From Ideonella sp. (GTDB taxonomy: Bacteria > Pseudomonadota > Gammaproteobacteria > Burkholderiales > Burkholderiaceae_C), in contig JABTUC010000002.1 of assembly GCA_015075545.1 (NCBI GenBank), positions 248,001 through 312,000 of the forward strand: a stretch of DNA of 64,000 bases. The letters are read 5' to 3'. This document shows, piece by piece, positions 1 to 64,000 of this stretch. The position numbers and the translations under genes were made by a program. Each line of letters begins with the position of its first letter. The first letter of the stretch is position 1. The notes beneath the pieces are model-generated. The model was not told the DNA's origin, searched no databases, and was given only the letters and a program-made list of their open reading frames with translations.

Positions 1-1467
1 GCCGGGCTGCCGGCCGAGCAAGGTGTGCGCTGGAGCAGCGAGGGCATCGGCGAATTCGAGGTCGAGGCGATCACCAAGCCCGCGCGCGGCACCGACGTGA
101 TCCTGCACCTGCGCGACGGCGAAGACGATTTCCTGCGGCCGTGGAAGCTGAAGTCGATCATCTCGCGCTATTCCGACCACATTTCGCTGCCGATCCTGAT
201 GCGCAAGGAGCAGTGGGACGAGGAGAAGAAGGAGAACGTACCTACCGACGAGTGGGAGACCGTCAACAAGGCCGCGGCGCTGTGGACGCGCCCGAAGGCC
301 GAGATCACCGACGCGCAGTACCAGGAGTTCTACAAGCAGCTCAGCTACGACAGCGAGGCGCCGCTGGCCTACACGCACAACCGCGTCGAAGGCCGCAGCG
401 AGTACACGCAGTTGCTGTACATCCCCGCGAAGGCGCCTTTCGACCTGTGGAATCGCGACAAACGCGGCGGCGTCAAGCTGTACGTCAAGCGCGTGTTCAT
501 CATGGACGATGCCGAGGCGCTGATGCCGGTGTACCTGCGCTTCGTCAAGGGTGTCATCGATTCGAGCGATCTGCCGCTCAACGTCAGCCGCGAACTGCTG
601 CAGGAGAGCCGCGACGTCAAGGCGATCCGCGAGGGCAGCACCAAGCGCGTGCTGTCGATGCTCGAAGGGCTGGCCGACGGCGACAGCGCCGACGACAAGG
701 CCAAGTACCAGCGTTTCTGGGCTGCTTTCGGCGCGGTGATGAAGGAGGGCGTCGGCGAGGACCACGCCAATCGCGAGCGGCTGGCCAAGCTGCTGCGCTT
801 CGCATCGACGCATGCCGACGAGGGCGTGTCGTTCGCCGACTATGTCGGGCGCATGAAGGAGGGCCAGCAGCCGATCTACTACATCACCGCCGACAGCCTG
901 GCCGCCGCGAAGTCGAGCCCGCAGCTCGAGATCTTTCGCAAGAAGGGCATCGAGGTGCTGCTGCTGACCGACCGCGTCGACGAGTGGATGCTGTCGCACT
1001 TGTACGAGTACGAAGGCCATGCGCTGCACAGCGTCGCCAAGGGCGCCGTCGATCTCGGTTCGCTCCAGGACGAAGAAGAGAAGAAGCAGGCCGATGCCGC
1101 GGCCGAACAGGCCAAGCCGCTGCTCGAAAAGCTCAAGGCGACGCTGAAGGACCGTGCCAAGGACGTGCGCGTCACCACCCGGCTGGTCGATTCGCCGGCC
1201 TGCCTGGTCGTTGAGTCAGGCGACATGAGCGCGCACCTGGCACGGCTGCTGAAGCAGGCGGGGCAGGAGGCGCCGAAGGCACAGCCGATCCTCGAGATCA
1301 ACCCGCAGCACGCGCTGATCCAGCGGCTGCAGAGCGACGGCGCGCCGTTCGACGACCTGGCGCACATCGTGTTCGACCAGGCATGGCTGGCCGAGGGCGG
1401 ACAGCTCGACGACCCGGCCGGCTACGTGCAGCGCGTGACGAAGCTGCTGGCGGCAGCCACGGGCTGA
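1..1467 (+). CDS. htpG: Molecular chaperone HtpG (Hsp90), 3' part only
   Basis: Cytosolic ATP-dependent Hsp90-family chaperone that helps fold or remodel client proteins. The reading frame is open from base 1, so the N-terminal ATPase lobe is cut off by the window edge. What remains starts near the end of the N-terminal domain and covers the middle domain, with the hallmark stretch [17 protein letters not shown] at about bases 572-620, and the C-terminal dimerisation domain. About 488 residues are present of a usual 620-640. It stops seven bases before the end of the convergent kinase gene, and no clear terminator separates them. Identification is secure because the middle-domain motifs (client-binding region, [12 protein letters not shown]) are highly conserved. 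Confidence 0.97.
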
Positions 1468-1473
1468 GCAGGG

Positions 1474-2517
1474 CTACAGCGCGAGCGGCTCCTGCTGCAT
1501 CGCGTCGATCTGCTCGCGCAGTGCCTGCGTCTGCTGCGACCAGTAGGCGGCGCTGCCGAACCAGGGGAACGCCGCCGGAAAGGCCGGATCGCTCCAGCGC
1601 TCGGCCAGCCACGCGCTGTGGTGCAGCATGCGCAGCGTGCGCAGCGGCTCGATCAGCGTCAGCTCGCGGGCATCGAAGTCCATGAAGGCACCGTAGCCCT
1701 GGAGCACGTGCGAAAGCTGCGCGCGCATCTCGTCGCGCGCGCCCGACAGCAGCATCCACAGGTCCTGCACCGCAGGGCCGCTGCAGCAGTCGTCGAGGTC
1801 GACGATGTGCGGGCCCTCGTCGCGCCACAGGATGTTGCCTGGATGGAAGTCGCCGTGCAGCCGCAACGTGGCCAGCGGCGCCGTGCGGGCGAAGGCAGCG
1901 TCGACGCGTTCGAGCGCGGCAAGAGCGCTGGTCGAAAAGGCGTCGCGTTCGGCCGGCGTCACGATGCCGCCGTCGAGCAGGCGCTGCAACGGCAGCCGGC
2001 CAAAGGTGACGGCGTCGAGCTGCCGCCGCATGCGAAACGGTTCGCGCGCGCCCACGGCATGGAGCCGGCCGACGAATCGACCGAGCCAGGCCAGCGCCGC
2101 GGGATCGTCGAGCTCCGGGCCGTGGCCAGCGCGTCTCGCATAGACGGCCAGCCGGAACTCGGCGCCCGACTCGAGCCAGCATGCCAGCGTCGGCGGCTCG
2201 CCGACGCAATCCAGATCGAAGACGCGCGCAGCGTCGCGCTTCAACGGCATCGGCGCCACCACGGGCAGCTCCTGCTGCGCGAGCTGCAGCGCGAAGCGGT
2301 GCTCCTCGAGGATCTGTGCGGTGCTCCAGCGGCCGGGCCGATAGAACTTGGCGACCACCGCCGAGCCGTCTTCCAGCATCACCTGGAACACGCGGTTCTC
2401 GTAGGAGTTGAGCTGCAGCAGCCGGCCGTCGCCGCGCCAGCCGGTGCTTTGCAGCGCATCGAGCACGCGCTGCGGGGTCAGGCAGGCGTAGGGATGCGCG
2501 GCCGCCGTCGCCGCCAT
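1474..2517 (-). CDS. srkA: SrkA/YihE-family stress-response serine/threonine kinase
   Basis: Cytosolic aminoglycoside-phosphotransferase-fold kinase of the SrkA (YihE, RdoA) family; in E. coli the family member phosphorylates protein Ser/Thr and protects cells under oxidative and envelope stress. The 347-residue protein has the nucleotide-binding start (YENRVFQVML, VVAKFYRP), the catalytic loop LRLHGDFHPGNILW and the metal-binding HIVDLDDC, in that order. Length is slightly above the usual 325-330 because of extra residues around 110-140, between the N lobe and RLAVYARR. It lies 9 bases downstream of the DUF2726 gene on the same strand, so the two are probably co-transcribed. It is not a sugar or choline kinase by overall pattern, but the substrate cannot be read from sequence. 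Confidence 0.9.
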   Translation of the reverse strand: MAATAAAHPYACLTPQRVLDALQSTGWRGDGRLLQLNSYENRVFQVMLEDGSAVVAKFYRPGRWSTAQILEEHRFALQLAQQELPVVAPMPLKRDAARVFDLDCVGEPPTLACWLESGAEFRLAVYARRAGHGPELDDPAALAWLGRFVGRLHAVGAREPFRMRRQLDAVTFGRLPLQRLLDGGIVTPAERDAFSTSALAALERVDAAFARTAPLATLRLHGDFHPGNILWRDEGPHIVDLDDCCSGPAVQDLWMLLSGARDEMRAQLSHVLQGYGAFMDFDARELTLIEPLRTLRMLHHSAWLAERWSDPAFPAAFPWFGSAAYWSQQTQALREQIDAMQQEPLAL

Positions 2518-2526
2518 CGGGGGCGC

Positions 2527-3339
2527 TCAGTGGCGGGTGGCAGTCGAGGCGGCGTGTGGCGGCTGATCGATCACCACCGCGCCACCTTCGGGCGGCGGCT
2601 CGGTGGGGGGCTCGGTCGGCGGCCCTTCGTGCACCTCGAGACCCGGGCGCTCGACGGCATGGTTCAGCGCGCCGAACTCGCTGCCGCTGGAATCGCTGCG
2701 GTTGTCGGGCGCGAAGAACGAATCCTGAAAGAAGTTCGAGTCCTGCCACAACGTGGCCCGGTCGCGCCGCCGGCTGGGCGTGGCCGTGACGCTGGCCACC
2801 TCGCGCCGCGGATGCACGGGCGGCGCGGCGGGCTGCGGCCCGCGCGACGACGCGGCGCTTTGCGGCACCAACAACTGCAGCTCGGGAATCGACGGCATGT
2901 GGTCGACCGGGCAGCGCAGATAGCGCACGCGGCACGCCGCCAGCACGGCCTGCTTGATCTGCATCACGCGGCGCGAGTTGCCGCGGTCGGTGTCGAGGTC
3001 GATCGCCGCCAGCACGCGGCCGTTGGCGCTGCAGACGGCGAAGGTGACATGAATCGCGCCGAGCAGCTCGTACCAGAAGCGCACTTCCTGCGGGTCGGTG
3101 GGCTGGCAGAAGCGCACCAAGGGGAGCTTGGACAACACGATGTGGTGCGGCAACGCCTCGCGCAACTGGCGGTAGACACGCCGCTCGTCGGTGCTGAACA
3201 CCGGGCGCGCCGACAGGTTCCACTCGGAGGGCAGCGGCGCCGTCTTCGGCGCTCGCGGGCGCAGCGCAAACCACACCACCGCCGGCGCCAGCACCGCCAC
3301 GGCCACCAGCGCCACGATCCACGGGAGCATCTGCTGCAT
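2527..3339 (-). CDS. DUF2726 domain protein with N-terminal membrane anchor
   Basis: A 270-residue protein of unknown function. I place the start at the ATG at 3339, which puts a single hydrophobic helix (LPWIVALVAVAVLAPAVVWF) at residues 4-23; upstream in-frame sequence up to 3531 is Arg-rich and looks non-coding. Residues about 45-170 match the DUF2726 pattern: FSTDERRVYRQLREAL, then a strand with FAVCSANGRVLAAIDLD and RVMQIKQAVLAACRVRYLRC. That core resembles the restriction-endonuclease-like fold of DUF2726, but I see no complete nuclease motif. The last 90 residues are Pro/Glu/Ser-rich and probably disordered. It precedes srkA by 9 bases, suggesting a two-gene unit. Function unknown; membrane orientation inferred as inside C-terminus. 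Confidence 0.75.
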   Translation of the reverse strand: MQQMLPWIVALVAVAVLAPAVVWFALRPRAPKTAPLPSEWNLSARPVFSTDERRVYRQLREALPHHIVLSKLPLVRFCQPTDPQEVRFWYELLGAIHVTFAVCSANGRVLAAIDLDTDRGNSRRVMQIKQAVLAACRVRYLRCPVDHMPSIPELQLLVPQSAASSRGPQPAAPPVHPRREVASVTATPSRRRDRATLWQDSNFFQDSFFAPDNRSDSSGSEFGALNHAVERPGLEVHEGPPTEPPTEPPPEGGAVVIDQPPHAASTATRH

Positions 3340-3449
3340 ATGGGCAGCGATGTTAACCCCGCCACCCGGGCCGGCGCCCCCAAGCCTGCGTGCCGGGCAC
3401 GCGTTCCGGTGACCATCGAGCCGATGTCTGCGCCGCCACGCCCCGAGGC

Positions 3450-4118
3450 TCAGCGCCGGTGCGCGAGTGCCGACAACGCTTCTTTCAGCCGTTGCATTCG
3501 ACGTGCGTGATGCTTGAAGCGGTAGTCCCACTCGCCGGCACCCGATTCGACGATCTGCTCCACCTGCGACGCGAGCGTGTCGGCCGGCAGTTTCAGCAAC
3601 GCCCGCGCCTCGCCGCCATCGCGCACCACTTCGGCGCCCGCTCGACGTGCGATGCGCAGCATCGGTGCGTTCTCGCTCAACGCATGGATCAACAGCGTCT
3701 GCACCCCGCGATTGCGCGCATGCAGCGCCGCCAGATCGAACAGCCGCCGGCCATAGCCACGCCCGCGTGCACTGGCCGCCACCGAGACGCCGAACTCGGC
3801 GCTGGCATCGGGGTCACCCTCGTCGGGCGCATAGGCGAGGTGCGCCATCGCCAGCAAGCGCAGGCGCCGGTTGAAGATGCCCAGCACCTCGTCGCGATCG
3901 AAGTCGAGCTGCCTCACATAACCGCGGATTTGATCGTCCGACGCGGCGTAGCCGAAGCGCAAGTAGCGGTCGTGCGTGGGCAAGGCGAGCAGATGACGGG
4001 CGATTCGCGCGCGGTGGCGCGGCGCCAGCGAACGGATCGGCACCCAGTTCGGGGCCTCCACGGGGGCAGCCGGCGGACTGGAGCCTGCGCGGCGCAGATC
4101 GGGCTCGACGAGAGTCAT
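3450..4118 (-). CDS. GNAT-family N-acetyltransferase
   Basis: A 222-residue cytosolic acetyltransferase of the GCN5-related family, which transfers an acyl group from acyl-CoA to an amine. The acyl-CoA binding motif A is visible at about residues 110-125 (VSVAASARGRGYGRRLF, i.e. Q/RxxGxG/A with RGRGYG), followed by the helix with HARNRGVQTLLIHALSENAPML. The N-terminal part contains PTHDRYLRFGYAASDDQIRGY, a signature seen in proteins annotated as GNAT without known substrate. It is transcribed away from rplM; about 257 bases separate their starts and must hold both promoters. Substrate unknown. Confidence 0.85.
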   Translation of the reverse strand: MTLVEPDLRRAGSSPPAAPVEAPNWVPIRSLAPRHRARIARHLLALPTHDRYLRFGYAASDDQIRGYVRQLDFDRDEVLGIFNRRLRLLAMAHLAYAPDEGDPDASAEFGVSVAASARGRGYGRRLFDLAALHARNRGVQTLLIHALSENAPMLRIARRAGAEVVRDGGEARALLKLPADTLASQVEQIVESGAGEWDYRFKHHARRMQRLKEALSALAHRR

Positions 4119-4194
4119 GGGTAAATACTTAGGGTTTACCCCAGTCTACTCAAGCGACCCGTTTCGGTCGAGCGCTCCAATTGATCCCGTGCGC

Positions 4195-4225
4195 TGGATC
4201 GAGGCTCCCCGGCCTCCGCTATACT
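4195..4225 (+). promoter_or_regulatory. Probable sigma-70 promoter of rplM-rpsI
   Basis: TATACT at 4220-4225 is a good -10 element in otherwise GC-rich sequence; TGGATC at 4195-4200 is a weak -35 with a long 19-base spacer. Transcription would start near 4232 and give a leader of about 145 bases before rplM. Position and strength of the -10 support it; the -35 is poor. Confidence 0.4.
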
Positions 4226-4375
4226 TCGCGGCTTTCCCCGCCGGCGGAGCCGCCGGGCCCGCACAGCCGAAGGGAGGCCGCAGACACAAGCGGCGCCCCC
4301 GAGGTCGGCCCGGAGCCACCCCAAGCGAAGATTTTTCGGGCGCGAGGCGGCGCGCCGGTCAGCAGAAAGACCCTC

Positions 4376-4804
4376 ATGAAAACCTTCAGTGCCAAGCCGG
4401 CCGAGGTGAAGCACGAGTGGTTTGTGCTCGACGCCACCGACAAGGTGCTCGGACGTGTCGCCAGCGAAGTGGCACTCCGGTTGCGCGGCAAGCACAAGGC
4501 CATCTACACGCCTCACGTCGATACCGGCGATTTCATCGTCGTCGTCAACGCCTCGAAGATCCGCGTCACCGGCAGCAAGGCCGAGCAGAAGATGTACCAC
4601 CGCCATTCGGGCTACCCCGGCGGCATCCGCTCGGTCAGCTTCAAGGACTTGCAGGCCAAGCACCCCGAACGGGCGCTGCACAAGGCGGTCAAGGGCATGC
4701 TGCCCAAGGGGCCGCTGGGCTACGCGATGATCAAGAAGCTCAAGGTGTACGGCGGGGCCACGCATCCGCACAGCGCGCAGCAGCCGCGTGCGCTGCAGGT
4801 CTGA
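4376..4804 (+). CDS. rplM: 50S ribosomal protein L13
   Basis: Early-assembling large-subunit protein that contacts 23S rRNA. The 142-residue product equals the E. coli length and begins [20 protein letters not shown], with the conserved [17 protein letters not shown] and [12 protein letters not shown] segments and the C-terminal [16 protein letters not shown]. The ATG at 4376 is preceded by a purine-rich AGAAAGA; in-frame sequence upstream (to 4181) is not conserved L13. It forms the usual operon with rpsI, whose start lies 13 bases after the L13 stop. In E. coli excess L13 represses this operon by binding its leader; the roughly 145-base leader here could allow similar control, which is inference. 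Confidence 0.98.
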
Positions 4805-4817
4805 GGGGATCACGACG

Positions 4818-5210
4818 ATGATCGGCAATTGGAACTACGGCACGGGCCGGCGCAAGTCTTCCGTGGCGCGCGTCTTTCTCAAGAAGGGCAAGGGCGAGAT
4901 CACGGTCAACGGCAAGCCGGTGGAGCAGTACTTCGGGCGCCAGACTTCGATCATGGTGGTGAAGCAGCCGCTGATGCTCACCAACAACGACGGTGCGTTC
5001 GATATTCGCGTCAATGTCCATGGGGGCGGTGAGTCGGGTCAGGCCGGTGCCGTTCGCCACGGCATCACGCGCGCGCTGATCGACTACGACACCGTGCTCA
5101 AGACCGAGTTGAGCCGTGCCGGATTCGTCACCCGCGACGCCCGCGAGGTCGAGCGCAAGAAGGTCGGATTGCACGGAGCCCGCCGGCGCAAGCAGTTCAG
5201 CAAGCGCTAG
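4818..5210 (+). CDS. rpsI: 30S ribosomal protein S9
   Basis: Small-subunit protein whose C-terminal tail reaches the P-site tRNA. The 130-residue product matches the family length and ends in the expected basic tail ([14 protein letters not shown]). Conserved elements are [15 protein letters not shown] at the N-terminus and [19 protein letters not shown] in the middle. The ATG at 4818 is preferred over an in-frame ATG at 4788 because it is preceded by a GAGGGG ribosome site and gives the canonical N-terminus; the earlier start would overlap rplM. Second gene of the rplM-rpsI operon. Confidence 0.98.
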
Positions 5211-5211
5211 C

Positions 5212-5260
5212 GCGGCATTTCGAAACGCCGCTTCGTACGCAGGCCGCTACCATGCGGCCT
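5212..5260 (+). other. Two inverted repeats after rpsI (possible terminator or processing hairpins)
   Basis: Directly after the rpsI stop, GCGGC-A-TTTC pairs with GAAA-C-GCCGC (5212-5231, one mismatch). A second hairpin follows: AGGCCGC at 5241-5247 and GCGGCCT at 5254-5260 with a six-base loop. Neither has a clear run of T, so termination is uncertain; they may protect the 3' end of the ribosomal transcript. Confidence 0.35.
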
Positions 5261-5291
5261 CGTCCGTTTCTGAAGCTGCGTCGACGCTCGC

Positions 5292-5999
5292 ATGCGCTGG
5301 AAGCTCTACCGCCGCCGGCTTTCGATCAGTGCGCCACGCGTGATCGTCACCCGGCATCTGCCGTGGCCGCTGCGCTGGGCGGTGATCGCGCTGGTGTTCG
5401 GTTTCTCCGCGGCGATCGGCCTGTGGGCCTTCGAGTTCGGCAAGGACATCGCTGGCCTCGAGCGAGACGCCAAGGAAGAACTGCTTCGACTGCGTGTCGA
5501 AGTGAAACAGCTGCGCGAGCAGCGCGACAAGGCACAGAGCATTGCCGATTCCTCCGACAGCCTGTTGAAGGCCGAGCGCGCGACGCAGGAGCGGCTGGGG
5601 CAACAACTGAAGGAGCTCGAGACCGAGCACTTGGCGCTCAAACGCGATCTCGCCTTCTTCGAGCGCATGTTCCCGCCGTCGGGCACCGAGAAGGTCGCCG
5701 TGCGGGCGCTGCAGGCCGAAGCCAGGGGGCCCGGTGTGCTGCGCTACCAGATGCTGGTGATGCAGAACGGCAAGGCCAAGAGCGAGTTCAGCGGGCACTA
5801 CGAGCTGACGCTGGCCGGCACGGTCGACGGGCAGCCGTGGAGTCAGCCCGTCGACGGCGCCAAGCCGCTGCAGCTCAAGCAGTACGCCCGCGTCGAAGGC
5901 ACCGTGGAGTACCCGGAGCAGGCGGTAATCAAGACGCTGGAGGTCAAGGTGATGGACCAGTCCGGTGACGTGAAGGCGACGCAATCGGTACCCTTGTGA
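5292..5999 (+). CDS. DUF6776-family membrane-anchored coiled-coil protein
   Basis: A 235-residue protein with a short basic cytoplasmic tail, one transmembrane helix at about residues 27-48 (LRWAVIALVFGFSAAIGLWAF) and a long heptad-rich coiled coil from about 52 to 125 (LERDAKEELLRLRVEVKQL and following). The C-terminal half is predicted beta-rich (VLRYQMLVMQNGKAKSEFSG, TLAGTVDGQPWSQPV) and probably periplasmic. The family is known by number only. It sits 37 bases upstream of a bactofilin gene on the same strand, a conserved pairing in this group, which suggests it may anchor or position the bactofilin at the inner membrane; that role is inference. Overall layout (TM, coiled coil, beta domain) resembles bactofilin-linked M23 proteins but has no peptidase motif. 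Confidence 0.75.
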   Translation: MRWKLYRRRLSISAPRVIVTRHLPWPLRWAVIALVFGFSAAIGLWAFEFGKDIAGLERDAKEELLRLRVEVKQLREQRDKAQSIADSSDSLLKAERATQERLGQQLKELETEHLALKRDLAFFERMFPPSGTEKVAVRALQAEARGPGVLRYQMLVMQNGKAKSEFSGHYELTLAGTVDGQPWSQPVDGAKPLQLKQYARVEGTVEYPEQAVIKTLEVKVMDQSGDVKATQSVPL

Positions 6000-6036
6000 G
6001 GCGCGGCAACTGCGCCCCGAATCGTTGGAGAGCACG

Positions 6037-6435
6037 ATGTTCAATCAGAAGAAGGCGCAACCCCCGATCCGCACCCTGATCGGCGAAGGCTCGGTGCTGC
6101 AAGGCGAGATCCGATTCAGCGACGGCCTGCGCATCGACGGCGAGGTGCGCGGCGACGTGGTCGCCGGCGATGGCGCCGCGAGCCTGGTGGTGATCAGCGA
6201 GAAGGCCAGGGTGATCGGTCGCGTGCATGCAGCGCACGTGATCGTCAACGGCGAAGTGCAGGGGCCGATCGAGTCGCACGATCTGCTCGAGCTGCAGCCC
6301 AAGGCGCGCGTGGTCGGCGATATCCGCTACGAGGCTCTCGAGATGCACCAGGGCGCCCAGGTCGACGGCGAACTGCGTCCGTTGAAGGCCGGGGAGCGCG
6401 CGCCGCTGGTGTTGGCAGCCTCCAACGACGCTTGA
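6037..6435 (+). CDS. Bactofilin (polymer-forming cytoskeletal protein)
   Basis: A 132-residue cytosolic protein of the bactofilin family (Pfam bactofilin, DUF583), which self-assembles without nucleotide into filaments that scaffold cell-wall enzymes and other polar machinery. The central right-handed beta-helix shows repeated rungs: GEGSVLQGEIRFSDGLRIDG, EVRGDVVAGDGA, KARVIGRVHAAHVIVNGEVQ, KARVVGDIRYEALEM and GAQVDGELR. Short polar tails flank it, as is usual. The ATG at 6037 is chosen because GGAG lies eight bases upstream. It follows the coiled-coil membrane protein by 37 bases and probably shares its transcript. A periplasmic M23 peptidase and AnmK lie close by, consistent with a cell-wall link. 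Confidence 0.92.
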   Translation: MFNQKKAQPPIRTLIGEGSVLQGEIRFSDGLRIDGEVRGDVVAGDGAASLVVISEKARVIGRVHAAHVIVNGEVQGPIESHDLLELQPKARVVGDIRYEALEMHQGAQVDGELRPLKAGERAPLVLAASNDA

Positions 6436-6501
6436 AACCGGTCGCCACCGTCCCCAGGTCAGGGGAAGACCCTGTGGCTGCGATCGCCGTGCGCGATGGC
6501 C

Positions 6502-6507
6502 TACACT
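6502..6507 (+). promoter_or_regulatory. Possible -10 element of erpA
   Basis: TACACT at 6502-6507 lies 25 bases upstream of the erpA start codon. The matching -35 region (TGCGAT around 6479) is weak. The position just downstream of the bactofilin gene suggests that erpA has its own promoter. Confidence 0.3.
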
Positions 6508-6531
6508 GCGCGAGTCGTTGAAGGAGCCGTC

Positions 6532-6894
6532 ATGAACGCCGCCGCCGAAACCGAGCTGGAGATGCCTGCCCCGCTGATCTTCACCGACAGCGCTGCAGCC
6601 AAGGTCAAGGAGCTCGTCGACGAGGAAGGCAACCCCGACCTCAAGTTGCGCGTCTTCGTCCAGGGCGGGGGCTGTTCAGGCTTCCAGTACGGCTTCACGT
6701 TCGACGAGGCGATCAACGACGACGACACCAAGATGTCGAAGAACGGCGTCACGTTGCTGATCGATGCGATGAGCCTGCAATACCTTGCCGGCGCCGAGAT
6801 CGACTACAAGGACGATCTGCAGGGTGCCCAGTTCGTGATCAAGAATCCGAACGCCAACACCACTTGCGGCTGCGGCTCGAGTTTCTCGGCCTGA
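6532..6894 (+). CDS. erpA: Iron-sulfur cluster insertion protein ErpA
   Basis: A-type carrier that receives [2Fe-2S] or [4Fe-4S] clusters and delivers them to apoproteins, including those of respiration and isoprenoid synthesis. The 120-residue protein has the three cluster-binding cysteines in family spacing: C48 in [13 protein letters not shown], and C112 and C114 in [11 protein letters not shown]. ErpA is favoured over IscA/SufA because it stands alone, outside an isc or suf operon, and carries the Glu/Asp-rich FDEAINDDD segment. The ATG at 6532 has an AAGGAG ribosome site five bases upstream; an in-frame ATG at 6496 lacks one. A strong hairpin terminator follows at 6911. Confidence 0.95.
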
Positions 6895-6910
6895 GGCTGC
6901 GACTGCCGAC

Positions 6911-6945
6911 AAAACGGCCGCCACCGCGGCCGTTTTGTGTTTTTT
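6911..6945 (+). terminator. Bidirectional intrinsic terminator between erpA and anmK
   Basis: A perfect 11-base-pair stem, AAAACGGCCGC (6911-6921) with GCGGCCGTTTT (6926-6936), has a four-base loop. On the plus strand it is followed by T tracts at 6933-6936 and 6940-6945. On the minus strand the AAAA arm supplies the U tract, so it can end both convergent transcripts. Confidence 0.9.
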
Positions 6946-6954
6946 GGCGGGGCG

Positions 6955-8070
6955 TCAGGCCGGATACAGGCAGCCCAGCAGGCGCGGCCCTCGAGCCCCG
7001 GTGACATCGGGGCGGTTGCCAGCCCGACGAGCGGTGAATTCGCGCGCCAGCCAGGCGAAGGCGGCCGCTTCCACCTGCTGTGGCGGCAGCCCCAAGGCAT
7101 CGGTGGTGCAGACCTTCCAGCCGGCGAGTTGCGACGCCAGCCGGGTCAGCAGGTGTCGGTTCAGCGCACCGCCGCCACACACCCACAACTCGCGCGCATC
7201 GGGCAGGTGGCGCTGCAACGCACCGGCCACCGAACTCGCGGTCAGGTCGGCCAAGGTCGCCTGTACATCGGCTGCCGCCGGCGAGCGGCCATGCGTCGCG
7301 AGATGCGATTGCAGCCACGGCAGGTGAAAGAGGTCGCGCCCGGTGCTCTTCGGCGGAGGACGCTGGAAATACGGCTCCGACAAGAGGCGCCGCAGCAGCC
7401 GCGCGTCGACCCGTCCCGAGGCGGCCCACTGCCCCTGATCGTCGTAGGCGACGCCGAGGTGTTCGCCGGCCCACGCATCGAGCAGCACGTTGGCCGGCCC
7501 GGTGTCGAAGCCACCGACGCTGCCATCGGCGTGCAGCAGCGTGACGTTGGCAATGCCGCCCAGGTTGAGCACCGCGCGCGCCTGACCGGCGGCCCCAAAG
7601 CGGTCGGCGTGGAATGCAGGCACCAGTGGTGCGCCTTGGCCGCCGGCGGCGATGTCGCGGCTGCGCAAGTCGCACACCACATCGATGCCGCAGCGCTCAG
7701 CCAGCAGTGCGCCGTTGAGCAGTTGGATGGTGAAACCGCCTTCGACGGCTTGCGGGCGGTGGCGCACGGTCTGCCCGTGCGCACCGACCGCGCGCACCTC
7801 GGTGGGCTGCAGATGCGCTTGCGGCAGCAGGGCATCGATCGCGTCGGCATAGGCATGCGAAACGGCCAACGCGGCCGCGGCGGCGTGTTCGAGCTCGCCG
7901 GGCTGCGACTGAAGGAGTGCCAGCAGTCGCGCACGCACCGCCGGCTCGAAGGATCTATGGACGTGAGCGCACACCTGCATCGCTGGGGCGTCGTCATCGG
8001 GCCACGACACGGCCACGGCGTCGACGCCGTCGAGCGACGTGCCCGACATCAGCCCCACGTACACGCTCAT
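6955..8070 (-). CDS. anmK: Anhydro-N-acetylmuramic acid kinase
   Basis: Cytosolic peptidoglycan-recycling enzyme that opens the 1,6-anhydro ring of anhydro-MurNAc and phosphorylates it to MurNAc-6-phosphate using ATP. The 371-residue protein has the family ATP-binding opening GLMSGTSLDGVDAVAV at residues 6-21, the substrate/catalytic region with VCDLRSRDIAAGGQGAPLVP, and the DTGPANVLLDAW and CGGGALNRHLL motifs, all in order and at normal length. It faces erpA across a shared terminator and lies 67 bases downstream of an M23 peptidase on the same strand, so wall hydrolysis and turnover-product recycling may share a transcript. Confidence 0.96.
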   Translation of the reverse strand: MSVYVGLMSGTSLDGVDAVAVSWPDDDAPAMQVCAHVHRSFEPAVRARLLALLQSQPGELEHAAAAALAVSHAYADAIDALLPQAHLQPTEVRAVGAHGQTVRHRPQAVEGGFTIQLLNGALLAERCGIDVVCDLRSRDIAAGGQGAPLVPAFHADRFGAAGQARAVLNLGGIANVTLLHADGSVGGFDTGPANVLLDAWAGEHLGVAYDDQGQWAASGRVDARLLRRLLSEPYFQRPPPKSTGRDLFHLPWLQSHLATHGRSPAAADVQATLADLTASSVAGALQRHLPDARELWVCGGGALNRHLLTRLASQLAGWKVCTTDALGLPPQQVEAAAFAWLAREFTARRAGNRPDVTGARGPRLLGCLYPA

Positions 8071-8137
8071 CGCAGCCTCTGCATGGTGTCGGTCGCGCGT
8101 GCCGCGTCAGCGGCGGATCTGCGCTTGGACCAAGCCG

Positions 8138-9526
8138 CTATTCGACCTGGCCTGGCGAGTCGCGCAAGGTCTCGGCGATGTCGAGCTGCTGCTGCACTGC
8201 GCGCAAGGCGCTCTCGAACCGCGGGCGCAAGCTGGCGGTGATGAGCGCCGGCTCCGCGCTGCGCGCGATGCGCGTCGGATCCTCGTGATGGCCGTGCACG
8301 CGGAACTCGAAGTGCAGGTGGGGCCCGGTGGCCCAGCCGGTGGCGCCCACCATACCGATGCGCTGCCCCTGCTCGACCTTCTGGCCCTGGCGCACCTCGA
8401 TGCGGCTGAGGTGCGCGTACAGCGTCTGCTTGTCATTGCCGTGCGCGAGCTGCACCACGTTGCCGTAGCCGTTCTGCCAGCCGGCGAACTGCACCCAGCC
8501 GTCACCCACCGCGCGCACCGGGGTACCGGTGGGCGCCGCGTAGTCGACTCCGTTGTGGCGGCGCCAACTGTTGAGGATCGGGTGCATGCGCATCGAGAAA
8601 CCAGATGTCACGCGCGAGAACGCCACCGGGCTGCTCAGAAATGCGCGGCGCCGGCTTCTGCCGTCGAAGCCGTAGTAGCCACCCTTGCCGCCATCGTCGG
8701 CGTACCACAGCAACTGGTAGACCGTGCCGCGGTTGACGAACTCGGCGGCCAGCACGCGGCCGGCCTCGTCGGCCCAGGTGACCGGCTGGCCGTCGGCGCT
8801 GAGCGCTTCGTAGACCACGCTGAAGGTGTCGCCGCGGCGCAGTTCGCGATGGAAGTCGATGTCGCCGGAGAACAGCTCGACCATCTGAATCGCGATCTGG
8901 TCGCTCAGCCGGGCCTCGTCGGTGGCCGCGAACAGCGAAGTCTCGATCGTCCCGCCGGCCACGCGCACCTGGGTGCCCAGCGGCGCCAGCTCGCTGCTGG
9001 CGCGCCACTGGTCGCCTTCGCGGCGGATCGTCAGCCGGGTGAATTGCGTCGCCGCCATCTCCGGGGACGGCGGCGAGAAGCGCGCCACCAGCTCCAGCGG
9101 CTTGCCGTCGCTGCTGACGCGCGCCTGCACCTGCTTGCCCGCGCGCCCTTCGAACAGGCGCCGCGTGTCGTTGTTGGCGCGCATGAAGGTGGCCAACTGC
9201 GGGTCGAATATGCCCAGCCGACGCAGCAGACTCTCGACGCTGTCGCTGACGCGCGTCTGGTCGGAGCGAGACAGCACCATGTCGTACGACGCCAGCGCCA
9301 GCAGTTGCGCCGGCAGACCCGGCGGCTCGAGCGTCTCGACGATCTGGCGCCGCGGCAGCCGCGCGGCATCCGGGGCCATCGGGGCGATGCCGAACGCGGT
9401 CAACGCGGTGCCTGCCAGCAACACGGTGGAACCCACGGCGATGCGCCGCCGGTGGCGCTGCAGCAGCGCAGCGGCGCCGACCACAATGCGGCGCGCGATC
9501 ACCTGAGCGTCTTGTGCGAGTTGCAA
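8138..9526 (-). CDS. M23 (LytM-type) peptidoglycan endopeptidase, membrane-anchored
   Basis: Periplasmic zinc endopeptidase expected to cleave peptide cross-links. With the TTG start at 9526 (AGGA eight bases upstream) the protein has 462 residues: a membrane anchor near residues 28-50 (IAVGSTVLLAGTALTAFGIAP), a long OapA/LysM-like periplasmic part with RRGDTFSVVYEALSADGQP, and a C-terminal LytM domain. The zinc ligands are intact: H324 in RRHNGVDYAAP with the following D, and the HLH of GPHLHFEFRVHG at about residue 404. The frame stays open to an ATG at 9769, but that would run into the tyrS promoter region and adds unconserved residues. Resembles MepM-type enzymes of Burkholderiales, divergent from tyrS. 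Confidence 0.88.
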   Translation of the reverse strand: MQLAQDAQVIARRIVVGAAALLQRHRRRIAVGSTVLLAGTALTAFGIAPMAPDAARLPRRQIVETLEPPGLPAQLLALASYDMVLSRSDQTRVSDSVESLLRRLGIFDPQLATFMRANNDTRRLFEGRAGKQVQARVSSDGKPLELVARFSPPSPEMAATQFTRLTIRREGDQWRASSELAPLGTQVRVAGGTIETSLFAATDEARLSDQIAIQMVELFSGDIDFHRELRRGDTFSVVYEALSADGQPVTWADEAGRVLAAEFVNRGTVYQLLWYADDGGKGGYYGFDGRSRRRAFLSSPVAFSRVTSGFSMRMHPILNSWRRHNGVDYAAPTGTPVRAVGDGWVQFAGWQNGYGNVVQLAHGNDKQTLYAHLSRIEVRQGQKVEQGQRIGMVGATGWATGPHLHFEFRVHGHHEDPTRIARSAEPALITASLRPRFESALRAVQQQLDIAETLRDSPGQVE

Positions 9527-9615
9527 CCGTTGCGTCCTGATGGTCCGGTGGGGCGGCTCGATCGAACCGGCCGGCACGCAGGCCGTGGGTGGAACCGTGG
9601 CCGCGACGCGGCCTC

Positions 9616-9621
9616 TACAAT
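9616..9621 (+). promoter_or_regulatory. Probable -10 element upstream of tyrS
   Basis: TACAAT at 9616-9621 is a strong -10 match in GC-rich DNA, 155 bases before tyrS. The -35 is unclear (TGGAAC at 9590-9595 gives a 20-base spacer). It lies within the 249-base region dividing the M23 gene and tyrS. Confidence 0.4.
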
Positions 9622-9775
9622 CCTCGCCGCGTCGTGCTGCCAGAGTTGCCGCGACGAGATCCAAGCGAAGTGAGCAGGCGCCCACCGGCGCCGGTGTAAC
9701 GCCCCGAGTATACCGACCCCCCTGCGGACGACCTGCGGAAAACCACGCACGTCCGCGCCAACCCGCCACGCACCG

Positions 9776-11002
9776 ATGCCCAGCGCGCCAGATTTCCCCG
9801 TGACCGACAGCGTGCGCGAGGCGATGGCGGTCTCGCTGCGCGGCTGCGCCGAGCTGCTGCCCGAGGCCGATTGGCTGCGCAAGCTAGCGCGCGCGCAGGC
9901 CACGGGCGCGCCGCTGCGTATCAAGTTCGGGCTCGACCCCACTGCCCCTGACCTGCACCTCGGCCACACGGTGGTGTTCAACAAGATGCGGCAGCTGCAG
10001 GACCTCGGCCACACGGTGATCCCGCTGATCGGCGACTTCACGTCGATGATCGGCGACCCGTCGGGGCGCAACAGCACGCGCCCGCCGCTGACGCGCGAGC
10101 AGATCGAAGACAACGCGCGCACCTACTTCGACCAGTTGCGCCTGGTGCTCGACATCGAGCGCGCCGAGGTCCGCTACAACAGCGAGTGGAGCGACCCGCT
10201 CGGCGCGCGCGGCATGATCCAGCTCGCCGCCCGCTACACGGTGGCGCGCATGATGGAGCGCGACGACTTCGCCAGGCGCTTCGCCGCCAACACGCCGATC
10301 AGCGTGCACGAGTTCCTCTACCCGCTGATGCAGGGCTACGACTCGGTGGCGCTGAAGTGCGACCTCGAGCTCGGCGGCACCGACCAGAAGTTCAACCTGC
10401 TGATGGGCCGCCATCTGCAGCAGGAGTACGGCCAGGAGCCGCAGTGCGTGCTGACGATGCCGCTGCTCGAGGGGCTCGACGGCATCGAGAAGATGTCGAA
10501 ATCCAAGGGCAACTATGTCGGCATCACCGAAGACGCCAACACCATGTACGCCAAGGTGCTGTCGATCAGCGACACGCTGATGTGGCGCTGGTACGAGCTG
10601 CTCAGCTTTCGCGCGAGCGCCGAGATCGCGGCGCTGCAGCGCGAGGTGCGCGACGGACGCAATCCGAAGGACGCCAAGGTGCTGCTGGCGCGCGAGATCA
10701 CCGAGCGCTTCCATGGCGAGCCCGCCACCGCGCGCGCGGCGCGCGACTTCGAGCTGCGCGCGGCCGGCGGCATTCCCGACGAAATCGACGAGGTCGCGCT
10801 GGCCGGCGCGCCGCTGGCGATCGGCCAGCTGCTGAAGCAGGCGCGCCTCGCGCCGTCGACCAGCGAGGCGCTGCGGCTGGTCGAGCAAGGCGGCGTGCGC
10901 ATCGACGGCGCGGTGGTCGGCGACAAGGCGCTCAAGGTCGCCGCCGGCACGTTCGTGGTGCAGGTCGGCAAGCGCAAGTTCGCGCGCGTCACGCTGCGCT
11001 GA
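9776..11002 (+). CDS. tyrS: Tyrosyl-tRNA synthetase
   Basis: Class Ic aminoacyl-tRNA synthetase that charges tRNA-Tyr. The 408-residue protein has the HIGH-type motif HLGH at about residues 61-64 ([15 protein letters not shown]), the KMSKS motif at about 239-243 ([13 protein letters not shown]), and a C-terminal S4 RNA-binding domain ([17 protein letters not shown]). The HxGH and KMSKS pattern and the insertion before KMSKS fit the TyrRS form common in proteobacteria other than E. coli (TyrZ-like). Start ATG at 9776; no obvious ribosome site, so a nearby alternative start is possible. Confidence 0.96.
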
Positions 11003-11052
11003 ACGACCCCCTGCGCCGGCCTTGGAAAGCCGGAGTGCGGCACACTGCGCGC

Positions 11053-12219
11053 ATGAGCGGACCTCTGAGCGGGTTGCGGGTGATCGAACTGGCCAGCATC
11101 GGGCCCGGGCCGATGTGCGCGATGCTGCTGGCCGACCAGGGGGCCGAGGTGACGCGCATCGACCGCGTCGAGCCGAGCGGCCTGGGCGTGCAGCTCGACG
11201 CACGCTTCGACGTCACCGGCCGCGGCCGGCGCACGATCGCGCTCGACCTCAAGCAGGCCGCCGGGCGCGACGCCGCGCTGCGGCTGATCGACCGCGCCGA
11301 CGTGCTGATCGAAGGCTGGCGCCCGGGCGTCGCCGAGCGGCTCGGGCTCGGGCCCGACGACTGCGCCGCGCGCAACCCGCGGCTGGTGTACGGCCGCATG
11401 ACCGGCTACGGTCAGAGCGGGCCGCTGGCGCAGGCCGCGGGCCACGACATCAACTACATCGCGCTCAGCGGCGCGCTGCACGCCATCGGCCCGGTCGATG
11501 GCGCGCCGGTGCCGCCGCTGAACCTGGTCGGCGACTACGGCGGCGGCGCGCTGTACCTGGCGTTCGGCGTGATGGCCGCGCTGTTCGAGCGCGAGCGCTC
11601 GGGCCGCGGTCAGGTGGTCGACGCGGCGATGGTCGACGGCGCGTCGTCGCTGCTGTCGATCTTCCACGGCATGCTGGCCGCGCGTCGCTGGGACGACACC
11701 CGGCGCGGCGCCAACCTGCTCGACGGCGGCGCGCCGTTCTATTCGACGTACGCCACCGCCGACGGCCGCCATGTCGCGCTGGGCGCGCTCGAGCCGAAGT
11801 TCTTCGCCGAGTTCGCGCAGCGCGTCGGCCTGAGCGAGCGCTTCGTCAAGGGCCAGTACGACCCGCGTCTGTGGCCCGAGATGCGCGCGGCGATCGCGGC
11901 GAAGTTCGCCGCGCGCACGCGCGACGAGTGGGCACGCGAGTTCGAGCACGGCGACGCCTGCGTCGCGCCGGTGCTCTCGCTGCGCGAAGCACCATCACAT
12001 TCGCACGCACAGGCGCGGCAGGCGTTCGTCGAGATCGACGGCGTCGTGCAGGCGGCACCGGCGCCGCGGTTTTCGCGCAGCGCTGCCGGGGCGCCGCAGC
12101 CGACCGGCGCGGCCGGCTGCGACGGCGAGGCGGTGCTACAAGAGGCCGGGTTCGCGGCGGCCGAGGTGCAGGCCCTGCTGGCCGACGGCGTGCTGCGCGT
12201 TCCGAAGGCGCGCCGATGA
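11053..12219 (+). CDS. Family III CoA-transferase / alpha-methylacyl-CoA racemase-like
   Basis: A 388-residue cytosolic protein of the CaiB/BaiF (family III) fold. It opens with [29 protein letters not shown], the CoA-binding N-terminal motif (here cited in part: [16 protein letters not shown]), followed by [20 protein letters not shown] and the [13 protein letters not shown] segment that carries the conserved active-site aspartate of racemases. The pattern fits alpha-methylacyl-CoA racemase better than formyl-CoA transferase, but substrate is not certain. Its TGA overlaps the ATG of the NUDIX-MBL gene (ATGA), so the two are translationally coupled. Its start lies 50 bases after tyrS. Confidence 0.88.
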
Positions 12220-13901
12220 CTGCCGCCGCGCAGCCGAGCGCGGGTGGCCGGCACGGCGCATCGCCCGCGCTGCGCCACTCTGCATCGCTGATCGTGCTGC
12301 GCGACGGCGCGCAGGGCCTCGAGGTGCTGATGCTGCGCCGCGCCGAGCGCGCGGGCGACCAGAACAGCGGCGCCGCGGTGTTCCCGGGCGGCCACCTCGA
12401 CGCCGCCGACAAGCAGGCCTGCGATCTCTGCGTCGGCCTCGACGACGCACGCGCGAGTGCGCTGCTCGATGTGGCCATCGGTGGCCTCGACTACTGGGTC
12501 GCCGCGATCCGCGAGTGCTTCGAAGAGGCCGGCCTGCTGCTGGCGGTCGATGGCGGCGGCCGCTGGGCCGATCTGGCGGCGCTCGGCGACGCCGCGGTGC
12601 GCTCGATGCGCAACGACCTGCACGCCGGCCGCGCCGACTTCGCCGCGCTGTGCCGGCGGCACGGCTGGCGGCTGGCCACCGACCGCCTGCACTACTTCAG
12701 CCACTGGCTCACGCCGCCGGGGCGGCCCAAGCGCTTCGACACGCGCTTCCTGATGACGGTCGCGCCGCCTGCGCAGCAGGCCAGCGCCGACGACACCGAG
12801 TCGACCGCGCTGATGTGGCTCGCACCGGGCGAGGCGCTGCAGCGCGGGTTGAAGCTGATGACGGTGACCGAAGAGACGCTGCGCACGCTGAGCGCCTGGC
12901 GCCGCGTCGACGAGGCGATCGGCTTCGCGGCCAAACCACGCGCCGTGTCGCTGACGATGCCGCGCCTGGGCACCGGTGCCAAGGGCATGCGCCCGGTGCT
13001 GCCCACGCACTGGGCCTACGCCGAGATCGGCCGCCTCGACCCCGAAGGCCGCGGCGACGTCGGGCTCGAGCTCGTCCCGGGGCGCGCGGTGCGGCTGTCG
13101 CCGCGCATCGTGCGCGTCACCGCCGACAACGGCAGCGTGATGACCGGCCCGGGCACCAACAGCTACTTCGTCGGCGCCCCCGGCGGGCCATGCGCGCTGA
13201 TCGACCCCGGGCCCGACGAGCCGGCCCACCTGCAGGCACTGCTCGCCGCGGCGCCCGGGCCGATCACGCGCATCCTCGTCACGCACACGCACAAGGATCA
13301 CTCGCCCGCGGCGCAGGCGATGCGCGCGGCCACCGGGGCGCCGCTGTTCGGCCGCGTGGCCGAACACCCCGAATGGCAGGACACCGCGTTCGCGCCCGAC
13401 ACCGTGCTCGCGCACGGCGACCGCATCGCGCTCGGCGACGGCTGCACGCTGCGCGTGATCCACACGCCGGGCCACGCGTCGAACCACCTGTGCTACCTGC
13501 TCGAGGAGGAGCGGCTGCTGTTCACCGGCGACCACCTGATGCAGGGCTCCACCGTCGTCATCAACCCGCCCGACGGCGACATGCAGGCGTACCTGCGATC
13601 GTTGCGTCTGCTGCTCGACCTCGAACTCGATTGGCTGGCCCCGGGTCACGGCTTCCTGATCGATCGGCCGCACGAGGTGGTGAGGCAGACGGTGGCGCAC
13701 CGCCTGCAGCGCGAGGCCAGGGTGGTCGACGCGCTGCGCAGCGGCGGCGGCGACATCGACGCGCTGTTGCCGTTGGTCTACGCCGACGTGCCCGCACGTC
13801 TGTACCCGGTGGCGGCACGCTCGCTGCGCGCGCACCTGCTGAAGCTGCGCGCCGACGGCCGCGCCGACGAGGCGCTCGGCTGCTGGTCGTTGCGCCCCTG
13901 A
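12216..13901 (+). CDS. NUDIX - metallo-beta-lactamase fusion protein
   Basis: A 561-residue two-domain hydrolase. Residues about 22-260 form a NUDT19-like NUDIX domain: [14 protein letters not shown], then a long insert, then the catalytic helix [13 protein letters not shown] (RE..EE.G). Residues about 300-540 form a metallo-beta-lactamase fold with [12 protein letters not shown], the zinc motif [11 protein letters not shown] (HxHxDH), [20 protein letters not shown] and the final APGHG. The MBL part resembles LACTB2-like thioesterase/nuclease proteins. Coupling to the CoA-transferase upstream suggests action on CoA esters or CoA derivatives (NUDT19-type enzymes hydrolyse CoA), but this is inference. 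The NUDIX box is stretched relative to the consensus. Confidence 0.85.
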
Positions 13902-13938
13902 CCACCGCCGTCGAACGCACCAGCGCGGGTGTGACTCG

Positions 13939-15138
13939 ATGACCGCCGCCGCGCACCCTTTCGTCGTCGCCGGCGGCGGCATCGGCGGCCTCGCCGCCGC
14001 ACTGGTGCTGGCGCGCCAGGGCCAGGCGGTGCAGGTGCTCGAACAGGGCGATGCCTTCGGCGAGATCGGCGCCGGCATCCAGATCGGGCCCAACGTGTTC
14101 AGGCTGTTCGATCACCTCGGGCTGACCGAGGCGATCCGGCAAGTCGCGTACTTTCCGCCCAACCTGGTGATGCGCGACGTGCGCAGCGGCGAGCTGGTGG
14201 TGCGTGCGCCGGTCGGCGCGCAGACGCTGGCCACCTATGGCCAGCCGTACGGCGTGATCTACCGCGTCGACCTGCATCGCGTGCTGCTCGACGCATGCCG
14301 CGCGCTGCCTTCGATCTCGCTGCAGGTGAAGAGCAAAGTCACCGGCTTCGCGGCGGACAACGGTAGCGTCGAGGTGCAGCTCGCCGACGGCCGGCGCCTC
14401 GCCGGCGCGGCGCTGATCGGCGCCGACGGGCTGTGGAGCCGCGTGCGCGAGGGCGTCGTCGGCGACGGCAAGCCGCGCGTCTCGGGCCACGTCGCCTACC
14501 GCGCGGTGCTGCCGATGCGCGACGTGCCGCCGCATCTGGTCAGCCCCGACGTCACGCTGTGGGGCGGCGAGAAGACGCATCTGGTGCACTACCCGCTGCG
14601 CCGCGGCGAGCTGTTCAACCTGGTGGCCGTGTTCCACAGCGACCGCTACGAGGAAGGCTGGAACACCTTCGGCGACCCCGACGAGTTGCACCACCGCTTC
14701 GCGCAGGCCGCGGCGCCGGTGCGCGAGCTGCTGGCGAAGATCGAAACCTGGAAGATGTGGGTGCTGTGCGACCGCGAGCCGGTGAGCAACTGGTCGCAAG
14801 GCTGCGTCACGCTGCTCGGTGACGCCGCTCACCCGATGCTGCAGTACCTGGCGCAGGGCGCCTGCATGGCGATCGAAGACGCCGTCACGCTCGGCGCCGC
14901 GCTGCGCCGCTGCCCGCACGACATCGCCGAGGCGTTTCGCGTCTACCAGCAGGCGCGCTACCTGCGCACCGGCCGCGTGCAGTTGACCGCGCGCTTCTAC
15001 GGCGAGATCTACCACGCCAGCGGGGTGATGCGCGAGCTGCGCAACCGCATGTTCCAATCGGGCCGCGAAGCGGCAGGCTTCATCGGCACGCACTGGCTGT
15101 ACCGGGGCATCGACCCCGAGCGACCGTTCGACGACTGA
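13939..15138 (+). CDS. 3-hydroxybenzoate 6-monooxygenase
   Basis: FAD-dependent single-component hydroxylase converting 3-hydroxybenzoate to gentisate with NAD(P)H and O2. The 399-residue protein has the FAD dinucleotide motif VVAGGGIGGLAAALVLARQG near the N-terminus, the DG motif LIGADGLWSRVRE at about residues 160-172, and the GD motif LLGDAAHPMLQYLAQGACM at about 292-310. EIGAGIQIGPNVFRLFDHLG is typical of salicylate/3-hydroxybenzoate hydroxylases; placement 30 bases before a gentisate dioxygenase decides for the 3-hydroxybenzoate enzyme. A salicylate 5-hydroxylase would be multi-component and is excluded. Next to it are no regulator and no later pathway genes. Confidence 0.88.
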   Translation: MTAAAHPFVVAGGGIGGLAAALVLARQGQAVQVLEQGDAFGEIGAGIQIGPNVFRLFDHLGLTEAIRQVAYFPPNLVMRDVRSGELVVRAPVGAQTLATYGQPYGVIYRVDLHRVLLDACRALPSISLQVKSKVTGFAADNGSVEVQLADGRRLAGAALIGADGLWSRVREGVVGDGKPRVSGHVAYRAVLPMRDVPPHLVSPDVTLWGGEKTHLVHYPLRRGELFNLVAVFHSDRYEEGWNTFGDPDELHHRFAQAAAPVRELLAKIETWKMWVLCDREPVSNWSQGCVTLLGDAAHPMLQYLAQGACMAIEDAVTLGAALRRCPHDIAEAFRVYQQARYLRTGRVQLTARFYGEIYHASGVMRELRNRMFQSGREAAGFIGTHWLYRGIDPERPFDD

Positions 15139-15168
15139 CGCGCCCGCCGCCGCACCCCCGGAGTTCGC

Positions 15169-16239
15169 ATGGCTGCCCGACCCGACCCGCACGCCCCAGT
15201 CGCCGCCGAGCGCGAGGCTTACTACGCGGCGATCCGGCCGCTGCACCTGAGCCCGCTGTGGGAGCAACTGCACACGCTGGTGCCGCCGCAGCCCGCGACG
15301 CCGTGCGCGCCCGTGCACTGGCGCTACGACGCGCTGCGGCCGCACCTGATGCGCGCGGGCACGCTGATCACCGCGGCCGAGGCGGTGCGCCGCGTGCTGG
15401 TGCTCGAGAACCCCGCGCTGCCCGGGCGGGCGTGCGCGACGCAGTCGCTGTTTGCCGGGCTGCAGATGATCCTGCCCGGCGAAGTGGCGCCGGCGCACCG
15501 GCACACGCAGTCGGCGCTGCGCTTCATCGTCGAAGGGCGCGGCGCGTACACCGCGGTCAACGGCGAGCGCGCGACGATGGCGCCGGGCGATTTCATCATC
15601 ACGCCGAGCTGGACCTGGCACGACCACGGCAGCGACGCCGATGGGCCGGTGGTGTGGCTCGACGGCCTCGACATCCCGCTGGTGCGCTTTCTCGACGCCG
15701 GCTTCGCCGAGAACCTGGGCAGCGACCAGCAGCCCATCTCGCGCCCCGAGGGCCACAACCTGGCGCGCTACGGCAGCAACATGGCGCCGCTGCGCGAGGC
15801 GTCGCCGCACGGGGCCACGTCGCCGATCTTCAGCTACCCCTACGCGCGCTCGCGCGACGCGCTGGCGCGGCTGGCGCGCGATGGCGCGCTCGATGCGTGG
15901 GACGGCGCCAAGCTGCAATACATCAACCCGGCCAGCGGCGGCGCGGCCACGCCGACGATGGCTGCCTTCCTGCAACTGCTGCCGGCCGGCTTCGACGGCA
16001 GGCCGTACCGGCAGACCGACGGCGCGGTGTTCAGCGTGGTCGAGGGGCGCGGCGTGGCCAGCATCGGCGAAGGCACGAGTGCGCAGCGCTTCGAGTTTGC
16101 GCCGCGCGACCACTTCGTCGTGCCGTCGTGGCAGACGCTGCGCTTGCAGGCGCGCGACGAGTGCGTGCTGTTCAGCTTCTCCGACCGGCCGGTGCAGTTG
16201 GCCACCGCGCTGTGGCGCGAGCAGCGGCTGCAAGCCTGA
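15169..16239 (+). CDS. Gentisate 1,2-dioxygenase
   Basis: Fe(II) ring-cleavage enzyme of the bicupin fold that opens gentisate to maleylpyruvate. The 356-residue protein has the N-terminal cupin with the iron ligands in PGEVAPAHRHTQSALRFIVEG (His-x-His at about residues 109-111) and the third His in TPSWTWHDHG, followed by the degenerate C-terminal cupin (YRQTDGAVFSVVEGRG). Family length is 340-370. It is the last gene of the plus-strand aromatic group; its stop is only 6 bases from the end of putA, which converges. Maleylpyruvate isomerase and fumarylpyruvate hydrolase, the next steps, are not in the window. Confidence 0.92.
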   Translation: MAARPDPHAPVAAEREAYYAAIRPLHLSPLWEQLHTLVPPQPATPCAPVHWRYDALRPHLMRAGTLITAAEAVRRVLVLENPALPGRACATQSLFAGLQMILPGEVAPAHRHTQSALRFIVEGRGAYTAVNGERATMAPGDFIITPSWTWHDHGSDADGPVVWLDGLDIPLVRFLDAGFAENLGSDQQPISRPEGHNLARYGSNMAPLREASPHGATSPIFSYPYARSRDALARLARDGALDAWDGAKLQYINPASGGAATPTMAAFLQLLPAGFDGRPYRQTDGAVFSVVEGRGVASIGEGTSAQRFEFAPRDHFVVPSWQTLRLQARDECVLFSFSDRPVQLATALWREQRLQA

Positions 16240-16245
16240 GCCGAT

Positions 16246-19230
16246 TCAGTCGTTGCCAGCCAGCAGCGACGCGTTGCCGCCGGCCGCCGCGGTGTTGATG
16301 GTCAGCGTCTGCTCGGCGCAGAAGCGGTAGAGGTAGTGCGGGCCGCCGGCCTTCGGGCCGGTGCCCGACAGGCCCTCGCCGCCGAACGGCTGCACGCCGA
16401 CCACGGCGCCGATCATGTTGCGGTTGACGTAGACGTTGCCGATCGCGGCGCGCTCGGCGATGCGCAGCGCGCGGCTGTCGATGCGCGTCTGGATGCCCAG
16501 CGTCAGGCCGTAGCCGAGGGCGTTGATGCGCGCCACCAGCGCGTCGACCTCGCCGCCCCAGCGCACCACGTGCAGCACCGGGCCGAAAACCTCCTCCTTC
16601 AGCATCTCGACGGCGTCGAGCTCGAACGCCACCGGCGCGATGTGGGTCTGCGCGAAGCGGTCGTCGATCGGCGTGCGGGCGAGCAAGCGAGCGTCGCGTT
16701 CGAGCCGGCGCACGTGGCGCGTGAGGTTGGCGTGGGCCTCGGCGTCGATCACCGGGCCGACATCGGTGGCCAGATCCTCGGGCGCGCCGACGCGCAGCTC
16801 GGCCATCGCGCCGGCGAGCATCTCGACGAGCGGCGTGGCGATGCCTTCGTGCACGCACAGCAGCCGCAGCGCCGAGCAGCGCTGGCCGGCCGAGCGGAAA
16901 GCACTCTGCACCACCGCGTCAACCACCTGCTCGGGCAGCGCGGTGGAGTCGACGATCATCGCGTTCAAGCCGCCGGTCTCGGCAATGAGCGGCACGATCG
17001 GGCCGTCGGAGGTGGCCAGCGTGCGCTGGATGATCTTGGCCACCTGCGTCGAGCCGGTGAAGCACACGCCGGCGGCCAGCGGGTGCGCCACCAGCGCGGC
17101 GCCCACCGTCTCGCCGGGCCCGTGCAGCAGCGCCAGCGCGTCGCGCGGCACGCCCGCTTCGTGCAGCAGATCGACGAAGGCCGCGGCGACGCCGGGCGTC
17201 TGCTCGGCGGGCTTGGCGGCCACCGCGTTGCCGGCGACGAGTGCGGCCACCACCTGGCCGGCGAAGATCGCCAGCGGAAAGTTCCACGGCGAGATGCAGA
17301 CGAACACGCCGCGGCCGTGCAGCCGCAGCTCGTTGCTCTCGCCGGTGGGGCCGGGCAGCGTCTGCGGCGCCAGCCGTGTGCGCGCCTGCAGCGCGTAGTA
17401 GCGGCAGAAGTCGATCGCCTCGCGCACCTCGGAAACGCAATCGCCCCAGGTCTTGCGGCCCTCGCGCACCAGCAGCGCGCAGAACGCGGGCAGCCTCGCC
17501 TCGAGCCGCTCGGCGGCGCGCTCGAGCAGCGCTGCGCGCTCGGCCACCGGCAGCGCGTTCCAGGCCGGCCAGCCGCTGCGCAGGCGCCGCATCGCGGCGT
17601 CGACCTGCGCAGGGTCGGTCTCCGGCACCACGGGCACGCTCGCGTGCTGCCACGCCGCCAGCAGCGGCTCGCGCTGCGGCGCGCACGCGAGGTCGACCCC
17701 CGGCGGGTTGCGCCGAGCGGGGCCGTAGAGGTCGCGTGGCAAGGGCTGGCCGCTGCCCGCCACCGCGTGCAGCGGCGAGCGCAGCAGTTCGTCCACCGGC
17801 ACCGCGGCGTCGGCGAGCTGGTGGACGAACGACGAATTGGCGCCGTTCTCGAGCAGGCGCCGCACCAGGTAGGCGAGCAGGTCGCGGTGCTCGCCCACCG
17901 GCGCGTAGATGCGCAGCCTCAACCCGGGCAGCGTGGCGAGCACCTCGCGATAGACCCCCTCGCCCATGCCGTGCAGCCGCTGCATCTCGAAGCGCGCCTT
18001 GCTCCCGCGCGCCATCTGCACGATGGCCGCGATCGTGCCGGCGTTGTGGGTGGCGAACTGCGGCACGATCACCGCGTCGTGATCGATCAGCGCGCGTGCC
18101 GCCGCGAGGTAGGCGATGTCGGTGTGCTGTTTGTGGGTGAACACCGGGTAGCCTTCGAGGCCCAGCTCCTGCGCGCGCTTGATCTCGCCGTCCCAGTACG
18201 CGCCCTTGACCAGCCGCACCATGAACTGCAGTTGCCGCGCGCGCGCGATGCGCGCCACCTCGTCGATCACCTCGATCACGCGGCCCTGGTAGGCCTGCAC
18301 CGCGAGCCCGAAGCCGCCCCAGCGCGGCGCCTGCTGCTGCACATGGGCGGCCAGCGCATCGAACACCTGCAGCGAGAGCTCGAGCCGGTCGCTCTCCTCG
18401 GCATCGATCGTCAGGTTGATGCCCGCGCTGGCTGCCAGCTCGAGCAGCGGCCTCAGCCGCGGCACCAGCTCGGCCACGATGCGCGCGTGTTGCGCGTCTT
18501 CGTAGCGCGGGTGCAGCGCCGACAGCTTGATCGAGATGCCGTCGCGCCCGAGCGCGCCGTCGCTGCCTTCGGGGGCTTCCTGCCGCGCGACGATGGCGCG
18601 GATCGCCTGGTCGTAGGCGGCGAGGTAGCGCAGCGCGTCGCGCTCGCTGCGCGCGCCCTCGCCGAGCATGTCGAACGAGTAGCGCAGCCGCGGCTGCTCG
18701 CGCCGCTGCGCGGCGGCCTCGTCGAGCGCCTCGTCGATGTGGCGGCCGAGCACGAACTGCCGGCCCAGCAGCTGGATCGCGCGCACGGTGGCGGCCACCA
18801 CCGTGCGCGCGCCCAGGCGTTCGAACAGGCCCGGCGGCTCGCCGACGTCGGGCAGCCAGCGCTTGGCCAGCCCGATCGCGCTGGCCGACAAGGTGGCCAG
18901 CAGCCGGTGCGGCGAGTCGCCGTCGTCGCCGGCGAAGTCGGCGCGGCCGAGCTGGTCGGCCGTCAGCGCGATCGCCGTCTCGGCGTCGGGCACGCGCAGC
19001 AGCGCCTCCGCCAGCCGCATCAGCGCGAGGCCCTCGGCGCTGCTGATCGGGTACTCGCGCAGCAGCGATTCGAGCGCCCAGAACGGCGCGGGCTTGTCAC
19101 GCACCGCCTGCACCCACGGCGTTGCCTGCGCCGCCGCCGCTGGCCAGTCGAGCCGGCCCGACAGCGAGCGCAGCAGGGCGTCGACGAGCGGCGGTTCGTC
19201 GCGGTAGGGCGGGGGCAGGCGCGGCGTCAT
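16246..19230 (-). CDS. putA: Bifunctional proline dehydrogenase / P5C dehydrogenase PutA
   Basis: Two-step proline catabolism: FAD-dependent oxidation of proline to pyrroline-5-carboxylate, then NAD-dependent oxidation to glutamate. The 994-residue protein contains the PRODH barrel at about 100-430 (ISIKLSALHPRYEDA, VRLVKGAYWDGEIKRAQ, RRLLENGANSSFVH) and the aldehyde dehydrogenase at about 500-960 (FVCISPWNFPLAIF, ETGGLNAMIVD, catalytic Cys near residue 785 in AGQRCSALRLL). The N-terminal ribbon-helix-helix DNA-binding domain of E. coli PutA is absent, so this is the short, non-autoregulatory form. Start ATG at 19230 gives MTPRLPPPYRDEP; upstream in-frame sequence is Cys/Arg-rich and unlikely to be coding. 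Confidence 0.95.
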   Translation of the reverse strand: MTPRLPPPYRDEPPLVDALLRSLSGRLDWPAAAAQATPWVQAVRDKPAPFWALESLLREYPISSAEGLALMRLAEALLRVPDAETAIALTADQLGRADFAGDDGDSPHRLLATLSASAIGLAKRWLPDVGEPPGLFERLGARTVVAATVRAIQLLGRQFVLGRHIDEALDEAAAQRREQPRLRYSFDMLGEGARSERDALRYLAAYDQAIRAIVARQEAPEGSDGALGRDGISIKLSALHPRYEDAQHARIVAELVPRLRPLLELAASAGINLTIDAEESDRLELSLQVFDALAAHVQQQAPRWGGFGLAVQAYQGRVIEVIDEVARIARARQLQFMVRLVKGAYWDGEIKRAQELGLEGYPVFTHKQHTDIAYLAAARALIDHDAVIVPQFATHNAGTIAAIVQMARGSKARFEMQRLHGMGEGVYREVLATLPGLRLRIYAPVGEHRDLLAYLVRRLLENGANSSFVHQLADAAVPVDELLRSPLHAVAGSGQPLPRDLYGPARRNPPGVDLACAPQREPLLAAWQHASVPVVPETDPAQVDAAMRRLRSGWPAWNALPVAERAALLERAAERLEARLPAFCALLVREGRKTWGDCVSEVREAIDFCRYYALQARTRLAPQTLPGPTGESNELRLHGRGVFVCISPWNFPLAIFAGQVVAALVAGNAVAAKPAEQTPGVAAAFVDLLHEAGVPRDALALLHGPGETVGAALVAHPLAAGVCFTGSTQVAKIIQRTLATSDGPIVPLIAETGGLNAMIVDSTALPEQVVDAVVQSAFRSAGQRCSALRLLCVHEGIATPLVEMLAGAMAELRVGAPEDLATDVGPVIDAEAHANLTRHVRRLERDARLLARTPIDDRFAQTHIAPVAFELDAVEMLKEEVFGPVLHVVRWGGEVDALVARINALGYGLTLGIQTRIDSRALRIAERAAIGNVYVNRNMIGAVVGVQPFGGEGLSGTGPKAGGPHYLYRFCAEQTLTINTAAAGGNASLLAGND

Positions 19231-19331
19231 CGGGGGTCTCGGCCTCTCGGGCAAACGTTGCGCCCATTGTGCGATGGTGGCGTCGCGATCCGCGAAGCCG
19301 CACGACATGGCAGCGCGCGCCGCGGCGCGAC

Positions 19332-19391
19332 GGCACGGGCACTGTGGCACGGACACGGCGGCACAGGCACAGCGCCTGCGGCACACGGCAC
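19332..19391. repeat. Cluster of seven GGCAC repeats upstream of putA
   Basis: Seven copies of GGCAC fall within 60 bases (starting at 19332, 19338, 19346, 19360, 19366, 19380 and 19387), separated by 1 to 10 bases. They lie in the 196-base gap between the first amidase gene and the putA start, 100-160 bases upstream of putA. Spacing is irregular, so this is either a cluster of protein-binding sites or simple-sequence expansion. Confidence 0.5.
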
Positions 19392-19426
19392 CGCAGCTCA
19401 CGAGACGCGCCGCCGGCACCGCGCCG

Positions 19427-20872
19427 TCAGGGCTCGGGAGGTCGCCGTGCGAGCAACTCGCCGATCAACGCCTCGTAGCCTGCGGCGAGTCGCAGCAGCG
19501 CGGCGTCGCCGTGCGGCCGGCCGATCAGTTGCAGGCCCATCGGCAAGCGCCCCGCGGCGTCGAAGCCCGCGGGCACGCTGATCGCCGGCAACCCGGCGAA
19601 GGTGGCGTACAGCGTCGTCTCCATCCAGCGATGGTAGGTGTCCATCGTGCGCCCGGCGATCTGCCGCGGCCAGGGCTGCTCGATCGCGAACGGCCACGCC
19701 TGCGCCACCGGCAGTGCCAGCGCATCGAAGCGCTGCAGGTGCCCGAGCATCCGCGCATGGAAGCGCGTGCGCATTTCGCTGGCGCGCATGAATTCCGTCG
19801 CGGTGAGCGTCTGCGCCTGGTCGTGCTCCCACAGCGCCTCGGGTTTGATCTGCTCGCGCGTCGCGCCGGGCAGCGCGAGCGCGGCGGCTATGCGCGGCGC
19901 CACCAGCACGCGCCGCCACGACAGCCAGGCCTGCCACACGCGATCGAGGTCGACGCCGAGACTGGATAGCGGCTCGACGACCGCACCGGCATCGGCCATG
20001 CGTTGCAGCGCCTGCTCGCACACGGCGGCGATGCCGGGTTCGAGTGCCAGGTGACCGCCGAGGTCGCCGAGCCAGGCGATGCGCGTGCCGCGCAGCGACG
20101 GCGGCTCGTTCGGCACGAAGTCGTGCGGGCCCTCGGCGATCGACAACGGCACCCGCGGGTCGTACCCGGCCTGGATCGACAGCAGCGCGGCGAGGTCGCG
20201 CACGCTGCGCGCCATCGGCCCTTCGGTGCCGAGCTGGTCGATCCACACGTCGGCGGTCGGCCACTTCGGCACGCGGCCCTGGCTCGGCCTGAAGCCGAAC
20301 ACGTGGTTCCAGCCCGCCGGGTTGCGCAGACTGCCCATGAAGTCGGAGCCGTCGGCCAGCGGCAGCAGGCGCTGCGCCAGGCACACCGCGGCGCCGCCGC
20401 TCGAGCCGCCCGCGCTCACCGCGGGATCCCAGGCGTTGGCCGTCACACCGAACAGGCTGTTGTAGGTGTGCGAGCCGAGGCCGAACTCGGGCATGTTGGT
20501 CTTGCCGATCACGATGCAGCCGGCAGCCTTCATGCGCTGCGTCATCAGGCCGTCGGCGCGTGCGACCGGGTCCTTCATCAGTGCGCTGCCTTGCGTGGTG
20601 GGGAAGCCCGCCGCATTGGCCGCGTCCTTGATCGCCTGCGGTATGCCGTGCAGGAAGCCGCGGCTGGCGCCGCGTGCCAGCTCGTCGTCGCGCTCGCGCG
20701 CCTGCGCGAGCAGCGCGTCGTCGCCCGCCAGGTTGACGATCGCGTTGAGCTTCGGGTTCAGGCGGTGGATGCGCGCCAGGTAGGCGCGCATCACGTCGAC
20801 GCACGACACCTCGCGCGCCTGGATCGCGGCCGACAGCGCATGCGCGTCGAGGTCGGTGATCGAATCGCTCAC
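19427..20872 (-). CDS. Amidase-signature hydrolase 1
   Basis: A 481-residue amidase-signature enzyme (Ser-cisSer-Lys triad) that hydrolyses a carboxamide to acid and amine. Catalytic Lys is K82 in GIPQAIKDAANAAG; the Gly/Ser loop is SAGGSSGGAAV; the nucleophile loop reads DGSDFMGSLRNPAGW, the variant in which GTDxxGS is replaced by GSDFMGS, seen in a large Burkholderiales subgroup. C-terminal ISVPAGFDAAGRLPMGLQL is typical. It is not GatA: there is no GatB/GatC and the loop differs. Third in a run of three consecutive amidase genes on the minus strand, 85 bases after the second. Substrate unknown; context suggests amides or peptides. Confidence 0.88.
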   Translation of the reverse strand: MSDSITDLDAHALSAAIQAREVSCVDVMRAYLARIHRLNPKLNAIVNLAGDDALLAQARERDDELARGASRGFLHGIPQAIKDAANAAGFPTTQGSALMKDPVARADGLMTQRMKAAGCIVIGKTNMPEFGLGSHTYNSLFGVTANAWDPAVSAGGSSGGAAVCLAQRLLPLADGSDFMGSLRNPAGWNHVFGFRPSQGRVPKWPTADVWIDQLGTEGPMARSVRDLAALLSIQAGYDPRVPLSIAEGPHDFVPNEPPSLRGTRIAWLGDLGGHLALEPGIAAVCEQALQRMADAGAVVEPLSSLGVDLDRVWQAWLSWRRVLVAPRIAAALALPGATREQIKPEALWEHDQAQTLTATEFMRASEMRTRFHARMLGHLQRFDALALPVAQAWPFAIEQPWPRQIAGRTMDTYHRWMETTLYATFAGLPAISVPAGFDAAGRLPMGLQLIGRPHGDAALLRLAAGYEALIGELLARRPPEP

Positions 20873-20957
20873 CAGACGACCTCGGCATCGCGCGCCGCGG
20901 CACGAGTCGGCGGCCGCGAACGAGCCCTTCCGACATCGGGCACGGCGGCGCGCGGCT

Positions 20958-22457
20958 TCACGGCAGTGCCGGCGCGATGCGCGGTGGCGACGGCACCGCG
21001 GCGTCCCATTGCGCGGCCACCTGCAGCAGCAGGGCGTCGGCGCCGAACGGCGCGGTCAGCAGCGCGCCGATCGGCAGCCCGGCCGGCGAAAGCGCCACCG
21101 GCAGCGAGATCGACGGCGCGCCGGTGGCGTTGGCCAGCGGCGTGAACGGCGTGTAGCGCCACAGGCCCTCGGGGCCGAGCCGGTAGTCGATGAAGTCGGG
21201 GTTGCCCATCGCGAAGCGCCCCAGCGTGGCCGGCGGCTCGGCCAGCGTCGGCGTCAGCAGCAGGTCGAAGCGCTCGTGGAATGCGGCCATCTGGCGGCCG
21301 AGCCGGTGCAGCGCGTCGATCGCGCGCAGGTAGTCGATGCCCGAGATCTCGCGGCCGACGCGCCACGCGCCTCGCACCACCGGTTCGAGCGCGGCCTCGT
21401 CGAGCGCGCGGCCGCGCTGCGCGCCGAGCGCGTCGAGCAGCATCGCGGTGCCGGTGGCGACCAGTTGCATCACCGGCCGCACGACGTCGAGCGTCGCGAA
21501 GCCGGGCCGTGCCGGCTCGACCGTGTGCCCGAGGCCCTGCAGCGCGCGCGCGAAGGCGTCGACCGCCGCCGCCACCTCGGGGTGCACCGCATCGCCTTCG
21601 AAGAAGCTGTTGCACAGCGCGATGCGCAGGCGCTGCGGCGGCGTGCCCAACAAGCCGGCGAAGCTCGGCGGGCGCGGCGGCGCGGCGTACGGTGCGCCGG
21701 GGTCGGCGCCCGCGGTGGCGTCGAGCGCCAGCGCGCAGTCGCGCACGCTGCGCGTCAACACGTGGTCGATCGCCATGCCGCCCCAGCCCTCGCCGACCAG
21801 CGGCCCGGCGGGCATCAGCCCGCGCGTGGGCTTGAGGCCGATCAGGCCGCAGGCAGAGGCCGGGATGCGGATCGAGCCGGCGCCGTCGTTGGCGTGCGCG
21901 ATCGTCACCATGCCTGAGGCGGTGGCCGCGCCGGCGCCGCCGCTGGAGCCGCCGGCCGAGTGATCGGGCTGCCAGGGGTTGCGCGTGGGCCCGCCGTAGG
22001 CCAGCGCCTCGGTGCTCGCGCTGATGCCCATCTCGGGCGTCGTGGTGCGGCCGAAGGCGACGAAGCCGGCGGCGGCGTAGCGCTCGGCCAGCGCGCCGTC
22101 GAGCGCCCACTCGATGCCGTGCGGCCCGAGCGCGCGCGAGCCCAGGCGCGACGGCAGGTCGCGCTGCGCGACGGCCGGCCCGAGATCCTTGAACAGCAGC
22201 GGCACGCCGAAGAACGGCCGCGCGCGCAGCAGCGCGTCGCGAGCCGCATCGTCGCGGCAGCGCGCGAGCTCGGCGTCGAGCGCCTGGGCGCGCGCCTGGC
22301 CGAGGTCGGGCCGCAGCAGGCACACCGCGTTGAGCCTCGGGTTCATCGCATCGACGTCGGCCAGCGTGCGCTGCAGTGCCTGCACCGTGCTGCACTCGCC
22401 GCGGACGATCGCGCCGGCCAGCGCGTGCGCGTCGCCATCGAACCAGGGCCGGGTCAT
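20958..22457 (-). CDS. Amidase-signature hydrolase 2
   Basis: A 499-residue amidase-signature enzyme. Catalytic Lys is K90 in GVPLLFKDLGPAVA; the loop SAGGSSGGAGA and nucleophile motif NDGAGSIRIPASACG are intact. Its body differs strongly from its neighbours; for example LLFKDLGPAVAQRDLPSRLG is typical of the 6-aminohexanoate-cyclic-dimer hydrolase (NylA)-like branch. NylA-type enzymes open cyclic amides, but the substrate here is inferred only from the branch. The ATG at 22457 has GAGG ten bases upstream and gives MTRPWFDGDAHAL; earlier in-frame codons look non-coding. Middle gene of the three-amidase run. Confidence 0.87.
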   Translation of the reverse strand: MTRPWFDGDAHALAGAIVRGECSTVQALQRTLADVDAMNPRLNAVCLLRPDLGQARAQALDAELARCRDDAARDALLRARPFFGVPLLFKDLGPAVAQRDLPSRLGSRALGPHGIEWALDGALAERYAAAGFVAFGRTTTPEMGISASTEALAYGGPTRNPWQPDHSAGGSSGGAGAATASGMVTIAHANDGAGSIRIPASACGLIGLKPTRGLMPAGPLVGEGWGGMAIDHVLTRSVRDCALALDATAGADPGAPYAAPPRPPSFAGLLGTPPQRLRIALCNSFFEGDAVHPEVAAAVDAFARALQGLGHTVEPARPGFATLDVVRPVMQLVATGTAMLLDALGAQRGRALDEAALEPVVRGAWRVGREISGIDYLRAIDALHRLGRQMAAFHERFDLLLTPTLAEPPATLGRFAMGNPDFIDYRLGPEGLWRYTPFTPLANATGAPSISLPVALSPAGLPIGALLTAPFGADALLLQVAAQWDAAVPSPPRIAPALP

Positions 22458-22545
22458 CGCGGGGCCTCGTTGCGGGCGATGGTGCCGGGCTCGCGGCGTG
22501 CCTGGCTGCAGCGGACCGCAACGCACGCGCTCACGACGCCGGCGT

Positions 22546-23997
22546 TCACAACAGCCCCTTCAGCGACGGCCGCGGAATCGGCCGCACCGATTCGTAGGCG
22601 CGCGCCGCGCGCAGCACCAGCGCGTCGCCGAACATCGGGCCGACGAACTGCAGGCCGATCGGCAGCCCGGCCGCGGTCAGCCCGCACGGGATCGTGCACG
22701 CCGGCTGCTGCGTCAGGTTGAACGGGTAGGTGAACGGCGTCCAGCCGAGCATGTTGCCCGGCTCCATCGGCGAGTGGCCCGCGGGCCGCGCGTCGAACGC
22801 AGGCACCGCGACGCTCGGCGTGGCGAGCAGATCGAAGCGCTGCATGAACTGGCGCATGTGCGAGCCGAGCGCGCCGCGTCGCAGGTGCAGGCGCTGCACC
22901 TCGAGCGCGCTGATCTTCGAGCCGAGCTCGGCCTGGACCTCGAAGTCGGGGTCGGTGAGCTGCTGCTGCTCGGGGCTCAGCGTGTTCCACAGCGTCCACG
23001 CGCCCGAGAACCACAGCCCGCAGGTGATCTCGAGCGGATCCTCGATGCCGGGGTCGACGGCCTCGACGTGCGCGCCGAGCGCACGCAGTTCGTCGACCGC
23101 CTGCGCGCACGCGGTCGCGATCTCGGGGTGCACGTTCTTCGCGTAGCCGAGCGCCGGCGACCAGGCGATGCGCAGGCCGCGGATGCCGTCGTCGAGCCCC
23201 ACCGCGTAGTCGCGCGCGTCGTACTGCAGCGAGGTCCAGTCGCGCGCGTCGGGCTGCGCCAGCACGGTCAGCATCAGCGCGGCGTCGCGCACGCTCATCG
23301 CGTGCGGCCCGAGGTGCGCGACGGTGCCGAACGGCGACAGCGGGTACGCCGGCACGCGGCCGAAGCTCGGCTTCAAGCCGAAGTTGCCGCAGAACGCCGA
23401 CGGGATGCGCACGCTGCCGGCGCCGTCGGTGCCCACCGACAGCGGCCCCATGCCTGCGGCCACCGCCGCCGCGGTGCCACCCGACGAGCCGCCCGGGGTC
23501 TTGCTCGCATCCCACGGGTTGCGCGTGATGCCGGTGCGCGGCGAGTTGGTCTCGCCCTTGCAGCCGAACTCCGGCGTGCTCGTCTTGCCCAGCAGCACGG
23601 CGCCGGCCTCGCGCAGCCGCGCGGTGGCCGGGGCGTCGGTGTCCCATGGCTGGTTGGCGTCGACGGTGCGGCTGCCGCGCAGCGTCGGCCAACCCTTGGT
23701 GAGGATCAGGTCCTTGATCGACGTAGGCACGCCGTCGAGCGCGCCCGCCGGCTCGCCGCGCTGCCAGCGCGCCTCGCTGGCGCGTGCGCTGGCCAGCGCC
23801 TCGTCGGGAGCGACGTGGCAGTACGCCAGCAGCTTGGGGTTCAGGCGGTCGATGCGTGCGAGCACGGCCTGCGTCGCCTCGACCGGCGAGGCCTGCTTCG
23901 AGCGGTACATCGCCAGCAGCTCGGTCGCGGTGCATTGGGTGAGGTCGCTGGGTGACAAGGGGGAGCCTCCGGCGGGGTCGGACTCTGCGGTCGACAT
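22546..23997 (-). CDS. Amidase-signature hydrolase 3
   Basis: A 483-residue amidase-signature enzyme with K95 in GVPTSIKDLILTKG, the loop TPGGSSGGTAAAVAAG and the nucleophile motif GTDGAGSVRIPSAFCGNFG, the classic GTDxxGS form. Overall it resembles aryl-acylamidase or GatA-like AtzF/indoleacetamide-type amidases. Two adjacent ATGs (24000 and 23997) follow a GAGGAAG ribosome site; the second has better spacing. It heads the amidase run and is divergent from the first M81 peptidase gene, with 121 bases between the starts. Together with the other two amidases this makes three clearly non-identical paralogues, so recent tandem duplication is unlikely. Confidence 0.87.
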   Translation of the reverse strand: MSTAESDPAGGSPLSPSDLTQCTATELLAMYRSKQASPVEATQAVLARIDRLNPKLLAYCHVAPDEALASARASEARWQRGEPAGALDGVPTSIKDLILTKGWPTLRGSRTVDANQPWDTDAPATARLREAGAVLLGKTSTPEFGCKGETNSPRTGITRNPWDASKTPGGSSGGTAAAVAAGMGPLSVGTDGAGSVRIPSAFCGNFGLKPSFGRVPAYPLSPFGTVAHLGPHAMSVRDAALMLTVLAQPDARDWTSLQYDARDYAVGLDDGIRGLRIAWSPALGYAKNVHPEIATACAQAVDELRALGAHVEAVDPGIEDPLEITCGLWFSGAWTLWNTLSPEQQQLTDPDFEVQAELGSKISALEVQRLHLRRGALGSHMRQFMQRFDLLATPSVAVPAFDARPAGHSPMEPGNMLGWTPFTYPFNLTQQPACTIPCGLTAAGLPIGLQFVGPMFGDALVLRAARAYESVRPIPRPSLKGLL

Positions 23998-24118
23998 CAT
24001 CTTCCTCGCAACCCGGCCTCGGCGTGCCGCGGGATTGCCCGCACGCTCGGTCACAGCCCCAGGCGCACCATGCCTTCCGCGCTGCGGCATGATCGCGCGT
24101 CGACCGCAGGAGGCCTCG

Positions 24119-25609
24119 ATGAAACTGGTGATCGCCCAGATGAAGCACGAGACCAACACCTTCTCGCCGGTGCCCACGCCGCTGGCGCGTTTCGCGCGCA
24201 ACGGCGGCGCGCCGCCCGAGGGTGACGCGGCGATCGCCGCCTACCGCGGCACGGGCTCGGCGATCGCCGCGTTCATCGAGCTGGCCGAGGCTGCCGGTGC
24301 CAGCGTGACGGTGCCGATCGCCGCCTCGGCGTGGCCGAGCGGGCCGGTGCACGACACCGCGTTCGAGCACATCGCCTCGCGCATCGTCGAGGCGGTGGCC
24401 GCCGGCTGCGACGGCGTGCTGCTCGACCTGCACGGTGCGATGGTGACCGAGCGCTTCGACGACGGCGAGGGCGAGCTGTTGCGCCGCATCCGGGCCGCGG
24501 CGCCGGGCATCCCGATCGGCGTGGCGCTCGACATGCACACCAACCTCTACGACGCGATGGGCGAGCACGCCGACGTGCTCGCCGGCTACCAGACCTACCC
24601 GCACGTCGACATGCACGAAACCGGCTTGCGCGCCGGGCGTGCGTTGCTGGCGCAGCTTGGCGGCCGAGCACGGCCCACCATGGCGTGGGGCCGCCAGCCG
24701 ATGCTGCCGCACGTGATGCGGCAAGGCACCGACGACTCGCCCAACCGCGAGCTGCAGGCGCGCTGCCGAGAGATGGAGGCGCAAGGCGCCTTGTGTGCCA
24801 GCGTGTTCGTCGGTTTCCCGAACGCCGACATCGAGTACGGCGGCCTGTCGGCGGTGGTGGTGACCGACAACGACGCCGCGCTGGCGCGCCGCCTGTGCGA
24901 CGAGCTGCTCGAGCGCGCGTGGTCGGCCAGGGCGCAGTTCGTCTACAGGCCCGAGCCACTGGCGCAGTCGATGGCCCGTGCGCAGTCGCTGGCAGCGGCC
25001 AGGCCCGCCGGCGCCGGTCCGGTCGTGCTGCTCGACCACAGCGACAACTGCGCCTCGGGCGGCACCATGGACACCATGACCGTGCTCGGCGCGATGCTCG
25101 ACGCCGGGCTGCGCGACGCGGCGGCGTTCGCGGTGTTCGACCCGGCTGCGGTGCGGCAACTGATCGCCGCCGGGGTCGGCGCGCAGGTGACGCTGCCGCT
25201 GGGCGGCAAGCTCGACATGCCGGCGCTGCACCTGAAGGGCGAACCGCGCACCGTGAGTGGCCGCGTCAGGCTGATCTGCGACGGCGGCTACCGCAACCTG
25301 GGGCCGATGGGGCGCGGCGAGGCGAACTCGATGGGCCCGACCGTGGTGCTCGACACCGGCGGCGTCGAGATCGTGGTGATCTCCAACCACGTCGAGCCGC
25401 ACGACCTGGCGGCGTTCACCGCGGTGGGCATCGATCCGCGGCGCAAGCAGTACCTGATGCTGAAGAGCCGCGTGCACTGGCGAGCCGGGCTGAAGGCGCT
25501 CGCGAACGCAGTGGTCGAGTGCAACGGCAGCGGCGTCTGCACGTCGGACTACGCCGCGCTCGGGCTGCGAAGGGTGCGGCGGCCGATCTATCCGCTCGAC
25601 GCCTTGTAG
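24119..25609 (+). CDS. M81-family metallopeptidase (MlrC-like) 1
   Basis: A 496-residue putative zinc peptidase of family M81, named for MlrC (microcystinase C), which cleaves the linear peptide products of microcystin breakdown. Family landmarks are present: QMKHETNTFSPV at the N-terminus, LLDLHGAMVTE, VALDMHTNLYDAM and TYPHVDMHETG (conserved His/Asp groups), then the C-terminal MlrC_C domain with DHSDNCASGGTMDTM and VISNHVEPHD. Strong AGGAGG ribosome site with five-base spacing before ATG 24119. It is the only plus-strand gene between putA and the Lrp gene, and its end converges on the second M81 gene. Natural substrate unknown. Confidence 0.87.
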   Translation: MKLVIAQMKHETNTFSPVPTPLARFARNGGAPPEGDAAIAAYRGTGSAIAAFIELAEAAGASVTVPIAASAWPSGPVHDTAFEHIASRIVEAVAAGCDGVLLDLHGAMVTERFDDGEGELLRRIRAAAPGIPIGVALDMHTNLYDAMGEHADVLAGYQTYPHVDMHETGLRAGRALLAQLGGRARPTMAWGRQPMLPHVMRQGTDDSPNRELQARCREMEAQGALCASVFVGFPNADIEYGGLSAVVVTDNDAALARRLCDELLERAWSARAQFVYRPEPLAQSMARAQSLAAARPAGAGPVVLLDHSDNCASGGTMDTMTVLGAMLDAGLRDAAAFAVFDPAAVRQLIAAGVGAQVTLPLGGKLDMPALHLKGEPRTVSGRVRLICDGGYRNLGPMGRGEANSMGPTVVLDTGGVEIVVISNHVEPHDLAAFTAVGIDPRRKQYLMLKSRVHWRAGLKALANAVVECNGSGVCTSDYAALGLRRVRRPIYPLDAL

Positions 25610-25654
25610 CGCGCGGCGCGGCTCGCCGGCACCGGCTGCGGTGGGGCGGCGGCA

Positions 25655-27154
25655 TCAAGGCCGCGTACGCATCGACGGCGGCAGGTTCTGCCACGGCAGG
25701 TCGGCCGGGTCGGCGGCCATCGGGCCGGCGGCCTTGGCCACCAGCACGTGGCTGGCATGCGGCTGGAAGTCGGCGCGGAAGTGGTTCGAGCTCTTGACCA
25801 CGACGATGCGCATCTGCTCGCTGTGGATGCCCACCATGCGCAGCAACTGGCGGTCGAGCAGCTGCTTCTTGCCGCTGACCACCGCAGTGCGGATGCCGTC
25901 GATCTCCAGACACGCGCTCGGGCCGAGCTGCACGCTGAGCCCGGTCATCATCGGACCGGTGAGCGTGCAGCGGCCGTCGGCGAGGTGCATCACCTTGAAG
26001 CGCCCGCGCAGCGGCGGGTCGCTCGGCTGGCCCGTGAAGGTGGGCACCGCGGTGCCGAGCGCGAGGTCGAGCTCGGCACCGACGCCGGCTTGCGCTGCAG
26101 CGCGTGCGGCTGCCGGGTCGAAAAGCAGACCGAGCGCCACCTGCCCCGGAAAGCGCTGCCCCGCGCCTTGGGCTCGCAACGCGTGCAGCATGCCGGTGGT
26201 GTTGCTGTCGCCGCCGGCGCCCGGGTTGTCCTGCGTGTCGGCGATCACCACCGGCTTGTCGGCGCGCTCGGCCAGTGCGATCGCCTGCGCCACCGCGTCG
26301 CGCGCCGCGAGCACCGGCACCCGCCACTGCGCGGGCTCGGCCACCCGCGCATGCAGCCGCTCGACCGCGGCCTCGGCGCGCTCGCCGTGGCCCCACACCA
26401 TCGGCGCGCACTCGTCGAAGTCCGACGCCGGGAAACCCATGCAGAAGCTGAGCACCGTGCCGTGCTCGCGGTCGATCGCGCCGAGCTCGTCGTACAGCGC
26501 GCGCGCCGGCTCCATCCAGGTGCTCTGTGCGTTGATCGGAATCAGGAACGGCAGCCGCCGCGCGTGCAGCGGCTCGCGCCGCCCCGCGCGCAAGCGCCGC
26601 GCCAGCAGATCGGCTGCGCGCTCGCCGGTGTCGGCCATGTCGACGTGCGGGTACGTACGGTACGCCACCAGCGCGTCGGCCTCGCGCAGCATGCGCTGCG
26701 TGACGTTGGCGTGCAGGTCGAGACTGGCGACGATCGGCAGCTCGGGCCCGACGATGGCGCGCAGCCGCGCCAGCAGCTCGCCCTCGGTGTCGGCGGCGTG
26801 CTCGGCCACCGCGGCGCCGTGCAGGTCGAGATAGATTGCGTCGAGCCCGCGCTCGCGCGCCGCCTGCGTGTCATCGCAGATCGCGCCGGCGATGCGCTCG
26901 AAGGCCTCGCGCGTCACGTACGACGACGGGATGGCGCCGGCCCAAGCCGACGGCGCGAGCGTCCAGCCCCGCCTGCGGGCGGCCGCGATAAAGCCGGCCA
27001 CCGGCAGGTTGATGCCAGCCAGGCGCTCGATCATCTCCGGCCCGCGCACATAGGCCGGGAACGAATCGCCGCGCGTGAACGCGGCCCAGTCGGCCAGGCT
27101 CGGCGCGAAGGTGTTGGTCTCGTGCTGGTAGCCGGCGATCAGGACGCGGGTCAT
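25655..27154 (-). CDS. M81-family metallopeptidase (MlrC-like) 2
   Basis: A 499-residue paralogue of the first M81 protein, in opposite orientation, with ends only 45 bases apart. Landmarks: AGYQHETNTFAPS, YLDLHGAAVAEH, ASLDLHANVTQRM and TYPHVDMADTGER; C-terminal DTQDNPGAGGDSNTTGM and VVKSSNHFRADF. The two proteins share the motifs but differ throughout, so they probably handle different substrates or different bonds. It follows the ABC transporter ATPase gene by 81 bases on the same strand and is likely part of that operon. Metal dependence is inferred from the family; peptide specificity cannot be read here. Confidence 0.87.
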   Translation of the reverse strand: MTRVLIAGYQHETNTFAPSLADWAAFTRGDSFPAYVRGPEMIERLAGINLPVAGFIAAARRRGWTLAPSAWAGAIPSSYVTREAFERIAGAICDDTQAARERGLDAIYLDLHGAAVAEHAADTEGELLARLRAIVGPELPIVASLDLHANVTQRMLREADALVAYRTYPHVDMADTGERAADLLARRLRAGRREPLHARRLPFLIPINAQSTWMEPARALYDELGAIDREHGTVLSFCMGFPASDFDECAPMVWGHGERAEAAVERLHARVAEPAQWRVPVLAARDAVAQAIALAERADKPVVIADTQDNPGAGGDSNTTGMLHALRAQGAGQRFPGQVALGLLFDPAAARAAAQAGVGAELDLALGTAVPTFTGQPSDPPLRGRFKVMHLADGRCTLTGPMMTGLSVQLGPSACLEIDGIRTAVVSGKKQLLDRQLLRMVGIHSEQMRIVVVKSSNHFRADFQPHASHVLVAKAAGPMAADPADLPWQNLPPSMRTRP

Positions 27155-27235
27155 CGCTTGCGGTGCGTGGCGGCGAAGCGCCGCACTATAGGCCCGCGGG
27201 GCGAGCGGTGGTCCGGACGCTGCTGCGCTCGCGCG

Positions 27236-28864
27236 TCACGCAGCCTGCGCGCCGAAGGCGAAGTCGCGCCCCGGCGCCGCGGCGAACAGCGCGCGCGTGT
27301 ACGCATGCTGCGGCGCGCCGAACACGCGATGCGCCGGACCCATCTCGACCACCTCGCCGCGGCTCATCACGGCCAGCGTGTCGCACACTTGCGAGGCAAC
27401 CCGCAGGTCGTGGGTGATGAACAGCATCGCCAGGTTCAGCCGCGCGCGGATCTCCTCGAACAACTGCAGCACCTGCGCCTGCACCGAAACGTCGAGCGCG
27501 CTCACCGCCTCGTCGGCGATCAGCAGCTCGGGCTCCATCATCAGGGCGCGCGCGATGCAGATGCGCTGGCGCTGGCCGCCCGAGAACTGGTGCGGGTAGC
27601 GCTCCATCGCGCTCGCATCCATGCGCACCATCTCGAGCAGCGCGCGCGCGCGCACCAGCGCCTCGGCGCGCGTCAGGCCGTAGTTCATCGGGCCTTCGAT
27701 CATCGCGTCGCCCACCGTGCGGCGCGGGTTGAGCGAACGGTACGGATCCTGGAACACGATCTGCACGCGCCGGCGCAGCGGCCGCAGCGTGCGCGCCGGC
27801 AGCGTTGCGATGTCGTCGTTGCCCAGGCGCACCGAGCCGGCGCTGGGGTCGACCAGCCGCGCAATGCAGCGCGCCACCGTGCTTTTGCCCGAGCCCGACT
27901 CGCCGACGATGCCCAGCGTCTGGCCGCGCCGGATCTCGAGGTGCACGTCGCGCGCGGCGTGCACGTTGTGGCGGGCGCCGAACCAGCGGCGGTCGGCGTA
28001 GGTCTTGTGCAGGCCCTTCACCTGCAGCACCAGCGGCGCCGCCGGGTCGACCGCCCGCTCGTCCACGCGCAGCGACGGCACGCTGCCGATCAGCATCTGG
28101 GTGTACGCGTGCTGGGGCCGCTGCAGCAGCTGCGCCTTCGGCGCCAGCTCTACCAGATCGCCCAGGCGCAGCACCGCGACGCGGTGCGCGATCTCGGCGA
28201 CGACGCCGAAGTCGTGGGTGATGAACAGCACGCCGGTGGCGTGACGCTGCTGCAGTTGCAGCACCAGCTCGAGCACCTGCTTCTGCGTGGTGACGTCGAG
28301 CGCGGTGGTCGGCTCGTCGGCGATCAGCAGCACCGGGTCGAGCACCAGCGCCATGGCGATCATGATGCGCTGGCGCTGCCCGCCCGAGAGCTGATGCGGG
28401 TAGCTCGCCACCATGCGCTCGGGATCGGGCAGCAGCACCTCGCGCACGATGTCGAGCACCTTGGCGCGCCGCTGCGCCGGCGCCAGCCGCGTGTGTTCGC
28501 GCAGCACCTCGTCGATCTGATCGCCGCAGGTCATCACCGGATTGAGCGCGGTCATCGGCTCCTGGAAGATCATCGACATGCGCGTCGCGCGCAGTTCCCG
28601 CAACCGTGCCGCGCTGGCGTGCGTGATGTCCTCGCCCTGCAGCAGGATGCGGCCGCCGGTGACCGGCAGCGCCTTCGGCAGCAGGCCCATCACCGCCTGC
28701 GCGATCACCGACTTGCCCGACCCCGACTCGCCGACCAGGCAGACGATTTCGCCGCGACCGACCGTGAAGTCGACGCCGCGCACCGCGGTGGCGCGGTCGC
28801 CGCCCGCCGGCAGTGCGACCGTCAGCCCTTGCACTTCGAGGATCGGAGCGCCCGCGTCGTTCAT
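27236..28864 (-). CDS. Peptide ABC transporter, fused double ATPase (DppD-DppF type)
   Basis: A 542-residue cytosolic ATPase with two complete ABC modules in one chain, like GsiA/YejF. Module 1: Walker A GESGSGKSVIAQ, signature QLSGGQRQRIMIA, Walker B LLIADEPTTALD. Module 2: Walker A GESGSGKSTVAR, signature QFSGGQRQRICIA, Walker B LLIADEAVSALD (Pro replaced by Ala in DEP). Each half ends with the oligopeptide transporter C-terminal motif around QHAYTQML / QHAYTRAL. It powers import by the two permeases encoded next to it, 22 bases upstream. Such fused ATPases serve glutathione, microcin C or oligopeptide importers; substrate here is undetermined. Confidence 0.93.
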   Translation of the reverse strand: MNDAGAPILEVQGLTVALPAGGDRATAVRGVDFTVGRGEIVCLVGESGSGKSVIAQAVMGLLPKALPVTGGRILLQGEDITHASAARLRELRATRMSMIFQEPMTALNPVMTCGDQIDEVLREHTRLAPAQRRAKVLDIVREVLLPDPERMVASYPHQLSGGQRQRIMIAMALVLDPVLLIADEPTTALDVTTQKQVLELVLQLQQRHATGVLFITHDFGVVAEIAHRVAVLRLGDLVELAPKAQLLQRPQHAYTQMLIGSVPSLRVDERAVDPAAPLVLQVKGLHKTYADRRWFGARHNVHAARDVHLEIRRGQTLGIVGESGSGKSTVARCIARLVDPSAGSVRLGNDDIATLPARTLRPLRRRVQIVFQDPYRSLNPRRTVGDAMIEGPMNYGLTRAEALVRARALLEMVRMDASAMERYPHQFSGGQRQRICIARALMMEPELLIADEAVSALDVSVQAQVLQLFEEIRARLNLAMLFITHDLRVASQVCDTLAVMSRGEVVEMGPAHRVFGAPQHAYTRALFAAAPGRDFAFGAQAA

Positions 28865-28886
28865 GCCGGCACTGCTGCGGCTGGCG

Positions 28887-29822
28887 TCATACGCGGCGCG
28901 CCATCTTCGGGTCGAGCGTGTCGCGCAGGCCGTCGCCGAGGATGTTCACCGCCAGCACCGTGACTGCGAGGAACACGCCCGGGAAGAAGATGTTGTGCGG
29001 GTACTGCGTGAACTGCGCGCGGCCTTCGGCCATCACGTTGCCCCAGGTCGGAATGTCGGGCGGCAGGCCGACGCCGAGGAAGCTCAGGATCGCCTCGGTC
29101 AGGATGCCAGAGGCGCAGATGAAGGTGCCCTGTACGACGAGCGGCGCGATGCAGTTGGGCAGGATGTGGCGCCACATGATCACCGCGGTGGGCGTGCCCA
29201 GCGACACCGCGGCCTCGACGTACGGCTCCTCGCGGATGCCGAGTACCAGCGAGCGCACCAGCCGCGTGACGCGCGGGATCTCGGGGATCGCGATCGCCAC
29301 CACCACGGTGACGAGGCTGCCCTTCCACATCGCCACCAGCGCGATCGCGATCAGGATCGCCGGGATCGCCATCACGCCGTCCATCACCCGCATCAGCGGG
29401 CCGTCGAGCCGGCGCAGCGTGCCGGCAACGAGACCGAGCACGATGCCGAACGCCAGCGACACCGCCGCGGTGGCCACGCCCACCACCAGCGACACGCGGG
29501 TGCCGTAGATGACGCGGCTGTGAATGTCGCGGCCGTAGCTGTCGGAGCCCATCAGGAAGCGGTGCTCGATGGTCTGGCCTTCGAGCGTGGTGATCTCGCC
29601 GCGCTGGCCAGGCAGCAGGTCACGGCTGGCGGGGTCGAACAGCGATGGGTCGACGGTGCCGAGCCACGGCGCGAGCAGCGCCACCAGCACGAGCACGATG
29701 AGTACGCTGCCGCCCAGACGCACCGAGACGCTGCGTCGCACGCGCGCCCAGGCGCTGGTCGACGGCAGCACGGTGGCCGACTCGACCGACAACGCATCGA
29801 AGGCGGTGGGCGTCGTGCTCAA
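28887..29822 (-). CDS. Peptide ABC transporter permease (DppC/OppC type)
   Basis: Second inner-membrane permease of the importer, 311 residues. After a cytoplasmic N-terminus comes a membrane helix (LGGSVLIVLVLVALLAPWLG), a periplasmic segment with GTDxxGRD-type MGSDSYGRDIHSRVIYG and five further helices, with the EAA loop VEAAVSLGTPTAVIMWRHIL near residue 200. I choose TTG at 29822: it overlaps the stop of the upstream permease by four bases (TTGA), and GAGGA lies seven bases before it. No ATG or GTG gives a better start; the frame extends upstream only through the other permease gene. DppC/OppC type is supported by the DPSLFDPASRDLLPGQ segment. Confidence 0.9.
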   Translation of the reverse strand: MSTTPTAFDALSVESATVLPSTSAWARVRRSVSVRLGGSVLIVLVLVALLAPWLGTVDPSLFDPASRDLLPGQRGEITTLEGQTIEHRFLMGSDSYGRDIHSRVIYGTRVSLVVGVATAAVSLAFGIVLGLVAGTLRRLDGPLMRVMDGVMAIPAILIAIALVAMWKGSLVTVVVAIAIPEIPRVTRLVRSLVLGIREEPYVEAAVSLGTPTAVIMWRHILPNCIAPLVVQGTFICASGILTEAILSFLGVGLPPDIPTWGNVMAEGRAQFTQYPHNIFFPGVFLAVTVLAVNILGDGLRDTLDPKMARRV

Positions 29823-30760
29823 TAGCGGATCCTCGGATCGAAGAACACGTAGCTGAGGTCGACCAGCAGATTGATCAGCACGTAGACGAACGAGAACAGC
29901 AGAATCAACCCCTGGATGGTCGGGAAGTCGCGCGCCAGCACGGCGTCGACCGTCAGCCGCCCGAGCCCGGGAATCGCGTACACGGACTCGGTGACCACCA
30001 CGCCGCCGATCAGCAGCGCGATGCCGATGCCCACCACGGTGGCGATCGGCACCGCCGCGTTGGCCAGCGCGTGGCGCACCAGCACGGCTTTCTCGGGCAG
30101 ACCCTTGGCGCGCGCAGTGCGGATGTAGTCTTCGCCGAGCGTGTCGAGCACCGAGGCTCGCGTGACGCGGGCGATCAGCGCGATGTAGATGATGCTCAGT
30201 GTCACCGCCGGCAGGATCAGGTGCACGAGCCACGGCCCCGCACCGTCGGCCAGGCGCTTGTACCCCTGCACCGGCAGCCAGCCGAGCTTGAGCGATACCA
30301 GCCAGATCAGCACATAGGCGAGCACGAAGACCGGCACCGAGAAGCCGAGCACCGAGAAGGCCATCAGCGCGCGGTCGAGCCAGCCGCCGAAGCGCCACGC
30401 CGCCAGCACCCCGAGCGGCACCGCGACCGCCACCGCGATCACGATCGTCAGCAGCGCCAGCGACAGTGTCGGCTCGAGCCGCTGGGCGATCAGCGTGCTG
30501 ACGTCGGTCTTGTAGTAGAAGCTCTGCCCGAGGTCGCCGACGAGCAGACGACCGAACCAGATCGCGAACTGCTCGGGGATCGAGCGGTCCAGGCCGAGCC
30601 CGCTGCGGATCTGCGCGATCTGCTCGTTGGTGGCGGCGTCGCCGGCGAGCACCGCGGCCGGGTCGCCTGGCGTCAGCCGCAGGATGCCGAACACCAGCAC
30701 CGAGACGATCAGCAGCACCGGCAGCGTGGCCAGCAGCCGCCGACCGAGGAAGCTCAGCAT
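29819..30760 (-). CDS. Peptide ABC transporter permease (DppB/OppB type)
   Basis: First inner-membrane permease of the importer, 313 residues, normal for DppB. It starts with the typical signal-anchor MLSFLGRRLLATLPVLLIVS and LRLTPGDPAAVLAGDAAT, has six predicted membrane helices, and the EAA loop DYIRTARAKGLPEKAVLVRH at about residues 205-224 that docks onto the ATPase. Ends in FFDPRIRY, the usual DppB tail (DPRIR). It follows the binding-protein gene by 28 bases, and translation is coupled to the second permease by a four-base overlap. Confidence 0.95.
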   Translation of the reverse strand: MLSFLGRRLLATLPVLLIVSVLVFGILRLTPGDPAAVLAGDAATNEQIAQIRSGLGLDRSIPEQFAIWFGRLLVGDLGQSFYYKTDVSTLIAQRLEPTLSLALLTIVIAVAVAVPLGVLAAWRFGGWLDRALMAFSVLGFSVPVFVLAYVLIWLVSLKLGWLPVQGYKRLADGAGPWLVHLILPAVTLSIIYIALIARVTRASVLDTLGEDYIRTARAKGLPEKAVLVRHALANAAVPIATVVGIGIALLIGGVVVTESVYAIPGLGRLTVDAVLARDFPTIQGLILLFSFVYVLINLLVDLSYVFFDPRIRY

Positions 30761-30788
30761 CGCAACCGCGCCGCGGCGATCAACGCGC

Positions 30789-32372
30789 TCAGGAGCCGTT
30801 CTTCTTCAGGTTCCAGTAGACGTTGTTGTTGGAGACGAAGAAGCCGCTGATGTTCTTGCGCGCGGCCATCGGCTGGTCATACTCGCCCACCGGTGCGTGG
30901 GTGCCGATCTCGAACGCGCGTGCGTGCATCTGATCGGCCAACTTCTTCTTCGTCGGCTCGTCGGTGGCGCGCATGAACTGGTTGCGCAGTTCGGTCATCT
31001 TGTCGTCGCTGGCCCAGCCGAACCAGCCGCTCTTCTCACCGCGCGTGTCCATCGTCGGGTTGGCGATCGGGCTCCAGACGTCGAACACGCCCCAGGCCGT
31101 GAGGAACATGTTCCAGCCGCCCTTGTCCGGCGGATCCTTCTTGGCGCGGCGGCCGACCAGCGTCTGCCAGTCCATCGCCTGCAGGTCGACCTTGAAGCCG
31201 GCCTGCCGCAGCAATTGCGCGGCCACGTCGGGCAGCTTCTGGATCGACGCCAGGTCGGTCGGCTTCATCAGCACGACCGGCGTGCCGTCGTAGCCCGAGG
31301 CCTTCAGCAGTTCCTGTGCCTTCTTCATGTTGCCCTGGATCTCGCTGCCTGCGGTGCTGCCGTACGGCGTGTTGCAGATGAACATGCTCTTGCAGGAGCG
31401 GTACAGCGCCTTGACGCCCACTTGCGCGCGCAGGAAGGGTTCCTGCGCGAACGCGGCGATCGCGGCCTGTCGTACCTTGGGATTGTCGAACGGCTTGTGC
31501 AGATGGTTGAAGCGCGCCATGTACTGCATGCCGAGCGTGGCGTACTTCGGCAGTTGCAGCGACGAGTCGGCCTTCACGGTCTCGAAGAAATCGAAGCCGA
31601 GCGCCTCTACGATGTCGACCTCGCCCTTCTGCAGCGCGCTGACCTGCGCCTGCGCGTCGCGCAGCGCCAGGTTCCACTCGACGCGATCGATGTAGACGTG
31701 CTTGCCGCCGGCCGTTCCCGACGGCGGCTCGCTGCGTGGCACGTACTTCGGATTCTTGACGTACACCGCCTTGTCGCCGGGCTTGAACTCGTCTTTCTTG
31801 AAGATGTAGGGGCCCGAGCCCGTGTAGTCGTCGATCTGCTTGAAGGCATCGGTTTCGGCGACGCGCTTGGGCATGATGAACGGCACGTTGGAGCTCGGCT
31901 TGCCCAGTGCCTCGAGCACGAAGCCGCACGCCTCGCCGAGGAAGATGCGGAAGGTATCCGGCGTGGGCGTGTCCATGCGCTGCACGAACTGCATCAGCGC
32001 CGAGCCCATCGCATCGCGCTTGCCCCAGCGCTGCAGCGAGGCGATCACGTCCTCGCCGGTGACCGGCTTGCCGTCGTGGAACTCGAGCCCCTTGCGCAGC
32101 TTGAAGGTCCACAGGCGATGGTCGCCGCTTTCGGTCCAGCTCTCGACCATCTGCGGCTTGATCCTCGCGTTCTCGTCGGTGCCGAACAGCGTGTCGTAGA
32201 TCATGTAGCCGTGGTTGCGGCTCATGTAGGCGGTGGTCCAGATCGGGTCGAGGATCGCGAGATTGCTGTGCGGCACGATGCGCAGCACGTTGGCCTGGGC
32301 CCAGGCCTGCGAGGCGAACAGCGCGCTGCCGACGAGCAGCGCCGCGGCGAAGGTCTTGCGCAAGGAATTCAT
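30789..32372 (-). CDS. Peptide ABC transporter substrate-binding protein (SBP family 5)
   Basis: Periplasmic solute-binding protein of family 5 (DppA/OppA fold), 527 residues. A Sec signal peptide with probable cleavage after SQAWA (about residue 25) is followed by the family signature WTFKLRKGLEFHDGKPVTGEDV and the SGPYIFKKDEFKPGDK segment. It delivers the ligand to the two permeases encoded next. Start ATG at 32372 has an AAAGG ribosome site. Likely the first gene of a transcript that runs through both permeases, the ATPase and the second M81 peptidase. A perfect inverted repeat about 90-110 bases upstream may be its operator. Ligand not identifiable from sequence. Confidence 0.93.
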   Translation of the reverse strand: MNSLRKTFAAALLVGSALFASQAWAQANVLRIVPHSNLAILDPIWTTAYMSRNHGYMIYDTLFGTDENARIKPQMVESWTESGDHRLWTFKLRKGLEFHDGKPVTGEDVIASLQRWGKRDAMGSALMQFVQRMDTPTPDTFRIFLGEACGFVLEALGKPSSNVPFIMPKRVAETDAFKQIDDYTGSGPYIFKKDEFKPGDKAVYVKNPKYVPRSEPPSGTAGGKHVYIDRVEWNLALRDAQAQVSALQKGEVDIVEALGFDFFETVKADSSLQLPKYATLGMQYMARFNHLHKPFDNPKVRQAAIAAFAQEPFLRAQVGVKALYRSCKSMFICNTPYGSTAGSEIQGNMKKAQELLKASGYDGTPVVLMKPTDLASIQKLPDVAAQLLRQAGFKVDLQAMDWQTLVGRRAKKDPPDKGGWNMFLTAWGVFDVWSPIANPTMDTRGEKSGWFGWASDDKMTELRNQFMRATDEPTKKKLADQMHARAFEIGTHAPVGEYDQPMAARKNISGFFVSNNNVYWNLKKNGS

Positions 32373-32463
32373 CGAGGCACCTTTCGGCTCGGTTGCTTTG
32401 GGCCGGCGCGAGGAGCGCGACGGTCACCCGGGCGATTGTGCGGACCCCGGGCATCGCGGCCCA

Positions 32464-32481
32464 TTCGGTACAAACACCGAA
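32464..32481. promoter_or_regulatory. Inverted repeat upstream of the ABC transporter (candidate operator)
   Basis: TTCGGT (32464-32469), six bases ACAAAC, then ACCGAA (32476-32481): a perfect 6-6-6 palindrome 92-109 bases upstream of the binding-protein start. It is flanked by a possible minus-strand -10 (CACAAT, 32440-32435). It could bind a dimeric repressor; no matching regulator gene lies nearby. Confidence 0.4.
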
Positions 32482-32518
32482 GCTGCTGGTTTACCCGCGT
32501 CTGTCGGGCGCGGCCGCG

Positions 32519-33931
32519 TCAGCGCCGCCGTGGCAGCGTGCCCGCCTGCTCGCCGACGTCGTGGAACAGCCCGGCCATCATCAGCAGGCCCTCGCGCATC
32601 AGCGGCGCCAGCACGTGCTCGTCGGGCGCGTGCTGCGAGCAGGCCGGGTACGAGTGCGGCACCCACACGGTGGGCAGGCCGAGGATGTCGGCGAACACGT
32701 CGTTGGGCAGCGAGCCGCCGAGGTTGGGCAGTAGCGCGGGTTTGCGGCCGGTGGTCTGCTCGATCGAGCGCATGGCCAGGCGCACCCAGTCGCTGTCGGG
32801 GTCGAGCCGGGTCGCCTGCATCAGCTCGCCCACGCTCACCACGATGTCGGAGAAGCCGTGCGCGTGCAGGTGGGCCTGCACGTGCTCGCCGAGCCGGCCG
32901 GCATCGGTGCCGACCACGAAGCGCAGTTGCAGCGTTGCGCGCGCCTCGTGCGGGATCGCGTTGACCGGGTTGGCCGCGTTGCCGACGCCGATCGCCAGCA
33001 CCTCGATCGTGTTCCAGCCGAACACGCGCTGCGCCGGGGTCAGCCCGGGCTCGCCCCAGTCGGCGTCGACCGCCGGGTCGTCGGCGCCGCCGCCGACCTC
33101 GATGTCGGCCAGCGCGCGCGTCACGGCGGCAGGAATCGGCGGCGGCCGCAGAGCCTCGATGCGGATTGCGCCGCGCGCGTCGACCAGCGAGGCGATGGCG
33201 TGCGCCAGCACCGTGCCCGGGTTGCGCAGCAGGCCGCCCCAGTTGCCCGAGTGATGGCCGCCGTCGCGCAGCCGCAGCGTGAGGTCGAAGTTGACCACCC
33301 CGCGCGTGCCCAGGTAGACCGTGGGCCGGTCGGCGTGCAGGCGCGGGCCGTCGCTGGCGATCAGCACGTCGGCGGCGAGCGCGTCGCGCTGCGCGGCGCA
33401 GAACTCGGCCAGTCCCGGCGAGCCGGTTTCCTCGCCGGTCTCGACCAGCCAGACGAGGTTGAAGCCCAGGCGGCCGCCGCGCGCCGCGCGCACCGCGGCC
33501 AGCGCCGCGAGATTGATGCTGTGCTGGCCCTTGTTGTCGGCGGTACCGCGGCCGTACCAGCGCTCGCCGCGCACCGTCAGCGCCCAGGGGTCGAGATCGT
33601 TGCGCCAGCGGCCTTCGAGCCCGCGCACGACGTCGCCGTGGCCGTACACCAGCACGGTGGGCAGCGCGGGGTCTTCGTCGCTGCGGCCGATCAGCAACGG
33701 CTGCTTGCCCGGCAGCGGGTTGTCGAACACCTGCGAGCGCACGCCGAGCGCGGCCAGCGACGGCGCGATCTCGTCGCCCAGGTAGGCGCGCAGCGCCGCC
33801 GCGCTCTCGGGGTTCTGGCTCTCGGTGCGGTGCGCGACGCGCCGCGCCAGCGTGCGCTGGAAGGCGCCGCTGTCGAACTCGCGCGCGGCAGCGGCGAGGG
33901 CGTCGGCGCGGGTGCCCATGGGCCGCGTCAC
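32519..33931 (-). CDS. M20-family metallopeptidase (dipeptidase-like)
   Basis: A 470-residue cytosolic zinc peptidase of family M20. Metal ligands appear in VYGHGDVV (His, Asp), GRGTADNKGQ (Asp), VETGEETGS (Glu-Glu, with the catalytic Glu) and, at the end, VPHSYPACSQHAPDEH (His). The dimerisation domain lies in between (RDGGHHSGNWGGLLRNPG). Resembles CNDP-like dipeptidases and M20 peptidases often encoded beside Dpp importers. A GTG at 33931 overlaps the stop of the ABM-domain gene (GTGA); an ATG at 33919 is the alternative start. The gene ends 146 bases before the binding-protein gene. Probably cleaves imported peptides. Confidence 0.9.
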   Translation of the reverse strand: MTRPMGTRADALAAAAREFDSGAFQRTLARRVAHRTESQNPESAAALRAYLGDEIAPSLAALGVRSQVFDNPLPGKQPLLIGRSDEDPALPTVLVYGHGDVVRGLEGRWRNDLDPWALTVRGERWYGRGTADNKGQHSINLAALAAVRAARGGRLGFNLVWLVETGEETGSPGLAEFCAAQRDALAADVLIASDGPRLHADRPTVYLGTRGVVNFDLTLRLRDGGHHSGNWGGLLRNPGTVLAHAIASLVDARGAIRIEALRPPPIPAAVTRALADIEVGGGADDPAVDADWGEPGLTPAQRVFGWNTIEVLAIGVGNAANPVNAIPHEARATLQLRFVVGTDAGRLGEHVQAHLHAHGFSDIVVSVGELMQATRLDPDSDWVRLAMRSIEQTTGRKPALLPNLGGSLPNDVFADILGLPTVWVPHSYPACSQHAPDEHVLAPLMREGLLMMAGLFHDVGEQAGTLPRRR

Positions 33932-34230
33932 TGCGACTTCGCCAGCAGCGTGAAGTGCTCCACCTGCGGCGGCTGAGCGAAGAACGGCCCGACGATGGCG
34001 CGCCACTGCGCGAACAGCGGCCCCTGGCGAAAGCCCACCGTGTGGTCTTCGAGCGTGTCCCAGAAGATCATCAGCAGGTAGCGCTCGGGCGACTCGACGC
34101 CCTTGTTGATCTTGAAGCCGCGAAACCCCTTGGTCTGGCTGATCACCGTGGCCAGGCCACGCTGGATCGCCTCGTCGAACGCGGCCTGCTGGCCAGGCGC
34201 GATGCGGATGTCGGCAAGCTCGAGGATCAT
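33928..34230 (-). CDS. Antibiotic biosynthesis monooxygenase (ABM) domain protein
   Basis: A 100-residue dimeric alpha-beta barrel protein of the ABM family. It shows the ABM beginning ILELADIRIAPGQQAAFDEAI, the middle GFRGFKINKGVESPERYLLMIFWDTLEDHT and the ending VEHFTLL. Such proteins include small cofactor-free monooxygenases and heme- or substrate-binding proteins; many have no known reaction. It overlaps the M20 peptidase gene by four bases and so is translated with it. Standing between PobA and the peptidase cluster, its role is not clear. No catalytic residues can be assigned with confidence. Confidence 0.8.
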   Translation of the reverse strand: MILELADIRIAPGQQAAFDEAIQRGLATVISQTKGFRGFKINKGVESPERYLLMIFWDTLEDHTVGFRQGPLFAQWRAIVGPFFAQPPQVEHFTLLAKSQ

Positions 34231-34305
34231 GCGGTGCCCCTGCAGTGCCAGCGCATCATGCCAGCGGCGTGCGCTGCCGGCACGAGGGCTTGCGCGGTGG
34301 CGGTG

Positions 34306-36738
<2,433 letters not shown>

Positions 36739-36753
36739 TCAGGCTGTGCAGAG

Positions 36754-36764
36754 CGAACAGTTCG
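36754..36764. promoter_or_regulatory. Candidate operator between the dehydrogenase and Lrp genes
   Basis: CGAAC-A-GTTCG is a perfect 5-1-5 palindrome, 59-69 bases upstream of the dehydrogenase start and 52-62 bases upstream of the Lrp-type gene. The surrounding 120 bases are richer in A+T than the genes on either side. A site for the adjacent regulator is plausible but not proven. Confidence 0.35.
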
Positions 36765-36815
36765 ACTAGACGATATGCCTTGAATGTTTCGTCGATCTGC
36801 CGATAATTGACCGCA

Positions 36816-37256
36816 ATGAGTACAGCCCGCGTCGACGCCACCGACAAGGATCTGCTGGCCCTGCTGCGCGAGAACGCGCGCGCACCGACGGCCGAGCTGG
36901 CACGCAGGCTGAAGCTGTCGCGCACCACGGTGCAGAGCCGGCTGTCGCGGCTGGAGCGCGAGCGCGTGATCGCGGGCTACGCGGTCAAGGTGAATCCGGA
37001 GACCGAGGCCGCCCACGTGCGTGCGCACGTCCTGATCACGCTCGAGCCGCGAAGATCCCCGGCGATCGAGACGGAGCTCAGACGTATCCCCGAACTGCGC
37101 ACGCTGCATTCGGTGAGCGGGCCGTTCGATCTGATCGCCGTCGTCGCGGCGCCGTCGATCGGCGAGCTCGATCGTCTGATCGACCGCATCGGGGCGCTCG
37201 ATGGCGTCGAGCGCACGCAATCGGCCATCGTGCTGTCGACCCGCATCGACCGCTGA
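36816..37256 (+). CDS. Lrp/AsnC-family transcriptional regulator
   Basis: A 146-residue regulator. Residues about 10-60 form the helix-turn-helix (DKDLLALLRENARAPTAELA, LKLSRTTVQSRLSRLE); residues about 70-140 form the RAM ligand-binding domain, with ALxTxG-like contacts poorly conserved but the beta-alpha-beta pattern HVRAHVLITLEP ... LRTLHSVSGPFDLIAVV present. It probably senses an amino acid (lysine is the best guess) and controls the divergent dehydrogenase gene, as Lrp-type regulators commonly do. ATG at 36816 is preferred; an upstream TTG at 36807 is possible. Confidence 0.92.
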   Translation: MSTARVDATDKDLLALLRENARAPTAELARRLKLSRTTVQSRLSRLERERVIAGYAVKVNPETEAAHVRAHVLITLEPRRSPAIETELRRIPELRTLHSVSGPFDLIAVVAAPSIGELDRLIDRIGALDGVERTQSAIVLSTRIDR

Positions 37257-37492
37257 GGTGCCCGTCCTCTAGCTCCGACGTGCAGCGGACAGCCGCCGCA
37301 ACTGACAAACGCTTGCAAACCTCGCCGCGATAGAGGCGGGCGACCAGCCGGCACCTTCGTGACAGGGCTCACGATGCGCGCACAACGTCGCCCTGAAAGC
37401 CGCCACGCCATCGCCGCCTGTCTTCAGTCCGCGCGCGCGGATGCCGATGTAGCCATCGGGTCGGCTCCCCTGCCGGCGCAGGAATGGTGGCC

Positions 37493-39193
37493 ATGGCGGC
37501 GCGGATTGCTGTCGATGACTTGCGTGTCGGAATGTTCGTTCATCTCGATCTGGGGTGGTGGGCGCATCCGTTCGCGCTGTCGAGTTTCCGGCTCGCGTCG
37601 GCCGAGCAGATCGCGACCATCCGCGGCCTCGGGCTGAAGCAGGTGCGTTGGAGCCCGGAGAAGAGCGTGCTCGACCCTGTCGCCGAGACTCGGGAGGCGG
37701 GCTCGGCTGCCAAGGCAGACCCGACGGCGGCGGCCCACATGGGCGCCGCCGATGTCCCGACAGCCGCCGCCCTGGCCGCCGGTGCGCTGAGCGCTGACAC
37801 GTCAGCCGCTGCGCAACCCATCGAACCATCCCTTGCCGCGGCAGCGCACGCCAATGCCGCGCCTGCCGATGAATCGCGCGCCGGCCTGCAGCAGCCCGTC
37901 GCGCGACGCGCCGATTCCCGGAGCAGCGATGATCCGGCGCTGGCCGGCCCACCGCAGAGCGGCTGGTCGGGCGAAGACCCGCCGCATGCCGGGTCGCACC
38001 GCGGCGAGTTGCCGCCCGTGGGCGCACCCGCCGCCGATGCATTGCTGCCTGTGCGGGCCCACGTGCCCCCTGGCGACGCGGCGGCACCTGCTGCGCAGCG
38101 CAGCGGCAAGGCACAGAACCGTCCGGCGCCGCCTCGCGCCCGCGACAGCGAGGCCGCGGCGGCATCGGAGCGGCGAGTGCACGAGCGGCGCGCACTGCTG
38201 GCGGCGCAACGCGAGGCCACCCGCGTGTGCCTGCGCCAGTACGGCGAGGCCGCCAAGTCACTGAAGACCGCGGTCGACAACGTGTTCAGCCAGCCCGAGG
38301 CGGCGCGCCAGGTCACCGAGGGGCTGACGCGTGCGTTGCTGGGCAAGATGATGGTCGACGGTGAGCTGTCGATCCGCGTGCTGGGCGAGGCGCGTACCGA
38401 CCGCGCGACCGCGCACGCCCTGAACGTGGCCCTGATCTCGATGCTGATGGGCCGCGTGTTCGGCTTCGGCGAGGACGAGATGCTCGACGTCGGCGCGGGC
38501 GCGCTGTTGCACGACGTGGGCAAGCTCGAGTTGCCCGAGCGGGCGCGCCACCCCGATGCCAGGACCGCACCGGCCGACCAGGCGCTGTACCGCGAGCACG
38601 TCGCGCGTGGGCTGGCGATCGGCCAGCGCATGGGTCTGAGCGCCGGCGCCCTGTTGGTGATCGGCCAGCACCACGAGATGGCCGACGGCTCGGGGTTCCC
38701 GAACCAGCTCAACGTCGACCGTCTGGCGGCGGCGGCGCGCATCGTGGCGCTGGTCAACCGCTTCGACAACCTGTGCGATCCGGCGCAGCCGGCGCAGGCC
38801 CTGACGCCGCACGAGGCGCTGTCGCTGATCTTCGCGCAGACGCGTGCGAAGTTCGACGCCTCGATGCTCAACGCGTTCATTCGCATGATGGGCGTCTATC
38901 CGCCGGGTTCGGTGGTGCAACTCACCGACGACCGCTATGCGCTGGTCACCAATGTCAACTCGACGCGCCCGCTGAAGCCGCGCGTGCTGGTGTACGACCC
39001 GCAGTGTCCGGCCGACGAGGCGCTGCAACTCGATCTCGAGCGGCATGGCGACCTTCGCATCCGGCGCAGCCTGCGCGCGGAACAACTGCCCGACGACGCG
39101 CTGCACTACTTGTCGCCGCAGCGGCGCGTGATCTACTTCTTCGAGCCGGCACACACGATCCGCTCGGACTTCGGTCAGGAGCTTGCTGCGTGA
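37493..39193 (+). CDS. HD-GYP domain cyclic-di-GMP phosphodiesterase
   Basis: A 566-residue cytosolic protein. Residues 1-60 carry the DUF3391 start (RIAVDDLRVGMFVHLDLGWW). About 60-225 is a long, Ala/Pro-rich, probably disordered linker. About 250-470 is the HD-GYP domain, with the HD pair at about 340 (LLHDVGKLELP) and the GYP loop at about 392 reading HHEMADGSGFP, so the canonical Tyr is Phe. The metal and loop residues needed for c-di-GMP hydrolysis are otherwise present. I choose ATG 37493, nine bases after AGGA; an in-frame ATG at 37484 is too close to it. A GTGA overlap couples it to the GGDEF-EAL gene, so both act on the same messenger. Confidence 0.9.
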   Translation: MAARIAVDDLRVGMFVHLDLGWWAHPFALSSFRLASAEQIATIRGLGLKQVRWSPEKSVLDPVAETREAGSAAKADPTAAAHMGAADVPTAAALAAGALSADTSAAAQPIEPSLAAAAHANAAPADESRAGLQQPVARRADSRSSDDPALAGPPQSGWSGEDPPHAGSHRGELPPVGAPAADALLPVRAHVPPGDAAAPAAQRSGKAQNRPAPPRARDSEAAAASERRVHERRALLAAQREATRVCLRQYGEAAKSLKTAVDNVFSQPEAARQVTEGLTRALLGKMMVDGELSIRVLGEARTDRATAHALNVALISMLMGRVFGFGEDEMLDVGAGALLHDVGKLELPERARHPDARTAPADQALYREHVARGLAIGQRMGLSAGALLVIGQHHEMADGSGFPNQLNVDRLAAAARIVALVNRFDNLCDPAQPAQALTPHEALSLIFAQTRAKFDASMLNAFIRMMGVYPPGSVVQLTDDRYALVTNVNSTRPLKPRVLVYDPQCPADEALQLDLERHGDLRIRRSLRAEQLPDDALHYLSPQRRVIYFFEPAHTIRSDFGQELAA

Positions 39194-41379
39194 GCATGCC
39201 GAGGCCGTTTCGAGGCGGCCCTCTCGTTGCACGCGCGGTGAAGGGCGCTCCGGCGAGTGCCGGTGATGCGCCGCGCGGTGACGGCCGGCCCCCGAGGGGT
39301 TCGGTCGCACTGGCAGCATGGCTGGCGATGATGCATGCGCTCGGCGACGCCGCCTGGATCGTCGATGCCGGCACGCTGAAGCTGGCCGGCATCAACCGTG
39401 CAGCCCTGGCGCTGCTGGGCTTCGGCGAAGCCGATGCGCATGCGATCGGCGCCTGCGCGCTGATCGGCACGCCCGAGGATGCCGCCTTCTGGGGCGAGGT
39501 GAAGGCCGGCCATGCCGGCGAGATCGATTCGCCTGCCGTGGCGCTGGCCGCCGACGGCCGGCTGTTGCACGTGCACCGGCGCATCTCGGCGCTGGCCGCG
39601 CGCGCCGGCGCGCGGCCGTCGCACTACCTGGTGGTGGTGCACGACCGCAGCGACGCCCTGCGCGAGCAACTCGAGCGCGAAACGCTGCTGGCCGAACTGC
39701 AGGCGACGCTCGAATCGACCGCCGACGGCATCCTGGTGACCGACCTGGCGGGGCGCATCCGCGCCTTCAACCAGCGCTTCGCGGCGATCTGGGCGCTGCC
39801 CAGGGACTTGTTGAAAGGCTCGCACGACGACGCGGTGTTCGACTGGATGCGCCGCAGCGTGGCCGACCCGCGCGAATACCAGCGCAAGCTCGCCGCCCTG
39901 CAGGAGTCGGTGCTGATGCGCGCCCAGCAGACGCTGCAGTTGCTGTCGGGCGCCACCCTCGAGCTGGTGACCCAGCCGCAGATCTGCCGTGGGCGGCCGA
40001 TCGGCCGCGTGTGGGCGTTTCGCGACCGCAGCGAGATCGTCGCCGCCGACCGCCGCATCGAGGCGTTGATCACCACCGATGCGCTCACCGGCCTGCCCAA
40101 CCGCCGCCACCTCGGCGATGCGATCGAGCTGGCGCAGGCGCACGCGCAGCGCGACGGTACCGGTTTCGCGCTGCTGCTGCTCGACCTCGATCGCTTCAAG
40201 CAGATCAACGACAGCCTGGGCAGCGATATCGGCGACCGCGTGCTGATCGAGGTCGGCGAGCGCGTCAAGACCTGCCTGCGCCAGGGCGATCTGCTGTCGC
40301 GCGTCGGCGGCGACCAGTTCGCGCTGCTGGTGCACGGCGTCGACCAGCGCGGCGCCGAGAGCGCGGCGGCACGTGTGCTCGATGTCACCGGCCGCGGCTA
40401 CGCGCTCGAGGGCCACCAGTTCACGCTCACCTGCAGCATCGGCATCGCGCTGTTCCCCGGTGACGGCGGAGAGGGCAGCGAGTTGATCCGGCACGCCGAA
40501 ACGGCGATGCAGCGCGCCAAGCAAGGCGGCCGCGCGGCATTCCGCTTTCATCAGCCGAGCCATGACGCCGATCTGCGGGCACGCATGCGGCTGGAGCACG
40601 CGATGCGCCAGGCGCTCACCGCGCAGCGGTTTCGCGTCGCGTATCAGCCGCAGTTCGACATCGCGAGCGACGCCATCGTCGGCGCCGAGGCACTGCTGCG
40701 CTGGCGCGACCCCGAGCTGGGCGAGGTGGCACCGGCGCAGTTCATCGCGGTGGCCGAGGAATCGGGTTTCATCATCGCGCTGGGCGACTGGGTGCTCGCC
40801 CAGGCGGTGCGCCAAGCCGCCGCCTGGCGCAGCCAGGGCATGCCGTTGAAGATCGCGGTCAACGTGTCGGCGCTGCAGTTCCAGCAGGCCGATTTCGTCG
40901 ATCGCGTGGCGCAGGCCCTGCGCGGCGCCGATCTGCCCGGCGCGCTGCTCGAACTCGAGCTGACCGAGTCGATCCTGGTGCGTGACGCGAGCGAGGCGCT
41001 GCAGCGGCTGTATGCCCTGTCGCAGCTCGGGGTGAAGCTGGCGATCGACGATTTCGGCACCGGCTACTCGAGCCTGGCCTACCTGAAGCGCTTCCCGATC
41101 GAGAAGCTGAAGATCGACAAGAGCTTCATTCGCAATCTGCCCGCCGACGACAGCGACGCAGCGATCGTGCGCGCGGTGATCCAGCTCGCGCGCGCGCTGA
41201 ACCTGCGCGTCAATGCCGAAGGCGTCGAGACCGAAGCGCAGCGCCGCATGCTCGCCGAAGTGGGCTGCGACGAACTGCAGGGCTTTCTGTTCGCCCCGGC
41301 GCTCGACGCCTTCAGCTTCGAGCAGCGCCTGCGCAACCAGGCGGCGCCCGGGCGCCACCTGCGCGTCGTCGCGCGCTGA
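39190..41379 (+). CDS. PAS-GGDEF-EAL cyclic-di-GMP regulatory protein
   Basis: A 729-residue protein with two PAS-like sensor regions (about 40-160 and 170-290), a GGDEF domain and an EAL domain. The GGDEF signature at about residue 373 is GGDQF, with the fourth residue changed from Glu to Gln, which would probably weaken cyclase activity; the RxxD inhibitory site (RQGD) five residues before it is intact. The EAL domain looks fully active: AEALLRW, the Asn of NVSALQFQ, ELTESIL, IDDFGTGYSSL, KIDKSFI and EGVET all match. No membrane segment is evident. GTG 39190 overlaps the upstream stop (GTGA) and has AGGAG eight bases before it; ATG 39196 is the alternative. Confidence 0.93.
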   Translation: MSMPRPFRGGPLVARAVKGAPASAGDAPRGDGRPPRGSVALAAWLAMMHALGDAAWIVDAGTLKLAGINRAALALLGFGEADAHAIGACALIGTPEDAAFWGEVKAGHAGEIDSPAVALAADGRLLHVHRRISALAARAGARPSHYLVVVHDRSDALREQLERETLLAELQATLESTADGILVTDLAGRIRAFNQRFAAIWALPRDLLKGSHDDAVFDWMRRSVADPREYQRKLAALQESVLMRAQQTLQLLSGATLELVTQPQICRGRPIGRVWAFRDRSEIVAADRRIEALITTDALTGLPNRRHLGDAIELAQAHAQRDGTGFALLLLDLDRFKQINDSLGSDIGDRVLIEVGERVKTCLRQGDLLSRVGGDQFALLVHGVDQRGAESAAARVLDVTGRGYALEGHQFTLTCSIGIALFPGDGGEGSELIRHAETAMQRAKQGGRAAFRFHQPSHDADLRARMRLEHAMRQALTAQRFRVAYQPQFDIASDAIVGAEALLRWRDPELGEVAPAQFIAVAEESGFIIALGDWVLAQAVRQAAAWRSQGMPLKIAVNVSALQFQQADFVDRVAQALRGADLPGALLELELTESILVRDASEALQRLYALSQLGVKLAIDDFGTGYSSLAYLKRFPIEKLKIDKSFIRNLPADDSDAAIVRAVIQLARALNLRVNAEGVETEAQRRMLAEVGCDELQGFLFAPALDAFSFEQRLRNQAAPGRHLRVVAR

Positions 41380-41394
41380 GGCCCGCCTCGCGCG

Positions 41395-41434
41395 GGGCTA
41401 CTGTAGAGCCCCGATGGCGGGGCCCCATTTTTTC
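41395..41434 (+). terminator. Probable terminator after the c-di-GMP gene pair
   Basis: Two mutually exclusive hairpins overlap here: GGGGCT (41395-41400) with AGCCCC (41408-41413), and GCCCCG (41409-41414) with CGGGGC (41419-41424). The second is followed, after four bases, by six T at 41429-41434. The T run supports termination; the alternative folds are noted as unusual. Confidence 0.6.
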
Positions 41435-41472
41435 CTTACAGTCATGGCACGAGCAGCGTCCGCCCTGTGGCC

Positions 41473-42714
41473 ATGAACCCCCTCGAGAGCCTGATCGAAC
41501 GCAAGGTTGCCAGCCTGGCCGGCGCCGCGGTGGTGCTGCCCGGCGGCCGCCGGATCGGCCCTGCGCAGGCGAGCGTGACGCTGACCCTGCGCGAGCTGCC
41601 CCCCCTGGCTCACATGGCGGCCGGCCAGGTCGGTCTGCTGGCGGGCGACTATGTCGAAGACCGGCTGCAGATCGACGGCCGCATGCGCGATGTGATGGCG
41701 GTGGCCGCGCAGATGATTCCGTCGGACCCCACCGCCGGCCGCGGCAGCTCGTGGTGGCGCTCGCTGCTGCGCAATGCCAAGTCGGTCGGGCACCACAGCG
41801 CCGCGGCCGACGCGCGCCAGATCCAGTTCCACTACGACGTATCGGACGATTTCTATGCGCTGTGGCTCGATCCGCGGCGCGTCTACTCGTGTGCCTATTT
41901 CCGCGATGCCGCGATGCCGCTGGCGCAGGCGCAGGAGGCCAAGCTCGATCACGTGTGCTGCAAGCTGATGCTGCGCCAGGGCGAGCGCTTCCTCGACATC
42001 GGTGCCGGCTGGGGCGGCCTGCTGCTGTGGGCGGCCGAGCACTACGGCGTCCACGCCACCGGCATCACGTTGTCGAAGAACCAGCACGCGCACGTCAACC
42101 GCCTGATCGCCGAGCGCGGCCTGCAGGGCCGAGTGCAGGTGCAGTTGCTCGACTACCGCGCGCTGCCCGAGGATGCGCCGTGGGACAAGATCGCCTCGAT
42201 TGGCATGTTCGAGCACGTCGGCCGCGCGATGCTGCCGGCGTACTTCGCCAAGATCTATCGCCTGCTCAAGCCGGGCGGGCTGCTGATGAACCACGGCATC
42301 ACCGCCGGCGGCACGCGCAATGCGCAACTCGGCGCCGGCATCGGCGAGTTCATCGAGCGCTACATCTTCCCTGGCGGCGAACTGCTGCATCTATCGCACG
42401 CGCTGCGCGAGATGGCCGACGCCGGCCTCGAGGTGCTCGATGTCGAGAACCTGCGGCCGCACTATGCGCGCACGCTGTGGGCGTGGTCCGACGCGCTGGA
42501 GTCGCGCCTCGCGCATGCCGCCGAGGTGGCGGGCGATCGCGTCGTGCGCGCGTACCGGCTGTACCTCGCCGGCTCGGCGATGAGCTTCGAGCGCGGCTGG
42601 ATCTCGCTGCACCAGACGCTGGCCGCGCGGCCGAGCGGCAACATCGACGACGGCCCGATGCGCGGCGCGCAGTCGGCGTTTCCGTTCCAGCGCAGCTACA
42701 TGTACAACGATTGA
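41473..42714 (+). CDS. Cyclopropane-fatty-acyl-phospholipid synthase-family methyltransferase
   Basis: A 413-residue SAM-dependent enzyme of the CFA synthase family, which adds a methylene bridge to double bonds of membrane phospholipid acyl chains. The SAM motif is LDIGAGWGGLLLW at about residues 175-187, preceded by QFHYDVSDDFYALWLDP and YSCAYFRD, and followed by GITLSKNQHAHV and IASIGMFEHVG (motif II, E and H of the active site). The N-terminal domain (residues 1-110) is typical. Ends YND without the long tail of some mycobacterial homologues. ATG 41473 chosen; GTG 41467 is two codons upstream. Substrate may be a phospholipid or a different lipid. Confidence 0.9.
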   Translation: MNPLESLIERKVASLAGAAVVLPGGRRIGPAQASVTLTLRELPPLAHMAAGQVGLLAGDYVEDRLQIDGRMRDVMAVAAQMIPSDPTAGRGSSWWRSLLRNAKSVGHHSAAADARQIQFHYDVSDDFYALWLDPRRVYSCAYFRDAAMPLAQAQEAKLDHVCCKLMLRQGERFLDIGAGWGGLLLWAAEHYGVHATGITLSKNQHAHVNRLIAERGLQGRVQVQLLDYRALPEDAPWDKIASIGMFEHVGRAMLPAYFAKIYRLLKPGGLLMNHGITAGGTRNAQLGAGIGEFIERYIFPGGELLHLSHALREMADAGLEVLDVENLRPHYARTLWAWSDALESRLAHAAEVAGDRVVRAYRLYLAGSAMSFERGWISLHQTLAARPSGNIDDGPMRGAQSAFPFQRSYMYND

Positions 42715-42726
42715 CGGCGGCACCCG

Positions 42727-43017
42727 ATGATCTACAAGTTCAAGAGCAAGGCCACCGGCGACGTCATCATGCTGCAGCCGCATGGCGAGCTGCTGTTGCG
42801 TCTGCTCGGCCGCGAACCGGCACCCAAGGGCATCATCGAGGTTGCCGACATGCCGGCCGCGCTGCAGGCGTTGCAGCAGGCCGCCGCGCAGGCGCAGGCA
42901 CCAGCAGCCGACAGCGACGGCGAGCGCGGCGTCGGCCTGAAGCAGCGGGTGTGGCCGATGGTCGAGATGATCAAGCGCGCACTCGACGCCGGCGAGCCGA
43001 TCGTCTGGGGCGTGTAG
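42727..43017 (+). CDS. DUF1840 family protein
   Basis: A 96-residue soluble protein of unknown function. It begins MIYKFKSKATGDVIMLQPHG and has the middle LLRLLGREPAPKGIIEVADMPAALQAL and the ending LKQRVWPMVEMIKRALDAGEPIVWGV, all characteristic of DUF1840, a family found in Burkholderiales and some gammaproteobacteria. A short Ala/Gln-rich linker lies at about residues 50-65. It starts 12 bases after the methyltransferase gene and is probably co-transcribed with it. No cysteine or metal-binding motif is visible, and no function can be inferred. Confidence 0.85.
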   Translation: MIYKFKSKATGDVIMLQPHGELLLRLLGREPAPKGIIEVADMPAALQALQQAAAQAQAPAADSDGERGVGLKQRVWPMVEMIKRALDAGEPIVWGV

Positions 43018-43045
43018 CGGCAACCACCACCAAACGAGGACCGCG

Positions 43046-43678
43046 ATGAAGCTGTGGAGCGACAGTTGGAGCAACGGCGAGGCGATCCCGGCGCGCTACG
43101 CCGCCGGCAGGATCGAAGCGGCAGGTGGCGTCGGCTTCTCCGACAACGTCAATCCGCATCTGGCGTGGAGCGAGCTGCCCGCGGGCACCAAGTCGCTGGT
43201 GCTGATCTGCCACGACTTCGACGTGCCGAGCAAGCCCGACGACGTCAACAAGCCCGACCGCGAGATCCCCGCCGACCTGCCGCGGGTCGACTTCTTCCAC
43301 TGGGTGATGGTCGACATCGCGCCGGCACTGGGCGCCATCGGCGAAGGCCAGTTCAGCCGTGGCTTCACCGCGCGCGGCAAACCGGGGCCGGCCGCCGGCC
43401 AGGGCGCCCGGCACGGCCTGAACGACTACACCGGCTGGTTCGCCGCCGACCCGCAGATGGCTGGCCAGTACTTCGGCTACGACGGCCCGTTTCCGCCGTT
43501 CAACGACTCGCTGGTGCACCACTACGTGTTCACGCTGTACGCGGTGTCGGTGGACCGCCTGGCGGTCGATGGCGCCTTCACCGGCGCGCAGGTGCGCGAG
43601 GCCCTGGCGGGCAAGGTGCTGGCCGAGGCCACGCTGTCGGGCACTTACACGCTCAACCGGCGGCTCGCGCGCGCCTGA
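43046..43678 (+). CDS. YbhB/YbcL-family (PEBP-like) protein
   Basis: A 210-residue protein of the phosphatidylethanolamine-binding protein family. It shows the bacterial PEBP core NPHLAWSELPAGTKSLVLICHDFDVP, DFFHWVMVDIAP and the ligand-site segment DYTGWFAADPQMAGQYFGYDGPFPP, with YVFTLYAV near the C-terminus. No signal peptide is visible, so it is probably cytosolic. The family binds small anionic ligands, but bacterial roles are mostly unknown. An AACGAGGA ribosome site precedes the ATG. It lies 28 bases after DUF1840 and 18 bases before the phosphatase gene, as part of a compact plus-strand run. Confidence 0.85.
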   Translation: MKLWSDSWSNGEAIPARYAAGRIEAAGGVGFSDNVNPHLAWSELPAGTKSLVLICHDFDVPSKPDDVNKPDREIPADLPRVDFFHWVMVDIAPALGAIGEGQFSRGFTARGKPGPAAGQGARHGLNDYTGWFAADPQMAGQYFGYDGPFPPFNDSLVHHYVFTLYAVSVDRLAVDGAFTGAQVREALAGKVLAEATLSGTYTLNRRLARA

Positions 43679-43696
43679 ATCGCCTGGGGGGCGGCT

Positions 43697-44338
43697 TTGC
43701 GAGAAGCCACCCGCATCATCGCGATCCGACACGGGCAGACCGCCTGGAATGCGGAGCAGCGCATGCAGGGTCAGCTCGACACCGTGCTCGACGCCAAGGG
43801 GCGGTGGCAGGCGCAGCAGCTCGCGCAGGCGCTGGCGCACGAAGCGGTCGATGCCATCGTCGCCAGCGATCTCTCGCGTGCGCTGGCCACCGCGGCGCCG
43901 CTGGCCGACGCCAGGGGGTTGCGCGTACAGCGCGAGCCGGGGCTGCGCGAGCGCTGCTTCGGCGTGTTCGAAGGTTTCACCTACGCCGACATCGAGCGCC
44001 ACTGGCCCGACGACGTGGCGCGCTGGCGCGCGCGCGACCCGTCGGCCGCGCCGCCGCGCGGCGAGCGTCTCGGCGCGTTCTACGAGCGCTGCCTGGCGGT
44101 GGCCGACCGGCTCGCGCTCCGCTACGCCGGCCGCTCGGTGATCTGGGTCACGCACGGCGGCGTGCTCGATTGCCTGCATCGTGCCGCCTCGCGCGTGGCG
44201 CTCGACGCACCACGCACCTGGACGTTGGACAACGCGTCGGTCAATCGCCTGCTGCACGGCGACCTGGGCCTGATGCTGGTGGGCTGGGGCGACGTCGGAC
44301 ACCTCAGCACGCCCACCGTCGACACCCGCGAAGCGTGA
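43697..44338 (+). CDS. Histidine phosphatase (phosphoglycerate mutase-like)
   Basis: A 213-residue cytosolic enzyme of the histidine phosphatase superfamily. The catalytic motif is IIAIRHGQTAWNAEQRMQG (phosphohistidine at about residue 11) and the second catalytic His is in WVTHGGVLDCLHRAA. The short length and lack of the mutase-specific insertion point to a phosphatase of the GpmB/CobC type rather than a phosphoglycerate mutase. No ATG or GTG is available near the conserved N-terminus; TTG 43697 after a G-rich stretch is the likely start. Last gene before the 212-base gap in front of the pilus operon. Substrate unknown. Confidence 0.88.
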   Translation: MREATRIIAIRHGQTAWNAEQRMQGQLDTVLDAKGRWQAQQLAQALAHEAVDAIVASDLSRALATAAPLADARGLRVQREPGLRERCFGVFEGFTYADIERHWPDDVARWRARDPSAAPPRGERLGAFYERCLAVADRLALRYAGRSVIWVTHGGVLDCLHRAASRVALDAPRTWTLDNASVNRLLHGDLGLMLVGWGDVGHLSTPTVDTREA

Positions 44339-44476
44339 TTCGCTGACGCTGCGACGAGCGGTCGCACGTCGCTGACGGGCGGCATCGCCCGAACCGCTAC
44401 ACGGAGCACACCGACCCGAATCCACGCGGGCGGGTGCCAACTTGTTCCGCCTTCGGGCCCCGGGACTCGGGGTTGT

Positions 44477-44488
44477 GAACAGATGTTC
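44477..44488. promoter_or_regulatory. Inverted repeat upstream of the pilus operon
   Basis: GAACA-GA-TGTTC is a perfect 5-2-5 palindrome, 63-74 bases before the pilin start, embedded in TTGTGAACAGATGTTCGTGT. The TGTGA half-site is CRP/Vfr-like, but the other half does not match TCACA. The remaining 200 bases upstream of the operon show no convincing -24/-12 (sigma-54) site. Confidence 0.3.
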
Positions 44489-44550
44489 GTGTGTGCGGCT
44501 GCCTAAGCTGATTGCGAACACACGCGGATTCGCGAGACAGGACCGACAGC

Positions 44551-45000
44551 ATGCGAGCGCACCGAAGCAACCTTTCGAGCACCGAGGCGGGATTCACGCT
44601 GATCGAAGTGATGATCACCGTGGTCATCGTGGCCATCCTGGCGATGGTGGCGGTGCCCTCGTACCGCGACTACGTCACGCGCGGCAACATCCCGGAGGCG
44701 ACGTCGCGCCTGGCCAGCAAGCAGGTGCAGATGGAGCAGTTCTTCCAGGACAACCGCACCTACGTCGGCGGCGGTGCCTGCGCCGCGGATACGACGGCGA
44801 GCAAGTACTTCGACTTCACCTGCGGGGCCACACCCACCGCCGTCGGCTACACCCTCACCGCCACCGGCAAGGGCGCGATGACGGGCTTCGTCTACACGAT
44901 CAACCAGACGGGGGCGAAGACCTCGGCCATCACGACGACGGGCTGGTCGAACCCCTCGCCCAACAGCTGCTGGGCCACGCGCAAGGACGGATCATGCTGA
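44551..45000 (+). CDS. pilE: Type IV pilin PilE (PilA-like)
   Basis: A 149-residue prepilin with a 14-residue leader and the PilD cleavage site AG-FTLIEVMITVVIVAILAM (cut after G14; mature Phe1, Glu5 present). The rest is the usual N-terminal helix and a globular head with ASRLASKQVQMEQFFQDNRTYVG, the common type IVa pattern, and three cysteines (two near residues 74 and 91 and one at the C-terminus). It is the first gene of the operon, whereas in Pseudomonas pilE lies last. It could be the main fibre subunit or a priming minor pilin. ATG 44551 with AGGA upstream. The ATGCTGA overlap links it to fimT. Confidence 0.88.
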   Translation: MRAHRSNLSSTEAGFTLIEVMITVVIVAILAMVAVPSYRDYVTRGNIPEATSRLASKQVQMEQFFQDNRTYVGGGACAADTTASKYFDFTCGATPTAVGYTLTATGKGAMTGFVYTINQTGAKTSAITTTGWSNPSPNSCWATRKDGSC

Positions 45001-45599
45001 AGCGCGGCACCCAGCTCGGCTTCACGATCGTGGAGCTGATGGTCGGCATCATGGTGCTGGCGATCCTGCTGGCGATGGGTGGCCCGGGTTTTGCCACCTG
45101 GATGCAGAACTCGCAGATCCGCACGATGTCCGATGCGGTCAAGGATGGCCTGCAACTCGCGCGCGCCGAGGCAGTGCGGCGCAACGCACAGGTGCGCTTC
45201 GAGCTGATGGATTCGCTCGGCGCAGGCTGCGCGCAGGCCACCACCGGCCCGAACTGGATCGTCAGCATGGACGGCGCTGCCGGCGCCTGCAACTCGACCA
45301 ACATGGCCGACGATGCGGCGCCTGCCGCGCCGCGCGTGATCCAGTCGCGGCCCGCCGGCGACGGCTCGCGCAACGCGACGGTCGCCGCGAGCCAGGCGGC
45401 GGTGGTGTTCAACGGCCTGGGCCGTGTCACGCCGGCGCCAGCGGCGGACATCACGATCAATGTCACCAACCCCACCGGGGGTAGTTGCGCGGCGAGCGCC
45501 GGACCGATGCGCTGCCTGCGGATCGTGGTCGGCGCATCGGGGCAGATCCGCATGTGCGACCCGCGCTGGTCGGCCGCCACCAACTCGGAGGGCTGCTGA
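44994..45599 (+). CDS. fimT: Minor pseudopilin FimT/GspH
   Basis: A 201-residue prepilin with a nine-residue leader, cleaved at LG-FTIVELMVGIMVLAILLAM (mature Phe1, Glu5). The C-terminal domain fits GspH/FimT: WMQNSQIRTMSDAVKDGLQL and RAEAVRRNAQVRFELM. In other bacteria this subunit helps prime pilus assembly and, in some, binds DNA for uptake. Translation is coupled to pilE by a seven-base overlap and to pilV by a one-base TGATG overlap. Ends NSEGC with a terminal cysteine. The family name is clear; direct DNA binding is not shown by the sequence. Confidence 0.88.
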   Translation: MLKRGTQLGFTIVELMVGIMVLAILLAMGGPGFATWMQNSQIRTMSDAVKDGLQLARAEAVRRNAQVRFELMDSLGAGCAQATTGPNWIVSMDGAAGACNSTNMADDAAPAAPRVIQSRPAGDGSRNATVAASQAAVVFNGLGRVTPAPAADITINVTNPTGGSCAASAGPMRCLRIVVGASGQIRMCDPRWSAATNSEGC

Positions 45600-46015
45600 T
45601 GAACACCCGTCGCACAAGGCAAGCCGGCTTCTCGCTGATCGAGGCGATGGTGGCGATCCTCATCTTCTCGATCGGCGTGCTGGCGATGATCGCACTGCAG
45701 GTGACTTCGGTGCGGCAGTCGACCAATGCCCGCTATCGATCCGAAGCAGCGCTGCTGGCCAACCGGTTGATCGGCGAGATGTGGACCACCGATCGCGTGA
45801 CCGCGACGCTGCAGGCCAACTACAACACCGGCGGCGCGGCCTACACCACCTGGGCCAATGCGGTGCAGGCCACGCTGCCGGCGTCGGGCGCGAGCGCGCC
45901 GGATGTGGTGGTGGCCAACGACGGTCAGGTCACCGTCAACCTGTTCTGGAAGGCGCCCAACGAGGCCGCCAGTGAACCGGCGCATCGATACACCACGATC
46001 GCGCGCATCCGTTGA
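45599..46015 (+). CDS. pilV: Minor pilin PilV
   Basis: A 138-residue minor pilin with leader of ten residues and cleavage site AG-FSLIEAMVAILIFSIGVLAM (Glu5 present), followed by ALQVTSVRQSTNARYRSEAALLANRLIGEMW, the PilV pattern. Forms part of the PilVWX-FimT initiation complex at the inner membrane. GGAGGG lies six bases before the ATG at 45599, inside the end of fimT. Short C-terminal domain (about 90 residues) compared with 150-180 in Pseudomonas, ending TIARIR. Confidence 0.9.
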   Translation: MNTRRTRQAGFSLIEAMVAILIFSIGVLAMIALQVTSVRQSTNARYRSEAALLANRLIGEMWTTDRVTATLQANYNTGGAAYTTWANAVQATLPASGASAPDVVVANDGQVTVNLFWKAPNEAASEPAHRYTTIARIR

Positions 46016-46022
46016 GGCCGCC

Positions 46023-47108
46023 ATGAACAGCCACCGCACTTCGAGCACCCGCCGCCGCAGCGGCTTCACGCTGGTCGAGCTGATGGTCGGCCTGGCGATC
46101 GGAATGATCGGCGTCATCATCATGATGCAGGTGTTCGCGATCTCCGAAGGCTACAAGCGCACGACCACCGGCGGCGACGACGCGCAGAACAACGGCGCGA
46201 TCGGCCTCTACGGCCTGCAGCGCGACATCCGCATGGCCGGCCAGGGGTCGAACTCGTTCGTCGACAACGCGGCCTCGACGTCGGCCTACTCGCTGATCGG
46301 CTGCAACCTGGCGCTGCGCGCCGGCGTCACGATCAACGCGCTCGGCCCGCTGACGATCAACCATGCGTCGATCCCGGCCGGCGACGCCAACACCGACACG
46401 CTGCTGCTGTTCTACAGCAGCAGCGACGACGGGCCCGAGGGCGACCGCATCGACGCGCAGCCCGCGACCAACACCTACACGATGGCGAGCTTCCTGGCCA
46501 CCGGCGGCACGCCGTCGTTCGCGGCCAACGATTGGGTGGTGGCGCACCCGTCGCCGCGTCCGAACCCCTGCGACCTGTCGATGACGCAGGTCTCGGCGCT
46601 GGCCACCAGCGACGTCACCGTGACCACCGGCGTCGCCGGCATGACCGGCGGCGCACTGTTCGATCTCGGGCAGGCCCCGCGCTTCGTCGCCTACCGCATC
46701 GTCAACGGCAACCTGACGATGTGCGACTACATGGTCAACGACTGCAGCAACAACGCGGCGGGCAACTGGCCGGTCATCGCCGCCAACGTCGTCAGCCTGC
46801 GCGCGCAGTACGGACGCGACACCACCGCGGCCCCGATGGACGGCACCGTCGACGCCTTCGACCAGACGACGCCGGGCAACATGTGCGACTGGGTGCGCAT
46901 GCGTGCGGCGCGGCTCGTGCTGGTGTCGCGCAGCGCGCAGCTCGAGAAGGACGCGGTGACGGCCGCCGCACCCACCTGGGCCGGCAGCGCCGGCAACGCC
47001 ATCGACCTCAGCGGCGACGCGTCGTGGCAGAGGTATCGCTACAAGACCTTCGAAACGGTGGTGCCGCTGCGCAACATCGCCTGGCTGGGAGTTCAAGCGG
47101 GATGCTGA
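46023..47108 (+). CDS. pilW: Minor pilin PilW
   Basis: A 361-residue minor pilin with a 14-residue leader, cleavage site SG-FTLVELMVGLAIGMIGVIIM and a large C-terminal domain typical of PilW (EGYKRTTTGGDDAQNNGAIG, GLYGLQRDIRMAGQG). Works with PilV, PilX and PilY1 in priming and capping the pilus. Seven bases separate it from pilV; a GAGG ribosome site precedes the ATG. Its stop overlaps the pilX start in the same ATGCTGA arrangement as pilE-fimT. The terminal residue is cysteine (VQAGC). Confidence 0.9.
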   Translation: MNSHRTSSTRRRSGFTLVELMVGLAIGMIGVIIMMQVFAISEGYKRTTTGGDDAQNNGAIGLYGLQRDIRMAGQGSNSFVDNAASTSAYSLIGCNLALRAGVTINALGPLTINHASIPAGDANTDTLLLFYSSSDDGPEGDRIDAQPATNTYTMASFLATGGTPSFAANDWVVAHPSPRPNPCDLSMTQVSALATSDVTVTTGVAGMTGGALFDLGQAPRFVAYRIVNGNLTMCDYMVNDCSNNAAGNWPVIAANVVSLRAQYGRDTTAAPMDGTVDAFDQTTPGNMCDWVRMRAARLVLVSRSAQLEKDAVTAAAPTWAGSAGNAIDLSGDASWQRYRYKTFETVVPLRNIAWLGVQAGC

Positions 47109-47716
47109 ACCATCACACCCCAAGCGCGGACACCCGCGCACCGCAACGCGGCAATGTGCTGCTGATCGCGCTGATCCTGCTGGTGGCGCTCAGCCTGGCC
47201 GGCATCGCGCTGATCCGCTCGGTGTCGACCTCGAACATGATCGCCGGCAACCTGGCGTTCCAGCAGGCGGCGACACACTCGGCCGATACGGGCATCGAGA
47301 CCGCGGTGGCGTTTCTCGAGGCCAGCAGCGCCGGCAACAGCACGACGCTGCACAACAGCGTGCTCAGCGGCGGCGGCACGCGCTATGTGGCGCTGCGCCA
47401 GGACCCCGCCGCCGGGCAGTCATGGGACGCGTACTGGAATGCCACGCTGGCCGGATCGGGTGCCGTCAACACGCTGGCGGCCGACGCCGCCGGCAACACC
47501 GTGTCGTACGTGATTCACCGCCTGTGCAACGCCACCGGCGCGCCCGCCTACCCCGGTTGCTCGTCATCGCCGACCGACGCCACCTCGGCCGGCAACAGCC
47601 AAGGCTCCGGCGTCGTCCAGCTGGCGTCGCCGCGACAGGTCTATTACCGCATCACGGCGCGCGTAGCCGGGCCGCGCAACACGCTGAGCTACGTGCAAGT
47701 CATCGTCGCCATCTAA
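47102..47716 (+). CDS. pilX: Minor pilin PilX
   Basis: A 204-residue PilX-type protein. The N-terminus has the PilX_N pattern QRGNVLLIALILLVALSLAG: cleavage would follow G17, but mature residue 1 is Asn and position 5 is Ile, so the Phe1 and Glu5 of normal pilins are missing, as is usual for PilX/GspK-like tip subunits. Residues 50-204 include SADTGIETAVAFLE and RITARVAGPRNTLSYVQVIV. It probably sits at the tip beneath PilY1. Translation starts in the pilW stop region. Confidence 0.88.
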   Translation: MLNHHTPSADTRAPQRGNVLLIALILLVALSLAGIALIRSVSTSNMIAGNLAFQQAATHSADTGIETAVAFLEASSAGNSTTLHNSVLSGGGTRYVALRQDPAAGQSWDAYWNATLAGSGAVNTLAADAAGNTVSYVIHRLCNATGAPAYPGCSSSPTDATSAGNSQGSGVVQLASPRQVYYRITARVAGPRNTLSYVQVIVAI

Positions 47717-47742
47717 CTACTCAATCCACCTGCGAGGCTGTC

Positions 47743-50700
47743 ATGGCATCACGCAACCACGCTTTTCGAAACCGTGCCCCGGCGCTGGTGCGAGCGCTCG
47801 CCCTGGCGCCGCTCGCGCTGGCGGCCTCGTCGTTCGCCGACACCACCGACCTCTCGTCGCTGCCGCTGATCACGTCGGCACCGCAGATCGTCAAGCCGAA
47901 CCTGATGTTCATCCTCGACGATTCGGGATCGATGGCGTGGACCCACATGCCAGACACGGTGGAAGACTGGGGGCAAGACGGATCGGGAACCAAGAAGTAC
48001 GGCTACGTTAGTGCCCAGTGCAACGGCGTCTACTACAACCCGTCGATCACCTATGTGCCACCCGTCCAGGTCTCGTCGACTGGCACGATCTCGGACTATC
48101 CGAACGCCAGCTTCACCGCGGCACGGATGAATGGCTACAACAGCAGTTCGACTGCGGTCGATCTCAGCACGAACTTCCAGGCGTGGACGACCTCCAGCGT
48201 CAATAACACCAACCTCAACGGCACCTCCGACACCTTGCAGCCTGCGTACTACTACAAGTACAGCGGCTCGGAATTGACTCCGACCCAGAAGAACTACTTG
48301 AACAACACGAGCACTTTCTACAGCGAGTGCATGAGTAATGTCGGCGTTGCGCCGGGCAGCGGCGTGTTCACTAAGGTACTGGTGGATGGCGTTTCGGGCC
48401 CCGCCGGTCGCACCGACGAGCGGCAGAACTTCGCCAACTGGTACAGCTACTACCGCTCGCGGATGCTGATGATGAAGACCGCCACCGGCATGGCGTTCCG
48501 CAACGTCGGCAATGAGTTCCGGATCGGCTACATGACGATCAACAACAACGTGAGCCCGTCGTTCCTGAACATCACCGACTTCGATGCGACGCAGAAGTAC
48601 GACTGGTACAACAAGGTCTACGGCGCGTCGCCGAGCAGCTCGACGCCACTGCAGCCGGCGCTGTCCAATGCCGGGCTTATCTATGCGAACAAGCTGGGGT
48701 CCCTGTACGGACGGACCGTGAACGATCCGGTCCAGTACTCGTGCCAGAAGAACTTCACGCTGCTGTCGACCGACGGCTACTGGAACGGCCCCATCGGCTT
48801 CCGCGAGGACGGCGTGACGGCGGTCGGCAATGCCGATGCCGGCGAGCCGGCGCCATTCGGTGACGGCGGCACCGCGAGCAGCGGCTACACGACGAACATC
48901 GTCGTCACCGCGGCGACCAGGTGGTCGCAGGTGTCGTCGATCAAGGTCGACGGCCAGGAGATCCTTTCCGGGGTTGTCACTATCACGAATGGCGGCAACA
49001 GTGCATACAAGCTTGCTACTGCCATTGCCACGAAGATCAACGCCTGCACGGGAGGAAAGACCGGTAGTTGCGCCATTGGCGGCTACAAGGCGACGGCCTC
49101 GGGTGCCACGGTCTTCGTTGTCGCGCCGGCCGCGGCTGGCGCGCTGGCTTCGTCCCCGGTGATCGGCACGTCCAATGCCACTGTGACCGGAACCGCCTTC
49201 GCGGAGTCGGCCGTGGCTGCCGGCGGCACCCCGGACACGCTGGCCGACGTGGCGATGTACTACTACAACAACGACCTGCGCTCGGCCGCGTTGGGCAACG
49301 AGACCGGAGCACTCGGCAACTCCGTGTCGGACAACAACGTGCCCACGGGCGGCGACGATGCCGCTCCCTGGCAGCACATGAATACCTTCACGCTCGGTCT
49401 TGGTGCGCCTGGGCGGATGATTTACTCGCCGACCTACAAGAGCGACACCAGCGGCGACTACTACGACGTGAAGACCGGCGCCAAGAACTGGCCGACGCCG
49501 TCGGCAAACGACCCGGCGACGATCGACGATCTGTGGCACGCAGCGGTCAACGGCCGCGGACACTACTTCGCCGCCACCGACCCCAACAGCCTGAGCGTCG
49601 GTCTGAACTCCGCGTTGCAGGCGGTGACCGCGATGACCAGCGACTCGGCGGCGGCGACCACCAGCAATCCGAACGTGACCGCGGGCGACAACTACATCTA
49701 CAGCTCGACCTTCCGCTCTGCCGAGTGGTGGGGTGAACTCGAGCGGCGCCAGATCGACGCCGGCACCGGCGAGGTGGCGGCTTCGTCCGATTGGACCGCG
49801 GCGACGCAGCTCGACGCCAACGCTTCGCGCACGATCTACACCTTCGATGCGGGGGCGGCCAACAAGCTCAAGACGTTCTTGTGGGCGAACCTGTCGTCGT
49901 CGGGCTCGCCATCGGAGCAGGATTACTTCAAGACCGCGTACCTGCAGGGCGTGGCGTCGTATCAGGGTGGCAAACCGGCGCTGAGCCAGTTCTGCTCGTC
50001 CGGCGCGATCTGCCTGAGTTCGGGTGACCAGACGTCGGCTGGCGGCGCAGCGCTGGTGAACTTCCTGCGTGGCGACCGCAGCAACGAGGGCCCCGCAGAC
50101 GTCACGGCCAAGTACTTCCGGGCACGCACCCACGTGCTGGGCGACATCGTCAACTCCGAGGCGGTGTACGTGAAGCGGCCGATGTTCGACTACGTCGATA
50201 CCGGCTACTCGGCGTTCAAGACAGCCAACGCGAGCCGCACGCCGATGGTGTACGTGGGCGCCAACGACGGCATGCTGCACGCCTTCAACAGCGATACCGG
50301 GGCCGAGACCTGGGCGTACGTGCCCAAGCTGCTGTTCCCGACGCTGTACCGGCTGGCCGACAAGTTCTACGCCACCAACCATCAGTTCTACGTCGACGGC
50401 TCGCCGACGGTGGGCGACGCCTACTTCGGCGGTGCCTGGCACACCGTGCTGGTGGGCGGCTTCAACGGTGGCGGGCGCGGGTATTACGCGCTCGACGTCA
50501 CCGACCCGGCGAATCCGAAGGCGCTGTGGGAGTTCAACGATTCCAACATGGGCCTGAGCTTCGGCCGACCCGAGATCACCAAGCTGCAGGACGGCACCTG
50601 GGTAGCCATCTTCACCTCGGGGTACAACAACGTGAGCCCCGGTGACGGCCAGGGTTACCTGTACGTGGTGAACCTCCAGACCGGGGCGATCGTCAAATCG

Positions 50701-51588
50701 ATCGGCACGGGCGTTGGCAGCGATACGGCGGCGGTGACCGGCGCGTGCTCGACGGCGCCGTGCCCGAGCGGGCTGGGGCAGATCCGCGCCTGGGTCGACA
50801 ACACGCGCTACGACAACACCACCACCAAGGTCTACGGCGGCGACCTGTACGGCAACCTGTGGCGCTTCGACGTCAACGGCTCCGGCGGGGCGGTGCTGCT
50901 GGCCACGCTGTCGGGCCCGGACGGTGCGCGGCAATCGCTGACCGCGCGGCCCGAGCTGGGCAAGGTGTCGGGCTATTCGGTCGTCTACGTCGGCACCGGG
51001 CGATACCTGGGCGGCACGGACCTGGCCAACACCGACGTGCAGTCGATCTACGCGATCAAGGACACCGGCGCCAGCGTCGGCAACCCGCGCAGCGACGTCG
51101 GGGCGACCGGGTTCGTGAAGCAGACGCTGACCAACGATGTCTGCCCCACCGGGTCGCAGTTCTGCGACGCGGGCTCGGCGATCCGCACTGGAACATCGAA
51201 CGGGGTCAATTTCGCGACCCAGAAGGGCTGGTTCGTCGACCTCCCCGGTACGCGCGAGCGCGCCTCCACCGACCCGCAACTGGCGCTGGGCACCTTGTCG
51301 GTGACGACCAACATGCTCAACCCGAGCGCGTGCTCGGTCGGCGGCACGAGCTACGTGAACTTCTTCGACTACCGCACCGGCGCTCCGATCAAGGGCGCCA
51401 GCGACATGGTCAGCGTGTTCCTCGGCGACGCGCTGGCGACGCGACCGGTGCAGCTGAAGTTCACCGACGGGACGGTGCGCAGCCTGGTGCGGATGTCGAA
51501 CAACACCTGGCGCACGCCGAACGCGCCGATCCCGCCCTCTGGCATCGGCACGCGGCGCACCTCCTGGCGCGAGCTGATCGTCGAGTAG
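47743..51588 (+). CDS. pilY1: Pilus tip adhesin PilY1
   Basis: A 1281-residue secreted protein of the PilC/PilY1 family that sits at the pilus tip and contributes to adhesion, mechanosensing and pilus assembly. Signal peptide about 1-33 (cut after ASSFA). An N-terminal von Willebrand A-like domain has the MIDAS start ILDDSGSMAW at about 57-66; residues about 378-493 form an inserted beta-rich, Thr/Ala-rich module; the domain then resumes at DTLADVAMYYYNNDLR. The C-terminal half (about 790-1250) is the PilY1 beta-propeller (PMVYVGANDGMLHAFNSD, YYALDVTDPANPKALWEF, VYGGDLYGNLWRFD). An aspartate-rich calcium loop like that of P. aeruginosa is not obvious. Lower G+C than its neighbours. Terminator follows at 51611. 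Confidence 0.94.
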   Translation: MASRNHAFRNRAPALVRALALAPLALAASSFADTTDLSSLPLITSAPQIVKPNLMFILDDSGSMAWTHMPDTVEDWGQDGSGTKKYGYVSAQCNGVYYNPSITYVPPVQVSSTGTISDYPNASFTAARMNGYNSSSTAVDLSTNFQAWTTSSVNNTNLNGTSDTLQPAYYYKYSGSELTPTQKNYLNNTSTFYSECMSNVGVAPGSGVFTKVLVDGVSGPAGRTDERQNFANWYSYYRSRMLMMKTATGMAFRNVGNEFRIGYMTINNNVSPSFLNITDFDATQKYDWYNKVYGASPSSSTPLQPALSNAGLIYANKLGSLYGRTVNDPVQYSCQKNFTLLSTDGYWNGPIGFREDGVTAVGNADAGEPAPFGDGGTASSGYTTNIVVTAATRWSQVSSIKVDGQEILSGVVTITNGGNSAYKLATAIATKINACTGGKTGSCAIGGYKATASGATVFVVAPAAAGALASSPVIGTSNATVTGTAFAESAVAAGGTPDTLADVAMYYYNNDLRSAALGNETGALGNSVSDNNVPTGGDDAAPWQHMNTFTLGLGAPGRMIYSPTYKSDTSGDYYDVKTGAKNWPTPSANDPATIDDLWHAAVNGRGHYFAATDPNSLSVGLNSALQAVTAMTSDSAAATTSNPNVTAGDNYIYSSTFRSAEWWGELERRQIDAGTGEVAASSDWTAATQLDANASRTIYTFDAGAANKLKTFLWANLSSSGSPSEQDYFKTAYLQGVASYQGGKPALSQFCSSGAICLSSGDQTSAGGAALVNFLRGDRSNEGPADVTAKYFRARTHVLGDIVNSEAVYVKRPMFDYVDTGYSAFKTANASRTPMVYVGANDGMLHAFNSDTGAETWAYVPKLLFPTLYRLADKFYATNHQFYVDGSPTVGDAYFGGAWHTVLVGGFNGGGRGYYALDVTDPANPKALWEFNDSNMGLSFGRPEITKLQDGTWVAIFTSGYNNVSPGDGQGYLYVVNLQTGAIVKSIGTGVGSDTAAVTGACSTAPCPSGLGQIRAWVDNTRYDNTTTKVYGGDLYGNLWRFDVNGSGGAVLLATLSGPDGARQSLTARPELGKVSGYSVVYVGTGRYLGGTDLANTDVQSIYAIKDTGASVGNPRSDVGATGFVKQTLTNDVCPTGSQFCDAGSAIRTGTSNGVNFATQKGWFVDLPGTRERASTDPQLALGTLSVTTNMLNPSACSVGGTSYVNFFDYRTGAPIKGASDMVSVFLGDALATRPVQLKFTDGTVRSLVRMSNNTWRTPNAPIPPSGIGTRRTSWRELIVE

Positions 51589-51610
51589 TCGAGACGACGG
51601 CTCACTGATC

Positions 51611-51640
51611 ACAACGCCCCGGCCCGCGCCGGGGCGTTGT
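51611..51640 (+). terminator. Hairpin terminator of the pilus operon
   Basis: A 13-base-pair perfect stem (ACAACGCCCCGG at 51611-51622 with CCGGGGCGTTGT at 51629-51640, plus one inner C-G pair), loop CCGC. It is followed by CTTATGC rather than a T run, so termination is likely but imperfect by the textbook rule. It lies 22 bases after the pilY1 stop. Confidence 0.75.
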
Positions 51641-51663
51641 CTTATGCTTGCGAGCCACCTGCC

Positions 51664-52782
51664 ATGACGCCCTCGCAGATCATCGTGCTCGCCACGCCGG
51701 TTTTTCTCGGCGCGATCACGCTCGAGCTGGTGGTCGGTATCGCGCGCGGCCGCAACACCTACCGCCTGCACGACGCGCTGGCCAGCATCGGGCTGGGCAT
51801 GATGAGCCAGCTCGTCGGGCTGTTCACCAAGCTGCTGGCGATCGGGCTCTATGTTGCCGCGTACGAGCACGTGGCGCTGTGGCGGCTGCCGAGCGATTCG
51901 CTCGCGGTGTGGCTCGGCGCGCTGCTGCTGTACGACCTGTGCTACTACTGGCTGCACCGCGCGGGGCACCGCATCGGCATCTTCTGGGCCGCGCACGTGG
52001 TGCACCACCAGAGCGAGGACTACAACCTGTCGACCGCGCTGCGCCAGACCTCCAGCGGCGCGCTGCTCGGCTGGCTGTTCTACCTGCCGATGGCCGTGCT
52101 GGGCGTGCCGCCGCTGGTGTTCGGCACGGTGGCGCTGATCGACCTGCTGTACCAGTTCTGGGTGCACACGCAGCAGGTCGGCAAGCTCGGCTGGTTCGAC
52201 CGCTGGTTCTGCTCGCCGTCGAACCACCGTGTGCACCATGCGGTCAACGACCGCTACCTCGACCGCAACTACGGCGGCATCCTGATCGTGTGGGACCGCC
52301 TGTTCGGCAGCTTCGAGGAGGAGCGCGACGACGAGCCTTGCGTCTACGGCACGCGCGCGCCGCTGCGCAGCTTCGACCCGCTGTGGGCCAACCTCGAGGT
52401 CTATGCGGCGCTGGCGCGCGACGCCTGGCATGCCTGCTCGTGGTGGGACAAGCTGCGCATCTGGTTCATGCCGCCGGGCTGGCGGCCGGCGGACGTGGCG
52501 CAGCGGTTCCCGAAGCCGGCGTTTCGCATCGAGGCGGTGCAGCGCTTCGACCCGCTGATGTCGCGCGGCGCGAAGGTCGCGGCGTTCGGGCTGTTTGTTG
52601 TGCTGTTGATTGGCGCCTGTGTGCTGTTGTGGTTCGCGCACCAGTGGTCGCCGCCGACGCTGCTGATCGGCGCCGTGCTCATCGTCGTCGGGCTGTGGGT
52701 GGTGGGCCGGCTCGGCGAAGGCGGCGCGCGAAGCCGAAGCTTCGCCGCTGCAACGGCCGACCGTACGAGCGCTGCGCCCTAA
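51664..52782 (+). CDS. Sterol desaturase / fatty acid hydroxylase-family membrane protein
   Basis: A 372-residue integral membrane di-iron enzyme of the fatty acid hydroxylase superfamily. The histidine clusters are present in order: HRAGH (about residue 99), HVVHH (about 113) and HRVHH (about 189), with [10 protein letters not shown] and WVHTQQVG, the standard family layout. Several hydrophobic helices precede and separate them, and one or two lie at the C-terminus. Related proteins hydroxylate or desaturate lipids; the substrate is unknown. The gene ends in a stop that overlaps the ruvB stop on the other strand. Start ATG 51664 has no strong ribosome site. Confidence 0.88.
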
Positions 52783-53855
52783 GGTTCGAACAGATCGCTT
52801 GCCCGCTGCGGCGGCGCCGCACCGAGGTGCCGGTACGCCGCCAGCGTGGCGACGCGGCCTCGCGGCGTGCGCTGCAGGTAGCCCTGCTGGATCAGGTAGG
52901 GCTCGATCACGTCCTCGATCGTGTCGCGCTCTTCGCCGATCGCCGCGGCCACGTTGTCGAGGCCGACCGGTCCGCCGTCGAAACGGTGCACCACCGCTTC
53001 GAGCAGCTTGCGGTCCATCACGTCGAGGCCGAGCGGGTCGACGTCGAGCATCGCCAGCGCCTGCCCGGCGATGGCGTGCGTGATGCGGCCCTGCGCCTTC
53101 ACCTCGGCGTAGTCGCGCACGCGGCGCAGCAGTCGGTTGGCGATGCGCGGCGTGCCGCGAGCTCGCCGCGCGATCTCGGCGCCGCCGGCGTCGTCGATCG
53201 GCACCGACAGCAACTGCGCCGAGCGGTGAACGATGCGCGCCAGCTCTTCGTGGGTGTAGAACTCCAGCCGTGCCACGATGCCGAAGCGGTCGCGCAGCGG
53301 GTTGGTCAGCATGCCGGCGCGGGTGGTGGCGCCCACCAGCGTGAACGGCTGCAGGTCGAGCTTGATCGAGCGTGCGGCCGGCCCCTCGCCGATCATGATG
53401 TCGATCTGGTAGTCCTCCAGCGCGGGGTAGAGGATCTCCTCGACCACCGGCGACAGGCGGTGGATCTCGTCGATGAACAGCACGTCGTTGCGCTCGAGGT
53501 TGGTCAGGATCGCTGCCAGATCCTTCGGCTTCTCGAGCACCGGCCCCGAGGTGTGGCGCAGGTTGACGCCGAGTTCGGCGGCGATGATGTGGCTGAGCGT
53601 CGTCTTGCCCAGCCCCGGCGGGCCGAACAGCAGCACGTGGTCGAGCGCTTCATCGCGCTGGCGCGCCGCGCCGATGAAGATCTCGAGTTGCTCGCGCGTC
53701 TTGGCCTGGCCGACGTAGTCGCCCAGGCGGCGCGGGCGCAGCGCGCGCTCGAGCGCCTCCTCCTGCGGCGACTGCCTGGCCGCGCCGACGGTGCGCGGCG
53801 GCGTGCCGGGGTCGGCGAGGTCGTCGGTCTGAATGCCCATGCGGCGATTGTCCAT
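52779..53855 (-). CDS. ruvB: Holliday junction branch migration helicase RuvB
   Basis: AAA+ motor that drives Holliday-junction branch migration with RuvA. The 358-residue protein has Walker [11 protein letters not shown] at about 79-88, Walker [11 protein letters not shown], sensor 1 [10 protein letters not shown], the arginine finger in NPLRDRFGI and the C-terminal winged helix with [20 protein letters not shown]. It follows ruvA by 52 bases on the same strand; ruvC is not in the window. Its stop codon overlaps that of the convergent desaturase gene. An alternative start five codons later (53840) is possible. Confidence 0.97.
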
Positions 53856-53907
53856 CGGGCGCGGGTCCGTCGACCCGCGCCGCTGCGATCGTTCGCGCGG
53901 TCGCGTG

Positions 53908-54480
53908 TCAGCGCGACAGCGCGCGCAGGGCCTGTTTGATGCCCTCGGCCACCGCGATGTCGGGCGGCAGTTGCTTCAGCGCGGCGCCGGCTTCGCGCTC
54001 GTTGTAGCCCAGCGCCAGCAGAGCCTGCACGATGTCGGCCTGTGCATCGTTGCTGACGGCCGCCGCTCCCGACAGATCGGGCGCGAGCTTGTCCTTTAGC
54101 TCGAGCAGCAGCCGCTCGGCCGTCTTCTTGCCAATACCCGGCACCTTGACCAGCCTTGCGCCGTCCTGCCGCGACACCGCCTGCGCCAGCTCGGGCACCG
54201 AGAGGCCAGAGAGGATCGCCAGTGCGGTGCGCGGCCCGACGCCGGCGATGCGGATCAACTGCCGGAAGGTCGCGCGCTCGGCGGCGGCGCCGAAACCGTA
54301 CAGCAGGTGCGCGTCTTCGCGCACCACCAGATGGGTCAGCAACGTGACGCGCTCGCCGAGCGCCGGCAGGTTGTAGAAGGTGCTCATCGGCACGTCGAGT
54401 TCGTAGCCGACGCCGCCGACGTCGATCAGCACCTGCGGTGGCGCCTTGTCAGCGAGCGTGCCCGTGAGCCGACCGATCAT
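53908..54480 (-). CDS. ruvA: Holliday junction branch migration protein RuvA
   Basis: DNA-binding tetramer that holds the four-way junction for RuvB. The 190-residue protein starts [20 protein letters not shown], has the OB-fold followed by two helix-hairpin-helix motifs ([16 protein letters not shown] and [16 protein letters not shown]), a flexible Ala/Ser linker and domain III ([17 protein letters not shown]), which binds RuvB. Normal length. The operon with ruvB is conserved. It lies 53 bases after the two-component regulator gene on the same strand. Confidence 0.97.
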
Positions 54481-54533
54481 GGCCGGCGATTATCGCCGCG
54501 GCCAGTGCGCGCGCCGCAGCGCGGCGCGGCGAT

Positions 54534-55187
54534 TCAGCGCGAACGACCGAACAGGCCCAGGCGCTGCGCTTCGAGCGCCGCCTCGGCGCGCGAGCTGACG
54601 TTGAGCTTGCGGTAGATCTGCTTCACGTAGTCGGCGATGGTGTGGCGGCTCAGCCCGAGCTGAACGCCGATCTCGGGCAGCGTGAAGCCCTTGGCCACGC
54701 GCAGCAAGACCTCGCTCTCGCGTTCGGTGAGCTGCACATGCGGCAGCGCGTTGGCCTGCGGCTTGGCCTGCGCCGCGAAGTAGGCGATGACCTTGCGCGC
54801 GATCGACGGCGACAGCGGCGGCTCGCCCTGGCTGATGCGCTGCAACTGCTCGGTGATCAGCTCGCGCGACTGCTCCTTCAGGATGTAGCCGAACGCGCCG
54901 GCCTGCAGCGCCGGGAACAGGTGGTCGTCGTCATCGTGAATGGTCACGATCACCGATTGCGCGTCGGGCTGCGATTCGCGCAGCGCCGACACCACGTCGA
55001 CGCCGCTGCCGTCGGGCAGGCCGAGGTCGATCAGCGCCAGCTCGAACTTCTGCGCCGAGACCTGGGCCAGCGCGTCGTGCACGCGCGCGCACTCGACGAT
55101 CTGTGCGGTCGGAAAGACCTGCATCACCAGGGCTTTCAACCAGGTCCGGATTTCGGGCAGGTCCTCGAGCAGCAGGATGTTCTTCAT
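54534..55187 (-). CDS. NarL/LuxR-type response regulator
   Basis: A 217-residue transcription factor with an N-terminal receiver (phosphoacceptor D54 in ALIDLGLPDGSG; acidic pair near residues 8-9; conserved Lys in YILKEQ) and a C-terminal LuxR helix-turn-helix (LTERESEVLLRVAKGFTLPE then LGLSRHTIADYVKQIYRKL). It lies 42 bases downstream of the sensor kinase on the same strand and is certainly its partner. The four consecutive Asp residues after VTIH are unusual. Target genes unknown; it could act on ruvAB downstream, but transcription of ruvAB may be independent. Confidence 0.92.
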   Translation of the reverse strand: MKNILLLEDLPEIRTWLKALVMQVFPTAQIVECARVHDALAQVSAQKFELALIDLGLPDGSGVDVVSALRESQPDAQSVIVTIHDDDDHLFPALQAGAFGYILKEQSRELITEQLQRISQGEPPLSPSIARKVIAYFAAQAKPQANALPHVQLTERESEVLLRVAKGFTLPEIGVQLGLSRHTIADYVKQIYRKLNVSSRAEAALEAQRLGLFGRSR

Positions 55188-55229
55188 CGTGCCTCCGCAG
55201 GGGATGAACCCGAGAATCGTAACAGCGGC

Positions 55230-57104
55230 TCAGGCCGCCGCGAGGTGCCTGTCCAGCGGAATCGTGAGGCGGATCACGGTCCCGTAGCCGGGGCCGGACT
55301 CGACGAGACATTGGCCCTGCAACTGCTTGGCACGGTGCTTCATGCTGGCCATGCCGTGACCGCGGTCGAGCCGGCCATCGAGCTCCAGCGGGATGCCCTT
55401 GCCGTTGTCCTGGATCACGACCTGGAAGTCGCCCTCGGCGATCGTGCAGCGCACGCTGCAGCGCGACGCGCCGCTGTGCTTGATGATGTTGCTGACCGCC
55501 TCGCGCAGCACGCGCGTGGTCTGCACGAAGGCGCGTGCCGACAGCAGTTGCGGCACGTCGTCGTCGGCCGGTGCGTGCCACGAGCCGTCGACCCCGGCCT
55601 GCGACAGCCGAAGCACGAACTCGGCGCGCCAGTCGCCCAGCGCGTTGACCAGCGGCACCGGCTTGCCGGTGAGGCCGCGCACCGACAGCCGCATCTCCTC
55701 GAGCGCCTCGCGCGCCAGCGTCGAGATGCGCTCGTTGTCGCTGGTGTGCACGATGGTCAGCAGCTTGGCGCCAAGGTCGTCGTGCAGGTCGGCGGCGATG
55801 CGCTTGCGCTCCTGCTGTGTCACCTGCTCGACCTTGAGGTCGGCCAGCTGCGCGAAGTTGCGCTCGATCTGCTGCGAGGCCTCGTGCACGCGGCGCTCGA
55901 GCTCGGCGCGGTCGTGCTGGGCGTCGCGCAACTGGCGGCCGTACTGCTGCACCATGCGCATCCCCAGCGCCATGAACATCAGCGGCGGCACGATCTGCGC
56001 GGTGGCAACGATGCGCAGGTCGACTCCGATCTGCTGGGCGGCGAACTCCACCAGCGCGGCGAGCCCCATCAACGCCGCCAGCGTCGCCATCGGCCAGAAC
56101 TGCGCGCGCCGATGTCGCCACAGCTTGCGCAGGTACAGCAGTGCCGCGGCGCCGACCTCGACCGCGAGCACCACGTACCAGAAGGTGGCCATCGCATGCA
56201 GATGCTGCGCGCCGGCCACCAGCAGCGTCAGCGGCATCACGACGCACTGCGCCGGCAGGCCCACATCGACCCAGCGCCTGCGCTCGCCGCCGTAGCGCAG
56301 CAGAAACTGCACCGCTGCCATCGTGACGAACGACGCCAGGATCGCGAGCAGGAACTCCGAGCTCGAGTTGGGCCACGGCATGTCGGCCACCCACTGGCGC
56401 GACAGCACCAGCGCCCAGCCGATCAGCAACGCACCGTAGTAGGCGAGGAAGCTCTGCGCGCGGTTGAGCCAGCCCATCGCGAAGATCAGGCAGCCCACCA
56501 GCAACAAGCTGCCGCTGATCACCTCGGGCATGCGGATCAGCACCACGGTGCGCCACTGGTGCTTGCTGGCCAGGGCCGCGTGCGGACCCAACTCGATCAC
56601 CGACAAGCCGCCCGCGCGCTGGCGCGACGCCACTTCGCGCAGCGGGTAACCCATCAGCTTGAGGTCGAGCTGGTTGTTGCGCGGCTGCATCCAGGCGATC
56701 GGCAGCGACACCAGCAGCGGCCGCTGGCAATTGCGCGACACCGGTTCCGTGAGCCGGCCCGACAGGTGCACCAGCTTGCCGTTGAGCCGGATCGCCACCG
56801 CGCTGCAGGCGCGCTCGATGTACAGCGCGAGCAATTCGCCGCTGGCGCGCAGCGGCTCGGCGTCGAAGCTGACCCGATACCACACCGGGCCCGACTGGTC
56901 GGGGCGCGAAACAGCCCAGTCGTCGGGCAGCGTCACCGTGCGCAGCTGCGGCAGGTCGGGGAAGTATTCGGTATCGGCCGCGATCGCGCGTGCCTGCGTG
57001 AAGCGCAAGGTCTGCGCCGCTGCCGGCACGGACCAGCCGATCCACAGTGCCAGCAGCACTGCCCACCACGCTCCGAGGGGCAGTGCGCGTCGCCGGTGCC
57101 GCAT
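55230..57104 (-). CDS. Membrane sensor histidine kinase (HisKA_3, 7TM-type)
   Basis: A 624-residue inner-membrane sensor. A signal peptide (cleaved near AAAQ, residue 28) precedes a periplasmic beta-rich domain of about 150 residues (IERACSAVAIRLNGKLVHLSG), which resembles the 7TMR-DISMED fold of carbohydrate-type sensors, then seven membrane helices at about 185-400, a coiled coil (HDRAELERRVHEASQQIERN), the HisKA_3 H-box ERKRIAADLHDDLGAKL with His near 441, and a HATPase domain (NIIKHSGASRC, NGKGIPLE, GHGMASMKHRA). ATG 57104 gives a normal signal peptide. The signal sensed is unknown. It partners the response regulator immediately downstream. Confidence 0.9.
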   Translation of the reverse strand: MRHRRRALPLGAWWAVLLALWIGWSVPAAAQTLRFTQARAIAADTEYFPDLPQLRTVTLPDDWAVSRPDQSGPVWYRVSFDAEPLRASGELLALYIERACSAVAIRLNGKLVHLSGRLTEPVSRNCQRPLLVSLPIAWMQPRNNQLDLKLMGYPLREVASRQRAGGLSVIELGPHAALASKHQWRTVVLIRMPEVISGSLLLVGCLIFAMGWLNRAQSFLAYYGALLIGWALVLSRQWVADMPWPNSSSEFLLAILASFVTMAAVQFLLRYGGERRRWVDVGLPAQCVVMPLTLLVAGAQHLHAMATFWYVVLAVEVGAAALLYLRKLWRHRRAQFWPMATLAALMGLAALVEFAAQQIGVDLRIVATAQIVPPLMFMALGMRMVQQYGRQLRDAQHDRAELERRVHEASQQIERNFAQLADLKVEQVTQQERKRIAADLHDDLGAKLLTIVHTSDNERISTLAREALEEMRLSVRGLTGKPVPLVNALGDWRAEFVLRLSQAGVDGSWHAPADDDVPQLLSARAFVQTTRVLREAVSNIIKHSGASRCSVRCTIAEGDFQVVIQDNGKGIPLELDGRLDRGHGMASMKHRAKQLQGQCLVESGPGYGTVIRLTIPLDRHLAAA

Positions 57105-57222
57105 CGCTCGCACGGCCTGGGATTCTGCCGCATGCGGGTCGGGGCGCCGAGGCGTCGAACGCGCCGCGGCGCGGCGTCGCCTCGTTGGCGTGAAAATGGC
57201 GCGCCGCGTCGAGTCGACACCG

Positions 57223-58179
57223 ATGATCCTGCGCCACGAGTTCACGCCGATCGACAATCGTCGCCTTGCCCACCTCTGCGGGCCCACCGACTCGCACCTG
57301 CGCACGATCGAGGCGGCGTTCGATGTGCGGATCAGCCACCGACAGGCGGCGTTTCGCATCGACGGCGCGAAGGCACGCGCCGAGGCTGCGCTCGCGGCGC
57401 TGCGCGAGTTGTACGAGCGCGCGGCGCATTCGCTCGACGCGCAGGCGGTGGCGATGGTGGTGGGTGCGCCCCGCACGGTGCCACGCGACCCAGAAGACCC
57501 GAGCACCTCGCCAGTGCTGCATACGCGTCGCGCCGACCTCGCCGGGCGCACGCCCAACCAGGTGCAGTATCTGCGGCACATCCTGTCGCACGACTTGAGC
57601 TTCGGCATCGGGCCGGCCGGCACCGGCAAGACCTTTCTCGCGGTGGCGTGCGCGGTCGATGCGCTCGAGCGCAGCACGGTGCAGCGCATCGTGCTGACGC
57701 GGCCGGCCGTCGAGGCCGGCGAGCGGCTCGGTTTCCTGCCCGGCGACCTGGCGCAGAAGGTCGACCCCTACCTGCGCCCGTTGTACGACGCGCTGTACGA
57801 CCTGATGGGGCTCGAGCGCGTGACCAAAGCATTCGAGCGCGGCACACTGGAGATTGCGCCGCTGGCGTTCATGCGCGGGCGCACGCTGAACCATGCGTTC
57901 GTGATCCTCGACGAGGCACAGAACACGACCCCCGAGCAGATGAAGATGTTCCTCACGCGCATCGGCTTCGGTGCCAAGGCGGTGGTGACCGGCGACGTCA
58001 GCCAGATCGATCTGCCGCGCGGCACCGCCAGCGGCCTGCTCGATGCGCGCGACGTGCTGCGCGACGTCTCGGGCGTGGCGTTCACGCACTTCACCGCGGC
58101 CGATGTGGTGCGCCATCCGCTGGTGGCGCGCATCGTCGACGCCTATGACCGGGCGCGCGCCGATCGCGTGCAGCGGTGA
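57223..58179 (+). CDS. phoH: PhoH-family ATPase
   Basis: A 318-residue cytosolic P-loop protein of the PhoH/YbeZ family, linked to ribosome and RNA quality control with YbeY. Walker A is GPAGTGKT at 120-127; Walker B is FVILDEAQN; further family motifs are [20 protein letters not shown] and [14 protein letters not shown]. The N-terminal 90 residues ([21 protein letters not shown]-type, here [20 protein letters not shown]) form the PhoH KH-like module. Start at ATG 57223 gives the standard [12 protein letters not shown] 57196 is an alternative. It overlaps ybeY by four bases. The usual upstream miaB is not adjacent. Confidence 0.95.
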
Positions 58180-58613
58180 AGCCGGCGCTGCGCCTGTCGC
58201 TGCAGTTCGCCGACGCGAGCCACCGCGCGATGCTGCCTCGTCATCGCGTGCGGCGCTGGCTGCACGCCAGTCTCGAAGCCCCGGCCGAGTTGACGGTGCG
58301 CATCGTCGGCGCCGACGAAGGCCGCGCGCTCAACCGCGAGTTCCGGCACCGCGACTACGCGACCAACGTCCTGACCTTCGGCTATCAGCAACGGCCCGTG
58401 GTGGTGGCCGACCTGGTGCTGGCAGCGCCGGTCGTCGAGCGCGAGGCGCGCAAGCAGTGCATCGATCTCGCGGCCCACTACGCGCACCTGCTGGTGCACG
58501 GTGCATTGCACGCCCAGGGCATGGATCACGAGCGTGCGCACGATGCCAGGCAAATGCGCGCGCGCGAGGTCGAGATCCTGGCCGGGCTCGGGTTCGACGA
58601 CCCTTATCGCTGA
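58176..58613 (+). CDS. ybeY: Endoribonuclease YbeY (rRNA maturation factor)
   Basis: A 145-residue zinc-dependent endoribonuclease needed for 16S rRNA 3' maturation and ribosome quality control. The zinc motif H-G-x-L-H-x-x-G-x-D-H is exact in VHGALHAQGMDH (H108, H112, H118), and TNVLTFGYQ precedes it. Starts with GTG overlapping the phoH stop (GTGA), so it is translationally coupled. It is followed by a palindrome and the convergent hemB; the usual downstream corC-type gene is absent here. Confidence 0.95.
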   Translation: MKPALRLSLQFADASHRAMLPRHRVRRWLHASLEAPAELTVRIVGADEGRALNREFRHRDYATNVLTFGYQQRPVVVADLVLAAPVVEREARKQCIDLAAHYAHLLVHGALHAQGMDHERAHDARQMRAREVEILAGLGFDDPYR

Positions 58614-58627
58614 CGCGCCGCGGCGCG
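58614..58627. repeat. 14-base palindrome between convergent ybeY and hemB
   Basis: CGCGCCG followed at once by CGGCGCG is a perfect palindrome without a loop, filling the 16-base gap between the two stop codons. It has no T run. It may act as a weak two-way hairpin or as a recognition site. Confidence 0.4.
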
Positions 58628-58629
58628 GC

Positions 58630-59694
<1,065 letters not shown>

Positions 59695-59726
59695 TTACGC
59701 GGAGTCACACCGGGTAATCGCTCTGC

Positions 59727-59732
59727 TAGGAT
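59727..59732 (+). promoter_or_regulatory. Putative -10 element of the candidate small RNA
   Basis: TAGGAT at 59727-59732 is a four-of-six match to TATAAT, seven bases before the proposed start of the RNA. Seventeen bases upstream, GTCACA (59704-59709) is a weak -35. It would also lie just upstream of the minus-strand hemB start region. Confidence 0.35.
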
Positions 59733-59738
59733 CGCCCG

Positions 59739-59851
59739 CGAATGATAGCCGCAAGGCTGTCGTTCCCTGCTTTTCCTCCCTGAGCAGGTGCCTTACCGCA
59801 ATGACAGCGATGAGGCTTGCAACCCCGATCCAGATGATCGGGGTTCTTTTT
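59739..59851 (+). ncRNA. Candidate small RNA with four hairpins and an anti-Shine-Dalgarno loop
   Basis: Between hemB and the HemJ-like gene, no frame codes for a plausible protein, but four stem-loops follow one another. SL1: GATAGCC (59744-59750), GCAA tetraloop, GGCTGTC (59755-59761), seven pairs with one U-G. SL2: CCTGC (59766-59770) and GCAGG (59784-59788) with a 13-base loop containing TTTTCCTCCC (CCTCC at 59775-59779), identical to the anti-Shine-Dalgarno core of 16S rRNA. SL3: GCCTTACCGC (59790-59799) with GCGATGAGGC (59807-59816), one mismatch. SL4 is an intrinsic terminator ending at 59851. A -10-like TAGGAT (59727-59732) fits a start near 59739. It could be a trans-acting RNA or the leader of the next gene. 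No homologue has been tested. Confidence 0.6.
59821..59851 (+). terminator. Intrinsic terminator (3' end of the candidate small RNA)
   Basis: A perfect 10-base-pair stem, AACCCCGATC (59821-59830) with GATCGGGGTT (59836-59845), loop CAGAT, then C and five T (59847-59851). This is a textbook factor-independent terminator, yet it lies 60 bases upstream of a gene start, so it ends an independent short transcript or works as an attenuator for that gene. Confidence 0.85.
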
Positions 59852-59911
59852 GCGTGCATCGGCGCACCATGCGAGCAGTGCGTCGCCGCACCGCCTCGAT
59901 AATCGGGCGCG

Positions 59912-60352
59912 ATGGAAGCGGCGTACCTGTGGCTCAAGGCGATTCACCTCGTGTTCGTCGCGAGCTGGTTCGCCGGCATGTTTTACCTGCCGCGCCTGCT
60001 CGTCAATCTGGCTGGTGTGGCCGCCGACAGTCATGCCGAACGCGAGCGCTTGTTGTTGATGTCGCGACGGCTGTACCGCTTCGCCAACTTGCTGATGGTG
60101 TTGGCGCTGGTGTTCGGTGTGTGGCTGTGGCTCGGCTTTCCGAACTGGCGAGGCTTCGGCCACGCGTGGCTCGACCTCAAGCTGGTGCTGGTGGTCGCCG
60201 CGGTCGGCTACCAGCATGCGTGCGGCAGGCTGCTGCAGGCATTCGAGCGCATGCGCAACCGGCGCAGCGAGCGTTGGCTGCGCGTGTTCAACGAGTTCGC
60301 GATCGTGCTCTTCGCGGCGATCGTGGTGCTGGTGGTGGTCAAGCCGCTGTGA
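59912..60352 (+). CDS. hemJ: HemJ/CopD-family membrane protein (probable protoporphyrinogen oxidase)
   Basis: A 146-residue inner-membrane protein with four hydrophobic helices. The N-terminal signature LWLKAIHLVFVASWFAGMFYLPRLLV is that of HemJ (His12 and W/F-A-G in helix 1), and LMSRRLYRFANLL, KLVLVVAAVGYQHACG and RVFNEFAIVLFA follow in HemJ order. HemJ oxidises protoporphyrinogen IX in many bacteria without HemG or HemY. The usual YH motif reads YQH. Neighbouring hemB, divergent across the candidate RNA, supports a heme role. CopD-like copper protein is the alternative. Confidence 0.8.
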   Translation: MEAAYLWLKAIHLVFVASWFAGMFYLPRLLVNLAGVAADSHAERERLLLMSRRLYRFANLLMVLALVFGVWLWLGFPNWRGFGHAWLDLKLVLVVAAVGYQHACGRLLQAFERMRNRRSERWLRVFNEFAIVLFAAIVVLVVVKPL

Positions 60353-60356
60353 CCCG

Positions 60357-61478
60357 GTGAAGACCTCTGCCGACGCCGGGCGCAGCGCGATGGTCGTGCT
60401 GCTGCTGGCGGCGTGGCTGGCGCTGATCGTCTACGCGAGCTGGTTTCCGTTCACCGGCTGGCACTGGCCTGTCGGCGAGGCGTGGGCCATGCTGCGATTG
60501 CCCTGGCCGAGCAGGCACAGCACTTTCGACGTCGTCTCGAACGCACTGGGCTATCTGCCGCTGGGCCTGCTGCTGGTGCTGGCCATGAAGCGACGGCAGC
60601 AGCGCGGCGTCGCGGCGGTGCGCGACGCCACGTTGCTGTGCGCGCTGCTGTCGTACCTGCTGGAGGTCGGACAGCACCTGCTGCCACAGCGCGTGCCTTC
60701 CTCGCTCGACTGGCTGCTCAACACGGCTGGCGCGCTCGGCGGGGCGCTGCTCGGTCTCGGCCTGGGGCGCACGCAGGCGATCGCCTGGGTGCACCGCACG
60801 GGCGAGGCGTGGTTCGCTCAACGCAGCCGCAGCGGCCTGGCGCTGCTGGCGCTGTGGCCGGTGGCATTGTTGTTTCCGACCCCGGTGGCGCTCGGCCTGG
60901 GCCAGGTGTGGGATCGCGCGCGCGACACTCTGGCCGCTGCCCTCGAAGGGCTGAGTGTGGCCGCGCCGCTGGCGGGCTGGCTCGAGACTGGGCCGCCTCT
61001 CGAGGCGCGCCTGTCGCCCGCTGCGGAACTGGCAGCGGTGGCGCTGGGGCTGCTCGGGCCGTGCCTGGTGACCTACAGCATGGCGCGCCCCGGCTTGCGG
61101 CGACTGTGGATGGCGCTGGGAGCCGCGGCGCTCGGCTTCGGTATCACCACTTTGTCGACCGCGTTGAACTTCGGCCCGCAGCACGCGTTGGCCTGGTGCA
61201 CGGCCAGCAGTCTCGGTGGCGTCGGGCTCGGCCTGGCGCTCGCAGTGCTGCTGCTGGGCAGCGGCCGACGCACCGCGGCGGCGCTCGGGCTGGTGGTGGT
61301 CACTGCTGGCGTCGGGCTGGTGGCGCAAGCACCATCGGACCCCTACTTCGCGGCCAGTCTCCACGGCTGGGAGCAGGGTCGTTTCATTCGCTTTCATGGC
61401 ATGGCGCAGTGGATCGGCTGGTGGTGGCCGTATGTGGCCACGCTGTGGCTGCTGCGTCAGGTTGCCGGGCGCGAGTGA
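60357..61478 (+). CDS. VanZ-family integral membrane protein
   Basis: A 373-residue inner-membrane protein with about nine predicted helices. The first half is VanZ-like: LALIVYASWFPFTGW, then STFDVVSNALGYLPLGLLL, SYLLEVGQHLLPQRVPSSLDW with LLNTAGALGGALLG, the conserved acidic and polar residues of the VanZ family. The second half is an additional unassigned membrane region. VanZ is associated with teicoplanin resistance, but most members have no known role; drug resistance should not be assumed. GTG 60357 lies 4 bases after the hemJ stop; ATG 60390 is an alternative start. Confidence 0.82.
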   Translation: MKTSADAGRSAMVVLLLAAWLALIVYASWFPFTGWHWPVGEAWAMLRLPWPSRHSTFDVVSNALGYLPLGLLLVLAMKRRQQRGVAAVRDATLLCALLSYLLEVGQHLLPQRVPSSLDWLLNTAGALGGALLGLGLGRTQAIAWVHRTGEAWFAQRSRSGLALLALWPVALLFPTPVALGLGQVWDRARDTLAAALEGLSVAAPLAGWLETGPPLEARLSPAAELAAVALGLLGPCLVTYSMARPGLRRLWMALGAAALGFGITTLSTALNFGPQHALAWCTASSLGGVGLGLALAVLLLGSGRRTAAALGLVVVTAGVGLVAQAPSDPYFAASLHGWEQGRFIRFHGMAQWIGWWWPYVATLWLLRQVAGRE

Positions 61479-61503
61479 AACTTCGGCGCGCGAAGCGCAT
61501 CCC

Positions 61504-61509
61504 TACAAT
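61504..61509 (+). promoter_or_regulatory. Probable -10 element upstream of the ferredoxin gene
   Basis: TACAAT at 61504-61509 is a strong -10 match 36 bases before the start codon. No good -35 lies 17 bases upstream (CTTCGG at 61481). It suggests that the ferredoxin-hydrolase-dacC run is transcribed separately from the VanZ gene. Confidence 0.35.
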
Positions 61510-61545
61510 GCGCGCGCAGCCGTCGTTGGCGCTGCCCGCTTCTTC

Positions 61546-61875
61546 ATGAGCTACTACAAGCACCACATCTTCTTCTGCCTCAACGAGCGCAGCAACGGCG
61601 AGGCCTGCTGTGCGCAGCACCAGCCGCAGGCCGCGCTCGATCACTGCAAGGCGCGCGTCAAGGCGCTCGGGCTTGCCGGCCCCGGCGGAGTGCGCGTCAA
61701 CAAGGCGGGTTGCATGGACCGTTGTGCCGGCGCGCCGGTGGTGGTGGTCTATCCGGAGGCGGTCTGGTACAGCTACGTCGATCAGCACGATATCGACGAC
61801 ATCGTCGAGTCGCACCTCAAGAACGGCCAAGTGGTCGAACGCCTGCTGCTGCCCGCATCCGTCGGGCGCGCATGA
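61546..61875 (+). CDS. Thioredoxin-like [2Fe-2S] ferredoxin
   Basis: A 109-residue protein of the thioredoxin-fold [2Fe-2S] ferredoxin family (like Aquifex and Azotobacter FdI). The cluster ligands are C11 (FFCLNERSNGEACC), C22, C56 and C60 (GCMDRCAGAPVVVVYP), in the family spacing C-x10-C-x33-C-x3-C. Acts as a small soluble electron carrier; the partner is unknown. ATG 61546 starts MSYYKHHIFFCL, the usual beginning in this group. Coupled to the hydrolase gene by the ATGA overlap. Conserved co-location with dacC and dat is seen in Burkholderiales. Confidence 0.92.
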   Translation: MSYYKHHIFFCLNERSNGEACCAQHQPQAALDHCKARVKALGLAGPGGVRVNKAGCMDRCAGAPVVVVYPEAVWYSYVDQHDIDDIVESHLKNGQVVERLLLPASVGRA

Positions 61876-62489
61876 CCGTGCCGAGTTCCCGCGCGGACGT
61901 CGCAGGTCCGGCCGGCCGCATCGAAACGGCGATCGACACGCCCGTCGGTGACGTGCGCGGTGTGGCGGTGCTGTGCCACCCGCATCCGCTGCATGGCGGC
62001 ACGATGGACAACAAGGTGGTCCAGACGCTGGCGCGGGCATTCGTACAACTCGGCTGGCGCGCCGTGCGCTTCAACTTCCGCGGGGTGGGCGCTTCGCAGG
62101 GTCAGTGGGATCAAGGCCGCGGCGAGGTCGACGATGCGCTGGCCGTCGTCGCCGCGCAGCGCGACCCGCCGCTGCCGCTGGCACTCGGCGGTTTCTCATT
62201 CGGCGGCTACGTGGCCGCGCAAGCTGCTGCGCGACTGGCTGCTGCCGGCACGCCGGCACGACGGGTGGTGCTGATCGGCCCGGCGACGTCGGCGTTCGCC
62301 GTGCCGCCGGTACCGGCCGATTCTCTGGTGGTGCACGGCGAGGCCGACGACGTGGTGCCGCTGCAGGCCACACTCGACTGGGCGCGCCCGCAAGGCCTGC
62401 CGGTGGTGGTGCTGCCCGGGGTCGGCCACTTCTTTCACGGCCAGCTCACGCGCTTGCGTGAACTGGTATTGCGCGGCCTCAGCCGTTGA
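61872..62489 (+). CDS. Alpha/beta hydrolase
   Basis: A 205-residue cytosolic alpha/beta hydrolase. The oxyanion region HPHPLHGGTMDNKVV, the nucleophile elbow GGFSFGGYVAAQ (Ser), the acid in VVHGEADDVVPL (Asp) and the final GVGHFFHGQL (His) form a full triad. The opening TPVGDVRGVAVLCHPHPLHG is typical of the family of small hydrolases encoded next to dacC in Burkholderiales. Substrate unknown; an acyl or peptide ester is possible. It shares four bases with the ferredoxin gene and ends 38 bases before dacC. Confidence 0.9.
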   Translation: MTVPSSRADVAGPAGRIETAIDTPVGDVRGVAVLCHPHPLHGGTMDNKVVQTLARAFVQLGWRAVRFNFRGVGASQGQWDQGRGEVDDALAVVAAQRDPPLPLALGGFSFGGYVAAQAAARLAAAGTPARRVVLIGPATSAFAVPPVPADSLVVHGEADDVVPLQATLDWARPQGLPVVVLPGVGHFFHGQLTRLRELVLRGLSR

Positions 62490-62527
62490 ACGCGGCACGG
62501 CAAGGGCCGCGAATTGAAAGGCAGTCG

Positions 62528-63691
62528 ATGTTGTCGTTGAAGCGAATTCGATGGGGCGCCGCCGTGCTGGCGACGATGGCCGGCCTGGCGCAGGCACAAC
62601 CGCTGCAGCCACCCGAAGTGGCGGCGCGCAACTACCTCCTGATCGACCTCAATGCCGACCAGGTGCTGGCCGAGCGCGACGCCGATGCCCACGTCGACCC
62701 GGCCTCGCTGACCAAGCTGATGACCGCGTACGTGGTGTTCGAGGCGATCAAGGACAAGAAGCTCACGTTGGAGCAGACGCTGCCCGTATCGCTGCGTGCC
62801 TGGGCAGAGCGCAAGGGCGGCGGCTCGCTGATGTTCATCGACCCGAAGATGAAGCCCAAGGTCGACGAGCTGCTGCGGGGCATGATCGCGGTATCGGGCA
62901 ACGATGCCGCGGTGGCGCTGGCCGAAGGGGTGGCCGGCAGCGTCGACGCTTTCGTGGCGATGATGAACCGCCAGGCGCAGGCGTGGGGGTTGAAGAACAC
63001 CCAGTTCAAGAACGTCACCGGGCTCGACGAGGCGGGGCACTACAGCAGCGCGCGCGACATCGCGACGATCGCCGCGCACATCATCCGCGATCACCCGGAC
63101 TCGTTTGCCACCTACTACTCGATCCGGCATTTCGCTTTCAACCACATCAAGCAGGACAACCGCAATCTGCTGCTCGGGCGTGACCCCACCGTCGACGGCA
63201 TGAAGACCGGCTACACCGATGCCGCGGGCTACTGCCTGGTGACCAGCGCGTTGCGCGAGTTCCCCAATGGCAAGCGCCGTCTGTTGTCGGTGGTGCTGGG
63301 CACCACGTCGCGCGAGGCGCGCGCCAGCGAGAGCCAGAAACTGCTCAACTGGGGCTACACCGCGTGGGACGCGGTGCGGCTGTTCGATGGCGGCAAGCCG
63401 GCGGTGAAGGTGCCGGTGTGGAAGGGCACGCAAAGCGAAGCCCTGCTGGGTGCGGCCAAGGCGCTGTTCGTCGCGGTGCCGCACGGCGAAGGCGACAAGC
63501 TGAAGACCGTGATCGAGCGCACCGATCCGCTGGTGGCGCCGCTCGCGCAAGGCCAGCGTGTCGGCACGTTGAAAGTCACCACCGCAGCCGGCACGGCGAT
63601 CACCACCGTGCCGCTGGTGGTTCAGCAGGCCGTGCCCGAGGCCGGCCTGTTCGGCCGCGCCTGGGATTCGTTGCGGCTGTGGATCAAATAG
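62528..63691 (+). CDS. dacC: D-alanyl-D-alanine carboxypeptidase (PBP5/6 family)
   Basis: Periplasmic, membrane-attached D,D-carboxypeptidase that trims the terminal D-Ala from peptidoglycan stem peptides. The 387-residue protein has a signal peptide (cut near AQAQ, about residue 24), the catalytic motifs S60-x-x-K63 (PASLTKLM), S123-G-N125 and K226-T-G228 (DGMKTGYTDAAG), and the C-terminal PBP5 domain ending in an amphipathic helix (LFGRAWDSLRLWIK) that attaches it to the membrane. AAAGG precedes ATG 62528; an upstream TTG at 62486 overlaps the hydrolase stop but is unlikely. Liberated D-Ala can be used by the aminotransferase encoded next. Confidence 0.95.
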   Translation: MLSLKRIRWGAAVLATMAGLAQAQPLQPPEVAARNYLLIDLNADQVLAERDADAHVDPASLTKLMTAYVVFEAIKDKKLTLEQTLPVSLRAWAERKGGGSLMFIDPKMKPKVDELLRGMIAVSGNDAAVALAEGVAGSVDAFVAMMNRQAQAWGLKNTQFKNVTGLDEAGHYSSARDIATIAAHIIRDHPDSFATYYSIRHFAFNHIKQDNRNLLLGRDPTVDGMKTGYTDAAGYCLVTSALREFPNGKRRLLSVVLGTTSREARASESQKLLNWGYTAWDAVRLFDGGKPAVKVPVWKGTQSEALLGAAKALFVAVPHGEGDKLKTVIERTDPLVAPLAQGQRVGTLKVTTAAGTAITTVPLVVQQAVPEAGLFGRAWDSLRLWIK

Positions 63692-63717
63692 CTGCCGGCG
63701 CATCCGCTAAGCTCACG

Positions 63718-63739
63718 GCTGCCCCACCCTTGGGGCAGC
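63718..63739 (+). other. Hairpin between dacC and the aminotransferase gene
   Basis: GCTGCCCCA (63718-63726), loop CCCT, TGGGGCAGC (63731-63739): a perfect nine-base-pair stem with no T run after it, 12 bases before the next start codon. It is too close to the start to be a simple terminator; it could weaken read-through or control initiation. Confidence 0.5.
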
Positions 63740-63751
63740 GACGAGGCGCAC

Positions 63752-64000
63752 ATGACGTCCCTACCCGAAACGCCGTGTCTGCTCAACGGCCAGCTGCTGC
63801 CGCTCAATCAGGCCAAGGTGTCCGTGCTCGATCGCGGGTTCATCTTCGGCGATGGTGCGTACGAAGTGGTGCCGGTCTACGGCGGCCGGCTGTTCCGCTT
63901 CGACGAGCACATGGCGCGGCTGGCACGCAGCCTCGACAAGCTGCGCATCGCCAACCCGCACAGCCGCGACGAGTGGCTGCGCCAGGCGCGCACGCTGGTG
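63752..64000 (+). CDS. D-amino-acid aminotransferase (class IV), N-terminal part
   Basis: The first 83 codons of a PLP-dependent class IV aminotransferase; the rest lies beyond the window. The frame begins MTSLPETPCLLNGQLLPLNQ and contains AKVSVLDRGFIFGDGAYEVV, the signature of D-alanine aminotransferases (Dat). Position after dacC fits use of released D-alanine; D-amino acid transamination to pyruvate and D-Glu is the expected reaction. Branched-chain aminotransferase is less likely because of GFIFGDGAYEVVPVY. In related bacteria DUF493 (ybeD), lipB and lipA come next. Confidence 0.85.
   Translation, partial: MTSLPETPCLLNGQLLPLNQAKVSVLDRGFIFGDGAYEVVPVYGGRLFRFDEHMARLARSLDKLRIANPHSRDEWLRQARTLV

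Follow-up and report, generated by a model that had tools for sequence, protein, structure and literature searches.

The anti-hemB small RNA between hemB and hemJ of Ideonella sp. and its possible descent from a sigmaE-driven RNA of the polA-engB locus

The gap between hemB and hemJ in Ideonella sp. raises the question of which RNA it encodes and what such an RNA would do there. A preliminary description of the 64,000-nt stretch of DNA analysed here (the window) had placed in this gap four adjacent hairpins, one of them with an anti-Shine-Dalgarno loop, and had taken them for an independent regulatory RNA, with an attenuator of hemJ as the alternative and toxic small RNAs of betaproteobacteria among the known RNAs with such motifs. 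Taken jointly, we consider it probable that the feature is the only detected anti-hemB copy of its genome, that it has its own sigma70-type promoter and represses translation by masking Shine-Dalgarno (SD) sequences, and that its ancestor was an RNA under sigmaE control at the polA-engB locus.

A catalogued small RNA with four hairpins

All four hairpins were found in the place assigned to them (SL1, SL2 with a CCUCC loop, SL3 and the terminator SL4; Table 1), and the fold of 59736-59851 reached -56.9 kcal/mol compared to -32.3 +/- 3.5 kcal/mol for dinucleotide shuffles (z -7.0; 0/200). The gap had been described as coding for no protein. In agreement with this, protein coding is not apparent in the three overlapping ORFs of the hairpin region, for which a Pfam search gave no match, and the flanking genes encode ALAD (hemB) and a UPF0093 protein (hemJ). 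The SL2 loop comprises 9 nt in the minimum-energy fold, or 13 nt if its stem is limited to the five Watson-Crick pairs CCTGC/GCAGG. Since the 16S rRNA 3′ end of the same genome reads GGATCACCTCCTT, this loop has CCTCC in common with the anti-Shine-Dalgarno, as had been claimed.

Table 1. Features of the hemB-hemJ region (positions in the window)
Feature	Position	Strand	Details	Basis
hemB (delta-aminolevulinic acid dehydratase), divergent neighbour	58630..59688	-	PF00490, E=3.8e-137	
sigma70-like promoter, putative	59704..59732	+	GTCACA 59704-59709, 17-nt spacer, extended -10 TGCTAGGAT (TAGGAT 59727-59732)	read by eye
Predicted transcript, ~112 nt	59740..59851	+	start 7 nt past -10	match of other-order model R1 also begins at 59740
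SL1	59740-59765	+	11 pairs, GCAA loop (GNRA); 5′ hairpin outside the Rfam match	fold; 8/11 pairs compensatory, 31 sequences
RF02837 (anti-hemB) match	59764..59851	+	model positions 1-81 of 81	61.3 bits, cut-off 49.5, E=6.9e-12
SL2	59766-59788	+	anti-Shine-Dalgarno loop TTTTCCTCCCTGA, CCTCC 59775-59779	fold; loop and stem letters in 52 model-derived loci
SL3	59790-59816	+		fold; 4/9 pairs with compensatory changes
SL4, intrinsic terminator and U tract	59821-59851	+	hairpin 59821-59845, then CTTTTT	terminator scan, fold
hemJ (UPF0093), downstream neighbour	59912..60352	+	PF03653, E=3.9e-39	

When the whole window was searched with cmscan, RF02837 (anti-hemB) was the sole match over a cut-off. 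The match begins past SL1, lies beside hemB as the family does, and is the only RF02837 match of the genome. In a set of 60 relatives, including the genome itself, RF02837 matched at E up to 0.001 in 51 and over the cut-off in 48. The preliminary description had proposed an Rfam search and had counted a match to a well-known family as evidence against its interpretation; such a match was obtained, and the window RNA is a real but already catalogued small RNA, not new as an RNA. What stands of that interpretation is a small RNA in its own right whose anti-SD loop is conserved, which is borne out by the RF02837 match, its occurrence in these 48 genomes and the covarying stems described below; membership in the toxic RNA family and the idea of a hemJ attenuator are not supported.

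In Burkholderia cenocepacia the RNA is known as ncS04, which is listed as independently transcribed and is 105 nt long, with 5′ ends from dRNA-seq, a RACE-confirmed 3′ end and a Northern blot; Hfq binding has been reported in work cited there, and the qPCR table of the paper gives no significant change of ncS04 under any of its conditions (PMC5688073). A copy in B. pseudomallei was located via Rfam (PMC3521395), and Bc7 of a review (PMC6321483) is taken to be the same RNA as anti-hemB/ncS04. In the parts of the literature consulted, no function is established for the family. MtvR was weighed as another name for this RNA and set aside; it is described as 136 nt long and restricted to the B. cepacia complex. 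RF02837/ncS04/Burkholderia RNA 7 shares with the window RNA the full-length match, the hemB neighbour, the anti-SD loop, the terminator and a similar predicted length. The Burkholderia type differs by its upstream GGTATATSAT and by engB downstream, whereas the window has hemJ and a longer, GNRA-capped SL1.

Below the cut-offs, the window locus matched, among others, 6C (19.6 bits), the toxic small RNA RF02278 (19.1 bits, cut-off 50) and Pseudomon-1/ErsA, RF01719 (15.8 bits, cut-off 50), while no match of sX13 (RF02232) to the window region was listed up to E=10. The toxic betaproteobacterial RNAs are double-hairpin RNAs for whose CU-rich regions a masking of ribosome-binding sites is predicted; overexpression of one member, ncS27, slows growth (PMC5688073). 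Membership of the window RNA in RF02278 would agree with the similar loop and terminator hairpin, with a weak alignment at 59758-59851 and with the CU-rich single-stranded region complementary to ribosome-binding sites that both have. However, its score is far below the cut-off and compares to 61.3 bits for RF02837, and the toxic RNAs have two hairpins and three to five copies per Burkholderia genome (PMC5688073). The Ideonella genome gave no RF02278 match, though the same search rang in no control genome. We give this membership next to no credence and reject it on score; the window RNA may share a mode of action with the toxic RNAs.

The preliminary description had also suggested checking the conservation of the stems. 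In an alignment of 31 relatives (31 of the 37 loci with an exact window-type SL2; six without hemB or hemJ were omitted), 12 of 27 pairs showed changes on both sides, compared to a column-shuffle mean of 4.8 (0/500 as high) and to 0-7 for slid structures. The covarying pairs fall in SL1 and SL3 (Table 1), with two weak SL1 pairs being unpaired in 14/31 and 7/31 sequences. SL2 is invariant in this alignment because the loci were selected on an exact SL2. The 5′ hairpin SL1, not covered by the Rfam model, shows covariation and is part of the RNA. Among 52 loci derived from the Rfam model, the third pair of SL2 is C-G in 33 and T-A in 16, and CCTCCCTG is found in 51, all 52 having been anchored beforehand on CTCCCTG (one locus without it was left out). 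The anti-SD loop is retained while the flanking stems covary. These observations establish family membership, a predicted structure with covariation, a conserved loop, a terminator and the neighbourhood.

Promoter and gene neighbourhood

The -10-like element noted earlier is present as part of an extended -10, with GTCACA 17 nt upstream (Table 1). The site matches 8/12 consensus letters, its -35 being a poor match, and for this reason a promoter scan with a 9/12 threshold reported no site at the window locus. A start 5-8 nt past the -10 gives, by arithmetic, a transcript of 111-114 nt. The same arithmetic for Burkholderia ambifaria (5-9 nt past the -10) gives 102-106 nt, in agreement with the mapped B. 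cenocepacia ncS04 (105 nt); SL1 is therefore most likely within the transcript, and the published ncS04 drawing may already show it.

To compare promoters, loci L001-L054 were sorted by kinship, and at least 120 named loci (L055-L174), picked by the exact loop pattern and uninformative on loop conservation, were grouped without taxonomy by neighbour gene and promoter motif. The presence of hemJ in the hemJ-adjacent group (46 loci), of hemB in the group with hemB beside (34 loci, a few of which are of the window's type) and of the -10 motif in the Burkholderia type (18 loci), a group set by its own -10 motif, is thus given by construction. The promoter and synteny counts cover 169 of 175 loci, the others having been dropped as identical or for lack of upstream sequence. 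In the window's family type, the extended -10 was found in 51/80 loci compared to 5.2 expected (22/34 kinship-sorted, 1.7 expected; 29/46 hemJ-adjacent, 3.5 expected) and TTG-N15-19-TA in 45/80 compared to 4.7 expected (17/34, 1.6 expected; 28/46 hemJ-adjacent, 3.1 expected), with shuffles that keep single-base composition only, as also for the strict sigmaE and rpoE counts below. Both motifs were near the shuffle expectation in the other four locus groups. The window RNA would have its own sigma70-type promoter and a transcript of about 112 nt.

HemB, HemJ, EngB and PolA were searched in 198 loci. Among the kinship-sorted loci of the window's family, 27/34 had the order hemB(-)/RNA/hemJ(+), three hemB alone and four none of these genes; in other families of the order, 15/19 had hemB(-)/RNA/engB(-), three had engB(+) on the left and one had none. 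Among the matches listed, with hemJ or hemB given by the grouping where it defines the group, named loci showed hemB/RNA/hemJ in 42/46 and hemB/RNA/engB in 30/34 (hemB beside) and 15/18 (Burkholderia type). The 18 named loci with neither hemB nor hemJ, again among the matches listed, comprised one polA/RNA/engB locus and 17 without all four genes.

The attenuator of hemJ suggested earlier would be a cis-acting leader formed by the hairpins in the hemJ 5′ region, with a conditional terminator. The RNA does lie on the hemJ strand, with 60 nt from its T run to the hemJ start, and hemJ follows it in most loci of the window's family. However, in the 15/19 loci of other families the RNA is retained with engB, encoded on the other strand, and not hemJ as the following gene, so that it does not stay with hemJ across relatives. 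The RNA also has a terminator of its own. Moreover, the B. cenocepacia RNA is listed as independently transcribed with a confirmed 3′ end (PMC5688073). A hemJ attenuator is thus rejected by synteny, and a cis-acting leader of hemJ appears very improbable.

Several loci depart from the common arrangement. In L005, L040 and L047, from other families of the order, engB is on the left and on the RNA's strand and hemB was not seen, a rearranged neighbourhood. Genome G026, from the window's family, has a second match over the cut-off (L044) without hemB or hemJ within 1.5 kb, and the same SL2 loop without a hemB or hemJ match in the stretch was found in L044, L075, L076, L081, L083, L087, L132, L136 and L163. 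Some of these loci are likely second copies, as in Caenimonas sedimenti, where L132 occurs alongside the hemB-hemJ locus L066. Two pattern matches in Nitrosospira briensis (L108), among the matches listed, are tandem copies. The window also has an inverted repeat, CCGGTGT...ACACCGG (59689-59713), that directly adjoins the start codon of hemB. Its left part, CCGGTGTTACGCGGAGTCACAC, recurs unchanged in same-genus loci (L015, L021, L027 and L031) and with a single difference in L038; the right arm is not retained in all.

The RNA could alternatively act as a cis-antisense regulator of hemB, in line with the name given by Rfam, by overlapping the 5′ untranslated region of this gene and base-pairing with it. 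A divergent hemB lies beside it in 30/34 loci of the window's family and in 15/19 of other families, and hemB is the predicted target of Bc7, for which the review names Salmonella RybB as homologue (PMC6321483). On the other hand, 52 nt separate the predicted RNA start from the start codon of hemB, and an overlap therefore needs a hemB transcript starting within the RNA. In other orders, moreover, the same RNA is located by polA-engB, and the second copy of G026 is away from hemB. We therefore regard antisense control of hemB as improbable.

RNAs of the polA-engB locus and sigmaE-type promoters

In a class sample of 185 genomes, RF02837 was over the cut-off in 10 (two of them from the window's family) and matched at E up to 0.001 in 89; because it also rings below the cut-off in 3/14 control genomes, the weakest matches deserve doubt. 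Of the 87 genomes that gave a match and do not belong to the window's family, we used the best-scoring 28 loci, 20 of which are below the RF02837 cut-off. Among these best 28, polA is beside the RNA in 18, engB in 20, either gene in 24 and neither in 4. At the best RF01719 (ErsA) match, polA lies to the left and engB is absent from the stretch. The polA-engB locus that characterises ErsA/Pseudomon-1 is not that of the window RNA (hemB-hemJ) but is shared by many RF02837 relatives of other orders. Tandem RNA copies were seen in G230 (four, L274), G209 (two, L179) and G165 (two, L187).

A covariance-type model, R1, was built from 26 of the 28 other-order loci (L179 and L191 were left out) and contains no Burkholderiales. 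Because MAFFT placed the SL2 stem unevenly, SL2 is missing from its RNAalifold structure of 18 pairs, and R1 therefore leans on sequence, SL1 and SL4; its E-values are rough. In the window, R1 matched 59740-59859 with 42.1 bits (E=3.7e-9), the sole match at E up to 1, which places the window RNA in the proposed polA-engB grouping with C-rich loops. Over 18 sources (141 kb; 16 Burkholderiales loci hand-picked from 169, the window and the ErsA locus L264) it gave 18 matches at E up to 1, a single one in each source and always at the RNA. A second search with R1 recovered two sX13 loci (26.1 and 22.7 bits) and the ErsA locus (25.7 bits), all with scores far lower than those of the RF02837 loci. 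Spot 42 of E. coli, with the same locus polA-RNA-yihA(engB), differs in that it was not found by R1 at E up to 10.

Cross-detection was also seen between the Rfam families, although RF02837, RF01719 and RF02232 have no common clan. In the class sample, 5/7 sub-cut-off RF01719 matches fall on an RF02837 match (G114, G123, G203, G215 and G230, not G093 and G148), and 3/8 sub-cut-off RF02232 (sX13) matches do so (G141, G196 and G230), the other five not. Seven loci (L176, L181, L189, L190, L195, L200 and L201) match RF02837 plus, below the cut-off, RF01719, RF02232 (sX13) or RF02344 (ar14), all without a clan in common; such multi-family scores hint that the group may extend to RNAs of alphaproteobacteria.

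The other-order polA-engB RNAs have the SL1-SL2-SL3-terminator layout of the window RNA and, in most cases, a CCTCCC loop, and the model made from them finds the window; they differ in being flanked by polA and engB, in their sigmaE-type promoter (19/28) and in often having C-rich SL3 and terminator loops. sX13 has C-rich-loop hairpins and the polA locus in common with them and is weakly found by R1, whereas the window is not listed for RF02232 and sX13 acts without Hfq (PMC3771888). ErsA/Pseudomon-1 likewise lies on the polA side of the locus, has a sigmaE-type promoter, a 5′ hairpin and a terminator and is weakly found by R1, but the locus examined (L264) has no SL2 anti-SD loop and the score of the window is low. 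The link of anti-hemB to the other polA-engB RNAs is strong, and that to sX13 and ErsA suggestive. Our literature search found no work joining anti-hemB with ErsA, sX13 or a sigmaE promoter, which is weak evidence of novelty, subscription journals being mostly outside the search. One review covers both ErsA and Bc7, and its Bc7 passage does not link them (PMC6321483).

Upstream of the 169 loci, GGAACTT-N15-18-TCTNA was found with 10 or 11 of 11 matches in 31, compared to 0.5 expected from dinucleotide shuffles. The window locus (L001) is not among these matches, and no such sigmaE/AlgU-type site was found for it. A stricter pattern, KGAACTW-N15-17-TCW, was found in 20/29 loci when the other orders were taken with the ErsA locus (expected 0.06), in 19/28 without it, in 15/19 loci of other families of the order and in 1/34 of the window's family. 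Among the matches listed, named loci had it in 8/34 (hemB beside), 0/18 (Burkholderia type), 4/18 (neither gene) and 0/46 (hemJ-adjacent).

A strict-like pattern with TCT was also found upstream of rpoE in 10/17 genomes compared to 0.03 expected, these genomes having been picked for a sigmaE-looking RNA promoter (one of 18 rpoE loci was too short). This fits RpoE autoregulation. RybB, the RNA named above as homologue of Bc7, is sigmaE-dependent. The best RpoE match of the Ideonella genome, which is 85% complete, scored 54.5 bits (cut-off 236) compared to 265 bits in a genus mate (G004), and RpoE was also below the cut-off in G026 and G035, two other members of the window's family that were searched. 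A loss of sigmaE could accompany the promoter change in the window's family.

Predicted function and descent

The analysis points to translational repression as the most likely function, with the loop pairing to the SD sequences of predicted targets: UUUUCCUCCCUGA would pair with SD sequences, many mRNAs would be repressed, and Hfq would probably assist the window RNA. In sX13 of Xanthomonas, which is always downstream of polA, C-rich loops and G-rich motifs near the translation starts of the repressed mRNAs are needed for repression and Hfq is not (PMC3771888). ErsA of Pseudomonas, from the polA-engB intergenic region, is described as AlgU-dependent and as repressing algC, aided by Hfq, and also oprD.

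Searching for TCAGGGAGG-N4-10-ATG gave 33 matches in 20 genomes compared to 8 for the reversed control. We claim no conserved extended target, as among 30 of these loci, which were fetched and translated, a single protein pair recurs, which looks like an internal stretch of a glyA-type gene; this speaks against SD masking. Read by eye, the window has no GGAGG before the start codon of hemB or hemJ, and for that reason both are unlikely SD targets. The SL2 loop might instead bind a protein or the ribosome directly, which would be in line with a long, strongly conserved loop for which no conserved long target was found. sX13 with its C-rich loops acts on mRNAs, however (PMC3771888), and we consider such direct binding unlikely.

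We infer from synteny, promoter type and cross-detection that the ancestor would have been a small RNA driven by sigmaE and encoded at the polA-engB locus. In the Burkholderiales its left neighbour would have changed from polA to hemB, and in the window's family its right neighbour would have become hemJ and its promoter sigma70-type, with the loop being kept. In the wider form of this masking and descent reading, anti-hemB, sX13, ErsA and unnamed polA-engB RNAs are one ancient envelope-stress (sigmaE) RNA that masks SD sequences via C-rich loops and that, after the swap of polA for hemB, became constitutive in the window's family; we lean towards this wider form, with some reserve.

The window RNA itself is ordinary, a conserved and catalogued small RNA, and the connection at the level of the family is the part worth following. 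If true, the wider reading indicates how a family without known function is likely to act and what is likely to have regulated it originally. It would also account for a misleading name: since the RNA would descend from the polA-engB locus and hemB would be a later neighbour, anti-hemB would reflect the neighbour and not the target. Furthermore, it would take up the question, left open by the authors of the sX13 study, whether the polA locus of other bacteria encodes such RNAs (PMC3771888). The family would then offer a natural experiment, in which the promoter of one RNA is of the sigmaE type in some families and of the sigma70 type in another.
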